Source: Methylocystis sp. L43 (GTDB lineage Bacteria > Pseudomonadota > Alphaproteobacteria > Rhizobiales > Beijerinckiaceae). From it: DNA of 64,000 bases. Made by a program: the position numbers and the translations under genes. The notes beneath the pieces were generated by a model, which was given only the letters and a program-made list of their open reading frames with translations, did no database searches and was not told where the DNA came from. Location of the stretch: contig NZ_JADNRA010000034.1 of NCBI RefSeq assembly GCF_015709525.1, forward strand, positions 186,001-250,000. The letters run 5' to 3'. This document shows positions 1 through 64,000 of this stretch, piece by piece; within the stretch, counting starts at the first letter, position 1, and each line of letters opens with the position of its first letter.

Positions 1-1065
1 GCCAACCCGCTCGAATTCGCCTTCCTGCAGCACACGCAGCAGCTTCGCCTGGAAGGCGGGAGATATTTCGCCGATTTCGTCGAGCAGCAGCGTGCCGCCA
101 TTGGCCAATTCGAAGCGCCCCGCACGCTGTGCGACGGCGCCCGTGAAAGCGCCGCGTTCATGACCGAACAGCTCCGATTCAAGAACGCTTTCGGGCAGCG
201 CGGCGCAGTTCAGCTTGACGAAGGGCTTGGCGCTGCGGCGCGACAGGTCGTGCACCGCGCGTGCAAAAAGCTCCTTGCCTGTGCCGCTCTCGCCGCGCAG
301 CAGCACGGTCGAATTGGACTTCGCGACGATGGCGATGGTGTCGAGCACTTCCATGATCGCCGGGCTTTCGCCGATGATGCCGGCGACGTCCGGCCGCTCT
401 CCACGAATCTCCTTCGGCAGGCAGGAGACCAGCGCCTTCTCCAGCGTGCTGCATTCGTTCAGCAACCGCTGCCGGTCGGCCGAAAACATGCGGTGCAGCT
501 TCACCGTTTGGCCGATCAGATTGGCGATCATCGTTAATAAACGCAGATCGGCGTCGAAAGCGTAGGAGATCCAATCTTCTGACGTGCGATTGATCGACAA
601 CGTCCCGACGACGCGGCTGTCGCTCTTGATCGCAACGGCGAGGAAGGAGACTTTCGCGCCGACCGCCCGGGTGATCGTCTCCGCGGCCGTCGCGAACAAG
701 GCGTCGCGGGACACGTCCTCGACAATGACAGGCATGGCGGTGGCGACAAGCCGGTCGATCACCTTGGCCGGCAGCGTGTCAATCGGCTTGCTGCCGTCGC
801 GGCTGGTCCAACCCGAAGTCGCGACGATCTCCGGATTGCCATGCTGATCGAGGATCGTGATCATCCCCAATTTCATGTCGAGGAAGGAGCTGAGCACAGC
901 GACGACATTGCCCAGCGTCTGCTCGAGGCGGGCCGGCGCGGTCAGAATTTTTGAGATTTCATAGATGCCGAGTAGCGCCGTATCGGCGGACGGGGGTCTC
1001 GCCCGCGGCGGCTTTGCCGCCATGCCTTCTGTGAGCACAGAGCGTGAAGTGGCTACGTCGTCCAT
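1..1065 (-). CDS. nifA: NifA, nif-specific sigma-54 activator (first copy, C-terminus cut by window edge)
   Basis: The visible 355 residues are the N-terminal GAF domain and about half of the AAA+ domain of a NifA-type enhancer-binding protein, which activates sigma-54 promoters of nitrogen-fixation genes. The N-terminal part contains GIYEISKIL and [10 protein letters not shown], typical of NifA GAF domains. The AAA+ part shows Walker A GESGTGKE, the sigma-54-contacting GAFTGA loop and the DEIGEI Walker B segment, and the frame stays open to base 1. The start is ATG at 1065. The Fis-type HTH and the cysteine cluster would lie left of the window, so oxygen sensing cannot be judged for this copy. 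It is paralogous to the gene at 20053-21795. Two TGT-N10-ACA sites upstream suggest NifA-dependent autoregulation. Confidence 0.93.
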
Positions 1066-1168
1066 GGCCGCCTTCCTCGAACAGCCGCCGTTAGCACGAA
1101 GCCAAGGTTTCCGTTCGCACATGCGAGGATCGATTCCGATCGTCTCACGCGGTTCATAGTTTGTTTTA

Positions 1169-1184
1169 TGCAAGAACCACGCAA
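1169..1184 (-). promoter_or_regulatory. Weak candidate sigma-54 promoter for nifA (first copy)
   Basis: On the minus strand this reads TTGCGTGGTTCTTGCA. The -12 element TTGCA is perfect and the spacing fits, but the -24 element has TG where GG is expected. It lies about 105 bases before the nifA start and downstream of two NifA-type upstream sites, which is the right order. The mismatch keeps confidence low. Confidence 0.35.
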
Positions 1185-1217
1185 AGCAGCGCCGTGTCGT
1201 CCAAGCGCAGCGTCCAA

Positions 1218-1233
1218 TGTCGGGTTTGCGACA
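1218..1233. promoter_or_regulatory. NifA upstream activator site, proximal
   Basis: TGT-CGGGTTTGCG-ACA matches the NifA binding consensus TGT-N10-ACA exactly. It lies between the TPR gene and nifA, both read leftward, so nifA is the natural target. It is only about 35-50 bases from the weak promoter candidate, closer than usual. Confidence 0.6.
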
Positions 1234-1278
1234 AGGGAAGCGCGGCGACGGCCGAAGCGTGACATTCGCGCGACGTTT

Positions 1279-1294
1279 TGTTGAGGTTGCGACA
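1279..1294. promoter_or_regulatory. NifA upstream activator site, distal
   Basis: TGT-TGAGGTTGCG-ACA is a second exact TGT-N10-ACA match. Its start is 61 bases from that of the proximal site, close to six helical turns, so both could face the same side of the DNA. The chance of two exact matches within 80 bases is small. Confidence 0.6.
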
Positions 1295-1315
1295 TGGCTG
1301 TGTCATGCGCATCGA

Positions 1316-1795
1316 TCACACGCTGCCCTGCGCCAATTCCTCGATCACCTTCCAGCCGACGCTGCCCTGCGGATCGGCGCGGGAGAGGATATCGAGATAT
1401 TCCTTCGCGGTCTCGTTGTGACCGCGCTTCAATTCGATGAAGCTCAGCGCCTTCAGCGTATAGAGGGCGAAGCGCGCCGGCCCGTCATGCGCCCCTCCCG
1501 TCGCCGGCCAAGCGGTAGGATCGCTCGGCCAACCCGCCTGACGCGTGGCCTCCCTCATGCCTTGCGCGGCGACGTCAGCGGCGTAGTCGAGACTGCCCAT
1601 ATAGGTGTGGATTTTGTAGAGACAGTAATAGGGCGCCAGCTCCTGCGGCGTCAGCGCCAAGGCCTGCTTGAACAGGCTGTCGGCCTTCTCGCGGTCGGTC
1701 CGATAGGCGACGACGCCCTGCTGCAGGAGTTCGTTGGTCTTTGGGTCGAGTTCGCCGAAGTTCACGACGTCAGCGTCGGCGCGCGGAGTGTTCAT
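1316..1795 (-). CDS. Tetratricopeptide-repeat protein next to nifA
   Basis: A soluble protein of 159 residues with TPR-like helical repeats: ELLQQGVVAYRTDREKADSLFKQAL is followed by a second helix pair around YKIHTYMGSLDYAADVAAQG, and a third repeat covers ALSFIELKRGHNETAKEYLDIL. No catalytic motif is visible, so a scaffold or protein-protein role is likely. It is read in the same direction as nifA and lies upstream of it. The start is uncertain: ATG at 1795 begins the conserved-looking part, but the frame is open to ATG codons at 1837 and 1948 and none has a clear ribosome binding site. A link to nitrogen fixation is inferred only from position. Confidence 0.7.
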   Translation of the reverse strand: MNTPRADADVVNFGELDPKTNELLQQGVVAYRTDREKADSLFKQALALTPQELAPYYCLYKIHTYMGSLDYAADVAAQGMREATRQAGWPSDPTAWPATGGAHDGPARFALYTLKALSFIELKRGHNETAKEYLDILSRADPQGSVGWKVIEELAQGSV

Positions 1796-2002
1796 GGCCG
1801 GCTCAAAGCAATCGCTGAGCCACACAGCAAGAGACATCGTAGTCGGCGATTCGCAAAACGCCTCGCGCGATTTTCGCGCTATCGATGACGTTCGACGTGA
1901 CGGCGTCGCATGGCGCTTTTCTGATCTCCTAAGCGCCTCTTGCCTCATTCAAAAGCATTTTCGGCTCCTCTTCGTACAAAACGAAGGTCCAGGACGCACA
2001 AA

Positions 2003-2018
2003 TGGCACGCAGTTTGCG
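2003..2018 (+). promoter_or_regulatory. Sigma-54 promoter (-24/-12)
   Basis: TGGCACGCAGTTTGCG matches TGGCACG-N4-TTGC at every fixed position. It lies 83 bases before the ATG at 2101 and rules out translation from the in-frame ATG at 2002, which is inside the promoter. No TGT-N10-ACA site was found in the 150 bases upstream, so the activator is not shown. Confidence 0.75.
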
Positions 2019-2100
2019 TGCACGCCGGGCACGCGAGAGCCGACCAACGCCAAGGCGCGCGATCGCGGACAAAACCAAGCAAATGAAAAAAGGGCCAGGA

Positions 2101-2403
2101 ATGATACGCGAATTCCGCTACAAGGGGGAAACCTTCCGGGTGAACGCGCACGGCTCTCCGGGCCACGAGGAAGTGTTTATCATCCATTTGGTCGACGACG
2201 AGGAGATGGGTGAAATCTCCATCGACCGCATGACCGAGGAAAACGACAGAGACGCGCCGATCGACGCGATTTGCATCATGCTTTGCGACAAGCTGATCGC
2301 CGAACAGGACATCGCCTGCGCCGAACCCGACGGGGCTTTCGTCTGGGTGGAAGGCAAGCGCATCCGCGACGTGCTCCCGAGCAACGAAGCCGCCTCACAT
2401 TAA
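2101..2403 (+). CDS. Small acidic protein of unknown function under a sigma-54 promoter
   Basis: A 100-residue soluble acidic protein beginning MIREFRYKGETFRV, with a run of acidic residues at VDDEEMGEIS and MTEENDRDAP. It contains two cysteines in the CIMLC segment and one in IACAEP, but no recognised metal motif. I do not recognise the family. The ATG at 2101 is chosen because the near-perfect -24/-12 promoter at 2003-2018 places transcription start near 2030; AGGA lies just before the start. Position near nifA and the promoter type suggest co-expression with nitrogen fixation, which is inference. Confidence 0.75.
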   Translation: MIREFRYKGETFRVNAHGSPGHEEVFIIHLVDDEEMGEISIDRMTEENDRDAPIDAICIMLCDKLIAEQDIACAEPDGAFVWVEGKRIRDVLPSNEAASH

Positions 2404-2610
2404 CCCCCCGCGCGGCGCCAGCGAACCATCAAGGCGGACCCAAGCGCCGCGCGCGACTCTCCTTCCCCGGAAACGCCTCTTCCCAGCCGCCCCTCTGCGC
2501 TTTGCGCCCGACGAAATTCCCCGCCTGCTGCGCATCGGCGAAATCCGCCAGAAGCGCATGGCGCTTGACGTCCGGCAGCCGTATGTAATCCGCGCACGGA
2601 GGACGGCTCC
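2404..2610. other. Intergenic spacer before the YyaL-type gene
   Basis: About 200 bases without a supported gene. The short frames here on both strands show no conserved features. I see no -24/-12 element and no strong terminator. Confidence 0.4.
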
Positions 2611-4638
2611 ATGAGCGTCGAGCGCAATCGGCTCGGTCAAGAGACCAGCCCCTATTTGTTACAGCACCAGCATAATCCGGTGCACTGGCAGGCTTGGAGC
2701 GCGGAAACGCTCGCGCTCGCCAAGCAGGCGGGCAAACCGATCTTGCTCTCGTCTGGCTACGCCGCCTGTCACTGGTGCCATGTGATGGCCCATGAATCGT
2801 TCGAGGACTCCGAAATCGCGGCGTTGATGAACGAATCTTTCATCAATGTGAAGGTGGATCGCGAAGAGCGGCCGGACGTCGACTATGTGTATCAGCAAGC
2901 CCTGATGATGATGGGTCAGCGCGGCGGTTGGCCCTTGACGATGTTTCTGACGCCGGAGGGCAAGCCCTTCTGGGGCGGAACATATTTCCCGCCCATTGCG
3001 CAGGGCGGAAGACCCGGATTCGCCGAGGTTTTAAAAACCATCGCGGAGCTGTGGCGCACCCGCGCCAATGCCATCGAACACAATGTCGCCGAGCTCAGCA
3101 CAGGACTGGCCAGCCTGTCCGAAACGACTCCCGGAGAGCCGGTCTCGCCCGACCTCGTCGAGAACATTTGCGCGCAGTTGGAGCAACGGCTCGATCACGT
3201 CAACGGCGGCTTCGGGGCGGCGCCAAAATTCCCGCAGACGACCAGCCTCGACTTTCTCTGGAGGGCCTGGAAGCGCTCGGGCCGCGACTCATTGCGGCAA
3301 GCCGTCGTTTTGACCCTCGACCATATTTCGCAGGGCGGCGTCTACGACCATTTGGGCGGCGGCTTCGCCCGCTACTCGACCGACAATCGGTGGCTCGTGC
3401 CGCATTTTGAAAAGATGCTCTACGACAACGCGCAGCTCATCGAACTGCTGACGGAGGTCTGGCAAGACGAACGTCGCGAACTTTATCGCCTGCGCGTGAC
3501 AGAGACCATCGAGTGGATGACGCGCCAGATGCGCGCGCCAGGCGGCGGGTTCGCCAGCAGTCTCGACGCCGACAGCGAAGGCGAAGAAGGCAAGTTCTAC
3601 AGTTGGAGCGAAGCAGAAGTACGGGAAGCGCTGGGCGCGCGCGCGCCGTTCTTCGAACGCGCCTATGGCGTCAGCCATGAAGGAAACTGGGAACACGGCA
3701 AGTCAGTCCTCAACCGCCTCGGATCAATCGAGCTTCTGGACGAGGAGGCCGAGGCGGCGCTGGCGCGAGACCGCGCCGCCTTGTTCTTGGTGCGCGAGCG
3801 ACGCGTGAGGCCGGGATGCGACGATAAGGTCCTGGCGGACTGGAATGGATTGACCATCGCCGCCATCGCGAAGGCGGCTTGCGTGTTTGAACGTGGGGAC
3901 TGGCTCGATATCGCCATCGAAGCCTTCGATTTCGTCAAGAGCGCGATGACGACGGACGATGGTCGTCTGCTCCATTCCTGGCGATGCGGACGCGCCCGTC
4001 ATATGGCCGTCCTCGACGACTACGCCGCGATGTGCCGAGCGGCGCTGGCGCTCTATGAAGCGACCCACACGCCGTCCTATCTCGAAGGCGCGCGACGCTG
4101 GGTCGAACATGTGGAGCATCATTATCGCGATCGAAATGGCGGTTATTTTTATGCCGCCGACGACGCTGATACGCTGATCGCGCGCGTCAAAATCGCCGAG
4201 GACTCCGCCCTTCCCTCCGGCAATGGCATGATGCTGCAGGTGCTGGCGCAGCTCTATTATTTGACCGGCGAGAGCGTCTACCGCGAACGCGCCGAGGCGA
4301 TCGCGAAGGACTTTGCCGGGGCAATTCGCGAGCGCGTTCTTGGTTTTTCGTCTTTGTTGAACGGCATGGAAATGCTGCGAGAGGCGTTGCAGATCGTCGT
4401 GATTGGCGAAACTGACGCCGCGGATACGGCGGCGCTGAAGCGCGTGATCTACGGCGTCAGCCGACCCGGTCGGGTTTTGAATGTCATCGCACCCGGGGCC
4501 GCGCTGCCTCGCGCGCATCCGGCTTTCGGCAAAACTTTGCTGGGCGATCGCGCCACGGCCTATGTCTGCCGGGGAATGGTCTGCTCGCTGCCGATCGTCG
4601 AGCCCGACGCGCTCGCGGCGGCTCTGCGCGAGATGTGA
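2611..4638 (+). CDS. YyaL/DUF255 thioredoxin-domain protein
   Basis: A 675-residue member of the YyaL/SSP411 family. An N-terminal thioredoxin-like domain (about residues 10-150) begins with the signature [14 protein letters not shown] and carries the CHWC redox pair in [13 protein letters not shown]. It is followed by an alpha/alpha-barrel similar to glycoside hydrolases, with blocks such as [17 protein letters not shown] and [12 protein letters not shown]. The length is normal for the family. Biochemical function is poorly known. It stands alone, convergent with the methyltransferase gene that follows. The ATG at 2611 is adopted; SPYLLQH begins at about residue 13, as in relatives. Confidence 0.92.
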
Positions 4639-4663
4639 CGCAGTTCTCGCATCCCGGCGCCGC

Positions 4664-5290
4664 CTATTCGCGCCGCCATACGCTCGCCAGCCAGGGCTGT
4701 TCGCCCGGCGGCGCGCCGCTGGGCCTGTAATAGTGCTCGACCTCGACGAAGCCCGCCGCCGACCCGAAAGCGCGCCAGCTTTCGGGGGCGTGAAACACGC
4801 CATAGCGTCCATTGCTCCATCCTTCCTGATCCGCGCCATGCGGAATGGAGCTGAACAGGATGCCCCCGGGCTTCAGAGCGGCGTGGAGCGCGCGCAGGAC
4901 GCGTGGCAATTCGCTGCGCGGGACATGAAACAGCGACGCATTGGCGAAGACTCCGTCAAAGCGGCCTTCCGGCAGATCGAGCGCGAGAAAGTCCTGAAGC
5001 CACACCTCGCATCCGCTGTGAATGCGCGCCATTTCGACGAAGCGCGGCGCTCCATCAAGTCCGATCGCGACATGGCCGAGTTCGGCGAGCGCCTTCAAAT
5101 CGCGTCCTGGCCCGCAACCGAAATCGAGCAAGGTGAAAGGAGGCTCGCCGCGAATGTGGCTCAGCATCGCCGCGATATTTTGTGTGACGTCGTGGCTGCG
5201 CGTTCCCTCCCAGAACGCCTCGGCGCGCTGATCGTAATGTCGCAGCGTGCCGCCCGTGACCGCTTTCAAATCTTCCGAGATTGGAGCCAT
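4664..5290 (-). CDS. Class I SAM-dependent methyltransferase
   Basis: A 208-residue methyltransferase with motif I LLDFGCGPGRDLKAL, an acidic motif II in AIGLDGAP, the post-I region QDFLALDLP and a motif III-like segment LKPGGILFSSI. It resembles small Methyltransf_11/25 proteins whose substrates cannot be told from sequence. ATG at 5290 gives MAPISEDLKAV and removes a low-complexity extension that the longer frame would add. It is convergent with the upstream gene and divergent from the phosphatase-like gene at 5514. Confidence 0.85.
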   Translation of the reverse strand: MAPISEDLKAVTGGTLRHYDQRAEAFWEGTRSHDVTQNIAAMLSHIRGEPPFTLLDFGCGPGRDLKALAELGHVAIGLDGAPRFVEMARIHSGCEVWLQDFLALDLPEGRFDGVFANASLFHVPRSELPRVLRALHAALKPGGILFSSIPHGADQEGWSNGRYGVFHAPESWRAFGSAAGFVEVEHYYRPSGAPPGEQPWLASVWRRE

Positions 5291-5414
5291 TGTGGGGCCT
5301 CCGTACAATTGTATCGCCGACGCCGCGAACGCGTCGCGCTGCCCCGCTGGGTTCGCACTTCGTCGATGTGGCGCAGGGAGCGACACGTTCGCCCTGGCGC
5401 CTCACGCGGGGATA

Positions 5415-5430
5415 CGGCACATATGATGCT
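5415..5430 (+). promoter_or_regulatory. Candidate sigma-54 promoter
   Basis: CGGCACATATGATGCT keeps the essential GG and GC pairs ten bases apart and most of GGCAC and TGCT; it departs from consensus at three positions. It lies 84 bases before the ATG of the MtnC-like gene. A TGT-N11-ACA sequence at 5291-5307 is one base longer than the NifA consensus and is not counted as a site. Confidence 0.45.
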
Positions 5431-5513
5431 TGCCGCGCCGAAACCTTGGGAACGGCTGAAGCGCAGGCGGCCGGCGCCGCGACTGCGACAATTCTACACC
5501 AAACGGATCCGCG

Positions 5514-6200
5514 ATGAGTGAACCGGTGCGCGCCGTCCTGATCGAGCTCGAAGGCGCCGCGGTTCCGACAGCTTTCGTGACCGGGACCCTCACGCCACTC
5601 GCGCAGGCGCGGCTTGGCGCCTTCATCGCGGAACATGCCTCGGACCCCGACGTGGAAGACGCCTTGGAGGAAACGGGGCGCCTCCTTGGCGGATTCGACT
5701 TGACGCTCGAGGAAGCCGAAGCGCTGTTGCTGCGCTGGATGAAGCAGAACCGCAAGGCGACCCCGCTGAAGACGATCCAGGGCCTGATCTGGTGCGAGAG
5801 TTTTGAGGCGGGCGCGATCAAAGGCGAGCTTTATCCCGACGTCGCAGCATCGCTGAGATCATGGGCGGCATCGGGCCGTCGCCTGTTTGTTTACTCGTCC
5901 AATTCGAGATTGGCGCAGCAACTCCTGCTGAGCCACAGCGCCTCGGGCGACCTCACAAGCCTGTTCGAGGAGTTCTTCGACACATCCATCGGTCAGAAAG
6001 TCGAACCCGCCTCCTACCGCGCGATCTGTAAGCGTCTCGATTTGCCTTCAGGATCGGTGCTCGCACTGTCGGGCGATGGGGACGAATTGGACGCCGCCCA
6101 GTCTGCAGGCCTTGCGACGACGCTCATCGCGCGAGAGGGCCTTGCGGAGAGTCGCCATGCGGTTTGCCCTGATTTTGCATCGCTGAATTTGGGATCGTGA
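5514..6200 (+). CDS. MtnC-like HAD protein (enolase-phosphatase E1 family) with altered catalytic residues
   Basis: A 228-residue protein aligned end to end with acireductone synthase MtnC of methionine salvage: LKTIQGLIWCESFEAG, VYSSNSRLAQQLLLSH, FEEFFDTSIGQKVEPASY and ELDAAQSAGL are family blocks. The nucleophile motif, normally D-x-E-G-T, reads ELEGA, so the phosphorylated aspartate is glutamate. In motif IV, normally SDxxxELDAA, the sequence is SGDGDELDAA, so that aspartate is glycine. Normal phosphatase chemistry is therefore unlikely. The frame is intact, which argues for a kept non-catalytic or altered role. It shares a strand and a 63-base gap with the ferredoxin gene downstream and has a candidate sigma-54 promoter. 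Confidence 0.85.
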   Translation: MSEPVRAVLIELEGAAVPTAFVTGTLTPLAQARLGAFIAEHASDPDVEDALEETGRLLGGFDLTLEEAEALLLRWMKQNRKATPLKTIQGLIWCESFEAGAIKGELYPDVAASLRSWAASGRRLFVYSSNSRLAQQLLLSHSASGDLTSLFEEFFDTSIGQKVEPASYRAICKRLDLPSGSVLALSGDGDELDAAQSAGLATTLIAREGLAESRHAVCPDFASLNLGS

Positions 6201-6263
6201 CGCGCTCCGCGCTCCCTCCGAAAAGGAAAAATATCGCTGACGACTTCGGGCGGATGGAGAAAG

Positions 6264-6593
6264 ATGGCCACGTTCACTCTTGAAACCAGAGACGGCGCCA
6301 GACAGGAAATCACCGGCAAGAATGGCGTCTCGCTGATGAAATTGATCCGGCGCGCCGGCGTCGAAGAGCTGGTCGCGCAATGCGGCGGCAGTTGCGCCTG
6401 CGCGACCTGCCACGTCTATCTCACCCTGCCCCAGGGGATTGAAATGGCCGTCTCTGGACCCGGAGAAAACCGGATGCTTGCGACAGCCAGCCATCGCAAA
6501 TTCAATTCGCGTCTCGCCTGTCAAATCAGGTTCGATGACACGTTTGACGGAATGGCGATCCGCATCGCCCCGGAGGATGCGACGAGCTTTTGA
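6264..6593 (+). CDS. 2Fe-2S ferredoxin
   Basis: A 109-residue adrenodoxin/FdVI-type ferredoxin. Cluster ligands are visible as C-x5-C-x2-C in QCGGSCACATCHVY and a fourth cysteine in RLACQIRF, the normal spacing for this class. MLATASHR precedes the last ligand, as in relatives. It would act as a small soluble electron carrier. The gene is 63 bases downstream of the MtnC-like gene and probably co-transcribed. With nifA nearby, a role in electron supply to nitrogenase or cofactor assembly is plausible but inferred. Confidence 0.92.
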   Translation: MATFTLETRDGARQEITGKNGVSLMKLIRRAGVEELVAQCGGSCACATCHVYLTLPQGIEMAVSGPGENRMLATASHRKFNSRLACQIRFDDTFDGMAIRIAPEDATSF

Positions 6594-6645
6594 TTCGCCC
6601 ACGCGGTTTCGAACGTGCAGCGAACGTTCCCGCGGAAAGGCTATA

Positions 6646-6661
6646 TGGTCTGGAACTTGCT
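6646..6661 (+). promoter_or_regulatory. Candidate sigma-54 promoter
   Basis: TGGTCTGGAACTTGCT has the GG and GC pairs at the correct distance and a perfect TTGCT -12 element; three bases of the -24 block differ from TGGCACG. It lies 43 bases before the ATG at 6704. Confidence 0.5.
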
Positions 6662-6703
6662 CAACGGCCATGCACGCAGCGCCAAGATGCAGGGTGAGCA
6701 TCC

Positions 6704-6958
6704 ATGCCGATGAAGGAAGAAAGCGTTCTGCCCGGGAAGTGCTATCGAACGAAGGGCGGCGAAATCAACTCGGAAAAATACACGGTGATCAGCATCACCC
6801 GTGGGATCGTCACTTATCAAAGCTGGACGTCCGACCCCAATCGCCTGTCTCTGCGCACGAACACCGGCCTGAAGGCCTTCGCCGAAGTGCTGTTCAAGGA
6901 AATCCCCTGCCCGAACAGAGATCCAGGCCAAAAGATCGAATATTTCGATCCCTCGTAG
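6704..6958 (+). CDS. Small conserved-looking protein of unknown function
   Basis: An 84-residue soluble protein starting MPMKEESVLPGKCYRT. It has predicted beta-rich segments (KYTVISITRGIVTYQSW) and two cysteines, one in GKCYRT and one in EIPCPN. No family is recognised. It is preceded by a candidate -24/-12 promoter and follows the ferredoxin gene, with the convergent cupin-like gene just beyond. A second in-frame ATG two codons in could be the true start. Confidence 0.65.
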   Translation: MPMKEESVLPGKCYRTKGGEINSEKYTVISITRGIVTYQSWTSDPNRLSLRTNTGLKAFAEVLFKEIPCPNRDPGQKIEYFDPS

Positions 6959-6989
6959 GGATACATTCTCTCCTACGAGCTCAGTCTCC

Positions 6990-7718
6990 TTAATCCCGGA
7001 TCTCGTTTTGAATTGAAAAAATATCGTAGGGAGGATCATTGTCCGAATTGGCGTAGCCCAATGGCGGCGCGTCGACGCTTCCGCCTGATGCGCCCGATCG
7101 GCGACTGATCGCGCCGATGTCGCCGCCATAAACATGGATGATGATGGAGGTGCGATCATCCAGCGCGTTGCGAAGCTCCAAGACCTCGCCGCTCGCGGAC
7201 GAGCGGGCCTCCACCATGTTCGCTTGCAATAGACGGGACACGCCGGCCTGCGCGCTGTTCGTCGGAGAACCATCGAGTTGCTGGCGGTTGATTGCGCCGT
7301 GCAACACCCCCGCGATCTCCCAAACCGAAGGCTGGGAGATTGTCATGCAGGCCCCGCCCGACAAAATGGTGCTCACGACGGAAAAGCGGTCCAGCACGTC
7401 GTGGTAAATCTGGAATTGCTGGCCTCCGGCGGGATTTGGGACGGCGAAGACCGTTGGCAGCCAATCGTCCGTCGTGAAGAGCCGGGCCATGAGATCGCGG
7501 CCGATCAGCAAAATCTCCCGCTCGCTTTCGGCGAGTTCGACCATGGACTGAATGTCCCAGATGAATCGCCGCAGCGGGGGAGGAACAGGGTCTCGCCCGA
7601 CGACTCGTAAATTTGGATCAACCGCATTTTTCTCGATCATGATGTCGAACGGTCCGCCAGGATTTGAGGGAATGCGCGCGCTCGAGCAAAGCGCTTCGCT
7701 GAGGCCACGCCGAGACAC
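6990..7718 (-). CDS. Cysteine-dioxygenase-like cupin without its metal ligands
   Basis: A 242-residue protein resembling the COG5553 double-stranded beta-helix family: DDWLP, QIYHDVLDRFSVVS, VWEIAGVLHG and IIIHVYGGDIGAISRR match family blocks in order. Active members bind iron with an HxH pair before the VWG block and a third histidine before NAxDDR. Here the first site reads ISQPSVWE and the second GEVLELRNALDDR, so all three ligands appear to be missing. Oxygenase activity is therefore unlikely. It is the last gene of a minus-strand unit after the aminotransferase-like gene. A shorter start at ATG 7640 is possible because the first 26 residues look non-conserved. Confidence 0.75.
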   Translation of the reverse strand: MSRRGLSEALCSSARIPSNPGGPFDIMIEKNAVDPNLRVVGRDPVPPPLRRFIWDIQSMVELAESEREILLIGRDLMARLFTTDDWLPTVFAVPNPAGGQQFQIYHDVLDRFSVVSTILSGGACMTISQPSVWEIAGVLHGAINRQQLDGSPTNSAQAGVSRLLQANMVEARSSASGEVLELRNALDDRTSIIIHVYGGDIGAISRRSGASGGSVDAPPLGYANSDNDPPYDIFSIQNEIRD

Positions 7719-7787
7719 GCCGACTGTGTTCTCGCGGATTTAGCGGCGTGTGCGCCTCAGTGAGGCGGAGGCAAACGACTCGCGCGC

Positions 7788-8891
7788 TCATCGTTCCTCC
7801 TGCGCGCAAATCATATCGATGCAGGATATCGCCGCATCGATGTCGCTTTCCTCGACTGAGAGCGGAGGAAACAAACCCAGGACCGACCCCATCGCGCGCG
7901 TGAGGAGCCCGCGCGCGGCCAGCTTCGCGCGCATGGGCTCCGCGTCTCCCGCGAGCGTTAGCGCCTGCATCAGCCCAAGGCCATCCAGCGCCGTAAAAGC
8001 TGCACGACGCCGATAAAACAACGCGGACAGCTGGTCTTCGAGATACCAGCTTCGGTTCTGCACGCGTTCCTGAAAGCCAGGCGTCGACAGAGCGTCGACA
8101 AGCGCGTGCCCGGCCAGAAGCGCGGCTCCGTCAGCGAGCGTCGAGCCGCCGAGCGCCCCTCGCGCCAGTCTTTGCGTGACGACGAGCGCGGCCAGCGGCG
8201 GGGCGTCTGCAGGCGCATAACGGGCGACCATCAGGTCCGGGGTGACGCCGCTCCATTCGTGCGCCCAAAGCATGCCTGAGCGGCCGAAGCCGCAAAAGGT
8301 TTCGTCGAAACCGAGAATGAGCCCATATTCGTCTGCGGTCTCGCGCAGTCTGGCGAGGACGCTTCCTGAGACGACTTCAAAACCGGCTTGCGTCCTAACC
8401 GGCGCGATCAGAATGCCCGCGGTCCTCACGTCGACTTCCGCCTGCAATGCGGCGTGATCGTCGGTTCGGAGAACGACGATCTCGTCGTCGCCCTCAAGGC
8501 CAGGCGGAAGGCTGGCCGTTGCATCAGCAGGCCCGACGCAGACAATGAACCGTCGGCGCTTGGGCCGACCGACGAGGCGATGGTAGCGCCGAACCATTTC
8601 GACGGCGACACGCCAGGCGTCGGACTCGGAGGGAAGCAAATACACGCGATCGCCAAAAGAAACGGGCGAAATCATCGCGCATAAAGCATCTGAAAGCGCC
8701 GCGGCTTCCGCCACTGATTGCGGCGAACCTATTGGCGCATCCGTGCGGAGCGTTGATCCTGAAAAATTTTCCGGAAAGAAGAGCGATGCGCCGGAAAAGT
8801 CGAGCGGCGCGCCCGCGACGAATGTGTCGCCGACGGCCGGTTGGATGGGCTCGTTAGGCTCGCGCGACGAATCTGAGAATGTGGCTGACAT
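7788..8891 (-). CDS. Class III aminotransferase-like protein lacking the PLP lysine
   Basis: A 367-residue fold-type I, class III aminotransferase relative (ornithine or glutamate-1-semialdehyde aminotransferase group). The PLP-aspartate block is clear in LILGFDETFCGFGRSG, followed by SGVTPDLM. The Schiff-base lysine, normally in PDxxxxxKxLGGG, is replaced: the sequence is PDLMVARYAPADAPP with tyrosine at the aligned position and no lysine nearby. The cofactor-phosphate region is also weakly conserved and the N-terminus is short. Transamination is therefore unlikely. It lies between the AHSA1-type gene (57-base gap) and the cupin-like gene (69-base gap) in one probable operon. Confidence 0.85.
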   Translation of the reverse strand: MSATFSDSSREPNEPIQPAVGDTFVAGAPLDFSGASLFFPENFSGSTLRTDAPIGSPQSVAEAAALSDALCAMISPVSFGDRVYLLPSESDAWRVAVEMVRRYHRLVGRPKRRRFIVCVGPADATASLPPGLEGDDEIVVLRTDDHAALQAEVDVRTAGILIAPVRTQAGFEVVSGSVLARLRETADEYGLILGFDETFCGFGRSGMLWAHEWSGVTPDLMVARYAPADAPPLAALVVTQRLARGALGGSTLADGAALLAGHALVDALSTPGFQERVQNRSWYLEDQLSALFYRRRAAFTALDGLGLMQALTLAGDAEPMRAKLAARGLLTRAMGSVLGLFPPLSVEESDIDAAISCIDMICAQEER

Positions 8892-8948
8892 GTTGCTCTG
8901 AGCTCGCCATTGGTCGCCGCTCAGATGAGCTCGGACAAGCGCGGCGAT

Positions 8949-9419
8949 TCAGGCGCCGTGTTCGATGAGGTCAGGAAGTCTTTTGGCAAGAGAGTTCAAC
9001 ACGCTCTGCGAGCCTTTGAGCATGACGTCGTAGACCGCGTCGGCCGTGGGGGCCGCGTCGATTCCGTCCTGGACAAAGACGAAATGCGTGCCGCCATCCG
9101 GCAGCTGCGAGATCGTCCACGTAACTGTCGTGTCAATGTATCGGCCAAAACCCTTCAGCTCGTCATCACCGCCCGACCAGCTGAAACGCAACATACGGCC
9201 GGGCTCCACGGCGAGAACCTGGCACTTGAACTCGCCGTCCCAACGCTCGATGGGGCGGCTCCAGATCGTGAATTTGTGGCCGACAACCGGCTCAACGTCA
9301 TTTGGAAAGAACCAAACGGCGAGCCATTCGGAATCTGTCATCGCGCGCCAAATGGCCTCGATCGGATGTTCGAGGTCCTTCTCCGTCGTGAGGCTGCGTG
9401 TCTGTGTAGCGTCAAGCAC
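8949..9419 (-). CDS. SRPBCC/AHSA1-family protein
   Basis: A 156-residue START-like ligand-binding fold of the AHSA1 group: HPIEAIWRAMTDSEWLAVWFFPND, FTIWSRPIERWDGEFKCQVLAVEPGRMLRFSW and the C-terminal helix are recognisable. Such proteins bind hydrophobic ligands or act as co-chaperones; the ligand here is unknown. The start is GTG at 9419, preceded by GGGAGCAGG. It is the first gene of a minus-strand unit with the aminotransferase-like and cupin-like genes and has a good sigma-54 promoter 29 bases upstream. Confidence 0.85.
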   Translation of the reverse strand: MLDATQTRSLTTEKDLEHPIEAIWRAMTDSEWLAVWFFPNDVEPVVGHKFTIWSRPIERWDGEFKCQVLAVEPGRMLRFSWSGGDDELKGFGRYIDTTVTWTISQLPDGGTHFVFVQDGIDAAPTADAVYDVMLKGSQSVLNSLAKRLPDLIEHGA

Positions 9420-9447
9420 CGAGTCCTGCTCCCGTTAGCGCCTAACA

Positions 9448-9463
9448 TGCAAGGCTCAAGCCA
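9448..9463 (-). promoter_or_regulatory. Sigma-54 promoter for the AHSA1-aminotransferase-cupin unit
   Basis: Read on the minus strand this is TGGCTTGAGCCTTGCA, matching TGGCACG-N4-TTGCA at all but two positions, with GG and GC correctly spaced. It gives a transcription start about 18 bases before the GTG at 9419. A similar 19-base segment (16 identical) occurs at 9564-9582, but there the -24 GG is missing. No TGT-N10-ACA site was seen upstream. Confidence 0.65.
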
Positions 9464-9650
9464 GGCGCATAAGCGGCGCGGAGTTCGACATCATGCGATT
9501 GTATCAATTCTAAGCGCGATACCGCGGCTCGGCTCCATGCGCAGCGCGCCCCCTTTGGCTCCGAACATGCATGGCTCACGGCTCAGCTCTCGCGAACGCT
9601 CTTGTACAAAAAAAGCGAAGCGCGGGTCGGGTCACGCATGAGCGCTCCGT

Positions 9651-10121
9651 ATGACGGACAAAGAGGAATGGGTCGTCTGGAACGGCTCGATGGGAATACT
9701 GGATATGGCGACGATCGGCGATATCCAGCATGACGAGAGCGGCAGGACGGCGTCTCTGGCGCCGCCCTATGGCGTCGTGGGGCCTTTCAGTCTTGACGAA
9801 CTTGAAACGCTGGGGCGGATCGCCTTTGGCGAATGTCTCGTTATGTCGCGCCAGCGATGGCAAGAGGATCAGCTCGATCTGCGTCTCGAGGCGCGAGAAA
9901 AGCGCCGGACGCTATTGTTTCGGATGGATATCGACGATGACCATGAACATCGCGAAATTTTAGGGCTGCCGTTGGAGGGCCGGCTCAATCTGTCGGAGAT
10001 TAGCGGCGCCTTTCGGCAGTTGGCCAAGACCGCGCATCCCGACGCCGGCGGCAGCGACGAAGATTACCGTCGTATTGTCGAGGCGCGCGACGCGCTGCTC
10101 AAGCAACTCACGACGGGTTGA
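9651..10121 (+). CDS. J-domain protein with an unknown N-terminal domain
   Basis: A 156-residue protein whose last 60 residues form a DnaJ domain: EILGLPLEGRLNLSEISGAFRQLAKTAHPDAGGSDEDYRRIVEARDALL contains the HPD loop that stimulates Hsp70 ATPase. The first 95 residues (MTDKEEWVVWNGS onward) match nothing I know. It would recruit DnaK to particular clients. It is divergent from the AHSA1-type gene, an arrangement that pairs two possible co-chaperones; that link is inference. Confidence 0.85.
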   Translation: MTDKEEWVVWNGSMGILDMATIGDIQHDESGRTASLAPPYGVVGPFSLDELETLGRIAFGECLVMSRQRWQEDQLDLRLEAREKRRTLLFRMDIDDDHEHREILGLPLEGRLNLSEISGAFRQLAKTAHPDAGGSDEDYRRIVEARDALLKQLTTG

Positions 10122-10486
10122 TGTCATTGGGCGCCAACCAAAACTAAGCTTCAAGTCTGAGGCCGACTGCAGCTTTTATGAAATGGCTTTGGCGATCCGC
10201 TCGTGATTCGCTGCTGTCGTTTTGGCTTCTAGGTTGAAACCCGCTGCATTTCCGGGTGCGCGCACGCGCCATAAATACAGCATAGGCACAGGCAAGAATT
10301 CTTAAGCTTGGCGAGCGTGACGTGATCGCTCCAGACATGGGCTAGACTGCCAATTCGGAGCGAAAGCACGAGTCCACAGGGAACATCTTATCCGTCGAAA
10401 AGTTTAATGCTCGTGAAAGCTAGGCCCGGGCTCGGCTTTCCAAGGCGTCGCCGCGACTGCGGCCGCCTCCTGACAAGGAGGAATTC
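10122..10486. other. Intergenic region before csbD-like gene
   Basis: About 365 bases with no supported gene. The short frames lack family features. The promoter of the CsbD-like gene must lie here; I cannot pick a -35/-10 pair with confidence. Confidence 0.4.
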
Positions 10487-10684
10487 ATGAACTGGGACAC
10501 GATCGAAGGCAATTGGAAGAAGTTCACCGGAAACGTGAAGGAGCAGTGGGGCAAGCTCACCGACGATGACATTGCGCGCATCAACGGGAACCGCGAGCAG
10601 CTCGAAGGCATGATCCAGGAGCGTTACGGCGTCGCCAAGGACAAGGCCAAGGAGCAGGTCGACAGCTGGATGTCGCGCCACTAG
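10487..10684 (+). CDS. CsbD-family stress protein
   Basis: A 65-residue hydrophilic protein with the CsbD signature MNWDTIEGNWKKFTGNVKEQWGKLTDDD and the second half NREQLEGMIQERYGVAKDKAKEQV. Such proteins are abundant under general stress in many bacteria, with unknown mechanism. A strong AAGGAGG site lies six bases before the ATG. A clear intrinsic terminator follows. The neighbouring NepR-like genes hint at general-stress regulation, but this is only positional. Confidence 0.93.
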   Translation: MNWDTIEGNWKKFTGNVKEQWGKLTDDDIARINGNREQLEGMIQERYGVAKDKAKEQVDSWMSRH

Positions 10685-10703
10685 CTCTACCGTAATTAAT
10701 TAG

Positions 10704-10733
10704 ACGCCGGCGAACATCTTCGCCGGCGTTTTT
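10704..10733 (+). terminator. Intrinsic terminator after csbD-like gene
   Basis: A perfect 10-bp stem ACGCCGGCGA/TCGCCGGCGT with a six-base loop is followed directly by a run of T. It lies 20 bases after the stop codon. Confidence 0.9.
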
Positions 10734-10847
10734 ATTTCAAAATGCGCGCGCGATCTGTCCGGCGTTTCGCGTCAGGCGTCGAGGGCCGGAACATCTGACG
10801 CGGCGCGGGGGTTTTATATGGGCGCCCCTCAAGACGAAGGTCTATCG

Positions 10848-11036
10848 ATGAAGAAAGCCGTTCGCCCATTCACTGTCGAATATCGATCGAAACGCGGCAG
10901 ATCACGCACAGCAAGAGGCGGCGGCGCATTCCGCTTTACGGATCGATCCGCCGAACGGATGTCCGCGGGCAAAAATATGCGCGATGAACTCTCCGCTTGG
11001 CAGTCGCTGTTCAAGCAGGAGGCGCGTTCGTCATGA
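10848..11036 (+). CDS. Small basic protein upstream of NepR-like gene
   Basis: A 62-residue arginine- and lysine-rich protein starting MKKAVRPFTVEYRSKRGR. No fold is recognised; the basic character suggests nucleic acid or acidic-protein binding. The ATG at 10848 is preferred over 10818 because the conserved-looking part begins there. Its stop overlaps the ATG of the following NepR-like gene by four bases, so the two are translationally coupled. Confidence 0.6.
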   Translation: MKKAVRPFTVEYRSKRGRSRTARGGGAFRFTDRSAERMSAGKNMRDELSAWQSLFKQEARSS

Positions 11037-11224
11037 CTGCCGCCTCTGCGAAGCTCGCCCTTAGACAGAGCAAAAGAGCGCTGCTTCGGCGCTCTATAAG
11101 CGAGGCGCTCGGAAAGCGCTTCTCGCTTTTATATCTCGACTTGATCATGAGGCCGGTGCCAGAGGACCTCAAAAGTCTCCTGATCAAATTGGACTTCGCG
11201 GATCGTCCGAAAAAGACGCGCTGA
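11033..11224 (+). CDS. NepR-like small protein (putative anti-sigma factor)
   Basis: A 63-residue protein whose C-terminal half, ISEALGKRFSLLYLDLIMRPVPEDLKSLLIKLD, follows the NepR pattern: amphipathic helix, then P-[VLI]-P, then a helix ending LLxxL. NepR proteins bind the EcfG general-stress sigma factor and are released by the response regulator PhyR. Neither phyR nor ecfG is in the window, so the target is unknown. It is coupled to the basic small gene upstream, has an AGGAGG site, and is convergent with a second NepR-like gene. Confidence 0.65.
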   Translation: MTAASAKLALRQSKRALLRRSISEALGKRFSLLYLDLIMRPVPEDLKSLLIKLDFADRPKKTR

Positions 11225-11247
11225 GATTCAAGAAATCTCTCTGCGCG

Positions 11248-11454
11248 TCACTCGACCGCGCTTATCTGACTAAGCTCTTCTAGAAGGGCCAGCATGTTGT
11301 CAGGCAGCGGCTCTGAAGCAATATCGGAAAATTGGCGCCTAAGCTGCTCACCGAGTCGCCTCACGCTCGGCTCCACATCAACCGCATCGCGTATATATCG
11401 ATTTCCTCTCATTGTCGTCTCTGTCAGCCTCGCTCGTTGATCATGTGGCGGCAT
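11248..11454 (-). CDS. Second NepR-like small protein
   Basis: A 68-residue protein with RRLGEQLRRQFSDIASEPLPDNMLALLEELSQ, a closer match to the NepR signature (GxxLRxxYDxxxxEPxPxxxxxLLxxL) than its neighbour. The expected role is anti-sigma control of the general stress response. It is convergent with the other NepR-like gene, with only 23 bases between stops. The start could also be the ATG 14 codons further in. Confidence 0.7.
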   Translation of the reverse strand: MPPHDQRARLTETTMRGNRYIRDAVDVEPSVRRLGEQLRRQFSDIASEPLPDNMLALLEELSQISAVE

Positions 11455-11663
11455 GAGGAGCTCTCCACACGGGGAATGAAGCGCCGATTCGAAAATCTGT
11501 TCCGACGATGCTCCATATTTTTTAAGGAATAGAAAAGCTTAGCCGCAAATAAGCGCTGTGGAGAACCCCAAACGAGCCTTCACAAGGTTCAGTCGCAGCT
11601 GAATTTATAGCGGCGGGTCGGAAGCTCCGGCTCTCGAACCGCCGCCATTCGATCTCGCCGCAG

Positions 11664-12455
11664 CTATTTCTTGCCAATGCGAAATTGCACGGGCACTTCG
11701 AAGGTCAGCCCCTCGTCTGCGATTACCGGCGGCGGCGGCGGAACGGGGTCGGCCCGCTTCATCATCGCGAGCGCAGCGTCGTCGAAGAGTGGATGTCCCG
11801 CAGAACGTTTGATGCTGTAGCTGACGACATGGCCGCGCCTGTCGAGCGTGAACGAAACGCTCGCTTCGGCGGATCGACGACCTGCGGCGCTCGGATAGCG
11901 CTTGTGTCGGTTGAGATGCGAGAGCAAGGCCTTTTGCCACGTCAGCTTGACGGCGTTGGCGACGGCGTCAGCCCCCTGAACAGGCGCCACCGGCCTGTCG
12001 GATTGCCGATCGGCGTCCGACTTGGGCGGCGCAGTCGCCTCGGAGGCGGCAGACTCGGCCGAGACGACCGGCTGCGCCTGATGTGTCTTCTCCTCCTCGA
12101 TCGGCTTCTCCGGCCGGACGTTGTGCGTGAGTTCGGCGTCTTCCGACTCGGCGTGGGTGATCCGCTCTTCGTTCGCCTCCTTCGCCTCTGATGCGGCGAC
12201 GGAAGGCGCAGCGGCGGCCGCTTCGTCAGAGAGGGGCCCTGGCGGCAGATCCGCGGCCTCGGCGTCTCGCGGCGCGGCGGGCTCGAGAGACAATTCGATC
12301 GCCGGCGCGCCGGACGCGTTCTCGTCGAGATCGCCCTGCAAGGTCACGAGCGCCGCGATGGCGCCGCCGACGTGCAGAAACAGGGCGAGGGCGACTGCGG
12401 CGCCCCAAAGCTTGCCGTTCGATTGCGGCTTCTGGAGAGCGGCGGCGGCGCTCAT
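11664..12455 (-). CDS. tonB: TonB energy-transducing protein
   Basis: A 263-residue inner-membrane protein with one N-terminal membrane segment (LWGAAVALALFLHVGGAIAAL), a long acidic and proline-containing periplasmic linker, and a C-terminal TonB domain with YPSAAGRRSAEASVSFTLDRRGHV and GHPLFDDAALAMMKRADPVPPPP. It couples the proton motive force, through ExbB and ExbD, to outer-membrane receptors. Its start overlaps the exbD stop by four bases, and it is the last gene of the iron-uptake operon. Confidence 0.92.
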   Translation of the reverse strand: MSAAAALQKPQSNGKLWGAAVALALFLHVGGAIAALVTLQGDLDENASGAPAIELSLEPAAPRDAEAADLPPGPLSDEAAAAAPSVAASEAKEANEERITHAESEDAELTHNVRPEKPIEEEKTHQAQPVVSAESAASEATAPPKSDADRQSDRPVAPVQGADAVANAVKLTWQKALLSHLNRHKRYPSAAGRRSAEASVSFTLDRRGHVVSYSIKRSAGHPLFDDAALAMMKRADPVPPPPPVIADEGLTFEVPVQFRIGKK

Positions 12456-12877
12456 TGCGGAGCCTGCTCCTTGCCGCCGGCGTCGAGCGCGACGAGCGCC
12501 ACGCGCAGATAACCGCCAGCGCGCAGACGCTCCAAGATCGCCATCATCTCGCCATAGGGCACGCTGGTGTCGGCCCGCAAATAGATGCGTTTCGACTTGT
12601 CGCCGAGGAGCGTGTCGAGAGCGGAAACAAGATCGTTGCGTTTGACGGGCGTCTCGCCCAGGGCGAGCGCGAGGTCGCCCTGAATCGTCACGTAAATGGG
12701 CTTGTCGGGCTTTTCATGCGGCGCGGCGTCGGAAGCAGGAAGATCGACCGGAAGATCGACAGTAGCGAGGGGGGCAGCCACCATGAAGATGATGAGCAGC
12801 ACGAGCATCACGTCGATAAACGGCGTGACGTTGATTTCATGCGTTTCCTGAAGATCGCTTTTAAGATGAACGGCCAT
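12452..12877 (-). CDS. exbD: ExbD biopolymer transporter
   Basis: A 141-residue protein with the short cytoplasmic N-terminus and single membrane helix of ExbD: EINVTPFIDVMLVLLIIFMVAAPL, including the conserved membrane aspartate in FIDV. The periplasmic domain contains IYLRADTSVPYGEMMAIL. It works with ExbB as the proton-driven motor for TonB. The gene lies three bases after exbB and overlaps tonB. Confidence 0.95.
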   Translation of the reverse strand: MAVHLKSDLQETHEINVTPFIDVMLVLLIIFMVAAPLATVDLPVDLPASDAAPHEKPDKPIYVTIQGDLALALGETPVKRNDLVSALDTLLGDKSKRIYLRADTSVPYGEMMAILERLRAGGYLRVALVALDAGGKEQAPQ

Positions 12878-12880
12878 GAT

Positions 12881-13690
12881 CTACTCCGCCGCATGAATCT
12901 TGTTTGTGGAGGCTTGTCCGGCGCGATCGAGGTCGCGCGAGACGATGCGAAGCAACTCGCCGGCGAGATTAGAGACAAGTTCCAAATAGGACGTCGCTTG
13001 GCGCGCAAGATGATTGTAGATGAGCACCGCCGGGATGGCGGCGAAGAGGCCGATCGCCGTCGCGAGCAGCGCTTCGGCGATGCCGGGCGCGACGACGGCC
13101 AGATTGGTCGTCTGCGCTTTGGAAATGCCGATAAAGCTGTTCATGATGCCCCAGACGGTGCCGAACAGTCCGATGAAGGGGCCTGTCGATCCGACGGAAG
13201 CAAGCAGTCCGGTGCCCCGCTTGATCGAAAGCGCTTCAGCGCGCTCGATTTCGGCGAAGCACGCCGCAATGCGCTCCTTCACGCCCGGCGCCGCAAGAAT
13301 ATCGGACGACAGCTTCATTTCCCGCGTCGCCTCGCCAAGCAGCGCCTGCGTCAAACGGTCGCCGCCGCCAAGCGCTAGCCGCGCCTCGGAGAGGCCGCGC
13401 GCCTCAGAGAGGCGGCGTATCGCCGTCGTCACGCGCTCGCGCGACCGTTTCAGCTCGATCGTTTTGGCGATGAGGATCGTCCATGTCGCGACGGACGCCA
13501 ATAACAAGCCAATCATCACGATCTTCACGACGATGTCGGCGTTGACGAACATCGTCCACACAGAAAGATCATGAGGCTTAGTGGCCGCAATCGCTGCGTC
13601 GAGCGCTGGCGACCCTGGTGCGGCTGCGACGCTCTGCGCAGCGAGAAGCGCGATGATTGAGATCACGAGAAACTGCAAAGAACGTTTCAT
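12881..13690 (-). CDS. exbB: ExbB motor protein with signal peptide
   Basis: A 269-residue ExbB/TolQ family protein. An N-terminal signal-like segment is followed by three membrane helices; [28 protein letters not shown] and [21 protein letters not shown] are the family core. The longer N-terminus with a cleavable signal is typical of the ExbB variant of TonB systems in alphaproteobacteria. Its ATG overlaps the stop of the hydroxylase gene by four bases. Confidence 0.95.
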
Positions 13691-14370
13691 GCTTCAGCCC
13701 ATGTTCGGATCAGATTGTGATAAACGCCCGACATTTTGACGCAGGCAGGATCGCCGGCGCCCAGCCGAGTCGTCAGGGATTGGATGGCCTGGTCGAGATC
13801 GAAGAGCAAAGCGCGCGCCACATTGTCTCGAATCATGCTCTGCATCCAAAAAAACGAGGCGATGCGCTCACCACGCGTGACGCCTTTGACAAGATGAAGA
13901 CTCGTTGAAGGATACAAAACGAGATCGCCTGCGGGAAGTTTCACTTCCTGCTGTCCGACCCGATCCTCGATCACAAGCTCGCCGCCGTCATACTCGTCCG
14001 CTTCTGAGAGGAACAGCGTGCAAGAAAGATCCGTGCGAATGCGAATCGGCGTCCCGGGAATGCCGCGGATCGCATTGTCGACGTGCAATCCAAAGTCGTG
14101 CCCAACGCCATAGCGATTGAACAGCGGCGGAAAAATCTTATGCGGCAGCGCCGCTGAGACGAAGGTCGACGACTGCGCAAGCGCCTCAAGCACATGTTCG
14201 CCAAGTTCGCGCGCGACGTCGCCGGCTTGCGGCAGTTGAAGATTGTTCTTCACCAGAGAGGACTGTGAACCGGCGGTCGCGCGACCGTCCTCCCACGCCG
14301 CCCTGTCCATGGCCGCGCGAAAGAAGGCAACCTGCTGCTTGGAAAGAACTTCGGGTATGCAAATAAGCAT
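13687..14370 (-). CDS. PiuC/YbiX-type Fe(II)/2-oxoglutarate hydroxylase (second of two)
   Basis: A 227-residue PKHD-type hydroxylase starting [14 protein letters not shown]. Iron ligands are visible as HxD in [10 protein letters not shown] and a later histidine in [12 protein letters not shown], with the 2-oxoglutarate arginine close by in the ERIASFFW segment. PiuC proteins commonly accompany TonB siderophore receptors, and their substrate is not settled. It lies five bases after a homologous gene of equal length, so the two are tandem duplicates within the operon. Start ATG 14370 removes an unconserved extension. Confidence 0.9.
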
Positions 14371-14375
14371 CAGCG

Positions 14376-15059
14376 CTATGCTTCCCCCCAGTAGCGGATG
14401 AGATTGTGGTAGACGGTCACCAGCTTGCGCAGATCGGGATCGTCCGCGCCCACGCGCGGCGCGAGCTCCTGTATCGATTCGTCGAGATCGCAAACGAGGC
14501 TGCGCGCCTCGTCGGCGCGGATCATGCTTTGCAGCCACAAAAATGAGGCGAGACGTAGGCCGCTAGTGACGGGCGTCACCATATGCAGACTGCCGGCCGA
14601 ATAAAGAATGAGATCGCCCGCCGGGGGCTTGAATTGCCTTGATCCGTAGATGTCCTCGACGATCAGTTCGCCGCCCTCATATTCGTCGGGATCTGAAAGA
14701 AGCACGGTTGCGGCGAGGTCAACGCGGATACGCGCGCCGGTCATGGCGTCGCCGCGTATCGCATTGTCGACATGCGGATCGAAGTGGTCGCCGACGCCAT
14801 AACGGTTGAACAACGGCGGGTAAATGCGCAGCGGAACAGCGGTCGAAACGAAAGCGGCATTGGCGAGGAGCGACGAGAGCAGCCGCTTGCCGAGCGCCCG
14901 CGAGATTTCAGAGTTCGGCGGAAGTTGCTCATTGCGCTTCGCCTCGCCGGCGTTCACCCCGGCGGTGGAGGCGCCGTCCTCCCATGCCGCCTGCGCCATC
15001 GCCTCGCGAAGTACGTTGACCTCCTTCCGATCGAGCGCGCCTTGTATGTGAGCAAGCAT
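14376..15059 (-). CDS. PiuC/YbiX-type Fe(II)/2-oxoglutarate hydroxylase (first of two)
   Basis: A 227-residue paralogue of the next gene, starting [15 protein letters not shown]. Ligands appear in [11 protein letters not shown] (HxD) and [12 protein letters not shown] (His). Both copies keep the catalytic residues, so both may be active. It lies 13 bases after the TonB receptor gene. Two PiuC genes in one receptor operon are unusual; a single copy is the rule. Confidence 0.9.
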
Positions 15060-15072
15060 TCGCGGCGCTCCC

Positions 15073-17592
15073 TTAGAACAAGATACTGGTTTCGAGATAG
15101 ACCGAGCGGCCGGGCGACATCTGCGCGAAGGGCGTCGCCGTCTGATAGAAGGCGTCATAGATCGTGCGGTCGAAGAGATTGTTGACCGAGAACTTCATCG
15201 TGATGTTTTGGCCAATCTTCGCCTCAGCAAAAACATCGAACCGCCAGTACGAAGGCAGGATCGTCGGAACGTTCAAAAAAGGATTGGCGGCGGTCGGCGC
15301 CGGCAGTCCATATCTGTTGAACGCTGTGCCGCCATTGGCGACAATATTGTTGCCGCCATAGATCCTGGAACGGTAGATGGCCTGGCCACCGAATTCGAGC
15401 GCATTCGGAGCGAGGCCGATCAGGTCGCCGAATTTGTACTTGGACAGCAGGCTGAAGGACTCATGCGCGATATTGGCGAGTTGAAGTCCGATATTCGTTC
15501 GCGCGTAGGAGCTGGTCACCCGCGAGTCCATCAGCACGATGCCGCCAAGGACCATCCACTTGTCGGTGATATTGCCCGCAACCTCAAGATCGACGCCCTG
15601 GACGTAATAGGACGCGTCGCCGGTGGTGACGCCGGAGTTCACTTCTCTCGCGCCGCTCACATCCGTCTTGAAGAAGGCGGCTGTCGCGAGCAGATGCCTG
15701 TCGAACAGCTCCCATTTCAGACCGACCTCCGCCGCCTTGTTGAGTTGGGGAGCAAAGATTTGCGACGCCGTGTTCAGGCCGCCGTAATTCGCCGCGCCGC
15801 CGTCAAGCTCGGCTCCGACGGGCGTCGCCGAGGTGGCGTAGGCGGCGTAGGCGCTGACGTTCGGCAGCGGCTTGAAGACGACTCCGGCGTTCCAATTGAA
15901 CAGACCCGAATGGCTCTTGGCGAATGTCGAAAGGGTCTCAGTGCGGCTTGTGATGTTGTAATCGTCAAAGCGCGCGCCGCCGTTCACGATCACGACGTCC
16001 TGATAGTTCGCAGTTTCGATCAGATAGCCTGATTTCGTGTCGACAGCGATCCGCGTCGGATTGGTGTTGCGGTATGGCGTGTTGAGAAACGGCAGATAGG
16101 TGCACGGAAGATAGAGGTTACAGGTCACCGTATTGCCGGTGGGTATCCCATTCAACTCGGAAGCGAGGCCCTGATAATTGGTGCGCGTTACGCCTTCGCG
16201 GGCGAATTCCACGCCGGCGACGAGCGCATGCTTGACGGGGCCGGTTTCGACTTTAAGCGTCGCCTCGGTCTGGTTGTCGAGCGTGTTCACCACCTGGTAG
16301 CGGCTTTGCGCGCCAATTCTCACAGTCGAAGCGAATAGATCCGCGCTCCCCGTCAGCGATCCGATATAGTCCAGAACAGAGCGGCTCTGTCGGAACCGAT
16401 TGTCGAATACGAGGTTGTCGTTGTAGCGATAGTGGGCGGTGAAGGTGCCGAAATTCTGCATCGCAACTTGGAAATCGCGATCGAGGAAGCCATACCAGTT
16501 GGAGCGCGGCGTAACGCCTTCGGGAAACGGCCTATTCCAGATCCGGTTATACGGCACGCCGAAGTCCGGCAGGCCATTCTGATAGACATGCGTGTATTGA
16601 GCGGTCAGCGTCAGGTCCTCGAGCGGCTTGAACACCACTGAGCCGGCGACGCCGTCGCGATAGTCGGTGACAAAGCTGCGGCCGGCGACATTCGAGTCGT
16701 GATAAAGAGCATTGACGCGCACCGCGAGGATCGGGCTGATCACTTTGTTGACGTCAGCTGTCACCCGCTTCATGTGGTCGGAAAAGCCGCCAATCGCTTT
16801 GAGTTCGACGAAATCGCGATCGGTCGCTTGTTTCGTTACGATGTTGATCGCGCCGCCCGCAGTGCCACGACCGGCGAAAGTCGATCCCGGCCCGCGCAGA
16901 ATTTCGACCTGTTCGGTATAGAAGTTCTCGCGAATGCTGACGCCAGGATCGCGCACGCCGTCGACGAAGATGTCGTTGCGAACGTCGAAGCCGCGAATGA
17001 AGAAGCGATCGCCGAACGCGTTGCCGCCTTCGCCCGTCCCTAGCGTCACGCCTGCCGTGCTGCGACCGATTTCACGCAGCGTGAAGGCGTTCTTGTCGTC
17101 GAGCACTTCCTTGGTCAGCACCGTGATCGTGCGCGGCGTATTGAGCACCGGCTCGGTGAATTTCGGCGAAGACAGGCGGTCGACCTTATAGGGCGCAACC
17201 GGATCGGCGTAAGGATTGGCGTTGGGCGCCGTCGCGAAGATCGGAAGGCCTCCGCTGCCTGCGCCTTGGCCGCCGGCGTTTGAAGCGCCCGGCGCGCCGC
17301 GCCGCTGCCCCGCGGCCTGAGTGGCTGCCGCATGACGCGCCGGTTGCGGCTGAGCGGCGGCGATGGGCTTGGGTTTCGCCGGCGCCGCCGCGCGCGGCTT
17401 CTCCTGCGGCGCGTCGACTTTAACCGGCGGCAGCGTCGTCGAAGCGGATTGCGCCAGAGCCGAAGCGCTGACACTCGAGGCAAGCGCCGCAGCAACGCTC
17501 AGCGCCTTCATCGACGTCAGATCTCCTGCACGAGTCCGCGGCAGCGACTGAGTCAACATTCGTAGAGAAATTGGAGTTTTTACGTCGCTCAT
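15073..17592 (-). CDS. TonB-dependent siderophore receptor
   Basis: An 839-residue outer-membrane receptor. A signal peptide (MKALSVAAALASSVSASALAQS) is followed by a long proline/alanine-rich linker, a plug domain with TVLTKEVLDDKNAFTLREI and VEILRGPGSTFAGRGTAGGAINIVTK, and a beta-barrel ending in ETSILF with a terminal aromatic residue. It belongs to the siderophore-receptor group. The true start may be the ATG at 17559 or 17511; the longest frame is given. It heads an operon with two PiuC genes and exbB-exbD-tonB, so import and energising are encoded together, presumably under iron control. Confidence 0.92.
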   Translation of the reverse strand: MSDVKTPISLRMLTQSLPRTRAGDLTSMKALSVAAALASSVSASALAQSASTTLPPVKVDAPQEKPRAAAPAKPKPIAAAQPQPARHAAATQAAGQRRGAPGASNAGGQGAGSGGLPIFATAPNANPYADPVAPYKVDRLSSPKFTEPVLNTPRTITVLTKEVLDDKNAFTLREIGRSTAGVTLGTGEGGNAFGDRFFIRGFDVRNDIFVDGVRDPGVSIRENFYTEQVEILRGPGSTFAGRGTAGGAINIVTKQATDRDFVELKAIGGFSDHMKRVTADVNKVISPILAVRVNALYHDSNVAGRSFVTDYRDGVAGSVVFKPLEDLTLTAQYTHVYQNGLPDFGVPYNRIWNRPFPEGVTPRSNWYGFLDRDFQVAMQNFGTFTAHYRYNDNLVFDNRFRQSRSVLDYIGSLTGSADLFASTVRIGAQSRYQVVNTLDNQTEATLKVETGPVKHALVAGVEFAREGVTRTNYQGLASELNGIPTGNTVTCNLYLPCTYLPFLNTPYRNTNPTRIAVDTKSGYLIETANYQDVVIVNGGARFDDYNITSRTETLSTFAKSHSGLFNWNAGVVFKPLPNVSAYAAYATSATPVGAELDGGAANYGGLNTASQIFAPQLNKAAEVGLKWELFDRHLLATAAFFKTDVSGAREVNSGVTTGDASYYVQGVDLEVAGNITDKWMVLGGIVLMDSRVTSSYARTNIGLQLANIAHESFSLLSKYKFGDLIGLAPNALEFGGQAIYRSRIYGGNNIVANGGTAFNRYGLPAPTAANPFLNVPTILPSYWRFDVFAEAKIGQNITMKFSVNNLFDRTIYDAFYQTATPFAQMSPGRSVYLETSILF

Positions 17593-17715
17593 CGGGAACC
17601 GCCAGGGAGGGTTGTGCGTTGTCTACTTTCGCCTCGTGCGAAGAAGTTGATTAAAGCTAAATTTGGCGGCGGCCACGGTCAACTGATCAAACCGTTGAAT
17701 GGAAGTATTGTAATC

Positions 17716-17731
17716 TGTATAGTTTCAGACA
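17716..17731. promoter_or_regulatory. Possible distant NifA upstream site
   Basis: TGT-ATAGTTTCAG-ACA matches TGT-N10-ACA. It is about 280 bases upstream of the -24/-12 element at 18012, farther than usual, and lies in AT-rich sequence near the receptor promoter, so it may be coincidental. Confidence 0.3.
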
Positions 17732-18011
17732 CATACAACAATTTTTTGGACGATTGTTACCTTTCGGCCACTTCTAGTTTGGAAGCGCTTTAATTCCAAA
17801 CTACGAGGAGGTAAGTTTCCTGAGAAAATATTGTTCTTGATCACCGCGTAGAGCTGCGCGCTGTCGAGTTGCGGCGGAAGAGTTCGGCGTTTGGCTGAGC
17901 CTGGCGGTTGGCGGCGCACTCCCGAATCTCGGCGCTCACGCAGGTGCGCCGATGCAATCCTGTCGAAAGACATCGGAGTCGCGGCGCTGCGCAACGCTGC
18001 AGCATTGAGCG

Positions 18012-18027
18012 CGGCACGCGACTTGCT
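18012..18027 (+). promoter_or_regulatory. Sigma-54 promoter for receiver-globin unit
   Basis: CGGCACGCGACTTGCT differs from TGGCACG-N4-TTGCT only at the first base. It predicts a transcription start about 25 bases before the ATG at 18064. Confidence 0.7.
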
Positions 18028-18063
18028 TTGCCTATCGTGAGTCAATCACCGCGCGAGGCTGCC

Positions 18064-18501
18064 ATGCAGATCAGCGTAAAGGTGGCGAAAGCCATCGAAC
18101 GCAGGCGCGTTTTTGTCGTGGACGACAATGAAAGCTTTCGCGCGGCGATCGAGTTCATGCTCCATGACGAATATGAAGCGCATGAATTTGCGAGCGCGTC
18201 CGCAACGCTCGCAAAAGCGGAGCAAATAAGGCCGGACTTACTGGTGCTTGCCGAAGGCGTCATCCGCGTCAACGGGCTGGATCTCATTCAGGAGTTTCTG
18301 GCGCGGGTTCCCGAAACCAAAATCATCGTCATCGTTGATCAGATATCGAGCGGATTCGGCCAGGACTGCGTCGCTGAGGGCGCGCACGGTTTTTTGGCGA
18401 AGCCGCTGAAAATTGAACTGCTGCGCGATAAGGTCGACGCGCTGCTGAGCGCCAGGAAAAAGTCCGGCCCGATCCCGCGGGCCGTTCTGAACCTGCGCTA
18501 G
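18064..18501 (+). CDS. Single-domain receiver protein lacking the phosphorylated aspartate
   Basis: A 145-residue stand-alone response-regulator receiver domain. The acidic pair VVDDNE and the conserved lysine in GFLAKPLK are present, but the phospho-acceptor site reads PDLLVLAEGVIRVNG, with alanine aligned to the usual aspartate. It is therefore probably a pseudo-receiver that signals without phosphorylation, or by ligand or protein binding. There is no output domain. It has a near-perfect -24/-12 promoter and is followed 43 bases later by a globin gene on the same strand. Confidence 0.85.
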   Translation: MQISVKVAKAIERRRVFVVDDNESFRAAIEFMLHDEYEAHEFASASATLAKAEQIRPDLLVLAEGVIRVNGLDLIQEFLARVPETKIIVIVDQISSGFGQDCVAEGAHGFLAKPLKIELLRDKVDALLSARKKSGPIPRAVLNLR

Positions 18502-18544
18502 CGCCGGAACAGCCGCCAATCGACATTGATGCAGAGGGGTCGCC

Positions 18545-18970
18545 ATGGAGCCCGCCATTCCGCCGATCGAGGACGGCGCCGAACGCGACAAGTTGGAGAT
18601 CGCAATCGACGATTGCGTGCGTCGCTTCTACGCCAAGGGCGCCGAAGATCCGCTGTTGGGCCCTATCTTTATGGCGATTGACGGTCTCGACCAGCATATG
18701 GGGATCGTCGCGAATTTCTGGTCCAGGACCTTGCTCGGCACGGAGCGCTATCAGGGCCAGCCCTTCGCCGCGCACATCAATTTACCGATTGAGCCGCAGC
18801 ATTTTACGCGCTGGCTCGAACTCTTTAGCGAAAGCGCCAATGAAGCGCTGCCTAAGACGCAGGCCGAGCAGGCGATCGCCAAAGCCGCCCACATGACGCA
18901 ATGTTTCCAGTCTGGGCTGTTCCCCTTCGTCGGCGCCGATGGAAAGCCGTCGCGCGTTCCAGCGCCATAG
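18545..18970 (+). CDS. Group III truncated hemoglobin
   Basis: A 141-residue TrHb3-family globin: VRRFYAKGAEDPLLGPIF, NFWSRTLLGTERYQGQPFAAH and FTRWLELFSESANEAL are family blocks, and the proximal histidine is most likely that in FAAHINLPIE. Such proteins bind oxygen or nitric oxide. Placement in a sigma-54-driven unit between nifA genes suggests oxygen or NO handling during nitrogen fixation; that is inference. Start ATG 18545 gives MEPAIPPIEDG. Confidence 0.88.
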   Translation: MEPAIPPIEDGAERDKLEIAIDDCVRRFYAKGAEDPLLGPIFMAIDGLDQHMGIVANFWSRTLLGTERYQGQPFAAHINLPIEPQHFTRWLELFSESANEALPKTQAEQAIAKAAHMTQCFQSGLFPFVGADGKPSRVPAP

Positions 18971-18993
18971 CGCCCATGGGCCGCCCACGAGCG

Positions 18994-19200
18994 TTAGTCG
19001 ACCGCGATCATCACATCCGACGACTTGATGACCGCGTTGACCTTGGACCCTTCGCGGAGTCCAAGCTCATCGACGGATTCGTTGGTGATTGAAGCTGTGA
19101 CGGTCAATCCGTTGACGTCGATCGTCACATGCGCCGTGGTTGCGCCCTTCTGGATGTGCTTGACCGTCCCGGGAAGGCTGTTACGCGCGGAAATCTTCAT
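18994..19200 (-). CDS. mop: Mop, molybdate-binding protein (molbindin)
   Basis: A 68-residue single TOBE-domain protein starting MKISARNSLPGTVKHIQKGATTAHVTI, with the family end GSKVNAVIKSSDVMIAVD. Molbindins assemble into oligomers that bind molybdate or tungstate and act as small stores. A TAGGAG site lies before the ATG. Closeness to nifA fits a role in molybdenum supply for nitrogenase; the same store could serve other molybdoenzymes. Confidence 0.93.
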   Translation of the reverse strand: MKISARNSLPGTVKHIQKGATTAHVTIDVNGLTVTASITNESVDELGLREGSKVNAVIKSSDVMIAVD

Positions 19201-19991
19201 GCCGTCGGCTCCTAAGAAAAGTGGTTATCGCTATGGCCTCCCCTCGACGGCGCCCGACGTCGCGACGGCTGTGGCATAATAATCAGCCGCTCTACCGGCT
19301 TTCCTTCGATGAAATGGGACTGCACGATCGCGTCTATATCATCGCCGACGCGCGGCGCATACCAAACGACTTCTGCATAAACGACCAATAACTATCCAGT
19401 CTGTTACAAATCTAGGCAGCAGCGCTCTGATGTCCTTCACGTCAGATCCCCGGATCAGCTTCGACTGCATCCAACCAAAGCGGCTTGCCGCTCGCCGCTG
19501 AGCTTCCGCGCGGATTACGCGCAGTCGGTCGTCTTTGCGTCGATTGGTCTAGCGCCATGGTAAGGAAGAATCCGCGCACATGTCGGGAGACGTGCTCAAC
19601 TCTCCGCGCCAGATCGTCAAAGATTGCGCTCAATAGGTCGCGCCGCTGGCGCGGCGGATCGGGAGCGCGGAAAGCGTTAAGCGCGACATCCGCTTCATGG
19701 CGGCGAAAAGCCGCACATGGCGCGGAGGCACCTGTAAATCAGCGATCGACCCGTTACGATGCGCGGGCCGCTAAGCGCATCGCAATTCTTCGCGCCGGAG
19801 TCGGCAAGGCGACATCCATGTCGGTTGCGGCGAGAGCACGGTTTTGATGGAGCCGGTCGCCGATCAATCGGGCGGCGGCGCCGGAGGAGACGGCAGAAGG
19901 CGCAAGACTTGATCAAGAATGCGCGCCAACGCCGATGTCGAGGCCATTGCAGACCGTTGTTTTTGTGATGCTAAGAGCAAAAATGGCGGTA
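19201..19991. other. Long non-coding stretch upstream of second nifA
   Basis: About 790 bases without a supported gene. The frames at 19442-19633 (minus) and 19485-19847 (plus) lack recognisable features. No exact TGT-N10-ACA site is seen. It may hold decayed sequence or an unrecognised small RNA. Confidence 0.4.
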
Positions 19992-20007
19992 TGGCACGAT
20001 GCTTGCG
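19992..20007 (+). promoter_or_regulatory. Sigma-54 promoter for second nifA
   Basis: TGGCACGATGCTTGCG matches TGGCACG-N4-TTGC at every fixed position. It lies 46 bases before the ATG at 20053 and covers the earlier in-frame ATG at 19999, which cannot therefore be the start of transcripts from this promoter. Confidence 0.8.
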
Positions 20008-20052
20008 TCAAAACCATTGAAAACACCCACGCATGTCGTGAGGCTAAAAAGT

Positions 20053-21795
20053 ATGGGTTTGCAGCTGGCAGGCGGCGCGTGCGCGCCGAAGGCGCGCGAA
20101 TTCGATGTGAGAGACACTGCTCTCGTCGGCATCTACGAAATATCGAAGCTCCTGGCGTCGCCAAACCGTCTGGAAACCACGCTTGCGGGCGTGCTGGCGC
20201 TGCTTTCGAGCTTTCTTGATATGCGCCATGGCTTGGTCGCGCTGCTCGACGCGGCGGGCGGGCCCGAGGTTGTGGTTGGGTCAGGCTGGAGCGAAGATTC
20301 CGCCAAGCGTTTCTTCGACCGACTACCCGAACGCGCCGTGGGGCAGATCGTCGCGACGAAAATGCCGCTCGTCGTCGAGAACGTCGCAGCTTCACCGCTC
20401 TTCCAAGGCTCCGACTTTTCCGAATGGGGACCGACCGACGGCCGGCCGTTCTCGCTGATCGGCGTCCCGATCAAGGAGGGCGATGCCGTCGTCGGCACGC
20501 TGACGGTGGATCGCGTCTACGACGATCGTTCAGTGACGCTGTTCGACCATGACGTGCGCTTCCTGACGATGATCGCCAATCTCGTCGGGCAAACCCTTCG
20601 ACTGCACAAGCTCATCGCACGCGACCGCGAACGTTTGATGCAGGAAAAGGCCTGGCTCGAAAAAGGCGACCGCCTTCCGCAGATCGAAACAAAGAACAGC
20701 GGCATCAATGGCGTTGTCGGCAGCAGCCCAGCGCTGCGCGCGGTGATCGATAAGATTCGCGTCGTCGCCAAGGCCAAGTCCACCGTCCTTCTGCGCGGCG
20801 AATCGGGCACCGGCAAGGAGCTGTTCGCCGCGGCGATACACAATCTCTCGCCGCGACGCTCGAAACCCTTCATCAAGCTGAATTGCGCGGCTCTCCCCGA
20901 GAGCGTGCTGGAATCGGAGCTCTTCGGCCATGAGCGCGGCGCTTTCACCGGCGCAGTGAACATGCGCAAGGGCCGTTTCGAACTGGCCGACGGCGGCACA
21001 TTGTTTCTGGACGAGATCGGCGAAATCACGCCGGCGTTTCAGGCAAAGCTGCTGCGCGTTTTGCAGGAAGGCGAATTCGAACGGGTGGGCGGCACGCGCA
21101 CGCAGAAGGTCGACGTTCGACTCGTGTGCGCGACAAACAAAAATCTCGAAGAGGCGGTCAAGCGCAACGAATTTCGCGCCGATTTGTACTACCGCATCAG
21201 CGTCGTGCCCATTTTCGTGCCGCCGCTGCGCGACCGGAAGGGCGATCTCGAACCGCTCGCCAATGAATTTCTGCGTCGCTTCAATGCGGAGCAAGGCGGA
21301 CGGCTGAGCTTTTCAGAGTCGGCTCTGCACGTGCTCACCGCCTGCGCCTTTCCGGGCAACATCCGAGAGCTGGAAAACTGCGTGTTTCGGACAGCGACTT
21401 TGGCGCAAGGGAATGTCATCACCGACAAGGACTTCTCCTGTCGCAACGACGGCTGTCTCTCTTCGGTGCTTTGGAGCGGCTCGTTGGAGCGTTCGGCGCC
21501 TCCTCCACCCATCGCAAGCTTGCCAACCCTGGCGCCGCCGCGCGAGCGTCAGCCTGCGGCGCCGCCGCCGACGCCGAATGAGCGCCCGCACGCCGACCCA
21601 TCGCCCGAGACCTGTCCCGGCGCCGAAAATTGCACCGCCGTGGAGCGTGACGGCCCTTCCGATCGCGAACGTTTGGTGGACGCCATGGAGCGCGCGGGTT
21701 GGGTCAAGGCGAAGGCGGCCCGACTGCTGGGACTAACCCCGCGTCAGATCGGCTACGCGCTGCAAAAACATGGCGTCGAAGTAAAGAAGTTCTGA
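20053..21795 (+). CDS. nifA: NifA, nif-specific sigma-54 activator (second copy, complete)
   Basis: A 580-residue NifA: GAF domain (about residues 25-180, GIYEISKLL and SSFLDMRHGL), AAA+ domain (about 220-455) with [14 protein letters not shown] and DEIGEI, a proline-rich linker and a C-terminal Fis-type HTH ending KAAR-LLGLTPRQIGYALQK. The cysteines around the end of the AAA+ domain fit C-x11-C-x19-C-x4-C (CAFPGNIRELENC, then CRNDGC), the signature of directly oxygen-sensitive alphaproteobacterial NifA. The ATG at 20053 is chosen because the perfect -24/-12 promoter overlaps the longer start; TGAGG precedes it. Its own sigma-54 promoter implies dependence on another enhancer-binding protein or on NifA itself. 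Confidence 0.95.
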   Translation: MGLQLAGGACAPKAREFDVRDTALVGIYEISKLLASPNRLETTLAGVLALLSSFLDMRHGLVALLDAAGGPEVVVGSGWSEDSAKRFFDRLPERAVGQIVATKMPLVVENVAASPLFQGSDFSEWGPTDGRPFSLIGVPIKEGDAVVGTLTVDRVYDDRSVTLFDHDVRFLTMIANLVGQTLRLHKLIARDRERLMQEKAWLEKGDRLPQIETKNSGINGVVGSSPALRAVIDKIRVVAKAKSTVLLRGESGTGKELFAAAIHNLSPRRSKPFIKLNCAALPESVLESELFGHERGAFTGAVNMRKGRFELADGGTLFLDEIGEITPAFQAKLLRVLQEGEFERVGGTRTQKVDVRLVCATNKNLEEAVKRNEFRADLYYRISVVPIFVPPLRDRKGDLEPLANEFLRRFNAEQGGRLSFSESALHVLTACAFPGNIRELENCVFRTATLAQGNVITDKDFSCRNDGCLSSVLWSGSLERSAPPPPIASLPTLAPPRERQPAAPPPTPNERPHADPSPETCPGAENCTAVERDGPSDRERLVDAMERAGWVKAKAARLLGLTPRQIGYALQKHGVEVKKF

Positions 21796-22015
21796 GTTCC
21801 GCGCCGCTGGCGAGGAGTCTCGGCGGTTTGCTCGACAAGCGACAGTCGAGGGGCCGCCGACCCGTTCATTGAACGTGAGCAGGCCTGAGAGATCGCGCTC
21901 GAATCCGATCGCGCGGGCCTCGATGTGCCAGCATGCCCTCTTGAAGGGCCGGTTGCGGAGCTTTGCAAAGAGGCTGACGGAAGCCCGGCCGGTATGGATG
22001 CGCGGCGAAGCCTTC

Positions 22016-22471
22016 TTAGCAGTCGCCCGCATCAATTGAGACGTCGGCGATCACCTCGCCCTTATTGTCCTTTAGCGAATATCGGATGATGGCGCCGCTG
22101 GTGCGATGATTCGGCATCGTCAGACACACACGCTCCTGCAGCTGCGCCCTCAGTGCGGCGAGCTTCTCGGCGTTGCCGATCAGAGTTCGCGCCGCTTCAT
22201 CGTCGACGATCGTATAGCTGTAATTGAAGGCGTTGCCTGGACCCGCCGTCGCCCTGTCGAGACGAACGCCCTCGCTGACCATCTCTGGAAGCGTCGCGTT
22301 CACCTCCGCCGCTTCACGCTCCAAAGCCAGCGAGAGGGGCTCCGGCGGCTCATCGATATTAAGACTTTCCCGATATTGCCTCGCGAGAAGGAAAGCCGTC
22401 GCCACGATGACGATCAGCGCGGCCGCTTCCCAGACTCCCATCCATGACTTCGTATCGCCCTCGTCCCTCAC
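22016..22471 (-). CDS. Membrane-anchored protein of unknown function
   Basis: A 151-residue protein with a single N-terminal membrane helix (VWEAAALIVIVATAFLLA) and a periplasmic domain of about 115 residues containing YSYTIVDDEAARTL, a cysteine in ERVCLTM and a final cysteine at the C-terminal end. The two cysteines may form a disulfide. No family is recognised. It stands alone upstream of the Usg gene, separated by 76 bases. Confidence 0.7.
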   Translation of the reverse strand: MRDEGDTKSWMGVWEAAALIVIVATAFLLARQYRESLNIDEPPEPLSLALEREAAEVNATLPEMVSEGVRLDRATAGPGNAFNYSYTIVDDEAARTLIGNAEKLAALRAQLQERVCLTMPNHRTSGAIIRYSLKDNKGEVIADVSIDAGDC

Positions 22472-22547
22472 GGCAGCCCTCGCTCCAGCCCGCGTCGATT
22501 TTGTCTCGGCGAAGCGCGTTGCGCAAGGTGGCGGTCATATGAGTTTT

Positions 22548-22817
22548 TCAGTGCACCTTGAATTCCTTATCAAGGAGCTTCAACTCAGCCGGCTTGATGA
22601 GGTTCGAATGCGCGACGGTGACGGAATGCAGCGGGCCATCGAGGCTGCGCATCCAGAAATCGAGAAATTTGCGCAGCTCTGGAAACTCGGGATGAAGATC
22701 ATATTCCTGCCAGACGTAGGATTGGATGATCTTCGGATAATCCGGCAGACGATAGAGAATATTCGCCGTCGTCAGGCCGTAGCCTTGAAGCTGCAAACGG
22801 AAGCCGCTGGACGCCAT
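22548..22817 (-). CDS. Usg-family protein
   Basis: An 89-residue protein of the small Usg family: GYGLTTANILYRLPDYPKIIQSYVWQEYDLHPEFPELRKFLDFW is the family core. Its function is not known; relatives are widespread in alphaproteobacteria and owe their name to a position near tryptophan genes in some species. It is transcribed leftward after the pqqA terminator. Confidence 0.9.
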   Translation of the reverse strand: MASSGFRLQLQGYGLTTANILYRLPDYPKIIQSYVWQEYDLHPEFPELRKFLDFWMRSLDGPLHSVTVAHSNLIKPAELKLLDKEFKVH

Positions 22818-22997
22818 GGCATGCTCCTTGACGCTCTGATTCCTTTCAGATTAGGAGCAAATCCCCGGAGAGCAAGCGCAACGAACGGCAAAGGCCTGAA
22901 AAAACAATGTGCTATCAGCAGCCTTGCGTGAGTGCCAAAAATGCGGCGTCAATGCCGGCGCAGCTTAGAGAAAAATTCTGCGCCGCGGAAGGCGCGC

Positions 22998-23030
22998 AAA
23001 AACAGCGGCGCCGTCGCAAGCGACGGCGCC
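22998..23030 (-). terminator. Intrinsic terminator of pqqA
   Basis: A perfect 10-bp stem GGCGCCGTCG/CGACGGCGCC with a four-base loop occupies 23007-23030. On the minus strand it is followed within a few bases by TTTTT. It starts 49 bases after the pqqA stop. Confidence 0.85.
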
Positions 23031-23079
23031 AGCTCATGTTCACTGGGTTGGCCAGCCGCAGCCGGCCGCGACAGGCTAA

Positions 23080-23157
23080 TCAGATCTCAGCCGATTCGTA
23101 GCTGGTGATTTCCATACCGACGCAGATTTCGACGATGATCGGTTGCGACCAGACCAT
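23080..23157 (-). CDS. pqqA: PqqA, precursor peptide of pyrroloquinoline quinone
   Basis: A 25-residue peptide beginning MVWSQPIIVEICVGMEITSY. It has the invariant glutamate and tyrosine of the E-x3-Y motif (residues 16 and 20), which PqqE cross-links to make PQQ, the cofactor of methanol dehydrogenase. GAGGAG lies just before the ATG. Its own strong terminator makes it a monocistronic unit, and no pqqB-E genes are in the window, so the rest of the pathway is encoded elsewhere. It sits between the sensor kinase gene and the Usg gene, 2.9 kb from the end of the mxa operon. Confidence 0.93.
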   Translation of the reverse strand: MVWSQPIIVEICVGMEITSYESAEI

Positions 23158-23313
23158 GGCGTTGCTCCTCTATTTTTATAGTCCGCCTGACACGACGGCT
23201 CCGGTGGAGAATAATGAAGCGCGCGTATCGTTACACCTTCAAAATTTCGCCATCCGCGCTTCCAAAAGTTCCTGCTCCGCACGGGGGTCGAATGAACAAG
23301 CTCCTTGTCTCAC

Positions 23314-24723
23314 TCATTCGCCGTCGTCTTGCAGGGGAAGCGACACCGTGATCCGCGTGCCGCCGGACTCCCGCCTCTCGATCCGCTGCGCGCCCCCAAG
23401 CGCGCGCACGCGCTCATTCATGCCAAGCAGACCCATGCCCGGAGCAAAGCCATCTGAAACGCCGACGCCATTGTCCTCGATCGTAATTTGGAGTTGCGGC
23501 GGCGCTTCCGCATCGAGCCCGGAGGAGTTTGCTGACGCGTCCAAGCCGAATTCCAGCGTGACCTCGCCCCTATCCGCGCCCGCGTGGCGGAAGATATTGG
23601 TTACGCCCTCCTGCACGACGCGGTAGGCCGCCAGCGCCGTCTGCTCGTCGAGGGACGAGAGATCGTGGCGCGCGACGAGCCGCAGATCCACCTCGGGATG
23701 GGTGAGCGCCCATGAGGCAAATAGCGCCTTCAGCGCCGGTTCCAGACCAAGTTCCTCGAGGCCTTTTGGCCGCAGCCGTCCAAGCAGGCCTCTGAACAGC
23801 GATTGAAGCGACTCGCTCGCTTTGTCGATCGTTGCGCTCATCTGTCTCAGTCGGCTCAGGTCGGGAGCAGGATGCGAGAGAAGCTCCTGTAGCGCGGCAG
23901 ACGTTGCGCGTATCGAAAATAGACAAGGACCGGCTTCATCATGCAGATCGCGCGCGATATCCTTGCGCTCGCCTTCCTGCACCTGAAAAAGCCTGTCGAC
24001 GAGTTCGCGATTTTCCTGCTTGACGCGATCAAGCGTCGCCCCGAGCGAATTCAGGGCGGCGGCAATCGATCGGAATTCCGTCGCGCCGCTGACCGACAGG
24101 CGCACGCCGCTCCTGCCAGCCTCCAATTGCGCCAGGCCGGACTTCAGCGCATCGAAAGGCGCAAGCGAGGAGCGCAGGAACAGCAGCACCAGCGTCAGGA
24201 AGATGATCGTGACGGCGAGGCTGATCGCCGCAAGCCATAGCATGTCGGACCAGATCTCTTCGAGTTCGTCGAAGGGGTTCGAAATCACCACAATATTGCT
24301 GTAGGCGCGCCCGCCGACCATCACGGGAATTGTCAAGACGCGCGGCGAGGCGCCAACGAGCTTCACAAACCATTCCGGCACATCCTGGCCGGAATGGCGG
24401 ATCTTCTCCAGCCAATCACGCGGCGCGGTCTCGTTGGCGGCGAGGATCTCAACATCGGCATGGCGAAGGTTCCCCAGCGATGCGTAGAGACGCCGCAACG
24501 CCGGGACTGGATCTTCGCTTTCGGGAAGGTTTGCAATCGTTGCTAAGACAAATTCCCGCATCAATCTGAGATTGCTTCCCGCTTCCGCGCGCACGCGCGG
24601 GCCGGCGTGAAGAAGCTGGATGGCAAGATTGATCAGCAACGTCGCGATGAGCACGACGCCGATCAATCCGCCCAGTCGGGCTTTAAGCGAAACCCCGCGC
24701 ATGATGAACGCCCTCGTCTCCAT
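23314..24723 (-). CDS. NarL-type sensor histidine kinase next to mxa operon
   Basis: A 469-residue membrane sensor kinase. Two membrane helices (about residues 15-35 and 160-185) flank a periplasmic domain of about 125 residues; a HAMP-like segment, the HisKA_3 dimerisation helix with phospho-histidine in ERKDIARDLHDEAGP, and a HATPase domain with VVQEGVTNIFRHAG and DNGVGVSDGFAPGMGLLGMNERV follow. It is divergent from a NarL-type response regulator 88 bases away, the likely partner. The location beside mxa and pqqA suggests control of methanol oxidation, comparable in place to MxaB/MxbDM-type regulators, but the signal is unknown. Confidence 0.88.
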   Translation of the reverse strand: METRAFIMRGVSLKARLGGLIGVVLIATLLINLAIQLLHAGPRVRAEAGSNLRLMREFVLATIANLPESEDPVPALRRLYASLGNLRHADVEILAANETAPRDWLEKIRHSGQDVPEWFVKLVGASPRVLTIPVMVGGRAYSNIVVISNPFDELEEIWSDMLWLAAISLAVTIIFLTLVLLFLRSSLAPFDALKSGLAQLEAGRSGVRLSVSGATEFRSIAAALNSLGATLDRVKQENRELVDRLFQVQEGERKDIARDLHDEAGPCLFSIRATSAALQELLSHPAPDLSRLRQMSATIDKASESLQSLFRGLLGRLRPKGLEELGLEPALKALFASWALTHPEVDLRLVARHDLSSLDEQTALAAYRVVQEGVTNIFRHAGADRGEVTLEFGLDASANSSGLDAEAPPQLQITIEDNGVGVSDGFAPGMGLLGMNERVRALGGAQRIERRESGGTRITVSLPLQDDGE

Positions 24724-24811
24724 GCTTAACCGTTGACGTCCACTTACAGTCGATTGACAAGACTAGCGGTTTTCACAACATAGGTTCAGGCTCTCAAACA
24801 AGCGAAAAAGG

Positions 24812-25444
24812 ATGCGCATTCTCATCGTCGACGACCACCCCATGGTGATCGAGGGCTGCCGCGGCATGCTTTCGGGACAAAAAGACATCGAAGTGCTCGA
24901 GGCGCATGACGCCAACGAAGCGCTTGACTCCTATGCGTCCGCAGCGCCCGACGTCGTGGTGCTCGACATTAATCTACCCGGCGTCTCCGGCTTCGAACTG
25001 CTGCGCCGCATCTTGAAGCGGGACGCGAACGCTCAAATTATCGTTTTCACCATGAACGACGATCCGGTTTTCGCCGCGCGGGCGATCGAGGGCGGCGCGC
25101 GTGGCTATGTCGCGAAGAACGAGGACCCACGCGTCTTTATCAAGGCGATCCGCGCCGTCGCGGCGGGCGAGCGCTATCTGTCGAACACTCTCGCGCTCAA
25201 GCTCGCATTCGCCGACCAGAGCCGCGCAAGCAACCCTCTCGACGCGCTTAACGGCCGGGAAATCGAAATCCTGCGCAATCTCGCCGACGGCAAGGATATG
25301 ACGGAAATCGCGCATATTCTTAAGGTCTCATACAAGACCGTCGCGAACAATTGCATCCTGCTGAAGCGCAAGCTCGGCGCGCGTTCGAAAGCGGATCTTC
25401 TGCGTATCGCCGTCGAAAACAAGGTTGCAATGAAACTTGCCTAA
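24812..25444 (+). CDS. NarL/FixJ-family response regulator
   Basis: A 210-residue regulator with an intact receiver domain (IVDDHP, phospho-aspartate in VVVLDINLPGVSG, lysine in GYVAKNED) and a C-terminal LuxR-type HTH (LNGREIEILRNLADGKDMTEIAHILKVSYKTVANN). It is divergent from the sensor kinase gene and convergent with the end of the mxa operon. In Methylobacterium a LuxR-type regulator, MxaB, lies at the end of the mxa operon; this gene may be its counterpart, but orthology is not proven. A palindromic repeat starts directly after its stop. Confidence 0.9.
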   Translation: MRILIVDDHPMVIEGCRGMLSGQKDIEVLEAHDANEALDSYASAAPDVVVLDINLPGVSGFELLRRILKRDANAQIIVFTMNDDPVFAARAIEGGARGYVAKNEDPRVFIKAIRAVAAGERYLSNTLALKLAFADQSRASNPLDALNGREIEILRNLADGKDMTEIAHILKVSYKTVANNCILLKRKLGARSKADLLRIAVENKVAMKLA

Positions 25445-25482
25445 AGCAGGTTCCGAAAAAGTTGACACGATGAGAACCTGCT
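25445..25482. repeat. Dispersed palindromic intergenic repeat, copy 1
   Basis: Outer arms AGCAGGTTC and GAACCTGCT enclose a core CGAAAAAGTTGAC. The reverse complement of 42267-42313 carries the same arms and core. It lies between convergent genes and could act as a terminator. Confidence 0.7.
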
Positions 25483-25545
25483 CACATTCGATGTTGAGCG
25501 TTTCCTTTTCGATGACATGGCTCCATGTGATCGAGAAAGGCGCCG

Positions 25546-26052
25546 CTATCTGAATTGCTTCTGCGTTCGATAACGGGCGGCAAGCATCCGCAGCGCCTCC
25601 TCCCGTTCAACTCCGCTGTGGCGCAGATTGTAATAGTGCTGGCAAACCTCGCCATAGGTCTGCTTTTGGCCGGCGATCGCGGCAACTTCTACAAGCGAGT
25701 TGATCAGTCCCGCGAAGTCTTCGGCGTGGCCGTCGGCCGCGAGCATCTGCCCGACCTGAGCGGTGCGATTCGCGAGCATGCGGTCGGACTCGAGGAAATG
25801 CGGCTGCGCCGAGAGCAGAGCAGCGCGTATGCGCTCGACCGCAGGTTCACGCACGCCGACGGCGCCGCCGGCTTCGCGTTGCGCGAGCCAGAGCGCAGGT
25901 TCAGTGCGATCGGTGGCGCGCAGCCAGACGTCAGCGCCCTTACGCGCCTCAGACTCGATCAGATCATCCTGTTCGGCGGCGCGCCGCTCTTCGCCGCATG
26001 AGGCGAAGAGCGCGCAGACGCCTGCAAGAATGATCGCTTCGCGAAAGCGCAT
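25546..26052 (-). CDS. Lipoprotein at the end of the mxa operon
   Basis: A 168-residue protein with a lipoprotein signal: a hydrophobic segment IILAGVCALFASC ends in a lipobox cysteine at residue 19. The mature part is helical and charged, with no recognised domain. It starts seven bases after mxaD, so it belongs to the operon, at the place where Methylobacterium carries mxaE and mxaH. I cannot assign it to either by sequence. A periplasmic role in methanol dehydrogenase maturation is likely from context. Confidence 0.75.
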   Translation of the reverse strand: MRFREAIILAGVCALFASCGEERRAAEQDDLIESEARKGADVWLRATDRTEPALWLAQREAGGAVGVREPAVERIRAALLSAQPHFLESDRMLANRTAQVGQMLAADGHAEDFAGLINSLVEVAAIAGQKQTYGEVCQHYYNLRHSGVEREEALRMLAARYRTQKQFR

Positions 26053-26059
26053 CGCGGAG

Positions 26060-26584
26060 CTACTTCCCTTCGACTTTCTTCTTCAGGCCCTGAAGACCGT
26101 CGCGCAAGTAGCTCGTCATCGCCGCGCGCGCGGCGTCATCGTTGAGATTTTCCGGCGGCTCATTGCTCGTATCGCCGCGATAGAGACGGCCATACCATTT
26201 CACCAAACTCGCTCCCCCTGACGCCGGTTCGATCGTGAAGGTGACAGTGTAGGAACTTACGGGCAGCGCATCGAGATTTGGATCTGACATGCGCCAGGAA
26301 AGCTTGAACGTCGAAGCGTCATATTCATCGAGCCCCTCCTTAAGAACGCCGCCCTTCTTAAGGGTTATTTCACGCTCCGCGCCGGCGGCGTCTCCGCCCT
26401 TGGCCGTCACGCTCTGAACGTCAGGGTGCCAGTTCGCGAGCCCGTCGAATTTACCTGCCACGGCCCATACGGCCTTGGGATCGGCGGCGATGACGATCGA
26501 CTCGTCGACCTTGATCGGCGTCGGTCCGTGCGCGAGCGCAGGCGCGCAAATCAGAAGGGCGAAGAGCCCCAACAACTTCCTCAT
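26060..26584 (-). CDS. mxaD: MxaD, periplasmic SRPBCC protein of methanol oxidation
   Basis: A 174-residue protein with a signal peptide (MRKLLGLFALLICAPALAHG) followed by an SRPBCC/polyketide-cyclase-like fold: ESIVIAADPKAVWAVAGKFDGLANWHPDVQSV and SSYTVTFTIEPASGGASLVKWYGRLY. MxaD is reported to aid the contact between methanol dehydrogenase and cytochrome cL. Its ATG overlaps the mxaL stop (ATGA). Confidence 0.9.
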   Translation of the reverse strand: MRKLLGLFALLICAPALAHGPTPIKVDESIVIAADPKAVWAVAGKFDGLANWHPDVQSVTAKGGDAAGAEREITLKKGGVLKEGLDEYDASTFKLSWRMSDPNLDALPVSSYTVTFTIEPASGGASLVKWYGRLYRGDTSNEPPENLNDDAARAAMTSYLRDGLQGLKKKVEGK

Positions 26585-27585
26585 TTGGATCTCCTTGGTT
26601 GTGGAAAGCGGTAGAACGGCGCGGCGCGGCGCATCTGAATGAAAGCCTGCGCGAAAAAAGCTGCGGCGACGGCCATGAACGTGAGAAGCGCAGCCGCCAC
26701 GCCAAAGAACGGACGCAAGTCGACCGCTGCTTCGCGCGGTCGGACGGAGGCGACCGCGGCATAGTCCTTCCACAGTCGCTTGCCGTCTGAAAGATGAGCG
26801 TAGGAAAGCCCGGTCCTTTCAGCGAGCGAACGCAAATAGTCTTCCTTTACAGAAGACAGATGCTCGACGCCGACCGCCGCACTGGCGCCGAAGGGGGCGT
26901 TGCGGGCGTTGTAGCCCTCGCGCCGCTCCGCGCCTTCAGGCGGCAGGCCGAAGCGGCTCTCGTGCGGAACGTCGTCGGCGCCGAGGAATCCAACCTCGCG
27001 GCCTCTATCGTCAAATTTCGGGATGGGCGAGAGCTCATAGCCGCCGACGCCAACGACAAGGCCGCGCACCTCGCCCGCACGCCCTTCGAATGTCGGCGCG
27101 CCGCGCGCCGGAAGCGGCGGGGCCTCCTGGCCATCGCTGAAAAACAGCAAATCGCTTTTCAATTCTCTCGCCATATCGATCGCGCGGAAAAAGCCTGCGG
27201 ATATACGGCTGTCGCCTTCCCAGGCCATGCGCCAGTCGAGCGCCTCAATCGAAGCTTGCAGGGGCGTGAAATCTGCGCAGACGTCGATCGGTTCGAACAG
27301 CAGGAACGGCCTGCGTTCGGTAAAAACGCCGAGGGCGACATGTGATGGACAGGGCAATTCCGCGAGCATGGCGCGAAGCGCGGCTTTCACGGCGTCGAGA
27401 CGGCTGACCGGTCGGCCGGAGACGGTGTAATCGCGAACGTTCATGCTGCCGGTGATGTCGACGATGGCGAGAAAATCGAATGACGGACGCCGGATCATAA
27501 TCTTTGGCGCGAAGAAAGTGGCTGCGAGCGACAGCGTCGCCAACGCGAGAAGAACGACGCGAGGATCGCGCACATCCGGGCGCAT
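26581..27585 (-). CDS. mxaL: MxaL, von Willebrand-domain maturation protein
   Basis: A 334-residue membrane protein with an N-terminal helix (VVLLALATLSLAATFFA), a VWA domain carrying the metal-ion site in FLAIVDITGSMNVRDY, and a C-terminal helix near residue 310. MxaA, MxaK and MxaL are needed for calcium insertion into methanol dehydrogenase. The start at 27585 shares one base with the mxaK stop (TGATG). The longer frame upstream is antisense to nothing but lies within mxaK and is rejected. Confidence 0.9.
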   Translation of the reverse strand: MRPDVRDPRVVLLALATLSLAATFFAPKIMIRRPSFDFLAIVDITGSMNVRDYTVSGRPVSRLDAVKAALRAMLAELPCPSHVALGVFTERRPFLLFEPIDVCADFTPLQASIEALDWRMAWEGDSRISAGFFRAIDMARELKSDLLFFSDGQEAPPLPARGAPTFEGRAGEVRGLVVGVGGYELSPIPKFDDRGREVGFLGADDVPHESRFGLPPEGAERREGYNARNAPFGASAAVGVEHLSSVKEDYLRSLAERTGLSYAHLSDGKRLWKDYAAVASVRPREAAVDLRPFFGVAAALLTFMAVAAAFFAQAFIQMRRAAPFYRFPQPRRSK

Positions 27586-28193
27586 CACGGCAGTCCTTTC
27601 GGTTTGCCGGGAATATCGGTCCAGAGTTTTTTGGGATCGGCGCTCAGTTCGTCGCCGCTCTTTCTCTCGAAATCCGGAAAATCCCGGACGAGCCGCGCCG
27701 CGACGTCGAGATTGAACTTCGCGTCCCAATAGTCGGGCGCGAGCTGCAGCGCGCGTCGATATTCGCGCTTGGCGAGATTGACGAAGGGATTGGCCGCTTC
27801 GAGTTGCGATCGTTCGACATGATCGAACGCCTTGCGCAGCAGCGCGTTCGCCAAGAGATAATGACCGCGCGCGCGCGCCTCGATGCTCCCGCTGCGGTCG
27901 AGCGCCTCCACCAAGGCTCGGGCGCGATCGATTTCGCTTCGCGCCGCAAGAAAGGCGACGCGCGCGAGAATCGTTTCCGGCCTGTCGTTCGCGTCGACGG
28001 CGACGTCGCGGCCCTCGCGCATCGCCTCGATCGCATCATTGGCGACGACGGCGCCGCGCCATTCGGCGAGCAATGCAGCCGTCGTGACGATCAACGTAAG
28101 AAAAAACGCGACCAGAATCGACGATTTTGCTTCTCGCCAAAGCGCGCGCGCCCTGTTGCGCACGTTCGTGATCCTCGTCTCGAAGATCGTCAT
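27585..28193 (-). CDS. mxaK: MxaK, methanol dehydrogenase maturation protein
   Basis: A 202-residue protein with one N-terminal membrane helix (SSILVAFFLTLIVTTAALLAEW) and a periplasmic helical part with TPR character around ALQLAPDYWDAKFNLDVAARLV. It is assigned by position between mxaC and mxaL and by its size; sequence conservation of MxaK is low. Its ATG overlaps the mxaC stop (ATGA). Confidence 0.85.
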   Translation of the reverse strand: MTIFETRITNVRNRARALWREAKSSILVAFFLTLIVTTAALLAEWRGAVVANDAIEAMREGRDVAVDANDRPETILARVAFLAARSEIDRARALVEALDRSGSIEARARGHYLLANALLRKAFDHVERSQLEAANPFVNLAKREYRRALQLAPDYWDAKFNLDVAARLVRDFPDFERKSGDELSADPKKLWTDIPGKPKGLP

Positions 28194-29191
28194 CGCGCGT
28201 TGTCCCCGACGCTCAGCCTGACCTCTGCGAGCTTCGCGGCAAGGAGAAGCAGCGTCGCGGCGAGCGCCAGCCCGAAGCCCCACGCGCTCAGATCCGTGCG
28301 CGGCAATTTTTCGACATATCGGACGGGATGGCGTTCGAGCCTGTCGATCTGTTTTAAGGCCTCCTCCGTCGCCTCGACGCCTTCAGCCTCGAAGGCCTGG
28401 TAAGGAACGCCGAGCGATTTGAAAAAGAGATCGAGATGGCGTTCCGGCGCGGCCTGTGGCGACTCATCGTCGCCGGCCGGCTGATCGGAAATGCCTCGGC
28501 TGCCTTGAGTGCGCAAGAACAGCCAGTAAAGGCTGACGTTCGTCTTGCGGAATTCCGCCTTTAAATCATCGCGCAGCTTTGGATCAATGACGCCGGCCCC
28601 GTCGGAGATCAGCAGGACCGCGCGCGACAGATCAGCCTGGCTCGTCTTGAACATCGAGAGCGCCATGGCGAGTCCACGCGCGATATTCGTATAGTCGAGG
28701 CCCGGGCGGTCGATCGCGTCGATTGCGGCTTCGGTGGCGCCGATATGATCCGAAATCGGCGTCACCAGCATTGGCGCCGTCGAAAACGCCGCGACGCCCA
28801 CGAGATCGTGACGGCGCGCTTCGACAAAGCGCTTGAGAATGCGCCTTGCCGCCGCCGCCTTCGACTCTTCCCCCCCAGACGGCGTTCGCCCCGCGAAGGT
28901 CTCGTTCATGCTGCCGCTGCGGTCGATCAGCATGACGATCTGCGCGCCCTCGAAAAAGCGCTCGACGTCCGCGCCGGCGACATAGGGGCTGGCGGCGCCG
29001 AGTAGGCTGGCGCCGATCGCCACGACGCCGCAGAACTTCAGAAGAATGCCGGCGATGACGGAGAGGCTGTCGGCGGGCGCTGCGAGGAGCGAGGGTATCG
29101 TCGCGCCGCGCAAGACGGACCGCAGCATTGGAAGCAGCGCCAGAGGCGCTAGAAGCAGCGGCTCGATGTGCTCAAAGCCGAAGCCGCTCAT
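28190..29191 (-). CDS. mxaC: MxaC, von Willebrand-domain maturation protein
   Basis: A 333-residue membrane protein. Two N-terminal helices, a VWA domain with the MIDAS motif LIDRSGSMNETF, the downstream LLISDGAGVIDPK segment and a C-terminal helix (FGLALAATLLLLAAKLAEV) give the same layout as MxaL and other BatA-like proteins that accompany MoxR ATPases. It probably acts with MxaR and MxaS in enzyme assembly. The start overlaps the mxaA stop. Confidence 0.9.
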   Translation of the reverse strand: MSGFGFEHIEPLLLAPLALLPMLRSVLRGATIPSLLAAPADSLSVIAGILLKFCGVVAIGASLLGAASPYVAGADVERFFEGAQIVMLIDRSGSMNETFAGRTPSGGEESKAAAARRILKRFVEARRHDLVGVAAFSTAPMLVTPISDHIGATEAAIDAIDRPGLDYTNIARGLAMALSMFKTSQADLSRAVLLISDGAGVIDPKLRDDLKAEFRKTNVSLYWLFLRTQGSRGISDQPAGDDESPQAAPERHLDLFFKSLGVPYQAFEAEGVEATEEALKQIDRLERHPVRYVEKLPRTDLSAWGFGLALAATLLLLAAKLAEVRLSVGDNAR

Positions 29192-30081
29192 CCTGCGCGC
29201 TCCTGCCTGGCGAGCCTGCTGACAAATTGCACGAGCTGCTCGGCGGCATCGTCGTCCCTCGAGCTTTCGCCGCCAAAAAAAAGCCGATTCGAGGTTTCGA
29301 AGAATTGCTCGAAGTCGACCCGCAGCGGTTTGAATTCCGCACGTCTGCGCAGAAACTCCGGAAGGTCGGCTGACAGCAGAATGGCGCCATTGGCCTGATC
29401 GAGCGCGCGATGCACCGACTGAATCGTCGCGGCCAGATTGGCGTCATCAGCGCCGCGCCGCGTCGAGATTTCATGCGCGAGCGCTGAAAAGACTCGCGCC
29501 TTCCGTTGCTGGAAGGGTGGCCAGGCGCGATCACGCGCGACAAGAGCGAGCGCCAGCAGGGCGGCGACGCCTGCGCCGAACGCCAGATTGAGCGGCGTGG
29601 CCTCATCAACAAACGGCGCCGAACCGTCGGGACGCAGATAATCCGACGCCTGCTCTTGCTTCTGCGGCGCAACCTCTCGCAAAGGAGAAACGCCAATCCT
29701 CCATGCGGGAACGGCGACCGTCTGCGCGCCTGTCGCCGTCGAAATGGAGAGTTGAAACCCAGGAATTTCGATGTCGCGCGCATCGAGCGCGACATAGAAG
29801 TTCTGATATGTGAGGTCGAGACGCCATAGGCGCGCGCCGTTATCCGACGTCTCGCGAAGTTTGACGTCCCGGAGATCGAGCGAACCGGTGAGCGGACCTG
29901 GATTGGGCAAGGAGGCGCGCGACAGCACGGCGTCCGCGGGCGCGGAGACGTCGATGCGCGCATGGATGAGATCGCCCACGAAATAGCCGAACGGGCGCGC
30001 CGAGTGGATGCGCACCGTCGTTTCCTGGGCAAACGCAGGAAGCGCCGCGGCGAGCATGAGGGCGACACATGCAATGCGCAT
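29188..30081 (-). CDS. mxaA: MxaA, methanol dehydrogenase maturation protein
   Basis: A 297-residue protein with a signal peptide (MRIACVALMLAAALPAFAQE), a beta-rich periplasmic domain and a membrane helix (LAFGAGVAALLALALV) before a cytoplasmic tail. This is the MxaA layout; the protein is needed for calcium loading of methanol dehydrogenase. ATG 30081, eight bases after mxaS, is chosen because it begins the signal peptide. Confidence 0.88.
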   Translation of the reverse strand: MRIACVALMLAAALPAFAQETTVRIHSARPFGYFVGDLIHARIDVSAPADAVLSRASLPNPGPLTGSLDLRDVKLRETSDNGARLWRLDLTYQNFYVALDARDIEIPGFQLSISTATGAQTVAVPAWRIGVSPLREVAPQKQEQASDYLRPDGSAPFVDEATPLNLAFGAGVAALLALALVARDRAWPPFQQRKARVFSALAHEISTRRGADDANLAATIQSVHRALDQANGAILLSADLPEFLRRRAEFKPLRVDFEQFFETSNRLFFGGESSRDDDAAEQLVQFVSRLARQERAG

Positions 30082-30089
30082 CGCAGGCC

Positions 30090-30935
30090 TCACGCCGCCG
30101 TCAGCCGCATGCTGAGATCGCTGGCGTCGAAACCGTCCTGGATAAAAATCGGCGCGCGGCTGCGTCTTGAAGACGCGCGGGCGAGATTTTTGCGACGGGA
30201 CTGCTCGGCTTCGACCCAGCGCCGCTGAAGCGCGGGCCTCATCAATAGGAGCTGATGGCGGCCGCTCTCGCTGTCGCAAAGCTCCAGCACGCCCCATTTT
30301 GGCGGCGCGGCTTCGAGTGAATCGATCAGAACGAGCGGCGCGACGTCATGCAGTGAAAGCGCCTCGAACGCCTGCTCGATCAATTGCGCGGGCCAGCGAA
30401 AATCGGAAATGAGAAACACCAGTTTGCGCGTAGCGCCGAGAGCCGCTGCGGCGTCGAGCACGCCTTTAGCGCTCGATCCGCTGGGCGTTGCGACGCCAAG
30501 CCTTTCGACGGCGGCGAGCGCCGCCCTTCTCGAACGCGTCGCCGGCAGCGTAACCCGACCGACCAACGCCTCTTTGAAAGCGAACACGCCAAAGCGATCG
30601 CCGTTGCGTGTGGCCGAATACGCCAGCGTGCCGCAAAGATCGACGGCGACCTGAAATCGGTTGACGGCTCCGGCGAAGCCCATCGAGGCCGAAAGGTCGA
30701 CGAGCGCGTAAACGTCGATCGCCGCCCTTTGCTCGAAGCGACGCACATAGGTGACGCCGAACGGATCGCGCAGCGTCGCGCGGAGGTCGATGCGGCGGGC
30801 GTCCGGATAGCGCATGAAAGGCGCCTGGTCGCGAAAGACTCCAAAGCCGCCGACCTCGCTCGACGTGTGAGCGCCGACGTGGTTAGCGGCAAAGCGACCG
30901 CGCGGTCGATATAGGATATCGACGAGCGTATTCAT
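30090..30935 (-). CDS. mxaS: MxaS, DUF58 protein
   Basis: A 281-residue DUF58-family protein with a degenerate VWA metal site DLSASMGF and the family segment GDRFGVFAF. DUF58 proteins are usual partners of MoxR ATPases. ATG 30935 overlaps the mxaR stop (ATGA), showing translational coupling to its ATPase partner. Confidence 0.9.
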   Translation of the reverse strand: MNTLVDILYRPRGRFAANHVGAHTSSEVGGFGVFRDQAPFMRYPDARRIDLRATLRDPFGVTYVRRFEQRAAIDVYALVDLSASMGFAGAVNRFQVAVDLCGTLAYSATRNGDRFGVFAFKEALVGRVTLPATRSRRAALAAVERLGVATPSGSSAKGVLDAAAALGATRKLVFLISDFRWPAQLIEQAFEALSLHDVAPLVLIDSLEAAPPKWGVLELCDSESGRHQLLLMRPALQRRWVEAEQSRRKNLARASSRRSRAPIFIQDGFDASDLSMRLTAA

Positions 30936-31963
30936 GGAACGGGCGTCGCGTCGAATGCCGCGCGACACAGCCGCTTGACGATGTCGTCGCTGCGCAAAGC
31001 GTGGATCGGATCGACAAAGATGCGGTGCGCCATGACTTCAATAAAGACATCGCGCACATCTTCCGGTACAAGATAATCGCGGCCTTCAAGCCAGGCGCGC
31101 ACCCGCGCGGCGCGCACAAGCGCCGCCAGTCCACGCGGACTCGCGCCGCCCTTGACGAGGCTGTCGAGGTCGACGTCCGGCAGCGACACGCCGGCCGAAC
31201 TTGGGTCGACGAGAGCCTGCCAGAGGTTCAGCACATAACGTTCAAGCGCTTCGCTCGATCTCACATGCGTCTGGATCGCGCGCGCGACAGCAGGCGTCTC
31301 GCGATAGTCCAGCGTGCCGGAGTTCACCCGCTCGAGAAGCGTTTCCGTATCATGGAACGCTGGATCAAAAACCAGCCTGCGGCGCGCGTCCTCATCGTCC
31401 GGCGCGGCCATAAGAATTTCCATGAAAAATCTGTCGCGAGCAGCCGCCGGCAATTCGAAGGTTTCTTCCCGCTCCACCATGTTCCGATCAGCGAACACAT
31501 TGAGATAGGGAAAGTGATGCACGCGATTGAACGCCGACACGCTACGCTCGGCCATCAGGCGCAGCAACAGAGAATGAACTTGAGGGCGCGCGCGGTTGAT
31601 CTCATTGAAGAAGAACACCGGCAGCGTCTCCGCATGGCGAAGAAGCTCGGATGGATCGACGCGGGGGCGGCCGTCTTCGCCCAGATAGGTGTGATAAAGA
31701 ATGTCGCTCGGCATCATGTCGACCGTGCCTTCGACGCGAGCGAAATCGCCGCCAAGCGCGCGCGACACGGAACGCAGCAGCGTCGTCTTGCCGACGCCGA
31801 CGTCGCCCTCGATCAGCACATGGCCGCGTGCGAAAATGCAGATCGTCACGAGCCTGACGACGCGCGCTTGCCCGATGACCGCCTTTTGAATTTCCTGTTC
31901 AAACTCAAGGGCGCGCGCGCGCCAATCGGAGAGCTTCTGGACGACGTGCAGAGTTTCGTTCAA
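30932..31963 (-). CDS. mxaR: MxaR, MoxR-family AAA+ ATPase
   Basis: A 343-residue MoxR ATPase: Walker A GDVGVGKTTLL, Walker B FFFNEINRARPQ, and the C-terminal lid with ASPRGLAALVRAARV. It is a chaperone-like ATPase acting with VWA and DUF58 partners, here for active methanol dehydrogenase. It is the first gene after the terminator-like hairpin that follows mxaI, so it may be expressed at a lower level than the structural genes. Confidence 0.95.
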   Translation of the reverse strand: MNETLHVVQKLSDWRARALEFEQEIQKAVIGQARVVRLVTICIFARGHVLIEGDVGVGKTTLLRSVSRALGGDFARVEGTVDMMPSDILYHTYLGEDGRPRVDPSELLRHAETLPVFFFNEINRARPQVHSLLLRLMAERSVSAFNRVHHFPYLNVFADRNMVEREETFELPAAARDRFFMEILMAAPDDEDARRRLVFDPAFHDTETLLERVNSGTLDYRETPAVARAIQTHVRSSEALERYVLNLWQALVDPSSAGVSLPDVDLDSLVKGGASPRGLAALVRAARVRAWLEGRDYLVPEDVRDVFIEVMAHRIFVDPIHALRSDDIVKRLCRAAFDATPVP

Positions 31964-31985
31964 GGCCTGACCTTAGCGCGCCAAA

Positions 31986-32062
31986 CAAAAAGAGGCGGCC
32001 ACGATCTCGGGAATAGAGCCAATGCGCTGTTGTCGAATACGCCGGCTCCAGATCGTGGCCGC
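31986..32062 (-). terminator. Hairpin with T-run between mxaI and mxaR (attenuating terminator)
   Basis: A perfect 13-bp inverted repeat, GCGGCCACGATCT and its complement, at 31995-32007 and 32050-32062 encloses 42 bases. On the minus strand the stem is followed by CTCTTTTTG. It lies 30 bases after the mxaI stop. Partial termination here would favour mxaFJGI over the maturation genes. Confidence 0.65.
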
Positions 32063-32092
32063 TAGATCATCGCGCTTGTGTCGCGATGAAAC

Positions 32093-32383
32093 TTATTGAG
32101 CAATCTTGCTCACGTCATATTCCCACTTGCCGGTCTTTTTGAAGTTCTCGACCCGCTTCTTGTTGCGTTCTTCCATGGCCTGAACAGACGCCTGCTGCTT
32201 GGCGATTTCCTTGGGGTCGTGCTTGGGATCGTATTTCGACCCCTCGACCTTGTCCGGGAAGCCGGGCTTGGGTTCCCAGCAATTTCCGGGCGCCTTGCAC
32301 TTGGTGCCGTCATAGGCGAGCGCGCTTCCGGCGCTAAATAGAATGCCGACGGTGAGCGCCGCGGCGAAATGCATCTTACGCAT
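32093..32383 (-). CDS. mxaI: MxaI, methanol dehydrogenase small subunit
   Basis: A 96-residue protein: signal peptide MRKMHFAAALTVGILFSAGSALA and a lysine-rich mature subunit with the cysteine pair in KCKAPGNC and KPGFPDKVEGSKYDPKHDP. It forms the alpha2-beta2 enzyme with MxaF in the periplasm. AGGAGG precedes the ATG at 32383. Presence of mxaI separates this operon from xoxF clusters, which lack it. Confidence 0.97.
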   Translation of the reverse strand: MRKMHFAAALTVGILFSAGSALAYDGTKCKAPGNCWEPKPGFPDKVEGSKYDPKHDPKEIAKQQASVQAMEERNKKRVENFKKTGKWEYDVSKIAQ

Positions 32384-32451
32384 CCCTGTTTCCTCCTTTT
32401 TGCGAGGCTTGCGCCTCGGTGTTTGCGCCTCCGGCGACGGCGGCGTAGAAC

Positions 32452-33033
32452 TTACTTCGCCTTCTCCTGGCACTTTCCAGGCGGGCTGTCCGGCAGGGTT
32501 TCGTGACCCGCGTAGGGTTTGAAAGACTTGCGCTGAGCGTCCGTCAGCCAGCTCGCCTTCTCCGGCGCTTCCTTGAACAGATGTCGGATCCAGGCCATGA
32601 CCTTCAGCATCTCATCGAGCGTGAGGTTCTGGTACTGCGGCCCCATGGACGCTTGCCCGCCGCCATAGATCGTCGAGAACAGACCCTCGTCCGTTTCGTT
32701 CTGCGGATAGGTCCAATAGGCGTCGTTGAGGCCGGGGCCGATCTTTCCTTCGGCGAGGTGGCCGTGACAGCCGGAGCAGGCGGAAAGAAAGAGCTGTTCG
32801 CCCAGCTTCAGACAGCTTGCATCCTCGTTATAAGGATTCTTGCCCGACGTCATGAATTCCTTGACGCCTGCGGTGTCCTTTCCCTCCGGCAGCGCGTCAT
32901 CAAAGTTCAGCACCTCGCCCGTGATCGTGTTGCGGAATGTGATCCCTGCGGTCTGCGCGATGGCGCCGAGCGCTACCAAACAGGCCGCAGCGCCAATGAG
33001 GGACAGGGAAACGCTTCTTTTGCTATTCGACAC
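32452..33033 (-). CDS. mxaG: MxaG, cytochrome cL
   Basis: A 193-residue periplasmic class I cytochrome c, electron acceptor of methanol dehydrogenase. It has a signal segment, one heme motif CSGCHG, and the family blocks [24 protein letters not shown] and [13 protein letters not shown]. The start is a GTG at 33033 with AGGA upstream: ATG choices further up would overlap mxaJ. It lies 34 bases after mxaJ. Confidence 0.94.
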
Positions 33034-33067
33034 GTATTTCGTCCTGCTTTTCGTTGCGCGCGGCGCA

Positions 33068-33973
33068 TCATTGGGTGACGGGAAGAAGAGGAACGCCTTC
33101 CGCTTTGAGGATGTCATCGATCTTGGGCCGAGCGGCGACGAGCGCCTGATCGATTTCAGTCAGCAAGGCTTTGTCGTCGCGCCGCACCGCGACCGATTGA
33201 TCGAAGCGCTGGGGCACTTTTTCGCCATTGCTTTTCACTGCGTCGTCTTCGATCAGCGTCATCCGCAGTGGCGTCGATGACGCCTTGACGTAACGTGCGA
33301 CGTCGGGCGCGAAGCCGACCGCGACCTCGGCGGCGCCGCTGACCACCTCGCCAACCATTCGGGCGGGATCAATCTGCGTGTATTGATTGCGCGCCGATTT
33401 GAAGTTCACCAGCGAATAGAGATAGGCCATGTTGTCTTCGTATTGGCCCATATCCTTGAGCAGCATTTCGCCCGGAGAGCCGAAAGCGACGACGACGTGG
33501 CCAAGCTTCTTCAGACGAGCGTCGGACCATGATTTGATGTCGAGGTCGCGATCGGCGCGGCTGACGAAGACATAACCGGTGCGATAGTACGGCTTCGACG
33601 TTGCGACGCGCGGATCGCCGGTATCGAGTCCAATGACGACGTCGCAGAGCTTCTTGTCGAGAGAATCGCGCACGAGATAAATCGCCGGCTGCTGCGACCA
33701 GACGAACTGGGCCTTACGTTTCATGGCGTCGGCGAGCGCAACGCCGATCTTGTTCTCAAGTCCCGAGCCGTCTTCCATCGAGAGCGGCGGCTGATTCTTC
33801 GCCGCGCAGATGCGAAGCGTATTGGGATCTGACGGCTCCGCCGCCGAAGCGGTCGCGGCGTTCGAGACGGCGTCGCCAGCAACGCCGAGCGAAGCGCCTT
33901 CTGCGCTCATGGCCGCAAGAGCGACGAAGAGCGCGCCGCATGCGCCTGCGGGCAAGCGAGTGAATCGCGACAT
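33068..33973 (-). CDS. mxaJ: MxaJ, periplasmic binding-protein-like component
   Basis: A 301-residue protein with a signal peptide and a substrate-binding-protein (SBP_bac_3) fold: [28 protein letters not shown] begins the domain. MxaJ is required for active methanol dehydrogenase and interacts with MxaF, but its ligand is not known. ATG 33973 is chosen over the much longer open frame because it begins the signal peptide [19 protein letters not shown]. Confidence 0.94.
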
Positions 33974-33999
33974 GGCTTTCTTTCCGTGATCATTTCGAT

Positions 34000-34037
34000 C
34001 GCCTGCTCGGACGCATGGGGGCGCGTCCGAACAGGCG
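34000..34037 (-). promoter_or_regulatory. Intercistronic hairpin between mxaF and mxaJ
   Basis: Arms of 15 bases (34000-34014 and 34023-34037) pair with one mismatch around an eight-base loop. There is no T-run after it on the minus strand, so an mRNA-stabilising or processing role is more likely than termination. It would protect the 3' end of the mxaF message. Confidence 0.6.
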
Positions 34038-34083
34038 TCTCGTAACCGCCTCAGGCGGATGAGATCGATGGAACGATGGGCGA

Positions 34084-35958
34084 TTAGTTCGCCTTGTATT
34101 CGCCCACGCTCAGATCGTCGTAGGGACCTTTGCCGTCGAGCGAGAACACCATCACGCCGCCGCCCATCTGCGTGTAATTGGCGAGCTGCTTGAAGGCGCC
34201 AACCGCGCCGAGACCGGCTGTCGGATCCTGGAGGTCGAACACGAGGCCAACCCCCGGCCAACCGCCGACGCCATACATGATGGCGAGATATTCGACGCCC
34301 TTGTGCTGATAGACGATCGGATGTCCGATGACGCCGGACGGAAGCTTGAACTTCCACAGCAGTTCGCCGGTGTCGCTGTGACGGGCCTTGATGAAGCCGT
34401 CGAGCGTTCCGTAGAAGACGACGTTGCCGGCGGTGGCGGCGGTGCCGCCCCAAACGGCGAAGCGCTCCATCTTCTCCCATTTGAACTTGCCGGTGATGGC
34501 GTTGTAGGCCTTGATCTGGCCGAGGCCTTCAGCCTTCTGACGATCGCCCTTGGGACCCGGAAACATGTTGAGCGTCGCGCCGACGAAGAACTGACCCGCA
34601 CGATAGGGAAGCATGAAGGGCTCCCAGTCCATGCAGATGTGGTTCACGCCGAGGAAGAACAGCTCCTTGTTGGGATCGTAGGAGTCGAGGCCCTGGTTGT
34701 GATAGCCCATCGCCGAGGGACAGATGTCCTTGGCGAGATGGTCCATCCGCGTGCCATATTCCGGATCGCGCACCGGCAGGCCGCTCTTCAGATCGACCTT
34801 CTTGAACACATTGACCGTGTCATCAATCTTGTCGGCGGAGACCAGCGTGCCGTCGGTACGGTCGAGCGTGTAGACGATGCCGTTGCGGTCGGGATGGGTC
34901 AGCAGCTTGCGCAGCTTGCCGTCCTTGTCCTTCTGCTCGCTGAGCATCATGAAGTTGATGCCGGCGTAGTCCCATTCATCGTGCGGCGTCTTCTGATAGC
35001 CGAACTTCGCCTCGCCCGTGTTGAGGTCGCGGCCCCAAATGGTCATCGTCCACTTGTTGTCGCCAGGACGCATCGTCTCGTTCCACGGCGCCGGATTGCC
35101 GCTGCCGTAGTAGACGAGGTTGGTGCCCGAATCGTAAGCGAACCAGCCCCAATTGGTGCCGCCGCCGATCTTCCAGGCGTCGCCTTCCCAGGTCGCCGTG
35201 CCGAGGCCCTTCTGGCCGTAATGCGGATTGGCCTTGTTGAAGTCGTCGCCGATCAGCACGTCCGAATCCGGACCGGTCGCATAGGCGCGCCACTTCTGCT
35301 CGCCGGTGCGCACATCATAGGCGGTCATATAGCCGCGCACGCCCAGTTCGGCGCCCGAGCTGCCGATGAGCACAATGTCCTTATAGATGTGCGGCGCGAC
35401 GGTCAGCGTGGAGCCGACCTTGAAGTCGGAGTTTTCGATCTTCCAATATTCCTCGCCGGTGCTGGCGTTCAACGCGACGACATGGCCGTCGAGCAGCGTC
35501 TTCACGATCAGCGCAGGCGCCTTGCCGTCGCCGGGCCAGTAGGCGAGACCACGATTGACGATGTCGCAACAGGCGACGGCGCGCGCCGCGGCGTTCTGCT
35601 TGGGCTTATGCTGCCAGAGAATGCGGGTCGGGTCGTCGAGGTTGAGCGCGAAGGTATTATTGGGAAAAGACGTGTGAACATACATTTTGCCGTCGATGAC
35701 GATCGGCGAACCTTCGTGACCGCTGAGCAGACCAGTCGAGAACGACCAGGCGACCTTTAGGTTCTTGACGTTATCGGCGTTGACCTGGGTCAGCGTGCTG
35801 TAGTGGTTGGAGCTGTAGTTTTTGCCCTGCATGGCCCAGTTGTCTTCGCTCTTCGTCAGAGCTTCGAGCTTATCCTCGGCAGTCGCAGCGGACATCGTCA
35901 CGATCGGCGCCGCGATCAGCACGGACAACAGGGACACGGAATTCAGCAGTTTCCTCAT
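34084..35958 (-). CDS. mxaF: MxaF, calcium-dependent methanol dehydrogenase large subunit
   Basis: A 624-residue PQQ eight-bladed propeller enzyme that oxidises methanol to formaldehyde in the periplasm. It has a signal peptide, the adjacent-cysteine ring that stacks on PQQ ([10 protein letters not shown]), tryptophan-docking motifs and the catalytic aspartate in [10 protein letters not shown]. The residue two places after that aspartate is alanine; lanthanide-dependent XoxF has aspartate there. This supports the calcium type, as does mxaI in the operon. ATG 35958 starts the signal peptide. It is the first gene of the operon. Confidence 0.98.
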
Positions 35959-36283
35959 CGACGAGTCCTCCTGCAACCTCGCCCGGACGCCTTCATGGCG
36001 TCTTCGACGGCGACGTCGCCCCGCAAATAGACGGCAAAATGCAGCCGCCGTGGTTCATTGACGGTCGCTTATTCTCGCTGCGCGTTCGCGCGCAAATTCG
36101 AGAGACGATCCGCCGGCATATAAGTTTAAGCGCAAGGCCGAGTCTTCACGATTTATCGGTAATGTGTCTCGGGAAATATCGGCATGTTTTCTCCCCATGC
36201 TTCCCGACGTCGTGGCGCTTGACGCAAAATCGCGCACAGCTTTTGTTGAAAGCCGGTCATCCCCTCCGCATCAGAAGCATCGA
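35959..36283. other. mxa promoter region, divergent from protease gene
   Basis: About 325 bases between mxaF and the rightward trypsin-like gene. GAGGAC lies before mxaF as ribosome site. The mxaF promoter must be here, but I cannot name -35/-10 boxes with confidence. No mxaW-like gene is seen. Confidence 0.5.
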
Positions 36284-37153
36284 ATGCCAAAACATGTCGC
36301 GCCAATGAATTCGCCTGCGCGCCGCCATCGCCTGTTCGCTCCGGCGATTCTGCGCTCGACCGCTTTTCCGGTCGCCCTGGTCACGCTCATGCTGCTCGGC
36401 GTGACGTTTGCGCGCATCGGCGCGCAAACAGCGCACGCCGCGCTTTACCCCGACGACCGGCGGCAAGCGATGACGGAGGCGGACGCCAGTCGCTTCGCCG
36501 GCGCCGGCGTGCTCATGTGCTACTCGGATTTCGGAACGCTGGAGCGCGCGGCGGCCGCCTGGCTCGTCGGAGCGCATGATCTCGTCGTGATGAATGCGCA
36601 TAATTTCGTCGATCGGCGTCTCGTCCCAACGCATCCGGTGACGAATTGCTTCTTCAGGATCGCCGGCGGCGACTATTATTTCGATGAGAACAGCCTTCGC
36701 ATCGGCGCTTCGGTCGAATCGAAAGCGTTGCATATCACTGACGATTGGGCGTTGCTGCGTCTGCTTCAGCCAACGCCTGAAACCGTGAAGCCGCAGCCCG
36801 CACCGGACACGAGTGATGTCGCCACCGGCGCGCGCTTCAAGGTCGTGATGGTCTCTCCGGCCGGACATTCCAACACACGCCTCGTGGCCAGTACTGAATC
36901 ATGCGATGTTTATCGCGTCGACGAGCCCACCGAAGGTCACATTCGTCGCGTGCGTCACGACTGCAATGACGGCTATGGCGGCTCGGGTTCCGGCCTGTTC
37001 ACCGAAGACGGTCGTCTGATCGCCATGCATAGCGCTTCACTCGACATGAATCAGAAGCGGCCTTTCGATATCGAGACGCATTTCGGTTCGGCGATGCTTT
37101 TCGAAGGCAAACTCGCCGAGGCGATCCGTGACGCCGCGTCAAAGCCGCGTTAG
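36284..37153 (+). CDS. Exported trypsin-like serine protease
   Basis: A 289-residue protein with an N-terminal membrane/signal segment (FPVALVTLMLLGVTFARIGAQTAHA) and a trypsin-like domain. The triad appears as His in VVMNAHNF, Asp in HITDDWALLRL and Ser in YGGSGSGLF. Cysteines in LMCYS, TNCFF, ESCDV and HDCND may form disulfides. The start at 36284 or the ATG at 36305 are both possible. It is divergent from mxaF; no link to methanol oxidation is shown. Confidence 0.8.
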   Translation: MPKHVAPMNSPARRHRLFAPAILRSTAFPVALVTLMLLGVTFARIGAQTAHAALYPDDRRQAMTEADASRFAGAGVLMCYSDFGTLERAAAAWLVGAHDLVVMNAHNFVDRRLVPTHPVTNCFFRIAGGDYYFDENSLRIGASVESKALHITDDWALLRLLQPTPETVKPQPAPDTSDVATGARFKVVMVSPAGHSNTRLVASTESCDVYRVDEPTEGHIRRVRHDCNDGYGGSGSGLFTEDGRLIAMHSASLDMNQKRPFDIETHFGSAMLFEGKLAEAIRDAASKPR

Positions 37154-37154
37154 C

Positions 37155-38027
37155 TCATTCCTTTGGCGGAATCGTCCGCAACCAGGCGACGAGCGCGTCG
37201 AGATCATCCGGCGACATTTTGGAGAAATGCGCCTTGGAGAGCGTCGACATCGGCGGCTTCAGCAGCGCGCCATTACGCGCCACGCCTTGTGTGATCGCGC
37301 GCTTCAACTCATCGTCCGACCAGGCGCCGACGCCCTTTACCGGATGCGACGTGATGTTGGAGGCGACGACGACGCCGGCGGCGTTGCGGAAGGTCTTTCC
37401 GCCCGCGCCGAGACGATTTCGATACTCAGGCGCGCCATCGATTTCCTCGCTGTGACACGACAGGCAACGGGCGAGCGACGCGACATAGCGGCCGCGCGTG
37501 TTTTTGTCGGCAAGAGACGCGTCATCAAAGGCCGACGCCGCTCCGGGCATCAGGCGAGGCGTCCATTCGCCGCTGCGCTGCTGCGGCGCCTGAAGCGGCG
37601 CGTGGATCTGCGTCGCCGAGCGCAGAAAGGCGATGATCGCGTCGAGATCGCGCGCGGTCAGCGGCTTGTAGGAGTCCGACGGCATGACGTGCGCAAGACG
37701 GCCATACCGGCCGACGCCGTCGACGATCGCGGCGCGCAATTCTTCGTCGGTCCACGCGCCGACGCCGGTCTCTCTATCTGGAGAGATGTTGGGACCCCGC
37801 ACGACATAGGATTTGCCGGAAAATGTCTGCGCGCCGCCGGAGAAACGACTGGAGAGATCATAGCCAGCTGGGCCGCGCGGCGTATGGCAATTATCGCAGG
37901 CCGTCAGCGCTTCGACGAGATAGCGGCCGCGTTCGATATCGCTAGCATGGGCCGCGGCGCCAATCAGCCAGCACGCAAGCAGAGCGATTGGCGCCCGAAG
38001 AACGGACCGCCGGCCTTTGGCGTTCAT
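37155..38027 (-). CDS. Exported diheme cytochrome c
   Basis: A 290-residue protein with signal peptide (VLRAPIALLACWLIGAAAHAS) and two class I cytochrome c domains, hemes at CDNCHTPRG and CLSCHSEEIDG. Each domain has a downstream WTDEEL or WSDDEL segment, a family feature of cytochromes fused to or associated with periplasmic dehydrogenases. ATG 38027 is chosen for the signal peptide; ATG 38063 is an alternative. It may relay electrons from a periplasmic dehydrogenase, but no partner gene adjoins it. Confidence 0.88.
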   Translation of the reverse strand: MNAKGRRSVLRAPIALLACWLIGAAAHASDIERGRYLVEALTACDNCHTPRGPAGYDLSSRFSGGAQTFSGKSYVVRGPNISPDRETGVGAWTDEELRAAIVDGVGRYGRLAHVMPSDSYKPLTARDLDAIIAFLRSATQIHAPLQAPQQRSGEWTPRLMPGAASAFDDASLADKNTRGRYVASLARCLSCHSEEIDGAPEYRNRLGAGGKTFRNAAGVVVASNITSHPVKGVGAWSDDELKRAITQGVARNGALLKPPMSTLSKAHFSKMSPDDLDALVAWLRTIPPKE

Positions 38028-38139
38028 AATGCCCACGTTTATGGAATCACGTGGAGCGCTCATAATGCACCGCTCTCTTTGCGTCTCGCGGAAATATTTC
38101 CTGACAACGCAGGAAATTTTGGCAACGACGCCGCAGGAG

Positions 38140-38796
38140 TCAGCGCCCGAGAGAAAGGTTCGAGCCGTCGAGCACCGCATAGTCGAATCGTGCGCCGGTG
38201 ACGATCGCCGCGGTGAAATTGGCGCCGGTAAGAACAGCATGGGTGAGATTGGCGCGCGTAAGGTCCGCCCCGTCGAAATTGGCGTCGGGGAGTTCGGCGC
38301 GCACGGGAACCATGCCCTGATTGGCGGGATCGGCGCCGAGATCCGCGCCGATCAGCTTTGCATCGTGGAAGTTCACGCCCTTGCCGCCGCCAATGATGCG
38401 CGCATTCGAGAGGTCGGCGTGGTCAAAATTCGCGCCGTCGAGAAGCGCGGCATAGAGCGTTGCGCCTCTCATCACCGCGTCCGAAAAGTCGGCGTCCTGC
38501 AAATCGGCGCGCGTGAAATTCGCGCCCGACAGATCGGCCTTCGCCAGCTTCGCGCCCGCGAGCTTGGTGGAGAAGAAGTCTGCGCCATGCATGTTGAGGT
38601 CGGACAGATCGACGCCGGAGAGATCGAGATTTGAAAGATCGATCGGCTTACCCTGCGCTTCGGCGACCCTTTGCTCGACCTGCGCGCGCGACAATTCGGC
38701 TGCGAAGACTGAGGCCACTGACGGAAAGACGAAAGGCATTGCTCCGGCGACAAGCGCAAGGCAGCGACCGATCCGTCTTTGATTGGGTAATCTCAT
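38140..38796 (-). CDS. Exported pentapeptide-repeat protein
   Basis: A 218-residue protein with a signal peptide ending VASVFAAE, then some 20 pentapeptide units of the A(D/N)LxX type (LDLSGVDLSDLNMHGADF, AKLAKADLSGANFTRADL, GADLTRANLTHAVLTGANF). It folds as a right-handed quadrilateral beta-helix. Function unknown. It lies just upstream of the diheme cytochrome gene and on the same strand, so the two may be co-transcribed. Confidence 0.9.
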   Translation of the reverse strand: MRLPNQRRIGRCLALVAGAMPFVFPSVASVFAAELSRAQVEQRVAEAQGKPIDLSNLDLSGVDLSDLNMHGADFFSTKLAGAKLAKADLSGANFTRADLQDADFSDAVMRGATLYAALLDGANFDHADLSNARIIGGGKGVNFHDAKLIGADLGADPANQGMVPVRAELPDANFDGADLTRANLTHAVLTGANFTAAIVTGARFDYAVLDGSNLSLGR

Positions 38797-38950
38797 CAGT
38801 CGAACCCCGTCGCATATATTCTTTCAAAGCCTATGTTCGTCAGGCTAAGAGATGCAACAGGACAATCTCCTGTTGGCACCGGGAAACAGCGGCAGCCATT
38901 GGCCACGGCGCCAGCAGCACGTAGATCGCCCTGCGCTTTCGCGATAAGGA

Positions 38951-39376
38951 ATGGAGATGCAACGCCCGCAACTTTTTGCCTCCGGACTCGTCGTCGCTCT
39001 CTTGCTGTTTGCGGGCGCGCATTCGCCTGCATTTGCAGGTGACGCTGAACTGCCGAAGCGCCGGCCAGGCCTTTGGCGCATTTCGACGATTTCGCCGGAG
39101 ATCGGGTTGCAGACCAATGACGTCTGCATCGAAGAGGGCGACAGCATCATCGGCGCCCAGGACGAAAGTTGCGCGAAGCCTTCCGTTACGCACGCGAGTG
39201 ATCAGATCATCGTCACGATCGAATGCGGCCCAAAGGACGCGCGCGACGTCACGAGCCTGCTGTTCACCGGCGATTTCCAGAGCTGGTATCGCGCGCAGTC
39301 CAAGGCAACCGCGAAGGGGACTCGCTCAGGCTTTACGATCGACGCGAAGTTTCTATCCGAACGCTGCACGAACTAA
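38951..39376 (+). CDS. Exported DUF3617-family protein
   Basis: A 141-residue protein with signal peptide (LFASGLVVALLLFAGAHSPAFAG) followed by the DUF3617 hallmark RRPGLWRISTIS and paired cysteines (DVCIEEG with ESCAKP, IECGPK with SERCTN). Function unknown. The ATG at 38957 is an alternative start. Its stop overlaps the end of a truncated flavoprotein frame on the other strand. Confidence 0.8.
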   Translation: MEMQRPQLFASGLVVALLLFAGAHSPAFAGDAELPKRRPGLWRISTISPEIGLQTNDVCIEEGDSIIGAQDESCAKPSVTHASDQIIVTIECGPKDARDVTSLLFTGDFQSWYRAQSKATAKGTRSGFTIDAKFLSERCTN

Positions 39377-39495
39377 GCCGCTCCCGACGATCCAGTCGGA
39401 ACTGCGACGCCGAAAGCCCTGCTGGCGAGATAGCAGGCGCAAGTGAGACCGTTCTGTCCTGCTCCGATGACGATGGCGTCGTAGGTCTTAGGCAT
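39373..39495 (-). pseudogene. N-terminal remnant of a phytoene-dehydrogenase-like FAD oxidoreductase
   Basis: A 40-codon frame, MPKTYDAIVIGAGQNGLTCA onward, is the FAD-binding Rossmann start (GAGQNG) of a roughly 500-residue flavoprotein, but runs into unrelated sequence (VAVPTGSSGAA) and a stop. No continuation is present to the left, where the DUF3617 gene lies. This is a deletion relic. Confidence 0.75.
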
Positions 39496-39623
39496 TGGCT
39501 CGGTTCCGAGTTTGGCAGAGGGCCCTCGCTTCCTTTCGGACGTATACAGCGAGCCGTTTTGTTAGCCTCAGCGTTCATGATGCTCATATTCCAACTGCAA
39601 CGCATAACGAAGCAGGAGAAGGC

Positions 39624-40118
39624 ATGATGACGAAAGCAGAGATCACGGCAAAAACAGTCGCCATCAAGCACATCAAGATTCGCTTGGCAAAGACGTTTGC
39701 GCAGGTTCGTGAAAAACTCGAAGCTGTGCTGCCGGAGCTCGATGCGCAAATCGTCGAACAGTTGAGCCAGAGCGACGAGCAAGCGGCCAAAGTTTACCAA
39801 GACGCCGGTCCAAAGCTATCGATCTTCCTCGTCCGGGACCATGGCGCCTTGCTGCATATCGCTGGAGAACGCCGCAACGCGATTCAATACGAGATTGGCA
39901 ATCCCTTAACCGCATCCAAAATGACGCGTCATCGTCTCGCCGCTGCTCTCTATGCCCCGCTACGCGTCGTGCTGTTTGAAGATGTAGATGGGAGGTCGGT
40001 CTTCGAATATGACCAGCCGTCATCGCTCTTCGGGCAGTTCGACGATGAACGCGTAACTGAGGTCGGGCGATATCTCGACGCCGCGCTTGAAGCTGCATTG
40101 CTCCAAGCGGCCGACTAA
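39624..40118 (+). CDS. DUF302-family protein
   Basis: A 164-residue soluble protein with KTFAQVREKLEAVLPEL near the N-terminus, then FLVRDHGALLHIAG, YEIGNPLTASKMTRHRLAAALYAPLRVVLFED and FEYDQPSSLFGQFDDERV, all DUF302 blocks. Function unknown. GGAGAAGG precedes the ATG. Confidence 0.88.
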   Translation: MMTKAEITAKTVAIKHIKIRLAKTFAQVREKLEAVLPELDAQIVEQLSQSDEQAAKVYQDAGPKLSIFLVRDHGALLHIAGERRNAIQYEIGNPLTASKMTRHRLAAALYAPLRVVLFEDVDGRSVFEYDQPSSLFGQFDDERVTEVGRYLDAALEAALLQAAD

Positions 40119-40188
40119 GCGGCGCGAAATTCGCACGCTGACGCAATTCCTGCTTGTAGCATTACTCTTATCTACGTTCTTGCCCGTC

Positions 40189-40950
40189 TCAGCGAGATCC
40201 ACCAGGGGATGACGAACGTCCCTGATCGGGTTGAGGAGCGGGAGGCGTGCGCCGCTCGACTCGGTATTTGTTGTGCAGACCGTCGAGCGCGCGATTTACG
40301 TAAGTATGGAACTGCGTCGCTTTCTCGATCGGCACGGTGAAAATGGCGATCCCGAAACCGATCGCTGCGGCGATCAAAGCCGTGATGACGACAGAAACGA
40401 ACCTGTAGACCATCGTCCGAAAGATTCCGCGACGGCGAGCCGGATGCACTTCGAAACGGCTTTTGTATCCTTGACTTTCTTTTGCAATCTCGGGCGCGTT
40501 TCGTTCAAACACTTGCTCGTGGGCGTGTAAGATCGCTTCTGCCTCTCGCGGTTCAACCTCGGCCTGAACAAATTGCGGTTGTTCGACCTCCTGCCATTGC
40601 GCCTGACTCTGATCAGGAGCTGTGTCAGTCGAGGTCCCCAAAACGATCTGTTCCTGCTCTTCCTCTCGCCGGGCGCGCGCCGCGGCCTCGACGAGGTCAG
40701 ATCGCCGGCGCTCTTCTTCACTTTGTTCCACAGCGGCGAGTCTTTGCTCCAGAGCGGCAAATCGTTTCTGCAGAGCAGCGATCGTCCACTCGCTGCGCAG
40801 CGTCTCGTTGTCGCGCGGCGGCACCTCGGCTGGCGCGAACGAGGCCGTCTGAACCTGCTCTGTTACGCGACGATTTTCTTCTCCACGACGCTCTTCCTCC
40901 CTTTGTTTGAAAGCGACGAGGGTCCAGTCGCTGAGAAGGGTCTTGCTCAT
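40189..40950 (-). CDS. Coiled-coil membrane protein with internal repeat
   Basis: A 253-residue protein. The N-terminal half is highly charged coiled coil and holds an internal duplication: SDWTLVAFKQREEE near residue 7 and SEWTIAALQKRFAA near residue 53. A single membrane helix (FVSVVITALIAAAIGFGIAIFTV) lies near residue 185-207, then a short proline-rich tail. No family recognised. It stands alone. Confidence 0.7.
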   Translation of the reverse strand: MSKTLLSDWTLVAFKQREEERRGEENRRVTEQVQTASFAPAEVPPRDNETLRSEWTIAALQKRFAALEQRLAAVEQSEEERRRSDLVEAAARARREEEQEQIVLGTSTDTAPDQSQAQWQEVEQPQFVQAEVEPREAEAILHAHEQVFERNAPEIAKESQGYKSRFEVHPARRRGIFRTMVYRFVSVVITALIAAAIGFGIAIFTVPIEKATQFHTYVNRALDGLHNKYRVERRTPPAPQPDQGRSSSPGGSR

Positions 40951-41156
40951 CTTTCACTCCAGTCTTTCGATGTTCGCATCAGACGCCTCGCGCGGCATTG
41001 TCAGGCTCGGAAAATCCCGTAGAAGCTTTCAGGCTTGTCTCATCGGTTCAAAAGCTAGGCTGAGACGATGCTTGGCGTTTGTAAAGCTCGGCGCGCGGAG
41101 CCGAGCACGTGAATTCCTTCCTGAAAATTAGGTCCTCAGATAGGCAGAGCATCCAA

Positions 41157-42233
41157 ATGTCGATCTTGTTTCAACCCGTGCGCATCGGCGAGATGGAATT
41201 GCCGAACCGCATCATCATGGCGCCTATCACCCGCTGCCGCGCCAGCGAAGGGCGCGTCCCCAACGCGCTCATGAAGGATTATTATGTGCAGCGCGCTTCC
41301 GCTGGGCTCATCCTCACTGAAGCGACATCCATCATGCCGATGGGCGTCGGCTATCCCGACACGCCGGGGATTTGGTCGGAGGCGCAGACCGACGGATGGA
41401 GACGGATCACGGAGGCGGTTCACGATGCTGGCGGAAGGATCATGCTGCAGCTCTGGCATGTCGGCCGCGTCTCGCATCCCATCTACCTCAACGGCGCGCC
41501 TCCTGTCGGGCCGAGCGCGATCGCGCCCGCCGGACATGTGAGCCTGTTGCGCCCCTACCAGCCCTATCCGATACCCCGCGCCCTCGCGCTTTCCGAGATC
41601 GCGGAAATTGTCGAGGCCTATCGGCGCGGCGCTGAAAACGCCAAAGCGGCCGGTTTCGACGGCGTGGAGTTGCACGGCGCCAATGGCTATTTGCTCGACC
41701 AGTTTCTCCAGGACAGCGCGAACAGGCGAACGGATCGCTATGGCGGCTCGGTCGAAAACCGCGCGCGCCTCATGCTTGAAGCGACCGACGCCGCTATCGC
41801 CGTCTGGGGGCCAGGCCGCGTCGGCATGCATCTGGCGCCGCGCGGCGATTCCCACTCGATGGGCGATTCCGACCCTGCGGCGACGTTCGGATATGTCGCG
41901 CGTGAACTCGGCAAGCGCGGCGTCGCCTTCATCTGCGCCCGCGAACATGCGGGACCCGACGCGCTCGGACGCGTTCTCAAGGAGGAATTCGGCGGCGCCT
42001 ATATCGTCAATGAGGGCTATGCCGCAGAGACAGCTGAAGCCGCGATCGCCGCGGGCGACGCCGACGCGGTGGCGTTCGGCAAGCTCTACATCGCCAATCC
42101 GGACCTGCCCGAGCGTCTTCGCAGGCATGCGGCGTTGAATGAACCCCAGCCGGCGACCTTCTATACGAAAGGTCCCGAGGGTTACACGGACTATCCGGCC
42201 ATGAGCGCTTCCCGATCGCATGAAATCATGTGA
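41157..42233 (+). CDS. Old yellow enzyme family flavin oxidoreductase (NemA-like)
   Basis: A 358-residue FMN-dependent ene-reductase. Motifs: MAPITRCRA for flavin binding, LWHVGRVSHP, the substrate-binding HGANGYLLDQFLQD and the C-terminal AFGKLYIANPDLPERLR. It reduces activated double bonds or nitro groups with NAD(P)H. ATG 41157 gives the family start MSILFQPVRIGEMELPNR. It is followed by a palindromic repeat. Confidence 0.93.
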   Translation: MSILFQPVRIGEMELPNRIIMAPITRCRASEGRVPNALMKDYYVQRASAGLILTEATSIMPMGVGYPDTPGIWSEAQTDGWRRITEAVHDAGGRIMLQLWHVGRVSHPIYLNGAPPVGPSAIAPAGHVSLLRPYQPYPIPRALALSEIAEIVEAYRRGAENAKAAGFDGVELHGANGYLLDQFLQDSANRRTDRYGGSVENRARLMLEATDAAIAVWGPGRVGMHLAPRGDSHSMGDSDPAATFGYVARELGKRGVAFICAREHAGPDALGRVLKEEFGGAYIVNEGYAAETAEAAIAAGDADAVAFGKLYIANPDLPERLRRHAALNEPQPATFYTKGPEGYTDYPAMSASRSHEIM

Positions 42234-42266
42234 TCGATACGGAATCGTTCAAGATCAAATTGGCGC

Positions 42267-42313
42267 AGCAGGTTCTCATCGAAAAAGTTCGTCAACTTTT
42301 TCGTAAACCTGCT
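42267..42313. repeat. Dispersed palindromic intergenic repeat, copy 2
   Basis: Arms AGCAGGTT and AACCTGCT with an inner inverted pair GAAAAAGTT/AACTTTTTC. It is the inverted relative of 25445-25482, with nine extra inner bases. It lies after the old yellow enzyme stop and may act as a terminator. Confidence 0.7.
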
Positions 42314-42456
42314 CTGGCGGAATGAGCGGCGTTCGCACGCCCGCGGGATTTCCGTTGCAGGCGTGAGCGCCTGGCGGATAGCGGGCTAACGCGCGAGATC
42401 ATCAGGGGCGCCGCCCAAATCCCATCCGCAACCGGCTGGAACGGCTTTAGCCGGGG

Positions 42457-43206
42457 CTACCGGCGCGCCACTTTGGCGGGAAGAACGACGACTCGGGTTC
42501 CAGGGGTCGTTTTTTGGTAGAGATCCATCGCGTCCTGATTGATCATCCGGATGCAGCCAGACGATTGGCTCTTCCCGATCGTCCATGGCTCATTCGTGCC
42601 GTGGATGCGAAAGAGCGTATCTCGGTCCCCTTGCCAGAGATACATTGCGCGGGCTCCCAACGGATTGCTGGGACCGCCATGCATGCCAAGACCGCTTTGC
42701 AGCTCAACCAGCTGCTTTTTGAGGTCTGGCCTGCGTTCGATCATTTCCTTTGGCGGATACCAGTCCGGCCATTCCTGCTTGCTCTTGATCGTCGCTTCCC
42801 CTGACCAGGCGAAACCGTCGCGACCAACGCCGATGCCGTAGCGGGTCGCCCGGCCGCCCGCCTCGACGTAATAGAGATAGTGTCCGGCGGGATCGACCAC
42901 GATCGTCCCTGGAGCTTCTCTGGTCGAGTAGGCGACGTTGGTGCGATGGAATGCTGCATCGACGAGGCCGGGTCTGACCGCCGGAACGATGAAGCCGGCG
43001 TCCTTCATCTCGCCGTAGAGATTGCCGCCTTGGACGGCGACGGCGTCGATGCGTCCCCCCGGCGCGGCAGGATCGCTACGCGGCGTCGGCGCAACGGCGG
43101 AGGCGCTCAGCGTCGCAGGCGTCTGCGTGCTGGCGCATCCGGCAAGGCCGGCCCCAGCCGCTGCTGAGGCAAATATGATCAGGATTTGTCGAATTCTGGG
43201 AGGCAT
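42457..43206 (-). CDS. L,D-transpeptidase lipoprotein (YkuD domain)
   Basis: A 249-residue protein with a lipobox (GAGLAGC) and a YkuD catalytic domain: PGTIVVDPAGHYLYYVE starts it and the active site appears as HGTNEPWTIGKSQSSGCIRM, with the catalytic cysteine in SSGC. It makes or attaches 3-3 cross-links in periplasmic peptidoglycan. Monocistronic. Confidence 0.93.
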   Translation of the reverse strand: MPPRIRQILIIFASAAAGAGLAGCASTQTPATLSASAVAPTPRSDPAAPGGRIDAVAVQGGNLYGEMKDAGFIVPAVRPGLVDAAFHRTNVAYSTREAPGTIVVDPAGHYLYYVEAGGRATRYGIGVGRDGFAWSGEATIKSKQEWPDWYPPKEMIERRPDLKKQLVELQSGLGMHGGPSNPLGARAMYLWQGDRDTLFRIHGTNEPWTIGKSQSSGCIRMINQDAMDLYQKTTPGTRVVVLPAKVARR

Positions 43207-43360
43207 GGGCGATCACCGTCCTCGGCTGCGTTCCGCCAATATAGCTAAATCCGCGCCGTTAACCAATTCTCGCGATATACGCCGGCGCCACAATCCGATC
43301 AAAACCGACATTTGATCGGAGATGAACTTCCATGGCTCGCGCCACTACGCCGCTCTTTCT

Positions 43361-43414
43361 AGGCGCCAGGGGCGATCGCGCCACTCACACTGCGATTTTC
43401 AGCCGCATGCTGAC
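43361..43414 (-). pseudogene. Degenerate 3' part of tRNA-Phe (possible attachment-site remnant)
   Basis: About 54 bases align with the 3' two-thirds of the intact tRNA-Phe at 46040-46115 in the same orientation. The anticodon-arm segment is nearly identical (GCGATTTTCAG and CGCATGCT shared), while the T-arm has small deletions and the D-arm and 5' acceptor strand are missing. It cannot be a functional tRNA. Confidence 0.7.
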
Positions 43415-43666
43415 CTTTGAAAATCAAGGCGTTACGCGATCAGCCCTAACTGCCTATTGAAAACGTCGGGATTATCAGTCCGTTTAGCGTGTTGCGGCGA
43501 CGATCAACGCCATCTGCGCGTCGGACGCGGCCAGGATCGCGAATGGACCATGCGGCCGCCGGAATGATGCCGGCAACGCAATTCTGATTTGTCGCCTCCC
43601 GCATGTGCCGGCGCTCGTCTAATAGACGGAGACGTCTCTCGAGCGCAGGCCAGAGGAGAAGCCAAA

Positions 43667-43879
43667 ATGCGTAGAGTCATCTTCGCCATATTGGGCCTGC
43701 TGGCCGGCTATGCTGCTGGCGCAATCCTTGGGGGAACTCTCATTTCGCTTTTGTCTGGCAATACGCACGATAAGGATCTTGAGATCGTGATGACATCTGC
43801 CTTCGTCACCGGGCCATTGGGAGCCTTGATCGGGTTGTTGGCCGGATTGTTCGTGCCGAACGGCGTCAAAAGGAGGTAA
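43667..43879 (+). CDS. Small two-helix membrane protein
   Basis: A 70-residue protein with two membrane helices (VIFAILGLLAGYAAGAILGG and GPLGALIGLLAGLFV). Unknown function. AGAGGAGAA precedes the ATG at 43667. It is convergent with, and overlaps by 14 bases, another small membrane-protein gene, inside the suspected island remnant. Confidence 0.65.
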   Translation: MRRVIFAILGLLAGYAAGAILGGTLISLLSGNTHDKDLEIVMTSAFVTGPLGALIGLLAGLFVPNGVKRR

Positions 43880-44063
43880 GCGAAAAAAGAAAGGCGAGCC
43901 CCGATAGAATGAATGCGAAGATTCCCAACGCGCGCACGAAACTCCCGATCTTGTAAAAGCGTTCGCCGCGCATGGCGTGACCGAGGAAATAGAGGCAGAT
44001 GGAGACGATCAGGAGCTTGAACCAGATCGGATTATCGCCAAAGGAAAAGATCGGCACGACCAT
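43866..44063 (-). CDS. Small two-helix membrane protein
   Basis: A 65-residue protein with helices FKLLIVSICLYFLGHAM and ALGIFAFILSGLAFLFSL. Unknown function. AAAGG lies upstream of the ATG. Antisense overlap with the previous gene is short. Confidence 0.55.
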   Translation of the reverse strand: MVVPIFSFGDNPIWFKLLIVSICLYFLGHAMRGERFYKIGSFVRALGIFAFILSGLAFLFSLTSF

Positions 44064-44192
44064 ATCGCTTACCTTTCAGAAACGCTTGCCAGCATGAGCG
44101 AGAACATCAGCTCGACGAAGTCGGGAAGATCAGAAAGCATCGAGGGGCGCGGATGGGCCTCGCTGTTCAAAGACGGCGAAGGTCGGCAGTAA

Positions 44193-44511
44193 GCGCCTAC
44201 ATTTATTCTAGACTGCAGCGCATTGGGTTGATGGCGCTAACGACGCGCAGCCCGGTCGCCTGGGCGACACCCGACCAAGCTTGACGCACGCCCGCCTTGG
44301 TCGTCGTCACGACATTGAACCGGCTCTATTCAGACGTCGCGCTCCGCAACGTTCGAAGGCCATTCCATCGTTTAAACCTATTTGAAACTTAGAGAATATC
44401 AGTTTTCCATTTGCAGCTGCATGTGGCAAAGTTCAGTCCTGAAACGTCACGATGAGCAATCGCGCAGCGGAACGGCAGCGCGCTTTTCGGCCCCTCACCG
44501 AGGAGAATCCG
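44193..44511. other. Non-coding or decayed stretch inside the suspected island
   Basis: About 320 bases without a supported gene. A short minus-strand frame near 44220-44325 reads NVVTTTKAGVRQAWSG, protein-like but without a start or end, so it may be a gene relic. Confidence 0.35.
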
Positions 44512-44862
44512 ATGTCGTGCTTCACGTTTGAAATCTTTCGGGCTGGCGAAGCACCCAGGGTTTCATACGTACGGAGGCTTTCTGACGATCAAGAAATCTG
44601 GCCCGAAGTGGAAACGATTGCTCTGCTGATTAATGACAACGGCAGATTGTTTATTCGAGTCAAAAATCCTGCCCGCGAGACGATCATTCGTACGGGCGTC
44701 GCCACAGCGCTGAACTCAATAAAGGAATGTTCATGCATCGCCTGTCCGCTCAAACATGAGCTTGAGCGAAAGGTTATGGGCGTTGGACACACAGTTGCTT
44801 TGCTTGCCGGCGATCGCCGTCCTTGCGACAGGAGAAACAGGCTTTCTATTGGCGAGAGGTAG
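44512..44862 (+). CDS. Small hypothetical protein
   Basis: A 116-residue protein starting MSCFTFEIFRAGE, with four cysteines, three of them clustered in ECSCIAC. The beta-rich N-terminal half looks folded, while the C-terminal tail is basic and may be unconserved. AGGAGAA precedes ATG 44512, which is preferred over 44452. No family recognised. Confidence 0.6.
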   Translation: MSCFTFEIFRAGEAPRVSYVRRLSDDQEIWPEVETIALLINDNGRLFIRVKNPARETIIRTGVATALNSIKECSCIACPLKHELERKVMGVGHTVALLAGDRRPCDRRNRLSIGER

Positions 44863-44965
44863 AATGGCGCAAGTGTCGCCAGCGCCAATTCGTGCTGGTT
44901 CAGTTCAGTTTTGGATCGGCGAATTCATCAAACGCATGGAGCGCCAAGTTGATGGGAGGGATGTC

Positions 44966-45223
44966 ATGGAACGACGAATGGTCCTGCGCTTCTTGCTAGC
45001 GTCGGCGAGTGCCACCTTAGGCATGTCGGTGTCTTCGTCTCGCGCGTTTTTCAGCTCCTCTCGAGACTTCGTCAAAAGCGGGGTAGGCGAAGCGCCTTCA
45101 GCGGCTGTCGCCACCGGCGATGATGTCGCAAATGCGAAGGTGGAAAGGGTGTTTATCCGTCGGCGACGCCGATGTTATTATTACCGACGTTACGGCACGA
45201 TACGGCGTCGTTGTGTCGATTGA
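44966..45223 (+). CDS. Small exported protein with Arg/Tyr-rich tail
   Basis: An 85-residue protein with a signal-like N-terminus (MVLRFLLASASATLGMSVSSSRA) and a tail RRRRRCYYYRRYGTIRRRC with two cysteines. GGGAGG precedes ATG 44966. Small secreted proteins with such tails occur in this order; function unknown. Confidence 0.6.
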   Translation: MERRMVLRFLLASASATLGMSVSSSRAFFSSSRDFVKSGVGEAPSAAVATGDDVANAKVERVFIRRRRRCYYYRRYGTIRRRCVD

Positions 45224-45297
45224 TCCATGATCGATCGGTTCAGGGTAGGGTCGACGACGGCGTGTCGCCATGATCGGCCCGGCCCGGCCAGATTCCG

Positions 45298-45777
45298 CTA
45301 TCTTGCCAGAAACGCCGCATTCCGGAACCGCAGAACAACACGCCAGTTCGACCGAAACGGGTAAACTCGCGCGCCGGCGTAAACCGATGCGGCGTTATAG
45401 CCGACAACATATTCGACGACGCCTTCGAACTGCCTAAGCCTTTTCACGTCTCTGACTGCGCGGCGCGGCAGCGAGAAGCGCTCTCCGATCGTGCAGGTCC
45501 AATAGACGGTTTTGAAGGTGATTTTTTTGAATTTGTCGCCTGAGACGCGCACGGGGCGGCCGCTGGGATCGGCGACGAAGGGCGGACGCGTCTGCGTCAC
45601 CTGAAAGGGCCTGTTCGGCGAGCCATTGATGTCGAATCTGACGAATTCCATCCATGGTCCCGAGCCGTTTCGCACCTGTCTGATGGAATGCGGCGCAACG
45701 CAGTCAGCCGCGTCCGCGCGCGATACCGTCACGATAAACGCTATCGCCGCCACAGGCAGCGTCGTGATGAAGCGCAT
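45298..45777 (-). CDS. Exported hypothetical protein
   Basis: A 159-residue protein with a signal peptide (MRFITTLPVAAIAFIVTVSRADAA) and a mature part with CVAPHSIRQVRN and VYWTCTIGERFSLPRRA; the two cysteines may pair. No family recognised. ATG 45777 or 45789 are both possible starts; longer starts add unlikely sequence. Confidence 0.65.
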   Translation of the reverse strand: MRFITTLPVAAIAFIVTVSRADAADCVAPHSIRQVRNGSGPWMEFVRFDINGSPNRPFQVTQTRPPFVADPSGRPVRVSGDKFKKITFKTVYWTCTIGERFSLPRRAVRDVKRLRQFEGVVEYVVGYNAASVYAGARVYPFRSNWRVVLRFRNAAFLAR

Positions 45778-46039
45778 TCCCGATCCCATTGCTACGCGAG
45801 GGATTGACGCTCTCGCCGCCTGCCGTCGGAGGCGTGGAGCGTAATCCTTGAGGACCGCGCTGGGAAGGACGCTGCGCGACGTCACGTCAGACCTCGATCG
45901 ATCCGCCGCATTCTTGGCCTGCGGACGCGGGCGCTCGGCAAGCTCGAATTTACGGGGAACGCTAGCAGTCAAACTCGCGAACGTCGGCCGAAAAAGTGTC
46001 CCCACACGCCGGCGTTCTGCTTTAACTCATTGATCTAAA

Positions 46040-46115
46040 TGGTGCCCAGGGGCGGGATCGAACCACCGACACTGCGATTTTCAGTCGCATGCTCTACCAA
46101 CTGAGCTACCTGGGC
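46040..46115 (-). tRNA. tRNA-Phe (GAA)
   Basis: 76 bases including encoded CCA. The acceptor stem is GCCCAGG/CCTGGGC, the anticodon loop CTGAAAA gives anticodon GAA, and the T-loop reads GGTTCGATCC. The 3' end faces the suspected island remnant, whose far end carries a degenerate copy of this tRNA's 3' part. Confidence 0.97.
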
Positions 46116-46466
46116 TCGCGCGGACGCGATGTGTCGGGCTTATAGAAAGCGCGCAACGACTTGTCCAGACCCGCAAGGGTGGCGAGATGTTGTAGCGCGA
46201 CAAAACGAATGGCCTCTCGCGACAGATCAAATGGCAGCACCCCTTGCAGCACGGACTCAGCGCTTGCCGGCTCCTCACGATGATCTCGGCCGCCCGCTTT
46301 GCGCCCGTCCGGCCCCGGTCCAGGGATCTTGCGCACCGGAACTTCAAAGCGCTCGGCCGCGTGATTTGGTGGGACCGATTGTGAGGCGTCTCGAAAAGAG
46401 GTAATTGTAGACGCAGGCTCTTGTCGCCTAGCGGTTGCGTTGTCTGAATATTAGGAGCCTTGCATT
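46116..46466. other. Intergenic stretch upstream of tRNA-Phe
   Basis: About 350 bases. Frames on both strands lack family features. The tRNA promoter must lie here on the minus strand. Confidence 0.4.
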
Positions 46467-46796
46467 ATGCATTTTCAGCTCACAATCGAATGTAGCGCTT
46501 CGGCGCTTGCCGGGGATTCGATCTCGCGCAGCCAGGAGCTCGCCAACATTCTCCTCGCCGTCGCGGCGGATTTGTTGGACCAAGGCCTGGCGCCTGGCGC
46601 CAAATTGCCTTTGCGTGACCGCAATGGCGACTTTGTTGGAATAGCCCAGCTGATCCAACAACCTAGCGTGCTCGCTTCGAGCGCGCTCCTCAATCGAGAC
46701 GCGGGAAGCGTCGCTGAACGTCTACGCCAAATAGGGGGCCAAGCGCGGCCCTTGCGGCGGGAGCTTTCGGTGGCCGGACGCTCGCAGCGGGACTAA
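46467..46796 (+). CDS. Small hypothetical protein
   Basis: A 109-residue protein starting MHFQLTIECSASALAG; helical middle part around ELANILLAVAADLLDQG, then LRDRNGDFVGIAQL. TAGGAG precedes the ATG. No family recognised. Confidence 0.6.
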   Translation: MHFQLTIECSASALAGDSISRSQELANILLAVAADLLDQGLAPGAKLPLRDRNGDFVGIAQLIQQPSVLASSALLNRDAGSVAERLRQIGGQARPLRRELSVAGRSQRD

Positions 46797-46919
46797 TTCG
46801 CTGCACTGGCTTGTGCTTCGCCAAACTCGACCCGCATCCGTCTCCTAGTATACATACTGCTGCCGCCGCCCGGTTTTCCTAGGTTTCGTCCCGACCAGCG
46901 CGGCACGCAGGGAGGCGAG

Positions 46920-47273
46920 ATGAGCAGCATTAAAAGGATCGGCGCAGGGCCGCGTATGAGCCAGGCCGTCGTTCGCGGCAACGCCGTCTATACGGCCGGC
47001 CAAGTGGCCGACAAGACCAAGGGCGGGTCGGTCGCCGATCAGACGCGCGAAATTCTCGCGCAGATCGACGCGCTTCTCGCCGAAGCCGGCAGCGCCAAGG
47101 CGAACATCCTGTCGGCGACGATTTACCTTGCCGATATCGCGACCTTTGCGGAGATGAACGGCGTCTGGGACGAATGGGTCGACAAAGCCAATCCGCCCGC
47201 GCGCGCCACCGTCGAAGCGAAGCTCGTGGCGGCAGCCTACAAAGTCGAGATCGCCGTCATCGCGGCGCTTTAG
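46920..47273 (+). CDS. RidA-family enamine/imine deaminase
   Basis: A 117-residue RidA/YjgF protein: AVVRGNAVYTAGQVAD, QIDALLAEAGSAKANILSATIYLAD and the catalytic arginine in PPARATVEAKLV. It hydrolyses reactive 2-aminoacrylate-type intermediates. GGGAGG precedes the start. Convergent with the ThiF-like gene. Confidence 0.93.
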   Translation: MSSIKRIGAGPRMSQAVVRGNAVYTAGQVADKTKGGSVADQTREILAQIDALLAEAGSAKANILSATIYLADIATFAEMNGVWDEWVDKANPPARATVEAKLVAAAYKVEIAVIAAL

Positions 47274-47309
47274 CGGATTTCCGCCGAAGTGGAGCCTTAT
47301 GGAGCGCAT

Positions 47310-48092
47310 TCATGATTGCGCGCCGCCGCCGCTGAGCGGATTTTCCGGGTCGAAGGCGTAGCGGACGGTCTCGAACCGCATGCCGCGCGCGTCGATGAGC
47401 AGCAGACGGCCGACCAGCCCCTCGCCGAATCCGACGATCTCGCGCACGACTTCGAGCGCCATCATCGCGCCGACCATTCCGGCAAGCGCGCCGAGAACGC
47501 CGGCTTCCTCGCAGGTCGGGATTTCTCCCGCCTGCGGGGGCGTCGGAAAGAGACAGCGATAGGTCGGATTGGGGCCGCCGTCGGGGCCGCGGTCGAAGGG
47601 CCGCAGCGTCGTCAGCGACGCGTCGAAGCCGCCAAGCGCCGCCGTCACGAGCGGCTTTCTTTCATAATAGCAGGCGTCCGAGACGAGGTAGCGCGTCGCG
47701 AAATTGTCCGAACCGTCGGCCACGACATCGTAGCGCGCGATCAGCGCCCGGGCGTTCGTCTCATCGAGTCGCAGCGCATGCGGCTCGACGAGGACATGCG
47801 GATTGAGGCGCGCGATGGCGCCCTGCGCGCTTTCGACCTTGGGGCGGCCGACGTCCTGCGTGGCGTGGATCACCTGGCGCTGTAAGTTGGACAGTGAAAC
47901 CGCGTCGTCGTCGACGACGCCGAGCGCCCCGACGCCCGCCGCGGCGAGATATTGCAGCAGCGGCGCGCCGAGGCCGCCGGCGCCGATGACGAGAACCCGC
48001 GCCTGTTTGAGCTTGCCCTGGCCCGGCCCGCCGATGTCGCGCAGCACGAGATGCCTCGCGTAGCGTTCGATTTCTTCAGGCGAAAGGTTCAA
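47310..48092 (-). CDS. MoeB/ThiF-family adenylyltransferase
   Basis: A 260-residue E1-like enzyme: ATP-binding GAGGLGAPLLQYLAAAGVG, VDDDAVSLSNLQRQ, adenylation aspartate in DGSDNFATRY and the C-terminal block FPTPPQAGEIPTCEEAGVLG. It activates the C-terminus of a ubiquitin-like sulfur carrier (MoaD or ThiS). It cannot be assigned to one pathway; the family name HesA/MoeB/ThiF is safest. Only one cysteine is seen in the usual zinc-site block plus another in YRCLFP. Confidence 0.92.
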   Translation of the reverse strand: MNLSPEEIERYARHLVLRDIGGPGQGKLKQARVLVIGAGGLGAPLLQYLAAAGVGALGVVDDDAVSLSNLQRQVIHATQDVGRPKVESAQGAIARLNPHVLVEPHALRLDETNARALIARYDVVADGSDNFATRYLVSDACYYERKPLVTAALGGFDASLTTLRPFDRGPDGGPNPTYRCLFPTPPQAGEIPTCEEAGVLGALAGMVGAMMALEVVREIVGFGEGLVGRLLLIDARGMRFETVRYAFDPENPLSGGGAQS

Positions 48093-48196
48093 GAAGACGC
48101 TCCGCTGCGCCGCGCGGGGATTGCGGCGGCGCGACCATAGCGGCTTCGCTCTCTTGTCTCCAGCGATGACAATTGCAAGCGCTGAAATGGCGAGGG

Positions 48197-49297
48197 TCAG
48201 GGTTGGACAGGCTGCCGCTTTTTCACCGATCGACGGTCCTCGGCAGACGCCTGGCTCGTTTCGCGCAACGCCTCAAGGCCGACGCCGCCGAGCGCGGCCG
48301 CGCCGCGCGCATAAGCGATATTGTCGAGGAACTGTCGCGCGCAATTCTCCCAGGTGAAGGTCAGCGCATGCGCGCGCGCCGCCTCCCTGCCGATGTCGAG
48401 CGCCGCCAGCGCGGCCGTCCCTAGATCCTCGTTCAGCGCGCCCGCGCCGCTCGCCCCGATGACGTCGAGCGGTCCCGTGACCGGATAGGCTGCGACCGGC
48501 AGGCCGCAGGCCATGGCTTCGAGCAGCACGATGCCGAACGTGTCGGTGCGGCTCGGAAAAACGAAGACGTCAGATGCGGCGTAGAGCGCCGCAAGTTCGG
48601 CGCTCGTTTTGACGCCGAGGAACTTCGCCTGTGGAAATTTGGCTTCGAGCCCCGCGCGCGCCGGTCCGTCGCCGGCGACAAGCTTCGTGCCCGGCAGATC
48701 GAGCGACAAAAACGCCTCGATGTTTTTCTCCACGGCGAGGCGCCCGGCGTAAAGGAAAATCGGCCGCTCATAGGGGAGCGGCGACGCCGCATCGGGGGTG
48801 AACAGCGCGTGGTCCACGCCGCGCGACCAGCGCAGGACCCGCCGAAATCCCCGCTCCGACAATTCACGTGACAGGCTCGGCGTCGACACCATCACGCCGG
48901 CCCCGGCGTTATGGAAGCGGCGCAACGCCGCATAGGCGACCCCGACGGGCAGTCCGAAACGCGCCTGAATATATTCGGGGAAGCGCGTGTGAAAGCTCGT
49001 GGTGAAAGAGCGGCGCGCCCTCAGCAGGACCGCGCGGGTCACAAGGCCGATGGGCCCTTCCGTCGCGATATGGACGTGATCATAACCATCTTCGAGCCGC
49101 CGGCGAACGGCGCGCGGCGAAGCGAGCGCCAGCGCGATTTCGGGATAGGTCGGCATGGGCAGCGAATTGAAGTCGCGCGGGGTCAAAAAGTCGATCTCGG
49201 CGCCCAGCGCGCGGGCTGACTGCGCCATGGTTTCAAGCGACCGGACGACGCCATTCACCTGCGGACGCCAGGCGTCCGTCGCCACCAATATTCTCAT
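48197..49297 (-). CDS. agt: GT4 glycosyltransferase, Agt-like (phosphorus-free glycolipid synthesis)
   Basis: A 366-residue family 4 glycosyltransferase: MRILVATDAWRPQVNGVVRSLE, SFHTRFPEYIQARFG, FLYAGRLAVEKNIEAFL and the C-terminal PSRTDTFGIVLLEAMACGLPVAAYPV. Its start shares one base with the stop of the PlcP-type gene. In rhizobia and marine alphaproteobacteria this pair replaces phospholipids by glycosylated diacylglycerol under phosphate limitation. The assignment rests on the pairing. Confidence 0.85.
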   Translation of the reverse strand: MRILVATDAWRPQVNGVVRSLETMAQSARALGAEIDFLTPRDFNSLPMPTYPEIALALASPRAVRRRLEDGYDHVHIATEGPIGLVTRAVLLRARRSFTTSFHTRFPEYIQARFGLPVGVAYAALRRFHNAGAGVMVSTPSLSRELSERGFRRVLRWSRGVDHALFTPDAASPLPYERPIFLYAGRLAVEKNIEAFLSLDLPGTKLVAGDGPARAGLEAKFPQAKFLGVKTSAELAALYAASDVFVFPSRTDTFGIVLLEAMACGLPVAAYPVTGPLDVIGASGAGALNEDLGTAALAALDIGREAARAHALTFTWENCARQFLDNIAYARGAAALGGVGLEALRETSQASAEDRRSVKKRQPVQP

Positions 49298-50187
49298 CAA
49301 GCCGCCGCCGCTCTCTCGGGCATGACCTTGGCGCGCTCGACAGCGTCCGCCGCCTCGCGTTCGGCCGCCGTCTTGTGCCACCGCAAAATCTCAAATGCGC
49401 CGTCGTCATGTTCGGCGATCGCGGTGCAGCTTTCGACAAAGTCGCCGGTATTGACGTAGAGCTTGCCGCTGATCGTCTTGATCGTCGCGTGATGGATATG
49501 ACCGCAGATAACCCCGTCGACGTTGCGCCGGGCCGCCTCGGACGCTAGCGCGTTTTCGAAATCGCCGATGAAATTGACGGCGTTCTTGACCTTCAGCTTC
49601 GCCCAGGCCGAGAGCGACCAATAGCCGACGCCGAACATGCGCCGCGCACGGTTGAACCACGTGTTGACGACGATGGCGAAATCATAGGCCCAGTCGCCGA
49701 AGAAGGCGAGCCAGCGGGCGTTGCGCACGACGATGTCGAACTGATCGCCGTGGATGACCAGCATGGTCTTGCCGTCGGCGGTTTTATGCAGCGCGTGGTC
49801 GACGACATCGACGCCGCCGAAGTTGAGACCGGTGTATTCGCGGGCGAATTCGTCATGATTGCCCGGCACGTAGATGACATGCGCGCCCTTTCGAGCCTTG
49901 CGCAACAGCTTTTGGATCACGTCATTATGCGCCTGCGGCCAGTACCAGCCGTTTTTCAGCCGCCAGCCGTCGACGATGTCGCCGACAAGATAGAACGTGT
50001 CGGCGTCGTTATGTTTGAGGAAATCGACCAGCAGTTCAGCCTGGGCGCCGCGGGCGCCCAGATGCAGATCGGACAAAAACAGCGTCCGATAGCGCTTCAT
50101 TGCATGTTCACTTGCCGGATCCGACATCTGCGCTGTGTTGGAGCGCACCGCTTGGGAAACCTTCACCCTGGCGTTTCTGTCGAGCAT
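49297..50187 (-). CDS. plcP: PlcP-type metallophosphoesterase (phospholipid hydrolase)
   Basis: A 296-residue calcineurin-like phosphoesterase of the COG2908 (LpxH-like) group. Metal motifs: LFLSDLHLGARG, YLVGDIVDG, VPGNHDEF, VIHGDQFD and CGHIHHA. The sequence GWYWPQAHNDVIQKLLRKARKG is typical of rhizobial PlcP, which releases diacylglycerol from membrane phospholipids under phosphate stress. Start 50187 has GAGAGG upstream; ATG 50100 (MKRYRTLFLSD) begins the conserved part and is also possible. A Pho box was not found. Confidence 0.85.
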   Translation of the reverse strand: MLDRNARVKVSQAVRSNTAQMSDPASEHAMKRYRTLFLSDLHLGARGAQAELLVDFLKHNDADTFYLVGDIVDGWRLKNGWYWPQAHNDVIQKLLRKARKGAHVIYVPGNHDEFAREYTGLNFGGVDVVDHALHKTADGKTMLVIHGDQFDIVVRNARWLAFFGDWAYDFAIVVNTWFNRARRMFGVGYWSLSAWAKLKVKNAVNFIGDFENALASEAARRNVDGVICGHIHHATIKTISGKLYVNTGDFVESCTAIAEHDDGAFEILRWHKTAAEREAADAVERAKVMPERAAAA

Positions 50188-50367
50188 GAGCTGTTCGCCT
50201 CTCGCCTTCGCCGCTTGGCCTGATTGACCAGATTCGCATCACAGCTAGATGACATGGCCGTCGCGGGCGCTCGCAGACGCAAGAGGTCGCTGTTCGATAT
50301 TTCGAACGCAGTCGGCTATCTTGCCGATCGATTCTGAAAACGTACGGGCGCGGCTGAAGCGCTGGGG

Positions 50368-50988
50368 ATGATGGGCGTCGAAGGTCAGGACAAGCAAAAA
50401 ATGTTAGAGGCGGGCGCGCTGGCGCTTTCCGGTCAGCTCGGCGCGACCGTGCAGCGGCTTCGGAAAGCGTATAATTTGTCGCTTTCCGAACTCTCTCAGC
50501 AGTCTGGAGTCGCCAAGTCGATCATCAGCCAGATCGAACGCAATGAAACCAATCCGACGCTCGCCACCATCTGGCGTCTCGCTCAGGCGCTCGACGTCTC
50601 AATCGAGCGGGTTTTGCAGACGACGGAGGACGGACCCTTCCTCGAGAAAACCAGCAAGGCCGACACGCCCATCCTGGTGTCCGACGACGGCAAATGCCGG
50701 CTCGAGATCATCGGCTGGATCAAGACCGTCGAATGGCTGCAGTGCTATGAATTCGCCGCCGCGCCCGGCGGCGCACTGGAATCCGAGGCGCATCAGCGCG
50801 GTTCCGTCGAGAGTCTGTCGGTGCGCGAAGGCGAGCTTGAGGTCGAGGTCGCCGGAGCGAAGTCGAGCGTGAAAGCTGGGGAAACCCTGCGCTACCGCTG
50901 CGACCGTCCGCACGTCATCCGCAACCTCGGCAAAACGCCGGCTCAGGCGACGATGGTGTGTATTCTGAAGGCGGCGGTGATGGAATGA
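50368..50988 (+). CDS. XRE-cupin transcription regulator
   Basis: A 206-residue regulator: N-terminal HTH (VQRLRKAYNLSLSELSQQSGVAKSIISQIERNETNPTLATIWRLAQALDVS) and a C-terminal cupin (residues about 130-203) with SVRE-GELEVEVAG and ETLRYRCDRPHVIRN. Such proteins regulate catabolic or stress genes in response to small ligands bound by the cupin. The target is unknown. An alternative start is the next codon, also ATG. Confidence 0.88.
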   Translation: MMGVEGQDKQKMLEAGALALSGQLGATVQRLRKAYNLSLSELSQQSGVAKSIISQIERNETNPTLATIWRLAQALDVSIERVLQTTEDGPFLEKTSKADTPILVSDDGKCRLEIIGWIKTVEWLQCYEFAAAPGGALESEAHQRGSVESLSVREGELEVEVAGAKSSVKAGETLRYRCDRPHVIRNLGKTPAQATMVCILKAAVME

Positions 50989-51024
50989 CCGCCGCCGCGG
51001 ACGCGTGAGCATCCTGCGGCGGTC
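50987..51024. terminator. Possible bidirectional terminator hairpin
   Basis: Inverted repeat GACCGCCGC/GCGGCGGTC (9 bp, 20-base loop) lies exactly between the convergent XRE-cupin and bacterioferritin genes. No T-run follows on either strand, so confidence is low. Confidence 0.4.
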
Positions 51025-51041
51025 GATGGCGCGGCCCTCGG

Positions 51042-51524
51042 TCAGGAGGAGTGCAACTCGCCGACGTGCTTTTGCGAGTAAAGCTGGACGCCGAGCTGCT
51101 TGATCAACTCAAGCTGCGTCTCGAGGAAGTCGATGTGCTTTTCCTCGCTTTTCACCACGGCTTCGAAAAGCTGCTCGGAAACGCGATCGTTGATCGAGAG
51201 ACAATAGGCCGCGGCTTCGAGATACAGCTCGCGGGCGGCGAACTCGGTCTCTAGGTCCGCCTTGACGATCTCCTCGACGGATTGGCCGATACGCAGCGGA
51301 TCGAGCACCTGCATATTCGGGAAGCCCTCAAGGAAGAGAATGCGCTCGGCGAAATGATCCGCGTGACGCATCTCCTCGATCGACTCTTCCCGCCACTTCT
51401 TGGCGAGTTCGAGAAAACCCCAATTGTGGAAAATGCGGAAATGCAGCCAGTACTGATTGACAGCCGTCAATTCTGCGCGCAACCCGCGATTGAGATAGTC
51501 GATGACCTTCGCGTCACCGCGCAT
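51042..51524 (-). CDS. bfr: Bacterioferritin
   Basis: A 160-residue iron-storage protein: MRGDAKVIDYLNRGLRAELTAVNQYWLH, ferroxidase ligands in EESIEEMRHADHFAERILFLEG and EEKHIDFLETQLELI. The methionine in IEEMRHAD matches the heme-binding Met of bacterioferritin. It follows the Bfd-type gene by 27 bases and is probably co-transcribed from the operator region at 51799-51866. Confidence 0.96.
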   Translation of the reverse strand: MRGDAKVIDYLNRGLRAELTAVNQYWLHFRIFHNWGFLELAKKWREESIEEMRHADHFAERILFLEGFPNMQVLDPLRIGQSVEEIVKADLETEFAARELYLEAAAYCLSINDRVSEQLFEAVVKSEEKHIDFLETQLELIKQLGVQLYSQKHVGELHSS

Positions 51525-51551
51525 GTCCGCATCCTTTCCATGAAAATAGAC

Positions 51552-51791
51552 TTACGCCGCCAATTCGTCGGCGCGACAGCCTTCACAATCGCCGCTCCCC
51601 GAGCACTCATCCAATCCTCTCGCGGCGTGCTGGTCGACGATGGCGACAATGCTGCGCACGCAGCGCCCGCATTTCGCCTCGCAGCCCATATGCCGGAACA
51701 CAGCTGAAACCGATGGCCGGTCACCGCGTGGCCCAAGCGTATCGCGCACATCGCGGTCCGACAGGACGTTGCACGAACAGACGATCATCAC
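51552..51791 (-). CDS. bfd: Bacterioferritin-associated ferredoxin Bfd
   Basis: A 79-residue BFD-type 2Fe-2S protein: ligands CSC in MIVCSCNVLSD and C-x6-CGRC in HMGCEAKCGRC. Bfd supplies electrons to release iron from bacterioferritin. The C-terminal tail has extra cysteines (ECSGSGDCEGC), more than the usual four, of unknown purpose. It is directly upstream of bfr and downstream of three palindromic operators. Confidence 0.93.
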   Translation of the reverse strand: MMIVCSCNVLSDRDVRDTLGPRGDRPSVSAVFRHMGCEAKCGRCVRSIVAIVDQHAARGLDECSGSGDCEGCRADELAA

Positions 51792-51798
51792 TTAGCCT

Positions 51799-51866
51799 AG
51801 TTTGGAAAGGTTGCAAACTACTTTCTGGAAAGGTTGCAAATTTCCCTTCTTTGGAAAGATTGCAAA
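51799..51866. promoter_or_regulatory. Three tandem palindromic operators upstream of bfd-bfr
   Basis: A 17-base palindrome of the form TTTGGAA-AGR-TTGCAAA occurs at 51801-51817, 51824-51840 (first bases TCTGG) and 51850-51866, spaced 23 and 26 bases. The first begins ten bases before the bfd start. The first copy's palindrome extends by two bases on each side. The layout, two seven-base arms around three bases, resembles the Irr box (TTTAGAA-N3-TTCTAAA) but the arm sequence differs, so an iron-responsive repressor is inferred, not shown. Confidence 0.7.
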
Positions 51867-52019
51867 CTACCTTTCGTATCAGTAGGTTACAACATCTCCT
51901 GCCGTTTGCCAACTCTCGCGTGTCGCCTTTCGGACAGACCCGCGCCGATGGGTTCTGATTGGCAAGGACCATGCCGGTTTATCAGCTACATTTTGGACGA
52001 ACTGGTCTCCCGGCAAGTG
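51867..52019. other. Intergenic spacer
   Basis: About 150 bases between the operators and the terminator of the Gly/Trp-rich gene. No gene is supported. Confidence 0.4.
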
Positions 52020-52053
52020 TAAAAAAATGAGCCGCGAACGACGTCCGCGGCTC
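52020..52053 (-). terminator. Intrinsic terminator of the Gly/Trp-rich protein gene
   Basis: An 8-bp stem GAGCCGCG/CGCGGCTC at 52029-52053 with a nine-base loop is followed on the minus strand by CATTTTTTT. It lies 34 bases after the stop of the gene at 52088. Confidence 0.85.
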
Positions 52054-52087
52054 CTGATCTCGGGGCACATCTTGGGTTAAATCTTTC

Positions 52088-52465
52088 CTACCAGTGACGG
52101 TGTCCCCAGCCGCCGCCACCCCAGCCGCCGCGTGCGCCCCAGCCCGGTCCGCCCCAGCCGCCGCGTCCACCCCAGCCTGGTCCGCCCCAGCCTGGGCGTC
52201 GCCAACCATAGCCGCCTCCCCAGCGGGGACCACCCCAGCCGTAGCCGCCGCCCCAGCCATAGCCAGGCTGCCACCAGCACCGGTAAGGTCCGCACACCCA
52301 GCGCGCCTTCTCGAGGTCCTGACCCAGCTGAGCCGCGGGCGCGCGATCAATCCCCGGCAGCGCGGAAGCCTCTGGCGCGAATGCGCTCGAAGCGAGAACG
52401 AAAAGAAGCGCGGCGAGGGCCGGCTTGACGGGCGCCGAGAGGGTTTTGACGGCTGCCGATCTCAT
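52088..52465 (-). CDS. Exported Gly/Trp-rich repeat protein
   Basis: A 125-residue protein with a signal peptide (PALAALLFVLASSAFAPEASA), a short segment with a cysteine pair (WVCGPYRCWW) and a C-terminal half made of imperfect GWGGP, GGYGW and GRGGWGGPGWG repeats ending HRHW. Exported low-complexity proteins of this kind are frequent in this order; function unknown. GGAGGATGC precedes the ATG. Confidence 0.8.
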   Translation of the reverse strand: MRSAAVKTLSAPVKPALAALLFVLASSAFAPEASALPGIDRAPAAQLGQDLEKARWVCGPYRCWWQPGYGWGGGYGWGGPRWGGGYGWRRPGWGGPGWGGRGGWGGPGWGARGGWGGGGWGHRHW

Positions 52466-52560
52466 GGAGCATCCTCCTTTTGAGAATTGGTGGAACCGTT
52501 TCGAGTTACGGCGAACGCGCTGAACCGAGGCTGAAACTTCCGTTCATCAGAGGGTTATGA

Positions 52561-54057
52561 ATGTCCAAACTCCTGGGCGCGCTTGATCAGGGCACCACGA
52601 GCACCCGCTTTATCGTCATGCGCAGTCACGGCGGGATCGTCGCCCAGGCGCAGCGCGAGCACCGGCAAATCTATCCCCGCCCCGGCTGGGTCGAACATGA
52701 CGCCGCCGAGATTTGGCGCAACGCGCAGACCGTGATCGCCGCGGCGCTGGCCGAGGCCAACGTCTCGGCCCGCGACCTCTCAGCCGTCGGCGTCACCAAC
52801 CAGCGCGAGACGACCCTCTTGTGGGATGCGGCGACCGGCGCGCCGCTTCATCACGCGATCGTCTGGATGGATACCCGCACGCAAGCCGCCGTCGACCGGA
52901 TCGCGGCGCAGGGGTTGGGCGATCTGGTCCGCGCAAAAACCGGCCTGCCGCTCGCGAGCTATTTTTCCGCGCTCAAACTCGCCTGGCTTCTCGACGAAAT
53001 CCCCGACGCCCGAGCGAGGGCGGCGCAGGGCGCGGCGCTGTTTGGCACGATCGATTCCTGGATCATTTGGAATTTGACTGGCGGCCCCCGCGGCGGCCGC
53101 CATCTCATCGACGCGACCAACGCCTCGCGCACGCAGCTGATGAGTCTCGAAACCCTGCAATGGGATGGAGAGCTGCTGCGGATCTTCGACATTCCCGCAG
53201 CCTGCCTGCCGAAAATATGCTCGTCGAGCGAGGTCTATGGGGAATGCGTCGGCGCGCTCGCCGGCGTTCCGCTCGCCGGCGCGCTCGGCGACCAGCACGC
53301 CGCGCTGCTCGGGCAAGCCTGCGTCGAGGTTGGCGACGCCAAGAACACCTATGGCACCGGCTGTTTTCTGCTGATGAACGTCGGCGAGACGCCGCGCATA
53401 TCGACCAAAGGCCTGCTGACGACGCTCGCCTATCAGCTTGGCGACGCGAAACCCTGTTACGCGCTGGAAGGTTCGGTCGCGATCGCCGGCGCTCTGGTGC
53501 AGTGGCTGCGCGACAATCTCGGGATCATCAAAGAGAGCCGCGAGATCGAGGCGCTCGCGAGAAGCGTGCCGGACAATGGCGACGTCTATTTCGTGCCGGC
53601 ATTCTCCGGTCTTTTTGCGCCGCGATGGCGTGGCGACGCCCGCGGGATCATCGCCGGGCTGACGCGTTTCTCCAATAAGGGCCATATCGCCCGCGCGGCG
53701 CTCGAAGCCGCGGCGTTTCAGACCCGCGAAGTTCTCGCGGCGATGATCGCCGATGCGGGCGTTGAGATCAGCGCGCTGAAGGTCGATGGCGGCATGGCGG
53801 GGAGCGATTTGTTGATGCAGTTTCAGGCCGACCTCATCGACGCGCCGGTCGTCCGGCCCAGCCAGTTGGAGTTGACGGCGGTCGGCGCCGCTTATGCGGC
53901 GGGCCTCGCCGTCGGCGCTTATAAAAGCCTGGATGACATCGCCGCGCAGACGCGAGAATCGCGTCGTTTTACGCCTGATATGACGCCGCAGGAACGGGCG
54001 CGCCTGATCGCATCCTGGGAAAAGGCCGTCGAGCGTTCGCTCGGCTGGGCGATCTGA
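52561..54057 (+). CDS. glpK: Glycerol kinase
   Basis: A 498-residue FGGY kinase: [34 protein letters not shown], the FGGY signatures (about residues 130-145 and 355-380) and [20 protein letters not shown]. It phosphorylates glycerol to glycerol 3-phosphate. Length is normal. No glpF or glpD adjoins it. The start codon ATG at 52561 is clear. Confidence 0.96.
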
Positions 54058-54076
54058 CAAGTTTGAGAACGGCGCG

Positions 54077-54343
54077 CTATTCGAAATCCGCGCTCAAACC
54101 GTGCTTTTCGAGCTGCTTTTCGACCGCGTCGAGAATTTTCTGCAGCTCCTCGATGCCGATCGGGGTTTCATCGTCGGGCGCGTCCCAATGTTCGAGGTCG
54201 TCGAGGCGCACGATGAAATCGGCGTCTTCTTCAGATTCGCCGTCCGGCGGCGCGGCGGGGATGGTGAGCGTTTTCCCGGCGCGGCGCACGCGAATCGCGC
54301 CCTCTGTCACTTCGACCTGATAGCCGCCTGCGCGTCGCGCCAT
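54077..54343 (-). CDS. Small acidic conserved-looking protein
   Basis: An 88-residue protein: beta-rich N-terminus (GGYQVEVTEGAIRVRRAGKTLTI), then an acidic segment (GESEEDADFIVRLDDLEHWDAPDDETPI) and a C-terminal helix (IEELQKILDAVEKQLEKHG). No function known. It lies 22 bases upstream of mutY on the same strand and may be co-transcribed with it. Confidence 0.75.
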   Translation of the reverse strand: MARRAGGYQVEVTEGAIRVRRAGKTLTIPAAPPDGESEEDADFIVRLDDLEHWDAPDDETPIGIEELQKILDAVEKQLEKHGLSADFE

Positions 54344-54365
54344 CGCTCCCTCCAGCCTCGCAGTC

Positions 54366-55427
54366 TCATGCGTCGATAAGTCCGGCGCGAGCGGCGGCCT
54401 TGCGCATGAGGGTGGGCAATCCTTCTTTACCGAGATTGGCGCGCGCCGCCCAGCGGCAATCTGAAGGCGCCGCTTTGGCGCGCGTTTGCGCGACGAACAC
54501 TGTCGCCTCCAGCGCGAAATGCGTAAAAATATGCGTCACCGGCTCTTCGAGCGCGCGCCACCGCGCCGCGCAGGGCGCGAAACCCGAGAATTCCGCGACG
54601 GCAATGTCCTGGGTCAAAGGCGTCGACGGAAAGGCGTTCATGCCGCCAAAAAGCCCGCGCGGCGGCCGGCGTAGGAGCAACGCCTCGTCGCCGCGCCGCA
54701 GGATAAAGATCGCGCCGCGGCGTCTGGGCTTCGGCCCCTTGGCCTCTCGCGCCGGGTAGTCGTTCTGCGCGCCGAGACGCCGCGCGGCGCAGAAAGACGA
54801 CAGCGGACAGGCCGGGCAATCAGGCGTTCGCGGCGCGCAAACAAGCGCGCCGAGCTCCATCAGCGCCTGGACGGAATCGCCGGGGCGCGCGGGGCTCATG
54901 AGCGCCGCGGCCTTTTCGCGAACGAGCGAGGCAACCTTGCGCGGCGGCGTCTCGATCGCGTGAAGACGCGCGATAACGCGTTCGACATTGCCGTCGACGG
55001 CGACGCAGGGCTGATCGAAAGCGATGGCGGCGATCGCCGCCGCCGTATAGGGACCAACGCCCGGAAGAAGGCGCAGCGCCGCTTCCTCGCGCGGAAATCC
55101 GCCGGCAGAATCCACGACCGCGCGGGCGCAGGCGTGCAGATTGCGCGCGCGGGCGTAGTAGCCGAGCCCCGCCCATTGCGCGAGAACGTCGTCGAGCGAG
55201 GCGCGCGCCAGATCCTCGATCGCCGGCCAGCGCGCCAGAAACGCCGCATAGCGCTCCTTCACCGTCGCGACGGTCGTTTGCTGCAACATGATTTCGGAAA
55301 GCCAGACCCGATAGGGGTCCGGCGCTTCCCCGGCCCGCGCGCGCCAGGGCAGTTCGCGCCGATGGGCGTCGTACCAGGCGAGCAGCGCCGCGCCCGGTTT
55401 GGTCGATCTCGCGCGAGGCTTTATCAT
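54366..55427 (-). CDS. mutY: MutY, A/G-specific adenine DNA glycosylase
   Basis: A 353-residue repair enzyme: WRARAGEAPDPYRVWLSEIMLQQTTVATV, helix-hairpin-helix LLPGVGPYTAAAIAAIAF with the catalytic aspartate in AVDGNVERV, the 4Fe-4S loop C-x6-C-x2-C-x5-C (CAPRTPDCPACPLSSFC), and a C-terminal NUDIX-like domain that recognises 8-oxoguanine. Length is normal. Confidence 0.97.
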   Translation of the reverse strand: MIKPRARSTKPGAALLAWYDAHRRELPWRARAGEAPDPYRVWLSEIMLQQTTVATVKERYAAFLARWPAIEDLARASLDDVLAQWAGLGYYARARNLHACARAVVDSAGGFPREEAALRLLPGVGPYTAAAIAAIAFDQPCVAVDGNVERVIARLHAIETPPRKVASLVREKAAALMSPARPGDSVQALMELGALVCAPRTPDCPACPLSSFCAARRLGAQNDYPAREAKGPKPRRRGAIFILRRGDEALLLRRPPRGLFGGMNAFPSTPLTQDIAVAEFSGFAPCAARWRALEEPVTHIFTHFALEATVFVAQTRAKAAPSDCRWAARANLGKEGLPTLMRKAAARAGLIDA

Positions 55428-55490
55428 GAGAGCGATTGATAGAGGGCGAAGCCTCGCCCCGGCAAGGAGGGCGGCGTCGCCGCAAGTCCC

Positions 55491-56054
55491 ATGAGCCTCC
55501 CCATGCGCGCCAAAGGCTTTAAAGCGCGCTCGCTCGCGGATTATGTTGCGCGCGAACTCGACCCGCTCATCGCCGCGCGCGGCTTTGGCGAAGCCTCGCT
55601 GCTCTTATGCTGGCGCGAGATCGTCGGCGCCCGAATTGCGCGAATTTGCGCGCCCGCCTCGCTGCAGTGGCCGCCGCAGCGCCGGGCGAAGCCGGCCGAC
55701 CCGTCGCCCGGGAAGCGCCGCGAAAAGACGCCGCGCGAGCCGGCGACTCTCGTGCTGCGGGTGGACCCGGGCTTTGGACTTGAAGCGCAGCATCTCGCCC
55801 CGACGATCATCGATCGGGTCAATGCGCATCTTGGCTGGCGCTGCGTCGCGCGGATCGCGCTGCGACAGGAAGCCATAATCCCCGTAACCGCGTTTCGGCC
55901 GAGCCTTGCCCGGGCGCCCAAGCCCGATTCAGCGGCGCGCGCGCGCGCCATCCAGGCGGCAGAGGGCGTCGCCGAGGAAGGCCTGCGCGACGCGCTCATC
56001 CGGCTCGGCGAACGCGCGCTCGCCGGCCCAACCGGCGCGCCTGGCGACGCTTGA
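55491..56054 (+). CDS. DciA-like DUF721 protein
   Basis: A 187-residue DUF721 protein: a basic N-terminal region with LADYVARELDPLIAARGFGEASLLLCWREIVGARIARICAPASL, then an insertion and LVLRVDPGFGLEAQHLAPTIIDRVNAHLG. DUF721 proteins include DciA, the loader of replicative helicase DnaB. It is divergent from mutY, an order common in alphaproteobacteria. Assignment is to the family only. Confidence 0.85.
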   Translation: MSLPMRAKGFKARSLADYVARELDPLIAARGFGEASLLLCWREIVGARIARICAPASLQWPPQRRAKPADPSPGKRREKTPREPATLVLRVDPGFGLEAQHLAPTIIDRVNAHLGWRCVARIALRQEAIIPVTAFRPSLARAPKPDSAARARAIQAAEGVAEEGLRDALIRLGERALAGPTGAPGDA

Positions 56055-56114
56055 CGGCGCCCTTGCGAAGGCTTGCAATCGCGAACGCTTGCTTTTAGGT
56101 TCGCGCCGCTTAAT

Positions 56115-56191
56115 GCCGCCATAGCTCAGTTGGTTAGAGCACCAGATTGTGGATCTGGGGGTCCCCCGTTCGAGCCGGGGTGGCGGTACCA
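56115..56191 (+). tRNA. tRNA-His (GTG)
   Basis: 77 bases including encoded CCA. Anticodon stem CCAGA/TCTGG encloses TTGTGGA, anticodon GTG; T-loop GTTCGAGCC. The acceptor stem GCCGCCA pairs with TGGCGGT, ending in a G-T pair. Confidence 0.96.
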
Positions 56192-56348
56192 TGCTCTCAG
56201 CGGCCGCAAATATTTGTAGGCCGACTCGGCGATGGTCCGATCGACTGGAGCTTAAGGACGAGCCGCCGGGACGCGCTCCGCGGCCATCGCACAATCGGTT
56301 TTACTGATCTCGTTGGCGAGTGCGCGCCTTGAAGACAAAGGCGCGGCA

Positions 56349-56368
56349 GGGAGCCGTGTTCGGCTCCC
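56349..56368 (-). terminator. Possible terminator hairpin after hdeD-like gene
   Basis: A perfect 8-bp stem GGGAGCCG/CGGCTCCC with a TGTT loop. It lies about 70 bases after the stop of the leftward HdeD-type gene. No strong T-run follows. Confidence 0.35.
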
Positions 56369-56436
56369 GCCTGATTACGGCCGCGACCCGACGCGCCGAT
56401 CGAGGCTGACGGGCGCTCGCGCGCCCGTCCAGACGC

Positions 56437-57015
56437 TTAAAGCAGAGCGCCTTCCGAGATCGCCCGAAGGCCAAAGCCGAGAGCGATGATTCCCCATCCT
56501 TTGAACAGCAAATCGATGCCCAGGAAGGTTCCGATCGCCCAAAGCCCGGTGAACGGCCAGCCGGTCACCAACAGCGCGCCCAGCAGCAGCGCGACGCCGC
56601 CCTGCAGGAGATACATCCACAGACCGTCGATCTGGGAGGTCAGCGCAAAACCGATGACGAGTATGCCTTCGGCGATGAAATAGAAGGCGATGAGAAGCGT
56701 GATCGCCTCGGCGCTGATCGCCGGACGCGTCAGCAGCATGATTCCGACGATCGCCAAAAGAACCGCCCAGATGACGTGGACGAAGAAATCTGTCCACAGG
56801 CCCGCGGCCGAAAAGGCGAAGATGAGAACCGACACCGCGCTGACGATGAGCAGCGCGCCAAGAAAGCCGACCGCGATGAACGTCGCCATCCTGGCTCGGA
56901 TGATCGCGAGGATTCCCAGCGCCCCGATCAATATTCCCAGGGCGATGACCCAGCCCCAGTGAACGGCGAGGACATCGGGGGCGCCTGAAACGAAAGAGTC
57001 AAACTGTCGCTGCAT
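56437..57015 (-). CDS. HdeD-family membrane protein
   Basis: A 192-residue integral membrane protein with six predicted helices (GWVIALGILIGALGILAIIRAR through FLGIDLLFKGWGIIALGFGL), the DUF308/HdeD layout. Linked to acid stress in enterobacteria; function here unknown. Monocistronic. Confidence 0.9.
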   Translation of the reverse strand: MQRQFDSFVSGAPDVLAVHWGWVIALGILIGALGILAIIRARMATFIAVGFLGALLIVSAVSVLIFAFSAAGLWTDFFVHVIWAVLLAIVGIMLLTRPAISAEAITLLIAFYFIAEGILVIGFALTSQIDGLWMYLLQGGVALLLGALLVTGWPFTGLWAIGTFLGIDLLFKGWGIIALGFGLRAISEGALL

Positions 57016-57199
57016 CTAAGGCTTCCATGGTGAGATGAGGAAAGCGGAATCTTTGCCGATTAGGCGCAAATAGCAAGCCGATAATTGTGACGAGCCGATT
57101 TGACGGATGGTGGCGTTCGGGTCCGCGCCGAAATCTCGAATGGCGGACTTCGGCCGCCCTCGTCGGTCGCCATCCGGCCTCCGCCCCCTGAGCAGCCCT

Positions 57200-58192
57200 T
57201 CAACGCCCTTCGCTGTCGAGATGCGCCATCTGCGCCTCGGCGTAGCGCGCTCCGGCGACGCAGGACGCGAGATTCTCCAGGGCGGAAAGCTCCTCGCGAT
57301 CGAGCGTCAGAGCGAGCGCGCCGAGCGATTCGGCGAGCCTGTCGCGCCGCCGCGCGCCAATGAGCGGCACGACGTCGTCGCCGCGCGACAAAACCCAGGC
57401 GATGGCGACCTGCGCGACCGTTGCGCCCCTGGCGTCGGCGATGCGCTTGATTTCGTTGACGAGCGCCAAATTCTTTTCGAGATTTTCGCCCTGAAAGCGC
57501 GGAATGCTCGCGCGAAAATCTCCTCTTCCCGCGTGCGCGCCGGCTTGCCAGTGGCCGCTGATCAGGCCCCGCGACAAGACGCCATAGGCGGTGAGGCCGA
57601 TCCCGAGCGCGCGGCACGTCGGAAGGATCGATTTTTCGATCCCGCGCGAAACCAGCGAATATTCAATCTGCAGATCGGCGATTGCATGTACGGCGGCCGC
57701 GCGGCGGATCGTCTCCGCTCCGACTTCCGAGAGTCCGATAAACCGCACATGGCCCGCCTTGACCATGTCGGCGATGGCGCCGACAGTCTCCTCGATCGGC
57801 ACGCTCGGATCGAGACGCGCCGGACGATAGATGTCGAGATGATCGACGCCAAGCCGCTTCAGACTATAGGCGAGCGACGTCTTCACGGCGGACGGCCGCC
57901 CATCAAATCCGATCCAGTTTCCGTCCGGATCGCGCTGGGCGCCGAATTTGACGCTGAGAATCGCCGCATCGCGCGGGCGGCTGCGCAAGGCCTCCGCAAT
58001 CAGCAGTTCATTGTCGCCCATGCCGTAGAAATCGCCGGTGTCGAGCAAGGTGACGCCAGCGTCGAGAGCGGCGTGAATGGTGGCGACGGCTTCCGCGCGA
58101 TCCGACGCGCCATAGAAGGCCGACATGCCCATGCAGCCAAGGCCGATAGCAGATACGATGGGGCCGTTCGCGCCCAGCCGGCGAGTGATCAT
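57200..58192 (-). CDS. Aldo/keto reductase
   Basis: A 330-residue AKR of the YakC/AKR13-like group: ITRRLGANGPIVSAIGLGCMGMS, tetrad residues in LDTGDFYG and ILSVKFG, and GAIADMVKAGHVRFIGLSEVGAETIRRAAAVH. The usual catalytic histidine (QHRVDP) is replaced in IYRPARLDP; other proteobacterial relatives seem to share this, so it may be a subfamily trait. ATG 58192 begins the family sequence; the longer frame to 58249 is unlikely. Confidence 0.9.
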   Translation of the reverse strand: MITRRLGANGPIVSAIGLGCMGMSAFYGASDRAEAVATIHAALDAGVTLLDTGDFYGMGDNELLIAEALRSRPRDAAILSVKFGAQRDPDGNWIGFDGRPSAVKTSLAYSLKRLGVDHLDIYRPARLDPSVPIEETVGAIADMVKAGHVRFIGLSEVGAETIRRAAAVHAIADLQIEYSLVSRGIEKSILPTCRALGIGLTAYGVLSRGLISGHWQAGAHAGRGDFRASIPRFQGENLEKNLALVNEIKRIADARGATVAQVAIAWVLSRGDDVVPLIGARRRDRLAESLGALALTLDREELSALENLASCVAGARYAEAQMAHLDSEGR

Positions 58193-58324
58193 CGAGGACC
58201 TCTTAAGATCTGCCCTCAGGCTCGCGGCTAGAGGGATCGCGAAGCGCAACTATATTCCATCGGCGGCGTCGGGCGCCAGCGCGCATCAGCTTTTGCTTGG
58301 CGCGCCAATGAGAGCAAGAGAGCC

Positions 58325-59361
58325 GTGCCGCGCCATTTCGACCCCGCGCTGATCAACGATCCGTTTGACGATCCGGGTCTTTACGTCGATCTCGTGTTCG
58401 AAAAGCGGGCGATGCTGTTCGATCTTGGCGATCTTGGGCGGCTATCGCCCCGTAAGATGCTGCGAATCAGCGACGTCTTCGTGACGCATCTGCATATGGA
58501 TCACTTCGCGGGCTTCGATCAGCTGCTGCGGCTCTGCTTGGGCGGGAAATGACGCTTGGCGTTCACGGACCGCCGGGGATCATCGACGCGGTGGAGCATA
58601 AGCTCAAAGCCTATTCCTGGAACCTCATCGGCGGCTACGAGGGCAATCTGACATTTCGGGTGACTGAAATGGACGAATCCGGGCGCGCTGCTTCCGCTTC
58701 GTTTTCCGGACGAACGCGGTTTGCGCGGCGCGACGAAGAGAAGAGTCGATCGAGCGAGGGGTTGCTGCTGAAAGAGTCCGGAATGCAGGTTCGCGCCACG
58801 ACGCTGGATCATGGCCTTCCGGTGCTGGCTTTCGCGCTGGAGGAGCGCGCGCATATCAACATTTGGCGCAACAAGCTCGACGCATTGGGTCTCGCCGTGG
58901 GCCCATGGCTGCGGGCGTTTAAAGAGGCGACGCTTCGCGGCGCTGATGACGCGGACCTCATCAAAGTCGCCTGGGCCGATGCGACAGGCGAGGAGCCCAA
59001 CGCCCTACCCTTCGGAATGCTCAAGAAGGAGATCATGAAGATCTCGTCGGGCCGCAAGATCGCCTATGTCGTCGATTGCGCCTACACGGAGCGCAACATC
59101 GAACGAATCGTAAAGCTCGCGGACGGCGCCGACACGCTCTTCATCGAAGGAGGATTTTTGGAGCGCGACTCTGCCGCCGCGTCCAAGCGGCGACATCTAA
59201 CGGCGCGTCAGGCGGGAACGATCGCGCGCCGCGCCGGCGTGAAGCGGCTGGTGACGTTCCACTACTCGCCCCGTTACAAAGGCGAAGGCGTGGAGCTTGC
59301 GCGGGAAGCTCAAGACGCGTTTCTTAGCGCTGAACGTTCGAGAACGGAAAGCAGCCCATGA
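58325..59361 (+). pseudogene. Metallo-beta-lactamase (RNase Z-like) gene split by a frameshift
   Basis: Two overlapping frames make one MBL-fold protein. The first (GTG 58325 to stop 58552) has the metal motif [24 protein letters not shown]; the second (ATG 58549 to 59361) continues with LGVHGPPGIIDAVEHKLKAYSWNL and the rest, including DHGLPVLAF and FHYSPRYKGE. Adding one base near 58543-58549 would restore a single frame through [13 protein letters not shown]. The ATGA overlap could allow translational coupling, so function as two chains is not excluded. A sequencing error is another possibility. Confidence 0.8.
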
Positions 59362-60260
59362 AGCTTGTTCGATCGGCGGGTCTTTTCTTTTTTGCTGCGC
59401 TGTTGTTTTCGTTCGCCGCCGTCGGCGCCGAGAGGAGCCGTTCCGTCATTCCGCTGACAGTGACCGAAGATCAATATTCCGGCGGGCGCATCTACCTGCC
59501 GGTCCGCATCGGCAATGTCATGGGAAACATGCGCCTTGACACGGGGGCCTCGAGCACGCGCCTCAGGCAGGCGCCCTGGAACAAGGACCTGCCGGTGCTC
59601 GGCGCAAGCCTCTCCACGGGGGCGTCGGGCGCGACGATGGGCTGCGATGAGGTCGAAGCGCAGAATGTCGAACTCGTCGCCGATGAAGGCAACAACATCG
59701 CGCGGACGAAATATGAGGTCACGCGCTGTCGGGCGAGCGACGCTGACGATCTTTTGGGACTGGATTTTTTCAAAGGCGCACGATTCAGCCTCGACATCGA
59801 TCGTCGCGAACTCGTCTTTTTCGGAGACGCGACGGGCAGCGGTCGCCCCAAGCCATTTCGTCGGCTGGGACCCGATAAACGTCTTGTCGGGATCGACCTG
59901 CGCTTCGGCAAGACGGCTGCGATCGGCCTCTTCGACTCAGGCGCGGAAGTCTCGGCCGTCGATCAGCAGTTCATACGCAAGCACAAGGGGCTGTTCACGG
60001 CCGTGAAGGCCAAAGCCCGGGCGAGCGGCGTCGGCGGAAAACGCATTTCCTTGAAGGTCTACAAAATCAAGTCGCTTGATCTGGGCGAAGGCGGCGTCCT
60101 GCGCGACCTCTACGCGATCTCCTACGACTTCGGCGCCTTGCGCGCCGCGCTAGGCCGCGATGTTTCTTTCCTGATCGGCTACAATCTCATCCGGAGATTT
60201 GCCTGGGACTTTGATTTTCGCGCGCCGGATTCGCCGACATGGGACGCGAAGCTGAAATAG
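59358..60260 (+). CDS. Exported retropepsin-like aspartic protease homologue
   Basis: A 300-residue protein with a signal peptide (MKLVRSAGLFFFAALLFSFAAVGAE) and two aspartic-protease motifs, MRLDTGASST near residue 60 and LFDSGAEVSAVD near residue 195, each followed by a GLDFF or GYNLI block. Both halves therefore look like fused retropepsin-like domains. Protease activity is likely but not proven. Its ATG overlaps the stop of the MBL gene by four bases. Confidence 0.82.
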   Translation: MKLVRSAGLFFFAALLFSFAAVGAERSRSVIPLTVTEDQYSGGRIYLPVRIGNVMGNMRLDTGASSTRLRQAPWNKDLPVLGASLSTGASGATMGCDEVEAQNVELVADEGNNIARTKYEVTRCRASDADDLLGLDFFKGARFSLDIDRRELVFFGDATGSGRPKPFRRLGPDKRLVGIDLRFGKTAAIGLFDSGAEVSAVDQQFIRKHKGLFTAVKAKARASGVGGKRISLKVYKIKSLDLGEGGVLRDLYAISYDFGALRAALGRDVSFLIGYNLIRRFAWDFDFRAPDSPTWDAKLK

Positions 60261-60332
60261 ACGATCGCGCGGCGCGGCGCCGTGCGAGCGCAGCGCAGCC
60301 GATATTGCGGTGCGTCGCAGCGGCGAGCGCGT

Positions 60333-62549
60333 CTAGAAGTTCACTTTCGACGCGAGATAGAAGGTGCGGCCGGGAGACGGATAGCCGTCGGCGAGCACAT
60401 AATAGTCATCGAACGCGTTTCGCACGCCGGCGCTAAATTTGATGTTGTCGCCCGGCGTATAATCGGCGTTGAAGTTCGTGAGACAAAAGGCGCCGGTCCG
60501 ATAATACCAATTGCCGTTTGTTATGGACGTCCAGCGCGCGCCAGCGACTTCGAGGCTCGGCGTCAAGGTCAGCTGGGGAATGGGGCGGTAGCCGGCATAA
60601 AGGAACATCTTAAAGTCGGGCACCCCCGTCGGCTGAAAATTGACGATTGACGGCGAATAGACCCGCCGTCGAATGAAGGTGACATTGCCGCCGAGCGAGA
60701 AATCCTCGCGCACGAAATAATCCGCCGAGATTTCCGCGCCCCAGAATCTGCCGCCGCCGACGTTCTGAGATTGCGTAACATTGGCGCCGAATTGCGGCGC
60801 AGGCACGCTTTGGATGAGATTGTCGACGAGGCTGTAGAAGACGTCGATCGACACCCGGCTGCCGGGCGCGAAGAGGCTTGACCAGCCGAGATCGAAATTG
60901 GTTGCGCGCTCCGGCATGAGCGCCGGATTGGACGTCGCGCCGCCAAAGCGGGTGCTGAAACGCTCGAAGAGCGTCGGATAGCGGGTCCGACTCGAGCCGT
61001 TGAAGTAGATTCGGTCCGTGTCGTTATAGCGCCAGATGGCTGCGCCCTGATAGTTCGGCGCCTGCACGTCGATAGGCCGATAGTCGATGACGCCCTGCGG
61101 AACGGCGAAGCCTTGCGCCTGGCGCAGATGCCGCCAATCATAGCTGAAGCCCGCAACGATATCGATGTCCTGCCTCGGATGGAATGTGTTCTCCACGGCC
61201 GCCGAATAGGTATCTTCGATGCTGGAGATCAGCGGCTGAGTGAAGCACGGCACGCTGGTCACACAGCCTGAGCGCGCGCCACGAAAATTCTGCCCGAAAT
61301 TCTCCTGCCACTCGGAATGATTGTCGAGGCGATAGAAGAACAGCGCTTTCAGCGTGTCGATGTCGCCGATCTGCGCGCCCGCCTCGACCTCTGCGCCGAG
61401 CGCATAATCGGCGTATGCGCTGTTGAAAGATCGAGGCAGCGACTGATTGATGAAGGAAGTATCGTCATAGGAGACGAGCGAATTGTCGAACTTGCTCCAA
61501 TAGCCGCGCGTCTTCACATAGGCGGCTTCATTGAGCTGAGTTCTCGACAGGAAATAGAGGTTCTGGACCCGCCAATACGGCCATCGCCAGAAGCGCTGCG
61601 AGGCGATGGGATCGGTCGTATGAAGCGGCGCGCCCTTTTGGCCCTCTTGGCGGCTGAAGCTTAGGGAATATTCGTCGGTCGCATTCGGCGTGAGGCCCAC
61701 GCGCGCATTGACATTGTAGTCTTGCGTATAGGATTGACCGCGCATGCCCGGTCCCTGAGCGAGAGTCGAGCGATAGCTCGCGGGCAGCATCCAGCCATCG
61801 TAGTTCTGGAAAGTGCCGCTGAGCTGCGCGTAGTAGAGATCCTTCTTCGTTCCAGCGAAGCCGTAGGTCATCGGTCCCAGGAATGCGCCGTCGCGACCAA
61901 ATTCGAAGCGCGTGCGCCATTCGGCTTCAATCTCTCGAGTCGGTCTGCGCGTCACCAGATTGATCTGGCCGCCCATGCCGCCGGGGCCGTCGAGCACCGA
62001 GACATAGCCCTTGGCGATTTGCACTTCGGCGATGTCGGCGGTCAGAAAGCGCGCGAAATCGAGTCTGTTGTCGACCGGCAGATAAACGCGAACGCCATCG
62101 ACGGTGAGCGGAACCTGCCAGCGATCGAAACCGCGCACATAGATATTCTGCTCGTTGCGGGAATTGCCCGAGATCTGACTATTGACGCCCGGCGCGATAT
62201 TGACCGCGCTGTCGAGCGTCGGGCGCGCAAAGGTCTCCATCTGTCTGTTGGTGATGGTGTAGCCGCCGAAGGCGTCGGTATGCTGACTGGGCGTCGGACC
62301 ATTGTCGGTTTTTGCCGACGGGACCCACGCGAGGGGCGGAGCGCCTGCCCCGCCGGCGCCGGCTCCGGGCTGAGCGACCCTGGTCGGGACTCCAAGACGA
62401 CGTTCCCCGACTTTAATCTGGCCGAGCTCGAAAGCCTTCGGCGCGCGCACTTCGATCGGCGGCAGCGGCGTCTGCGCGTTCATAGGAGTTGATAGCGCGA
62501 GAAGAACGCCGCCTGAAATCGCCGTCGTCGTCAGCAGCCTGGTCATCAT
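60333..62549 (-). CDS. TonB-dependent receptor
   Basis: A 738-residue outer-membrane receptor with signal peptide (TTTAISGGVLLALSTPMNAQ), plug domain (QMETFARPTLDSAVNIAPGVNSQISGNSRNEQNIYVRGFDRWQVPLTVDG; LDGPGGMGGQINLVTRRP) and a barrel ending FYLASKVNF. Substrate unknown. It follows a DUF1111 diheme gene by 14 bases, a pairing known from metal-uptake loci. It lacks the PiuC neighbours of the other receptor. Confidence 0.92.
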   Translation of the reverse strand: MMTRLLTTTAISGGVLLALSTPMNAQTPLPPIEVRAPKAFELGQIKVGERRLGVPTRVAQPGAGAGGAGAPPLAWVPSAKTDNGPTPSQHTDAFGGYTITNRQMETFARPTLDSAVNIAPGVNSQISGNSRNEQNIYVRGFDRWQVPLTVDGVRVYLPVDNRLDFARFLTADIAEVQIAKGYVSVLDGPGGMGGQINLVTRRPTREIEAEWRTRFEFGRDGAFLGPMTYGFAGTKKDLYYAQLSGTFQNYDGWMLPASYRSTLAQGPGMRGQSYTQDYNVNARVGLTPNATDEYSLSFSRQEGQKGAPLHTTDPIASQRFWRWPYWRVQNLYFLSRTQLNEAAYVKTRGYWSKFDNSLVSYDDTSFINQSLPRSFNSAYADYALGAEVEAGAQIGDIDTLKALFFYRLDNHSEWQENFGQNFRGARSGCVTSVPCFTQPLISSIEDTYSAAVENTFHPRQDIDIVAGFSYDWRHLRQAQGFAVPQGVIDYRPIDVQAPNYQGAAIWRYNDTDRIYFNGSSRTRYPTLFERFSTRFGGATSNPALMPERATNFDLGWSSLFAPGSRVSIDVFYSLVDNLIQSVPAPQFGANVTQSQNVGGGRFWGAEISADYFVREDFSLGGNVTFIRRRVYSPSIVNFQPTGVPDFKMFLYAGYRPIPQLTLTPSLEVAGARWTSITNGNWYYRTGAFCLTNFNADYTPGDNIKFSAGVRNAFDDYYVLADGYPSPGRTFYLASKVNF

Positions 62550-62563
62550 TGCCCCCGTGAACG

Positions 62564-63862
62564 TCAAAGAGAGTTGAGGAAAGCGAGCAGCGCGTCGCGC
62601 TGGCGTTCGGGAAGATTGCGGAAGGCGTCGGCGGAGGATTGCGCTTCGCCGCCGTGCCAGAGGATCGCCTCGACGAGCGTGCGCGCCCTGCCGTCGTGCA
62701 GAAAATCGGCGCCGTCTCCGCCTTTGCCGGCGAGGCCCAGTCCCCACAGCGGCGGCGTGCGCCAGTCCCTTGGACCGGCTTCGAAGTCTTCGCGGCCGTC
62801 GGCGAGCCCCTCGCCCATGTCGTGCAGCAGAAGGTCGGTGTAGGGATGAATTTCGACGCCGGTGAGCGCAGGCTGCAGCGAGAAATCCGCAACATGCAGC
62901 GCATCGCGATGGCAGTTCGAACAGCCGATCTCATGGAACAGAACTTCGCCGTCCTTGACGCGCGGGTCGTCGAGATTGCGGCGCGCTGGAGGGGCAAGCG
63001 CGCGGATGTAATTGACGACCGCGTCGAGCTGGGCGTCGGTCAATTCCGGCGTCGAAGCGCCGCGACGGCGTTCGCTGCGAGTCGGCGCGCAGCTCTCGAC
63101 AGGAAACAGCGATGAGGTGACCCCGATGTCTTCGACGAAGGCGTTGGCGATCTGCTGCTTGAGATTTGGCTGATTGGCTTTGAGCCCGAAGCGGCCGAGC
63201 GTTCTCTGGCCGGTCTCAACGCTGAAGACGAAATTCGGTCTGCCCGCACCGGCGAGAATTTCGGCGTCGGCCACCGACTCCAGCAAACCCAGGCCAAAGA
63301 CCGGCGGCGCATTGCGCAGCGACGTCTTCGTCTCGGGCCCGAGCGGACCGTAAGCGAGATTGCGAAAGGAGAGCGTCGGTCGACGAAGCCTTACTGTCTT
63401 GCCATCGGAGAGCGCCACATCGAATTCGGCGTAGTCGACGACCGCCTGGCCTTCGCCAGCGACGCCGGGCACGCCTTCGGGATTGAGCTGAGCGCCGTAA
63501 TCAGGATGAACGCGCGGTCCGCCATGCGCGTCCTTTCCCTCGACGCTCAGCCTCGCCGCCATCGTGCGCGCTACGCCATTTTCGCTGTCTGGCGCGGCGC
63601 CCCGACCATTCTTGACGTGGCAGGCGATGCAGGAAAGTCGATTATAGAGCGGACCAAGACCGACAAAGTCTGGATGGTCCTGCGACGGTCCGATGACCCA
63701 GGCCTGGCGGAAAATGCCGCTCCCCTTGCGAAAGCTCGCGGCATGTTCGCCGTCCAATCCTTCAATCGGCTGGATGAAGGCTTCGGTGTCAGGGCCGCTC
63801 GTCTCGTAACGTGCGGCGCCCGCGAGCATCGCGGCGCACAGAAGGACGCCGAAGCGTTTCAT
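62564..63862 (-). CDS. DUF1111 diheme oxidoreductase (thiol/peroxidase-like)
   Basis: A 432-residue exported protein: signal MKRFGVLLCAAMLAGAARY, heme motifs CIACHVKNGRG and CSNCHRDAL, and the DUF1111 blocks GLGPLYNRLSCIACH, GLGLLESV and YTDLLLHDMGEGLADGR. Such diheme proteins resemble MauG/cytochrome c peroxidases. The ATG at 63862 overlaps the stop of the upstream gene by four bases. With the TonB receptor it suggests redox handling of iron or another metal at the cell surface. Confidence 0.9.
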   Translation of the reverse strand: MKRFGVLLCAAMLAGAARYETSGPDTEAFIQPIEGLDGEHAASFRKGSGIFRQAWVIGPSQDHPDFVGLGPLYNRLSCIACHVKNGRGAAPDSENGVARTMAARLSVEGKDAHGGPRVHPDYGAQLNPEGVPGVAGEGQAVVDYAEFDVALSDGKTVRLRRPTLSFRNLAYGPLGPETKTSLRNAPPVFGLGLLESVADAEILAGAGRPNFVFSVETGQRTLGRFGLKANQPNLKQQIANAFVEDIGVTSSLFPVESCAPTRSERRRGASTPELTDAQLDAVVNYIRALAPPARRNLDDPRVKDGEVLFHEIGCSNCHRDALHVADFSLQPALTGVEIHPYTDLLLHDMGEGLADGREDFEAGPRDWRTPPLWGLGLAGKGGDGADFLHDGRARTLVEAILWHGGEAQSSADAFRNLPERQRDALLAFLNSL

Positions 63863-64000
63863 GGCGCGGGCTCCAGGCCTTTGACGAGCTCGCGCGCCTG
63901 TCGCCGCGCCGCGGCGATCTCCTCGCGCCATTCTGCGATTTGCTGCGGATCGATGGCGTCGCGACGTGGGAAGCGCTCAAGAAAGGCGGTTGCGCGCGCG
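63859..64000 (-). CDS. Unidentified gene, C-terminal 46 residues only
   Basis: The visible part, ending WREEIAAARQARELVKGLEPAP, is helical and charged. It is translationally coupled (ATGA) to the DUF1111 gene. Imelysin-type genes often stand at this place, but the fragment is too short to tell. Confidence 0.6.
   Translation of the reverse strand, partial: ARATAFLERFPRRDAIDPQQIAEWREEIAAARRQARELVKGLEPAP

What the first reader, a model, noticed from the sequence alone, without database searches (positions are those of the whole stretch)
5514..8891. Cluster of three intact genes for enzymes that have all lost catalytic residues, in a nif-linked region
Within 3.4 kb lie an MtnC-like phosphatase (nucleophile Asp to Glu, motif IV Asp to Gly), a cysteine-dioxygenase-like cupin (all three metal ligands replaced) and a class III aminotransferase (PLP lysine to Tyr). 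All frames are open over their full length, so they are not simply decaying. Two convergent units carry them, each with a sigma-54-type promoter, and an intact 2Fe-2S ferredoxin is among them. Three dead enzymes together suggests they were recruited as a structural or regulatory complex, perhaps for nitrogenase or redox control. Their active relatives all touch sulfur amino acid or amino-group chemistry, but a former pathway is only a guess.
Basis: partly seen in the sequence, partly recalled or inferred. Interest (0 to 1): 0.82.

Follow-up and report, generated by a model that had tools for sequence, protein, structure and literature searches.

The report
Sigma-54-controlled dead enzymes in methanotrophs
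Three genes that look like a phosphatase, a thiol dioxygenase and an aminotransferase but lack key catalytic residues are kept under selection in two genera of methane-eating bacteria, each transcription unit behind the same kind of nitrogen-type (sigma-54) promoter even where the genes lie far apart, so they may share a non-catalytic job that we found no description of.

Summary
In the nif/suf/nifA island of a Methylocystis, the MtnC-like HAD protein has lost its nucleophile and motif-IV Asp, the thiol-dioxygenase-like cupin all three metal ligands, and the class III aminotransferase (AT) its PLP lysine.

Wider comparison: AT (20 of 20 sequences) and cupin (27 of 27) look inactive everywhere. 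The HAD keeps its nucleophile in 8 of 8 Methylosinus and one Methylocystis, and has Glu in 9 of 9 of the M. rosea group. Median dN/dS is 0.19-0.38. The gene order is kept only in the M. rosea group. In Methylosinus the three units are unlinked, yet co-occur, and each has its own sigma-54-type promoter (two mismatches or fewer: AT 9/9, cupin 16/18, HAD 14/17; random windows 1.5%; other genes 6/239). One more distant relative lacks HAD, ferredoxin and cupin at this locus and has a frameshifted AT, while the neighbours remain.

Best reading: a sigma-54-controlled set of co-opted pseudoenzymes with a [2Fe-2S] ferredoxin, probably serving nitrogen or redox physiology; biochemical role unknown.

The parts
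5415..5430 (+). sigma-54-type -24/-12 promoter (CGGCACATATGATGCT) of the HAD-ferredoxin unit
   Evidence: 2 mismatches to TGGCACN5TTGCW; same site at -94 to -108 in 14 of 17 orthologous loci of both genera at <=2 mismatches, 16 of 17 at <=3
5514..6200 (+). MtnC (acireductone synthase)-like HAD protein; nucleophile Asp to Glu, motif IV Asp to Gly
6264..6593 (+). putidaredoxin/adrenodoxin-type [2Fe-2S] ferredoxin, next to the HAD in 17 of 17 loci
6646..6661 (+). weaker sigma-54-like site (TGGTCTGGAACTTGCT, 3 mismatches) before the 84-aa ORF
   Evidence: 3 mismatches in 10 of 10 loci, but 7% of random windows reach that; only 1 of 10 fits the looser published-type motif
6704..6958 (+). 84-aa protein of unknown family, near-invariant in the M. 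rosea group (dN/dS about 0)
   Evidence: also 1.1 kb after HAD-ferredoxin in G154; model unusable
6990..7643 (-). pseudo-thiol-dioxygenase (3-mercaptopropionate/cysteine dioxygenase-like cupin), all three metal ligands replaced; first-stage start was 7718
7788..8891 (-). pseudo-aminotransferase, class III; PLP lysine replaced by Tyr (His in 18 of 20 sequences)
8949..9419 (-). AHSA1-like (START-fold) protein leading the minus-strand unit AHSA1-AT-cupin
   Evidence: PF08327 58 bits; same order in 8 complete loci
9448..9463 (-). sigma-54-type promoter (TGGCTTGAGCCTTGCA) of the AHSA1-AT-cupin unit
   Evidence: conserved in 10 of 10 loci L105-L114, 43-44 bp before the gene
9556..9571 (+). sigma-54-like site (TGGCTCCGAACATGCA) before the J-domain gene
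   Evidence: 2 mismatches in 6 of 14 loci, 3 in the other 8; 13 of 14 fit YGGC-N7-WTGC
9651..10121 (+). protein with a C-terminal J-domain-like stretch, beside the cupin also in four other Methylocystis
   Evidence: PF00226 20.5 bits, below cut-off; neighbours in L081, L150, L151, L154

Best explanation
A conserved, sigma-54-controlled accessory set of Methylocystis and Methylosinus. SHOWN from sequence: a class III aminotransferase without its PLP lysine, a thiol-dioxygenase cupin without metal ligands, and an MtnC-like HAD protein losing its catalytic Asp residues stepwise (motif IV first, the nucleophile later, in the M. rosea group only) are kept under purifying selection, tend to occur together, and each heads, or lies in, a unit with a sigma-54-type promoter; an adrenodoxin-type ferredoxin always accompanies the HAD. 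In the M. rosea group these units, scattered in Methylosinus, stand side by side next to nifA. INFERRED: they are made when RNA polymerase-sigma-54 is switched on by an unidentified enhancer-binding protein (probably nitrogen limitation or a related redox cue) and work as non-catalytic partners: the HAD protein as dedicated partner of the ferredoxin, the aminotransferase and cupin as ligand-binding or scaffolding proteins, in support of nitrogen or redox metabolism. A physical complex is possible but not shown.
For: Residue losses: AT 20 of 20 sequences without Lys against Lys in 24 of 24 ordinary paralogues; cupin 27 of 27 without any of three ligand His against all three in 3 of 4 other-family members; HAD motif IV Asp lost in 18 of 18, nucleophile Glu in 9 of 9 of the M. 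rosea group. Selection. Promoters: AT 9/9, cupin 16/18, HAD 14/17, AHSA1 10/10 at <=2 mismatches within 150 bp, against 0/17 (ferredoxin, internal), 0/9 (methyltransferase), 0/10 (DUF255), 1.5% of 20,000 random windows and 6 of 239 other genes in the same loci over 210 bp. In 13 of the 14 unlinked cupin loci and all 3 AT loci tested with a site of <=1 mismatch, the site lies at the gene. Co-occurrence AT-HAD in 39 good genomes: 17 both, 2 AT only, 1 HAD only, 19 neither. G180 keeps AHSA1, the 84-aa gene, methyltransferase and J-domain gene but lacks HAD, ferredoxin and cupin there and has a frameshifted AT.
Against: No enhancer site was identified: NifA TGT-N10-ACA 2 of 75, NtrC-like GCAC-N7-GTGC 0 of 75. 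HAD and AT promoters do not fit the published M. sporium motif YGGCR-N6-TTGC exactly (0 of 17, 0 of 9; cupin 14 of 18). Co-occurrence is not corrected for phylogeny and rests on few independent groups; within Methylosinus alone p = 0.11. G089 has AT and cupin without HAD, G154 HAD and cupin without AT, and several Methylocystis the cupin alone, so the set is not obligate. The ordinary neighbours methyltransferase and J-domain gene have dN/dS as high (0.33, 0.22). One cupin pair reached 1.17. G170 has both ferredoxin and cupin split in two frames (a metagenome assembly).
Confidence: 0.45

Rival explanations
1. Co-regulated but functionally separate pseudoenzymes. Each was co-opted on its own for a task under sigma-54 control; they were brought together next to nifA in one group because the island is a convenient place for such genes.
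For: Unlinked in Methylosinus, partial sets in G089, G154 and the cupin-only species; the cupin has other partners elsewhere (a divergent gene in 13 loci, the J-domain gene in four others).
Against: Strong co-occurrence of AT and HAD, joint absence in G180 with intact neighbours and gathering into one cluster suggest a shared task.
Confidence: 0.3
2. Retuned catalysts, not dead ones: the HAD protein with Asp nucleophile and Glu in motif IV (Methylosinus) may still bind Mg and turn over a new substrate, and the others may use another chemistry.
For: Nucleophile Asp, motif II Ser and motif III Lys kept in 8 of 8 Methylosinus HADs; cupin keeps the Tyr, and mostly the His, of the Ser-His-Tyr motif; AT keeps the PLP-ring Asp.
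Against: AT has no Lys at the PLP position in 20 of 20, cupin no ligand His in 27 of 27, HAD of the M. rosea group has neither catalytic Asp.
Confidence: 0.15
3. NifA-regulated nitrogenase accessory complex.
For: Position beside nifA, suf and nifB in the M. rosea group; sigma-54 promoters; 4 of the 5 genomes with all three genes in the nifD survey have nifD, and the fifth (G042) has nifA and nifB at a contig end.
Against: NifA elements at 2 of 75 of these promoters, whereas nifH and nifB here have a pair each; 21 of 26 nifD-bearing genomes lack AT and HAD; in Methylosinus AT and HAD are not near nif.
Confidence: 0.07
4. Relics on the way out.
For: Absent from many Methylocystis; frameshifts in G180 (AT) and G170 (ferredoxin, cupin).
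Against: dN/dS well below one, open frames across two genera, conserved promoters.
Confidence: 0.03

Closest known systems
Acireductone synthase MtnC / enolase-phosphatase E1 (TIGR01691; human 1yns, yeast UTR4 2g80)
   Same: Whole-length similarity, above the NCBIfam cut-off; motif II Ser and motif III Lys kept
   Different: Motif IV Asp lost in 18 of 18, nucleophile Glu in the M. rosea group; partnered with a ferredoxin, not with methionine-salvage genes. NCBI's model would still name it acireductone synthase
3-mercaptopropionate / cysteine dioxygenase type I (4qma, 3uss/4tlf, 4wvz, 6xb9)
   Same: Similar over about 180 residues; His and Tyr of the Ser-His-Tyr motif mostly kept
   Different: None of the three iron ligands in 27 of 27 sequences
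Class III aminotransferases, nearest acetylornithine transaminase ArgD (PRK01278, TIGR00707)
   Same: PF00202 match from residue 147 on; PLP-ring Asp kept
   Different: No PLP lysine; phosphate-cup SGAEA is (S/T)E-x-(D/E)A; the ordinary N-terminal part is replaced by a Ser/Pro-rich stretch; far below every NCBIfam cut-off shown
Putidaredoxin/adrenodoxin-type ferredoxins (3lxf, putidaredoxin, ferredoxin VI 1e9m)
   Same: Sequence and four-Cys pattern
   Different: Gene partner is the HAD protein; no P450 gene was looked for
Pseudoenzymes as a general kind (review PMC10211241, search listing only)
   Same: Loss of catalytic residues with retained selection
   Different: Three unrelated families under one promoter type in one bacterial group; no such case turned up in our searches

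Membership tests
Acireductone synthase (MtnC) | NCBIfam TIGR01691 score over cut-off | tested here: met
   181.3 bits against 128.1
Acireductone synthase (MtnC) | Nucleophile Asp in motif I (role recalled) | tested here: not met
   Glu in 9 of 9 of the M. rosea group; Asp in 8 Methylosinus and G154
Acireductone synthase (MtnC) | Motif IV Asp (role recalled) | tested here: not met
   Glu or Gly in 18 of 18; Asp in both ordinary relatives
Thiol dioxygenase (CDO/3MDO) | Sequence similarity to solved members | tested here: met
   4qma E 1.2e-28; but no Pfam CDO family matched at E<=1
Thiol dioxygenase (CDO/3MDO) | Three iron-binding His (positions recalled) | tested here: not met
   0 of 27 have any; 3 of 4 other-family members have all
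Thiol dioxygenase (CDO/3MDO) | Ser-His-Tyr motif | tested here: inconclusive
   window has Ile-His-Tyr; His replaced by Gln in L082, L083, L087, L155; Tyr by Phe in L087, Cys in L105
Class III aminotransferase | PF00202 | tested here: met
   118.1 bits against 30.5
Class III aminotransferase | PLP-binding lysine | tested here: not met
   His 18, Tyr 2 of 20; Lys in 24 of 24 paralogues
Class III aminotransferase | PLP-ring Asp | tested here: met
   Asp in 20 of 20
Sigma-54 (RpoN) regulon | GG-N10-GC element with -24/-12 consensus at a fixed place, conserved | tested here: met
   transcription start not tested
NifA regulon | Upstream TGT-N10-ACA within 260 bp of the -24 element | tested here: not met
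   2 of 75 promoters; nifH and nifB here have pairs
nif gene cluster component | Conserved adjacency to nif genes | tested here: not met
   M. rosea group only; Methylosinus and G089 not adjacent
Multiprotein complex | Physical association of the products | not testable with these tools
   single-chain models of the aminotransferase and the 84-aa protein failed

The most novel reading that the evidence does not exclude
A sigma-54-dependent, wholly non-catalytic sensor or scaffold built from three unrelated former metabolic enzymes and fed by its own ferredoxin, used by type II methanotrophs to fit nitrogen assimilation or fixation to an oxygen-rich cytoplasm; M. rosea-group species show the scattered regulon being assembled into one cluster beside nifA while the HAD part loses its last catalytic residue.
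Probability: 0.2. Interest if true: 0.85.

Novelty: new variant of a known kind. Interest (0 to 1): 0.6.

Why it matters
Single pseudoenzymes are well known. Here three unrelated families, scattered over the genome in one genus and clustered in its sister, share a promoter type and largely a distribution. If they work together, this is a natural case for asking how dead enzymes are recruited as a group and how a scattered regulon becomes a cluster. It also warns that the methanotroph 'acireductone synthase', 'class III aminotransferase' and thiol-dioxygenase annotations should not be read as metabolic capacity, and gives named, culturable strains (Methylosinus sp. C49, M. rosea SV97) in which to test it.

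Tried and rejected
NifA as the activator: the TGT-N10-ACA element is nearly absent. NtrC-, FNR- and IHF-type elements: 0 of 75 each. A shared palindrome or 7-mer upstream: none common to HAD, AT and cupin units; AATTGCG appears before 3 of 8 Methylosinus AT and 5 of 8 Methylosinus cupin promoters and was not followed further. The idea that the second NifA-type regulator (19999-21792) goes with the set: it is found in nearly all genomes searched (41 of 44 have a match to this regulator or its paralogue). Structure models: the 84-aa protein pLDDT 50, aminotransferase pLDDT 33, not used. The strict statement in my notebook that all genomes with the three genes have nifD was wrong: G042 has no nifD hit; its contig ends just after nifB. 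No species tree was built, so 'M. rosea group' means the ten Methylocystis genomes with AT at 84-100% identity.
Full report
WHERE. The window is bases 186001-250000 of contig C33 of a 4.06-Mb genome. Names come from contigs of equal length and place in a named collection: the genus is Methylocystis (for instance G160 = M. rosea SV97, G162 = M. silviterrae, G186 = M. suflitae), and the second genus Methylosinus (G128 = sp. Ce-a6, G153 = sp. Sm6; G078 = sp. C49). Left of the focal genes lie nifH, nifD, nifK, nifE, nifB, sufBCD and a nifA that overlaps the window start.

OBSERVATION. Two units converge. Plus strand: HAD protein, [2Fe-2S] ferredoxin, 84-aa ORF. Minus strand: AHSA1-like gene, aminotransferase (AT), cupin. 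The stated substitutions are all present. The genome has no other MtnC-like match (1 match at E<=0.001).

CONSERVATION OF THE LOSSES. I aligned all 18 HAD and all 20 AT orthologues found in 49 Methylocystis and Methylosinus genomes, and 26 of the 28 cupin orthologues (identity 48% or more) plus one from another genus, G123; G149 and G179 cupins were not aligned. PLP lysine: absent in 20 of 20 (His 18, Tyr 2), present in 24 of 24 ordinary paralogues from related genomes. Cupin ligands: 0 of 27 have a His at any of the three places, while three of four more distant family members have all three (the fourth, from G100, has also lost them). HAD: motif IV Asp lost in 18 of 18 (Glu in Methylosinus, Gly in Methylocystis); nucleophile Asp in all 8 Methylosinus and in G154, Glu in all 9 of the M. 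rosea group. So two families are inactive-looking throughout and the third shows a stepwise loss. Roles of the residues are recalled knowledge, except the Ser-His-Tyr motif, named in the abstract of PMC10966181 (search listing).

SELECTION. Nei-Gojobori dN/dS within the M. rosea group (nine genomes; G170 dropped for ferredoxin and cupin because its frames are split): medians HAD 0.19, ferredoxin 0.21, 84-aa ORF 0, cupin 0.38 (one pair 1.17), AT 0.34; neighbours AHSA1 0.09, DUF255 0.14, J-domain 0.22, methyltransferase 0.33. In Methylosinus: HAD 0.29, ferredoxin 0.13, AT 0.30, cupin 0.25.

GENE ORDER. In eight complete loci of the M. rosea group the order from nifA to the J-domain gene is the same as here (L105-L110, L112, L113; L111 is cut by a contig end). 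In the eight Methylosinus genomes with all three, the units lie on different contigs or at least 0.49 Mb apart; the cupin is loosely on the same contig as nifA (28-115 kb from nifA or nifD where both could be placed), and the AT of Methylosinus sp. C49 is alone on plasmid pMSC49a. HAD and ferredoxin are neighbours in 17 of 17 loci. In four other Methylocystis (G135, G154, G177, G181) the cupin sits beside suf and the J-domain gene. G168 has the same nif-suf-nifA island without the block between the short ORF at 2002 and the J-domain gene.

DISTRIBUTION. In 149 genomes of 43 genera of the family, HAD orthologues of 60% identity or more are in 5 and AT orthologues in 6, all in these two genera. 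In the 49 genomes of the two genera: AT 20, HAD 18, cupin 28, all three 17. In the 39 good-quality genomes AT and HAD are both present in 17, AT alone in 2 (G089, G180), HAD alone in 1 (G154), neither in 19; Fisher p = 5.5e-8 without correction for relatedness; within Methylocystis p = 3.5e-5; within Methylosinus 8 of 9 have all three and G105 none, p = 0.11. G182 lacks HAD and cupin only because its contig ends inside AT. In G180 HAD, ferredoxin and cupin are absent from the locus (HAD and cupin also from the genome), AT is frameshifted, and the 84-aa gene between them, AHSA1, methyltransferase and J-domain gene remain. This may be joint loss, or HAD-ferredoxin and cupin may never have been there.

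PROMOTERS. Within 150 bp upstream, sites with GG-N10-GC and two or fewer mismatches to TGGCACN5TTGCW occur in 14 of 17 HAD loci, 9 of 9 AT genes that head their own unit (eight Methylosinus, G089), 16 of 18 cupin genes that head their own unit (the two misses are in the suf-linked Methylocystis group), and 10 of 10 AHSA1 genes, which lead the AT-cupin unit in the M. rosea group. Internal or control genes: ferredoxin 0 of 17, methyltransferase 0 of 9, DUF255 0 of 10; random windows 1.5%. Among 239 other genes in the same loci 6 had one, over a longer stretch of 210 bp. The HAD element is the same in both genera though the flanks differ. A motif reported from M. sporium 5 start sites, YGGCR-N6-TTGC (PMC12403871, passages and one section read), fits 14 of 18 cupin promoters but none of the HAD or AT ones exactly; a looser YGGC-N7-WTGC fits HAD 15/17, AT 9/9, cupin 16/18, AHSA1 10/10, J-domain 13/14, the 84-aa ORF 1/10, against 3.8% of random windows. 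The 84-aa ORF's site is therefore weak.

ACTIVATOR. nifH and nifB in this genome have a sigma-54 site and a pair of NifA elements, as reported for Methylosinus sp. 3S-1 (PMC12727197, abstract and passages). The focal promoters have such an element in 2 of 75 cases and an NtrC-like one in none. The activator is unknown.

MECHANISM. I commit to a sigma-54-switched accessory set of pseudoenzymes with a ferredoxin. Shown: residue losses, selection, promoters, co-occurrence. Inferred: that they act together, that the HAD is the ferredoxin's partner, that AT and cupin bind ligands or scaffold, and that the setting is nitrogen or redox metabolism.

NOVELTY. Pseudoenzymes are a known kind; this combination is, as far as our library searches show, not described. 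Interest 0.6: surprising and testable, with function open.

Noticed in passing
window 19999-21792: A second NifA (TIGR01817, 727 bits), the counterpart (75-80%) of the single NifA of most Methylocystis/Methylosinus; the nifA at the window start is a second type (55%) found also in G168, G169, G178, G180 and the M. rosea group.
   Followed up: partly
L169 (G168) 15182-17149: Island with suf, nifA and the J-domain gene but without the block DUF255...AHSA1: an arrangement lacking the whole module.
   Followed up: partly
L083 10698-11036 and 12 other loci: A gene of unknown family (KDYIPELSEVRMVRRAP...) divergently paired with the cupin in Methylosinus, several Methylocystis and G123, absent from the M. 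rosea-group loci searched.
   Followed up: partly
L069 (G100): A more distant thiol-dioxygenase relative that has also lost its ligand residues, perhaps an independent case.
   Followed up: no
window 13687-15158: Two tandem, similar genes that look like PKHD-type (PiuC-like) Fe(II)/2-oxoglutarate oxygenases beside a TonB-type receptor and ExbBD-like genes (names recalled from sequence, not scanned).
   Followed up: no
window 18012 and 19992: Further sigma-54-like sites (1 mismatch) near a receiver-domain protein, a bacterial globin (18545-18967) and the second NifA.
   Followed up: no
window 5514-6200: NCBIfam would name this protein acireductone synthase over its cut-off although both catalytic Asp are gone: a likely misannotation.
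   Followed up: yes
L108 (G170): Ferredoxin and cupin each split in two frames in a metagenome assembly; error or decay could not be told.
   Followed up: no
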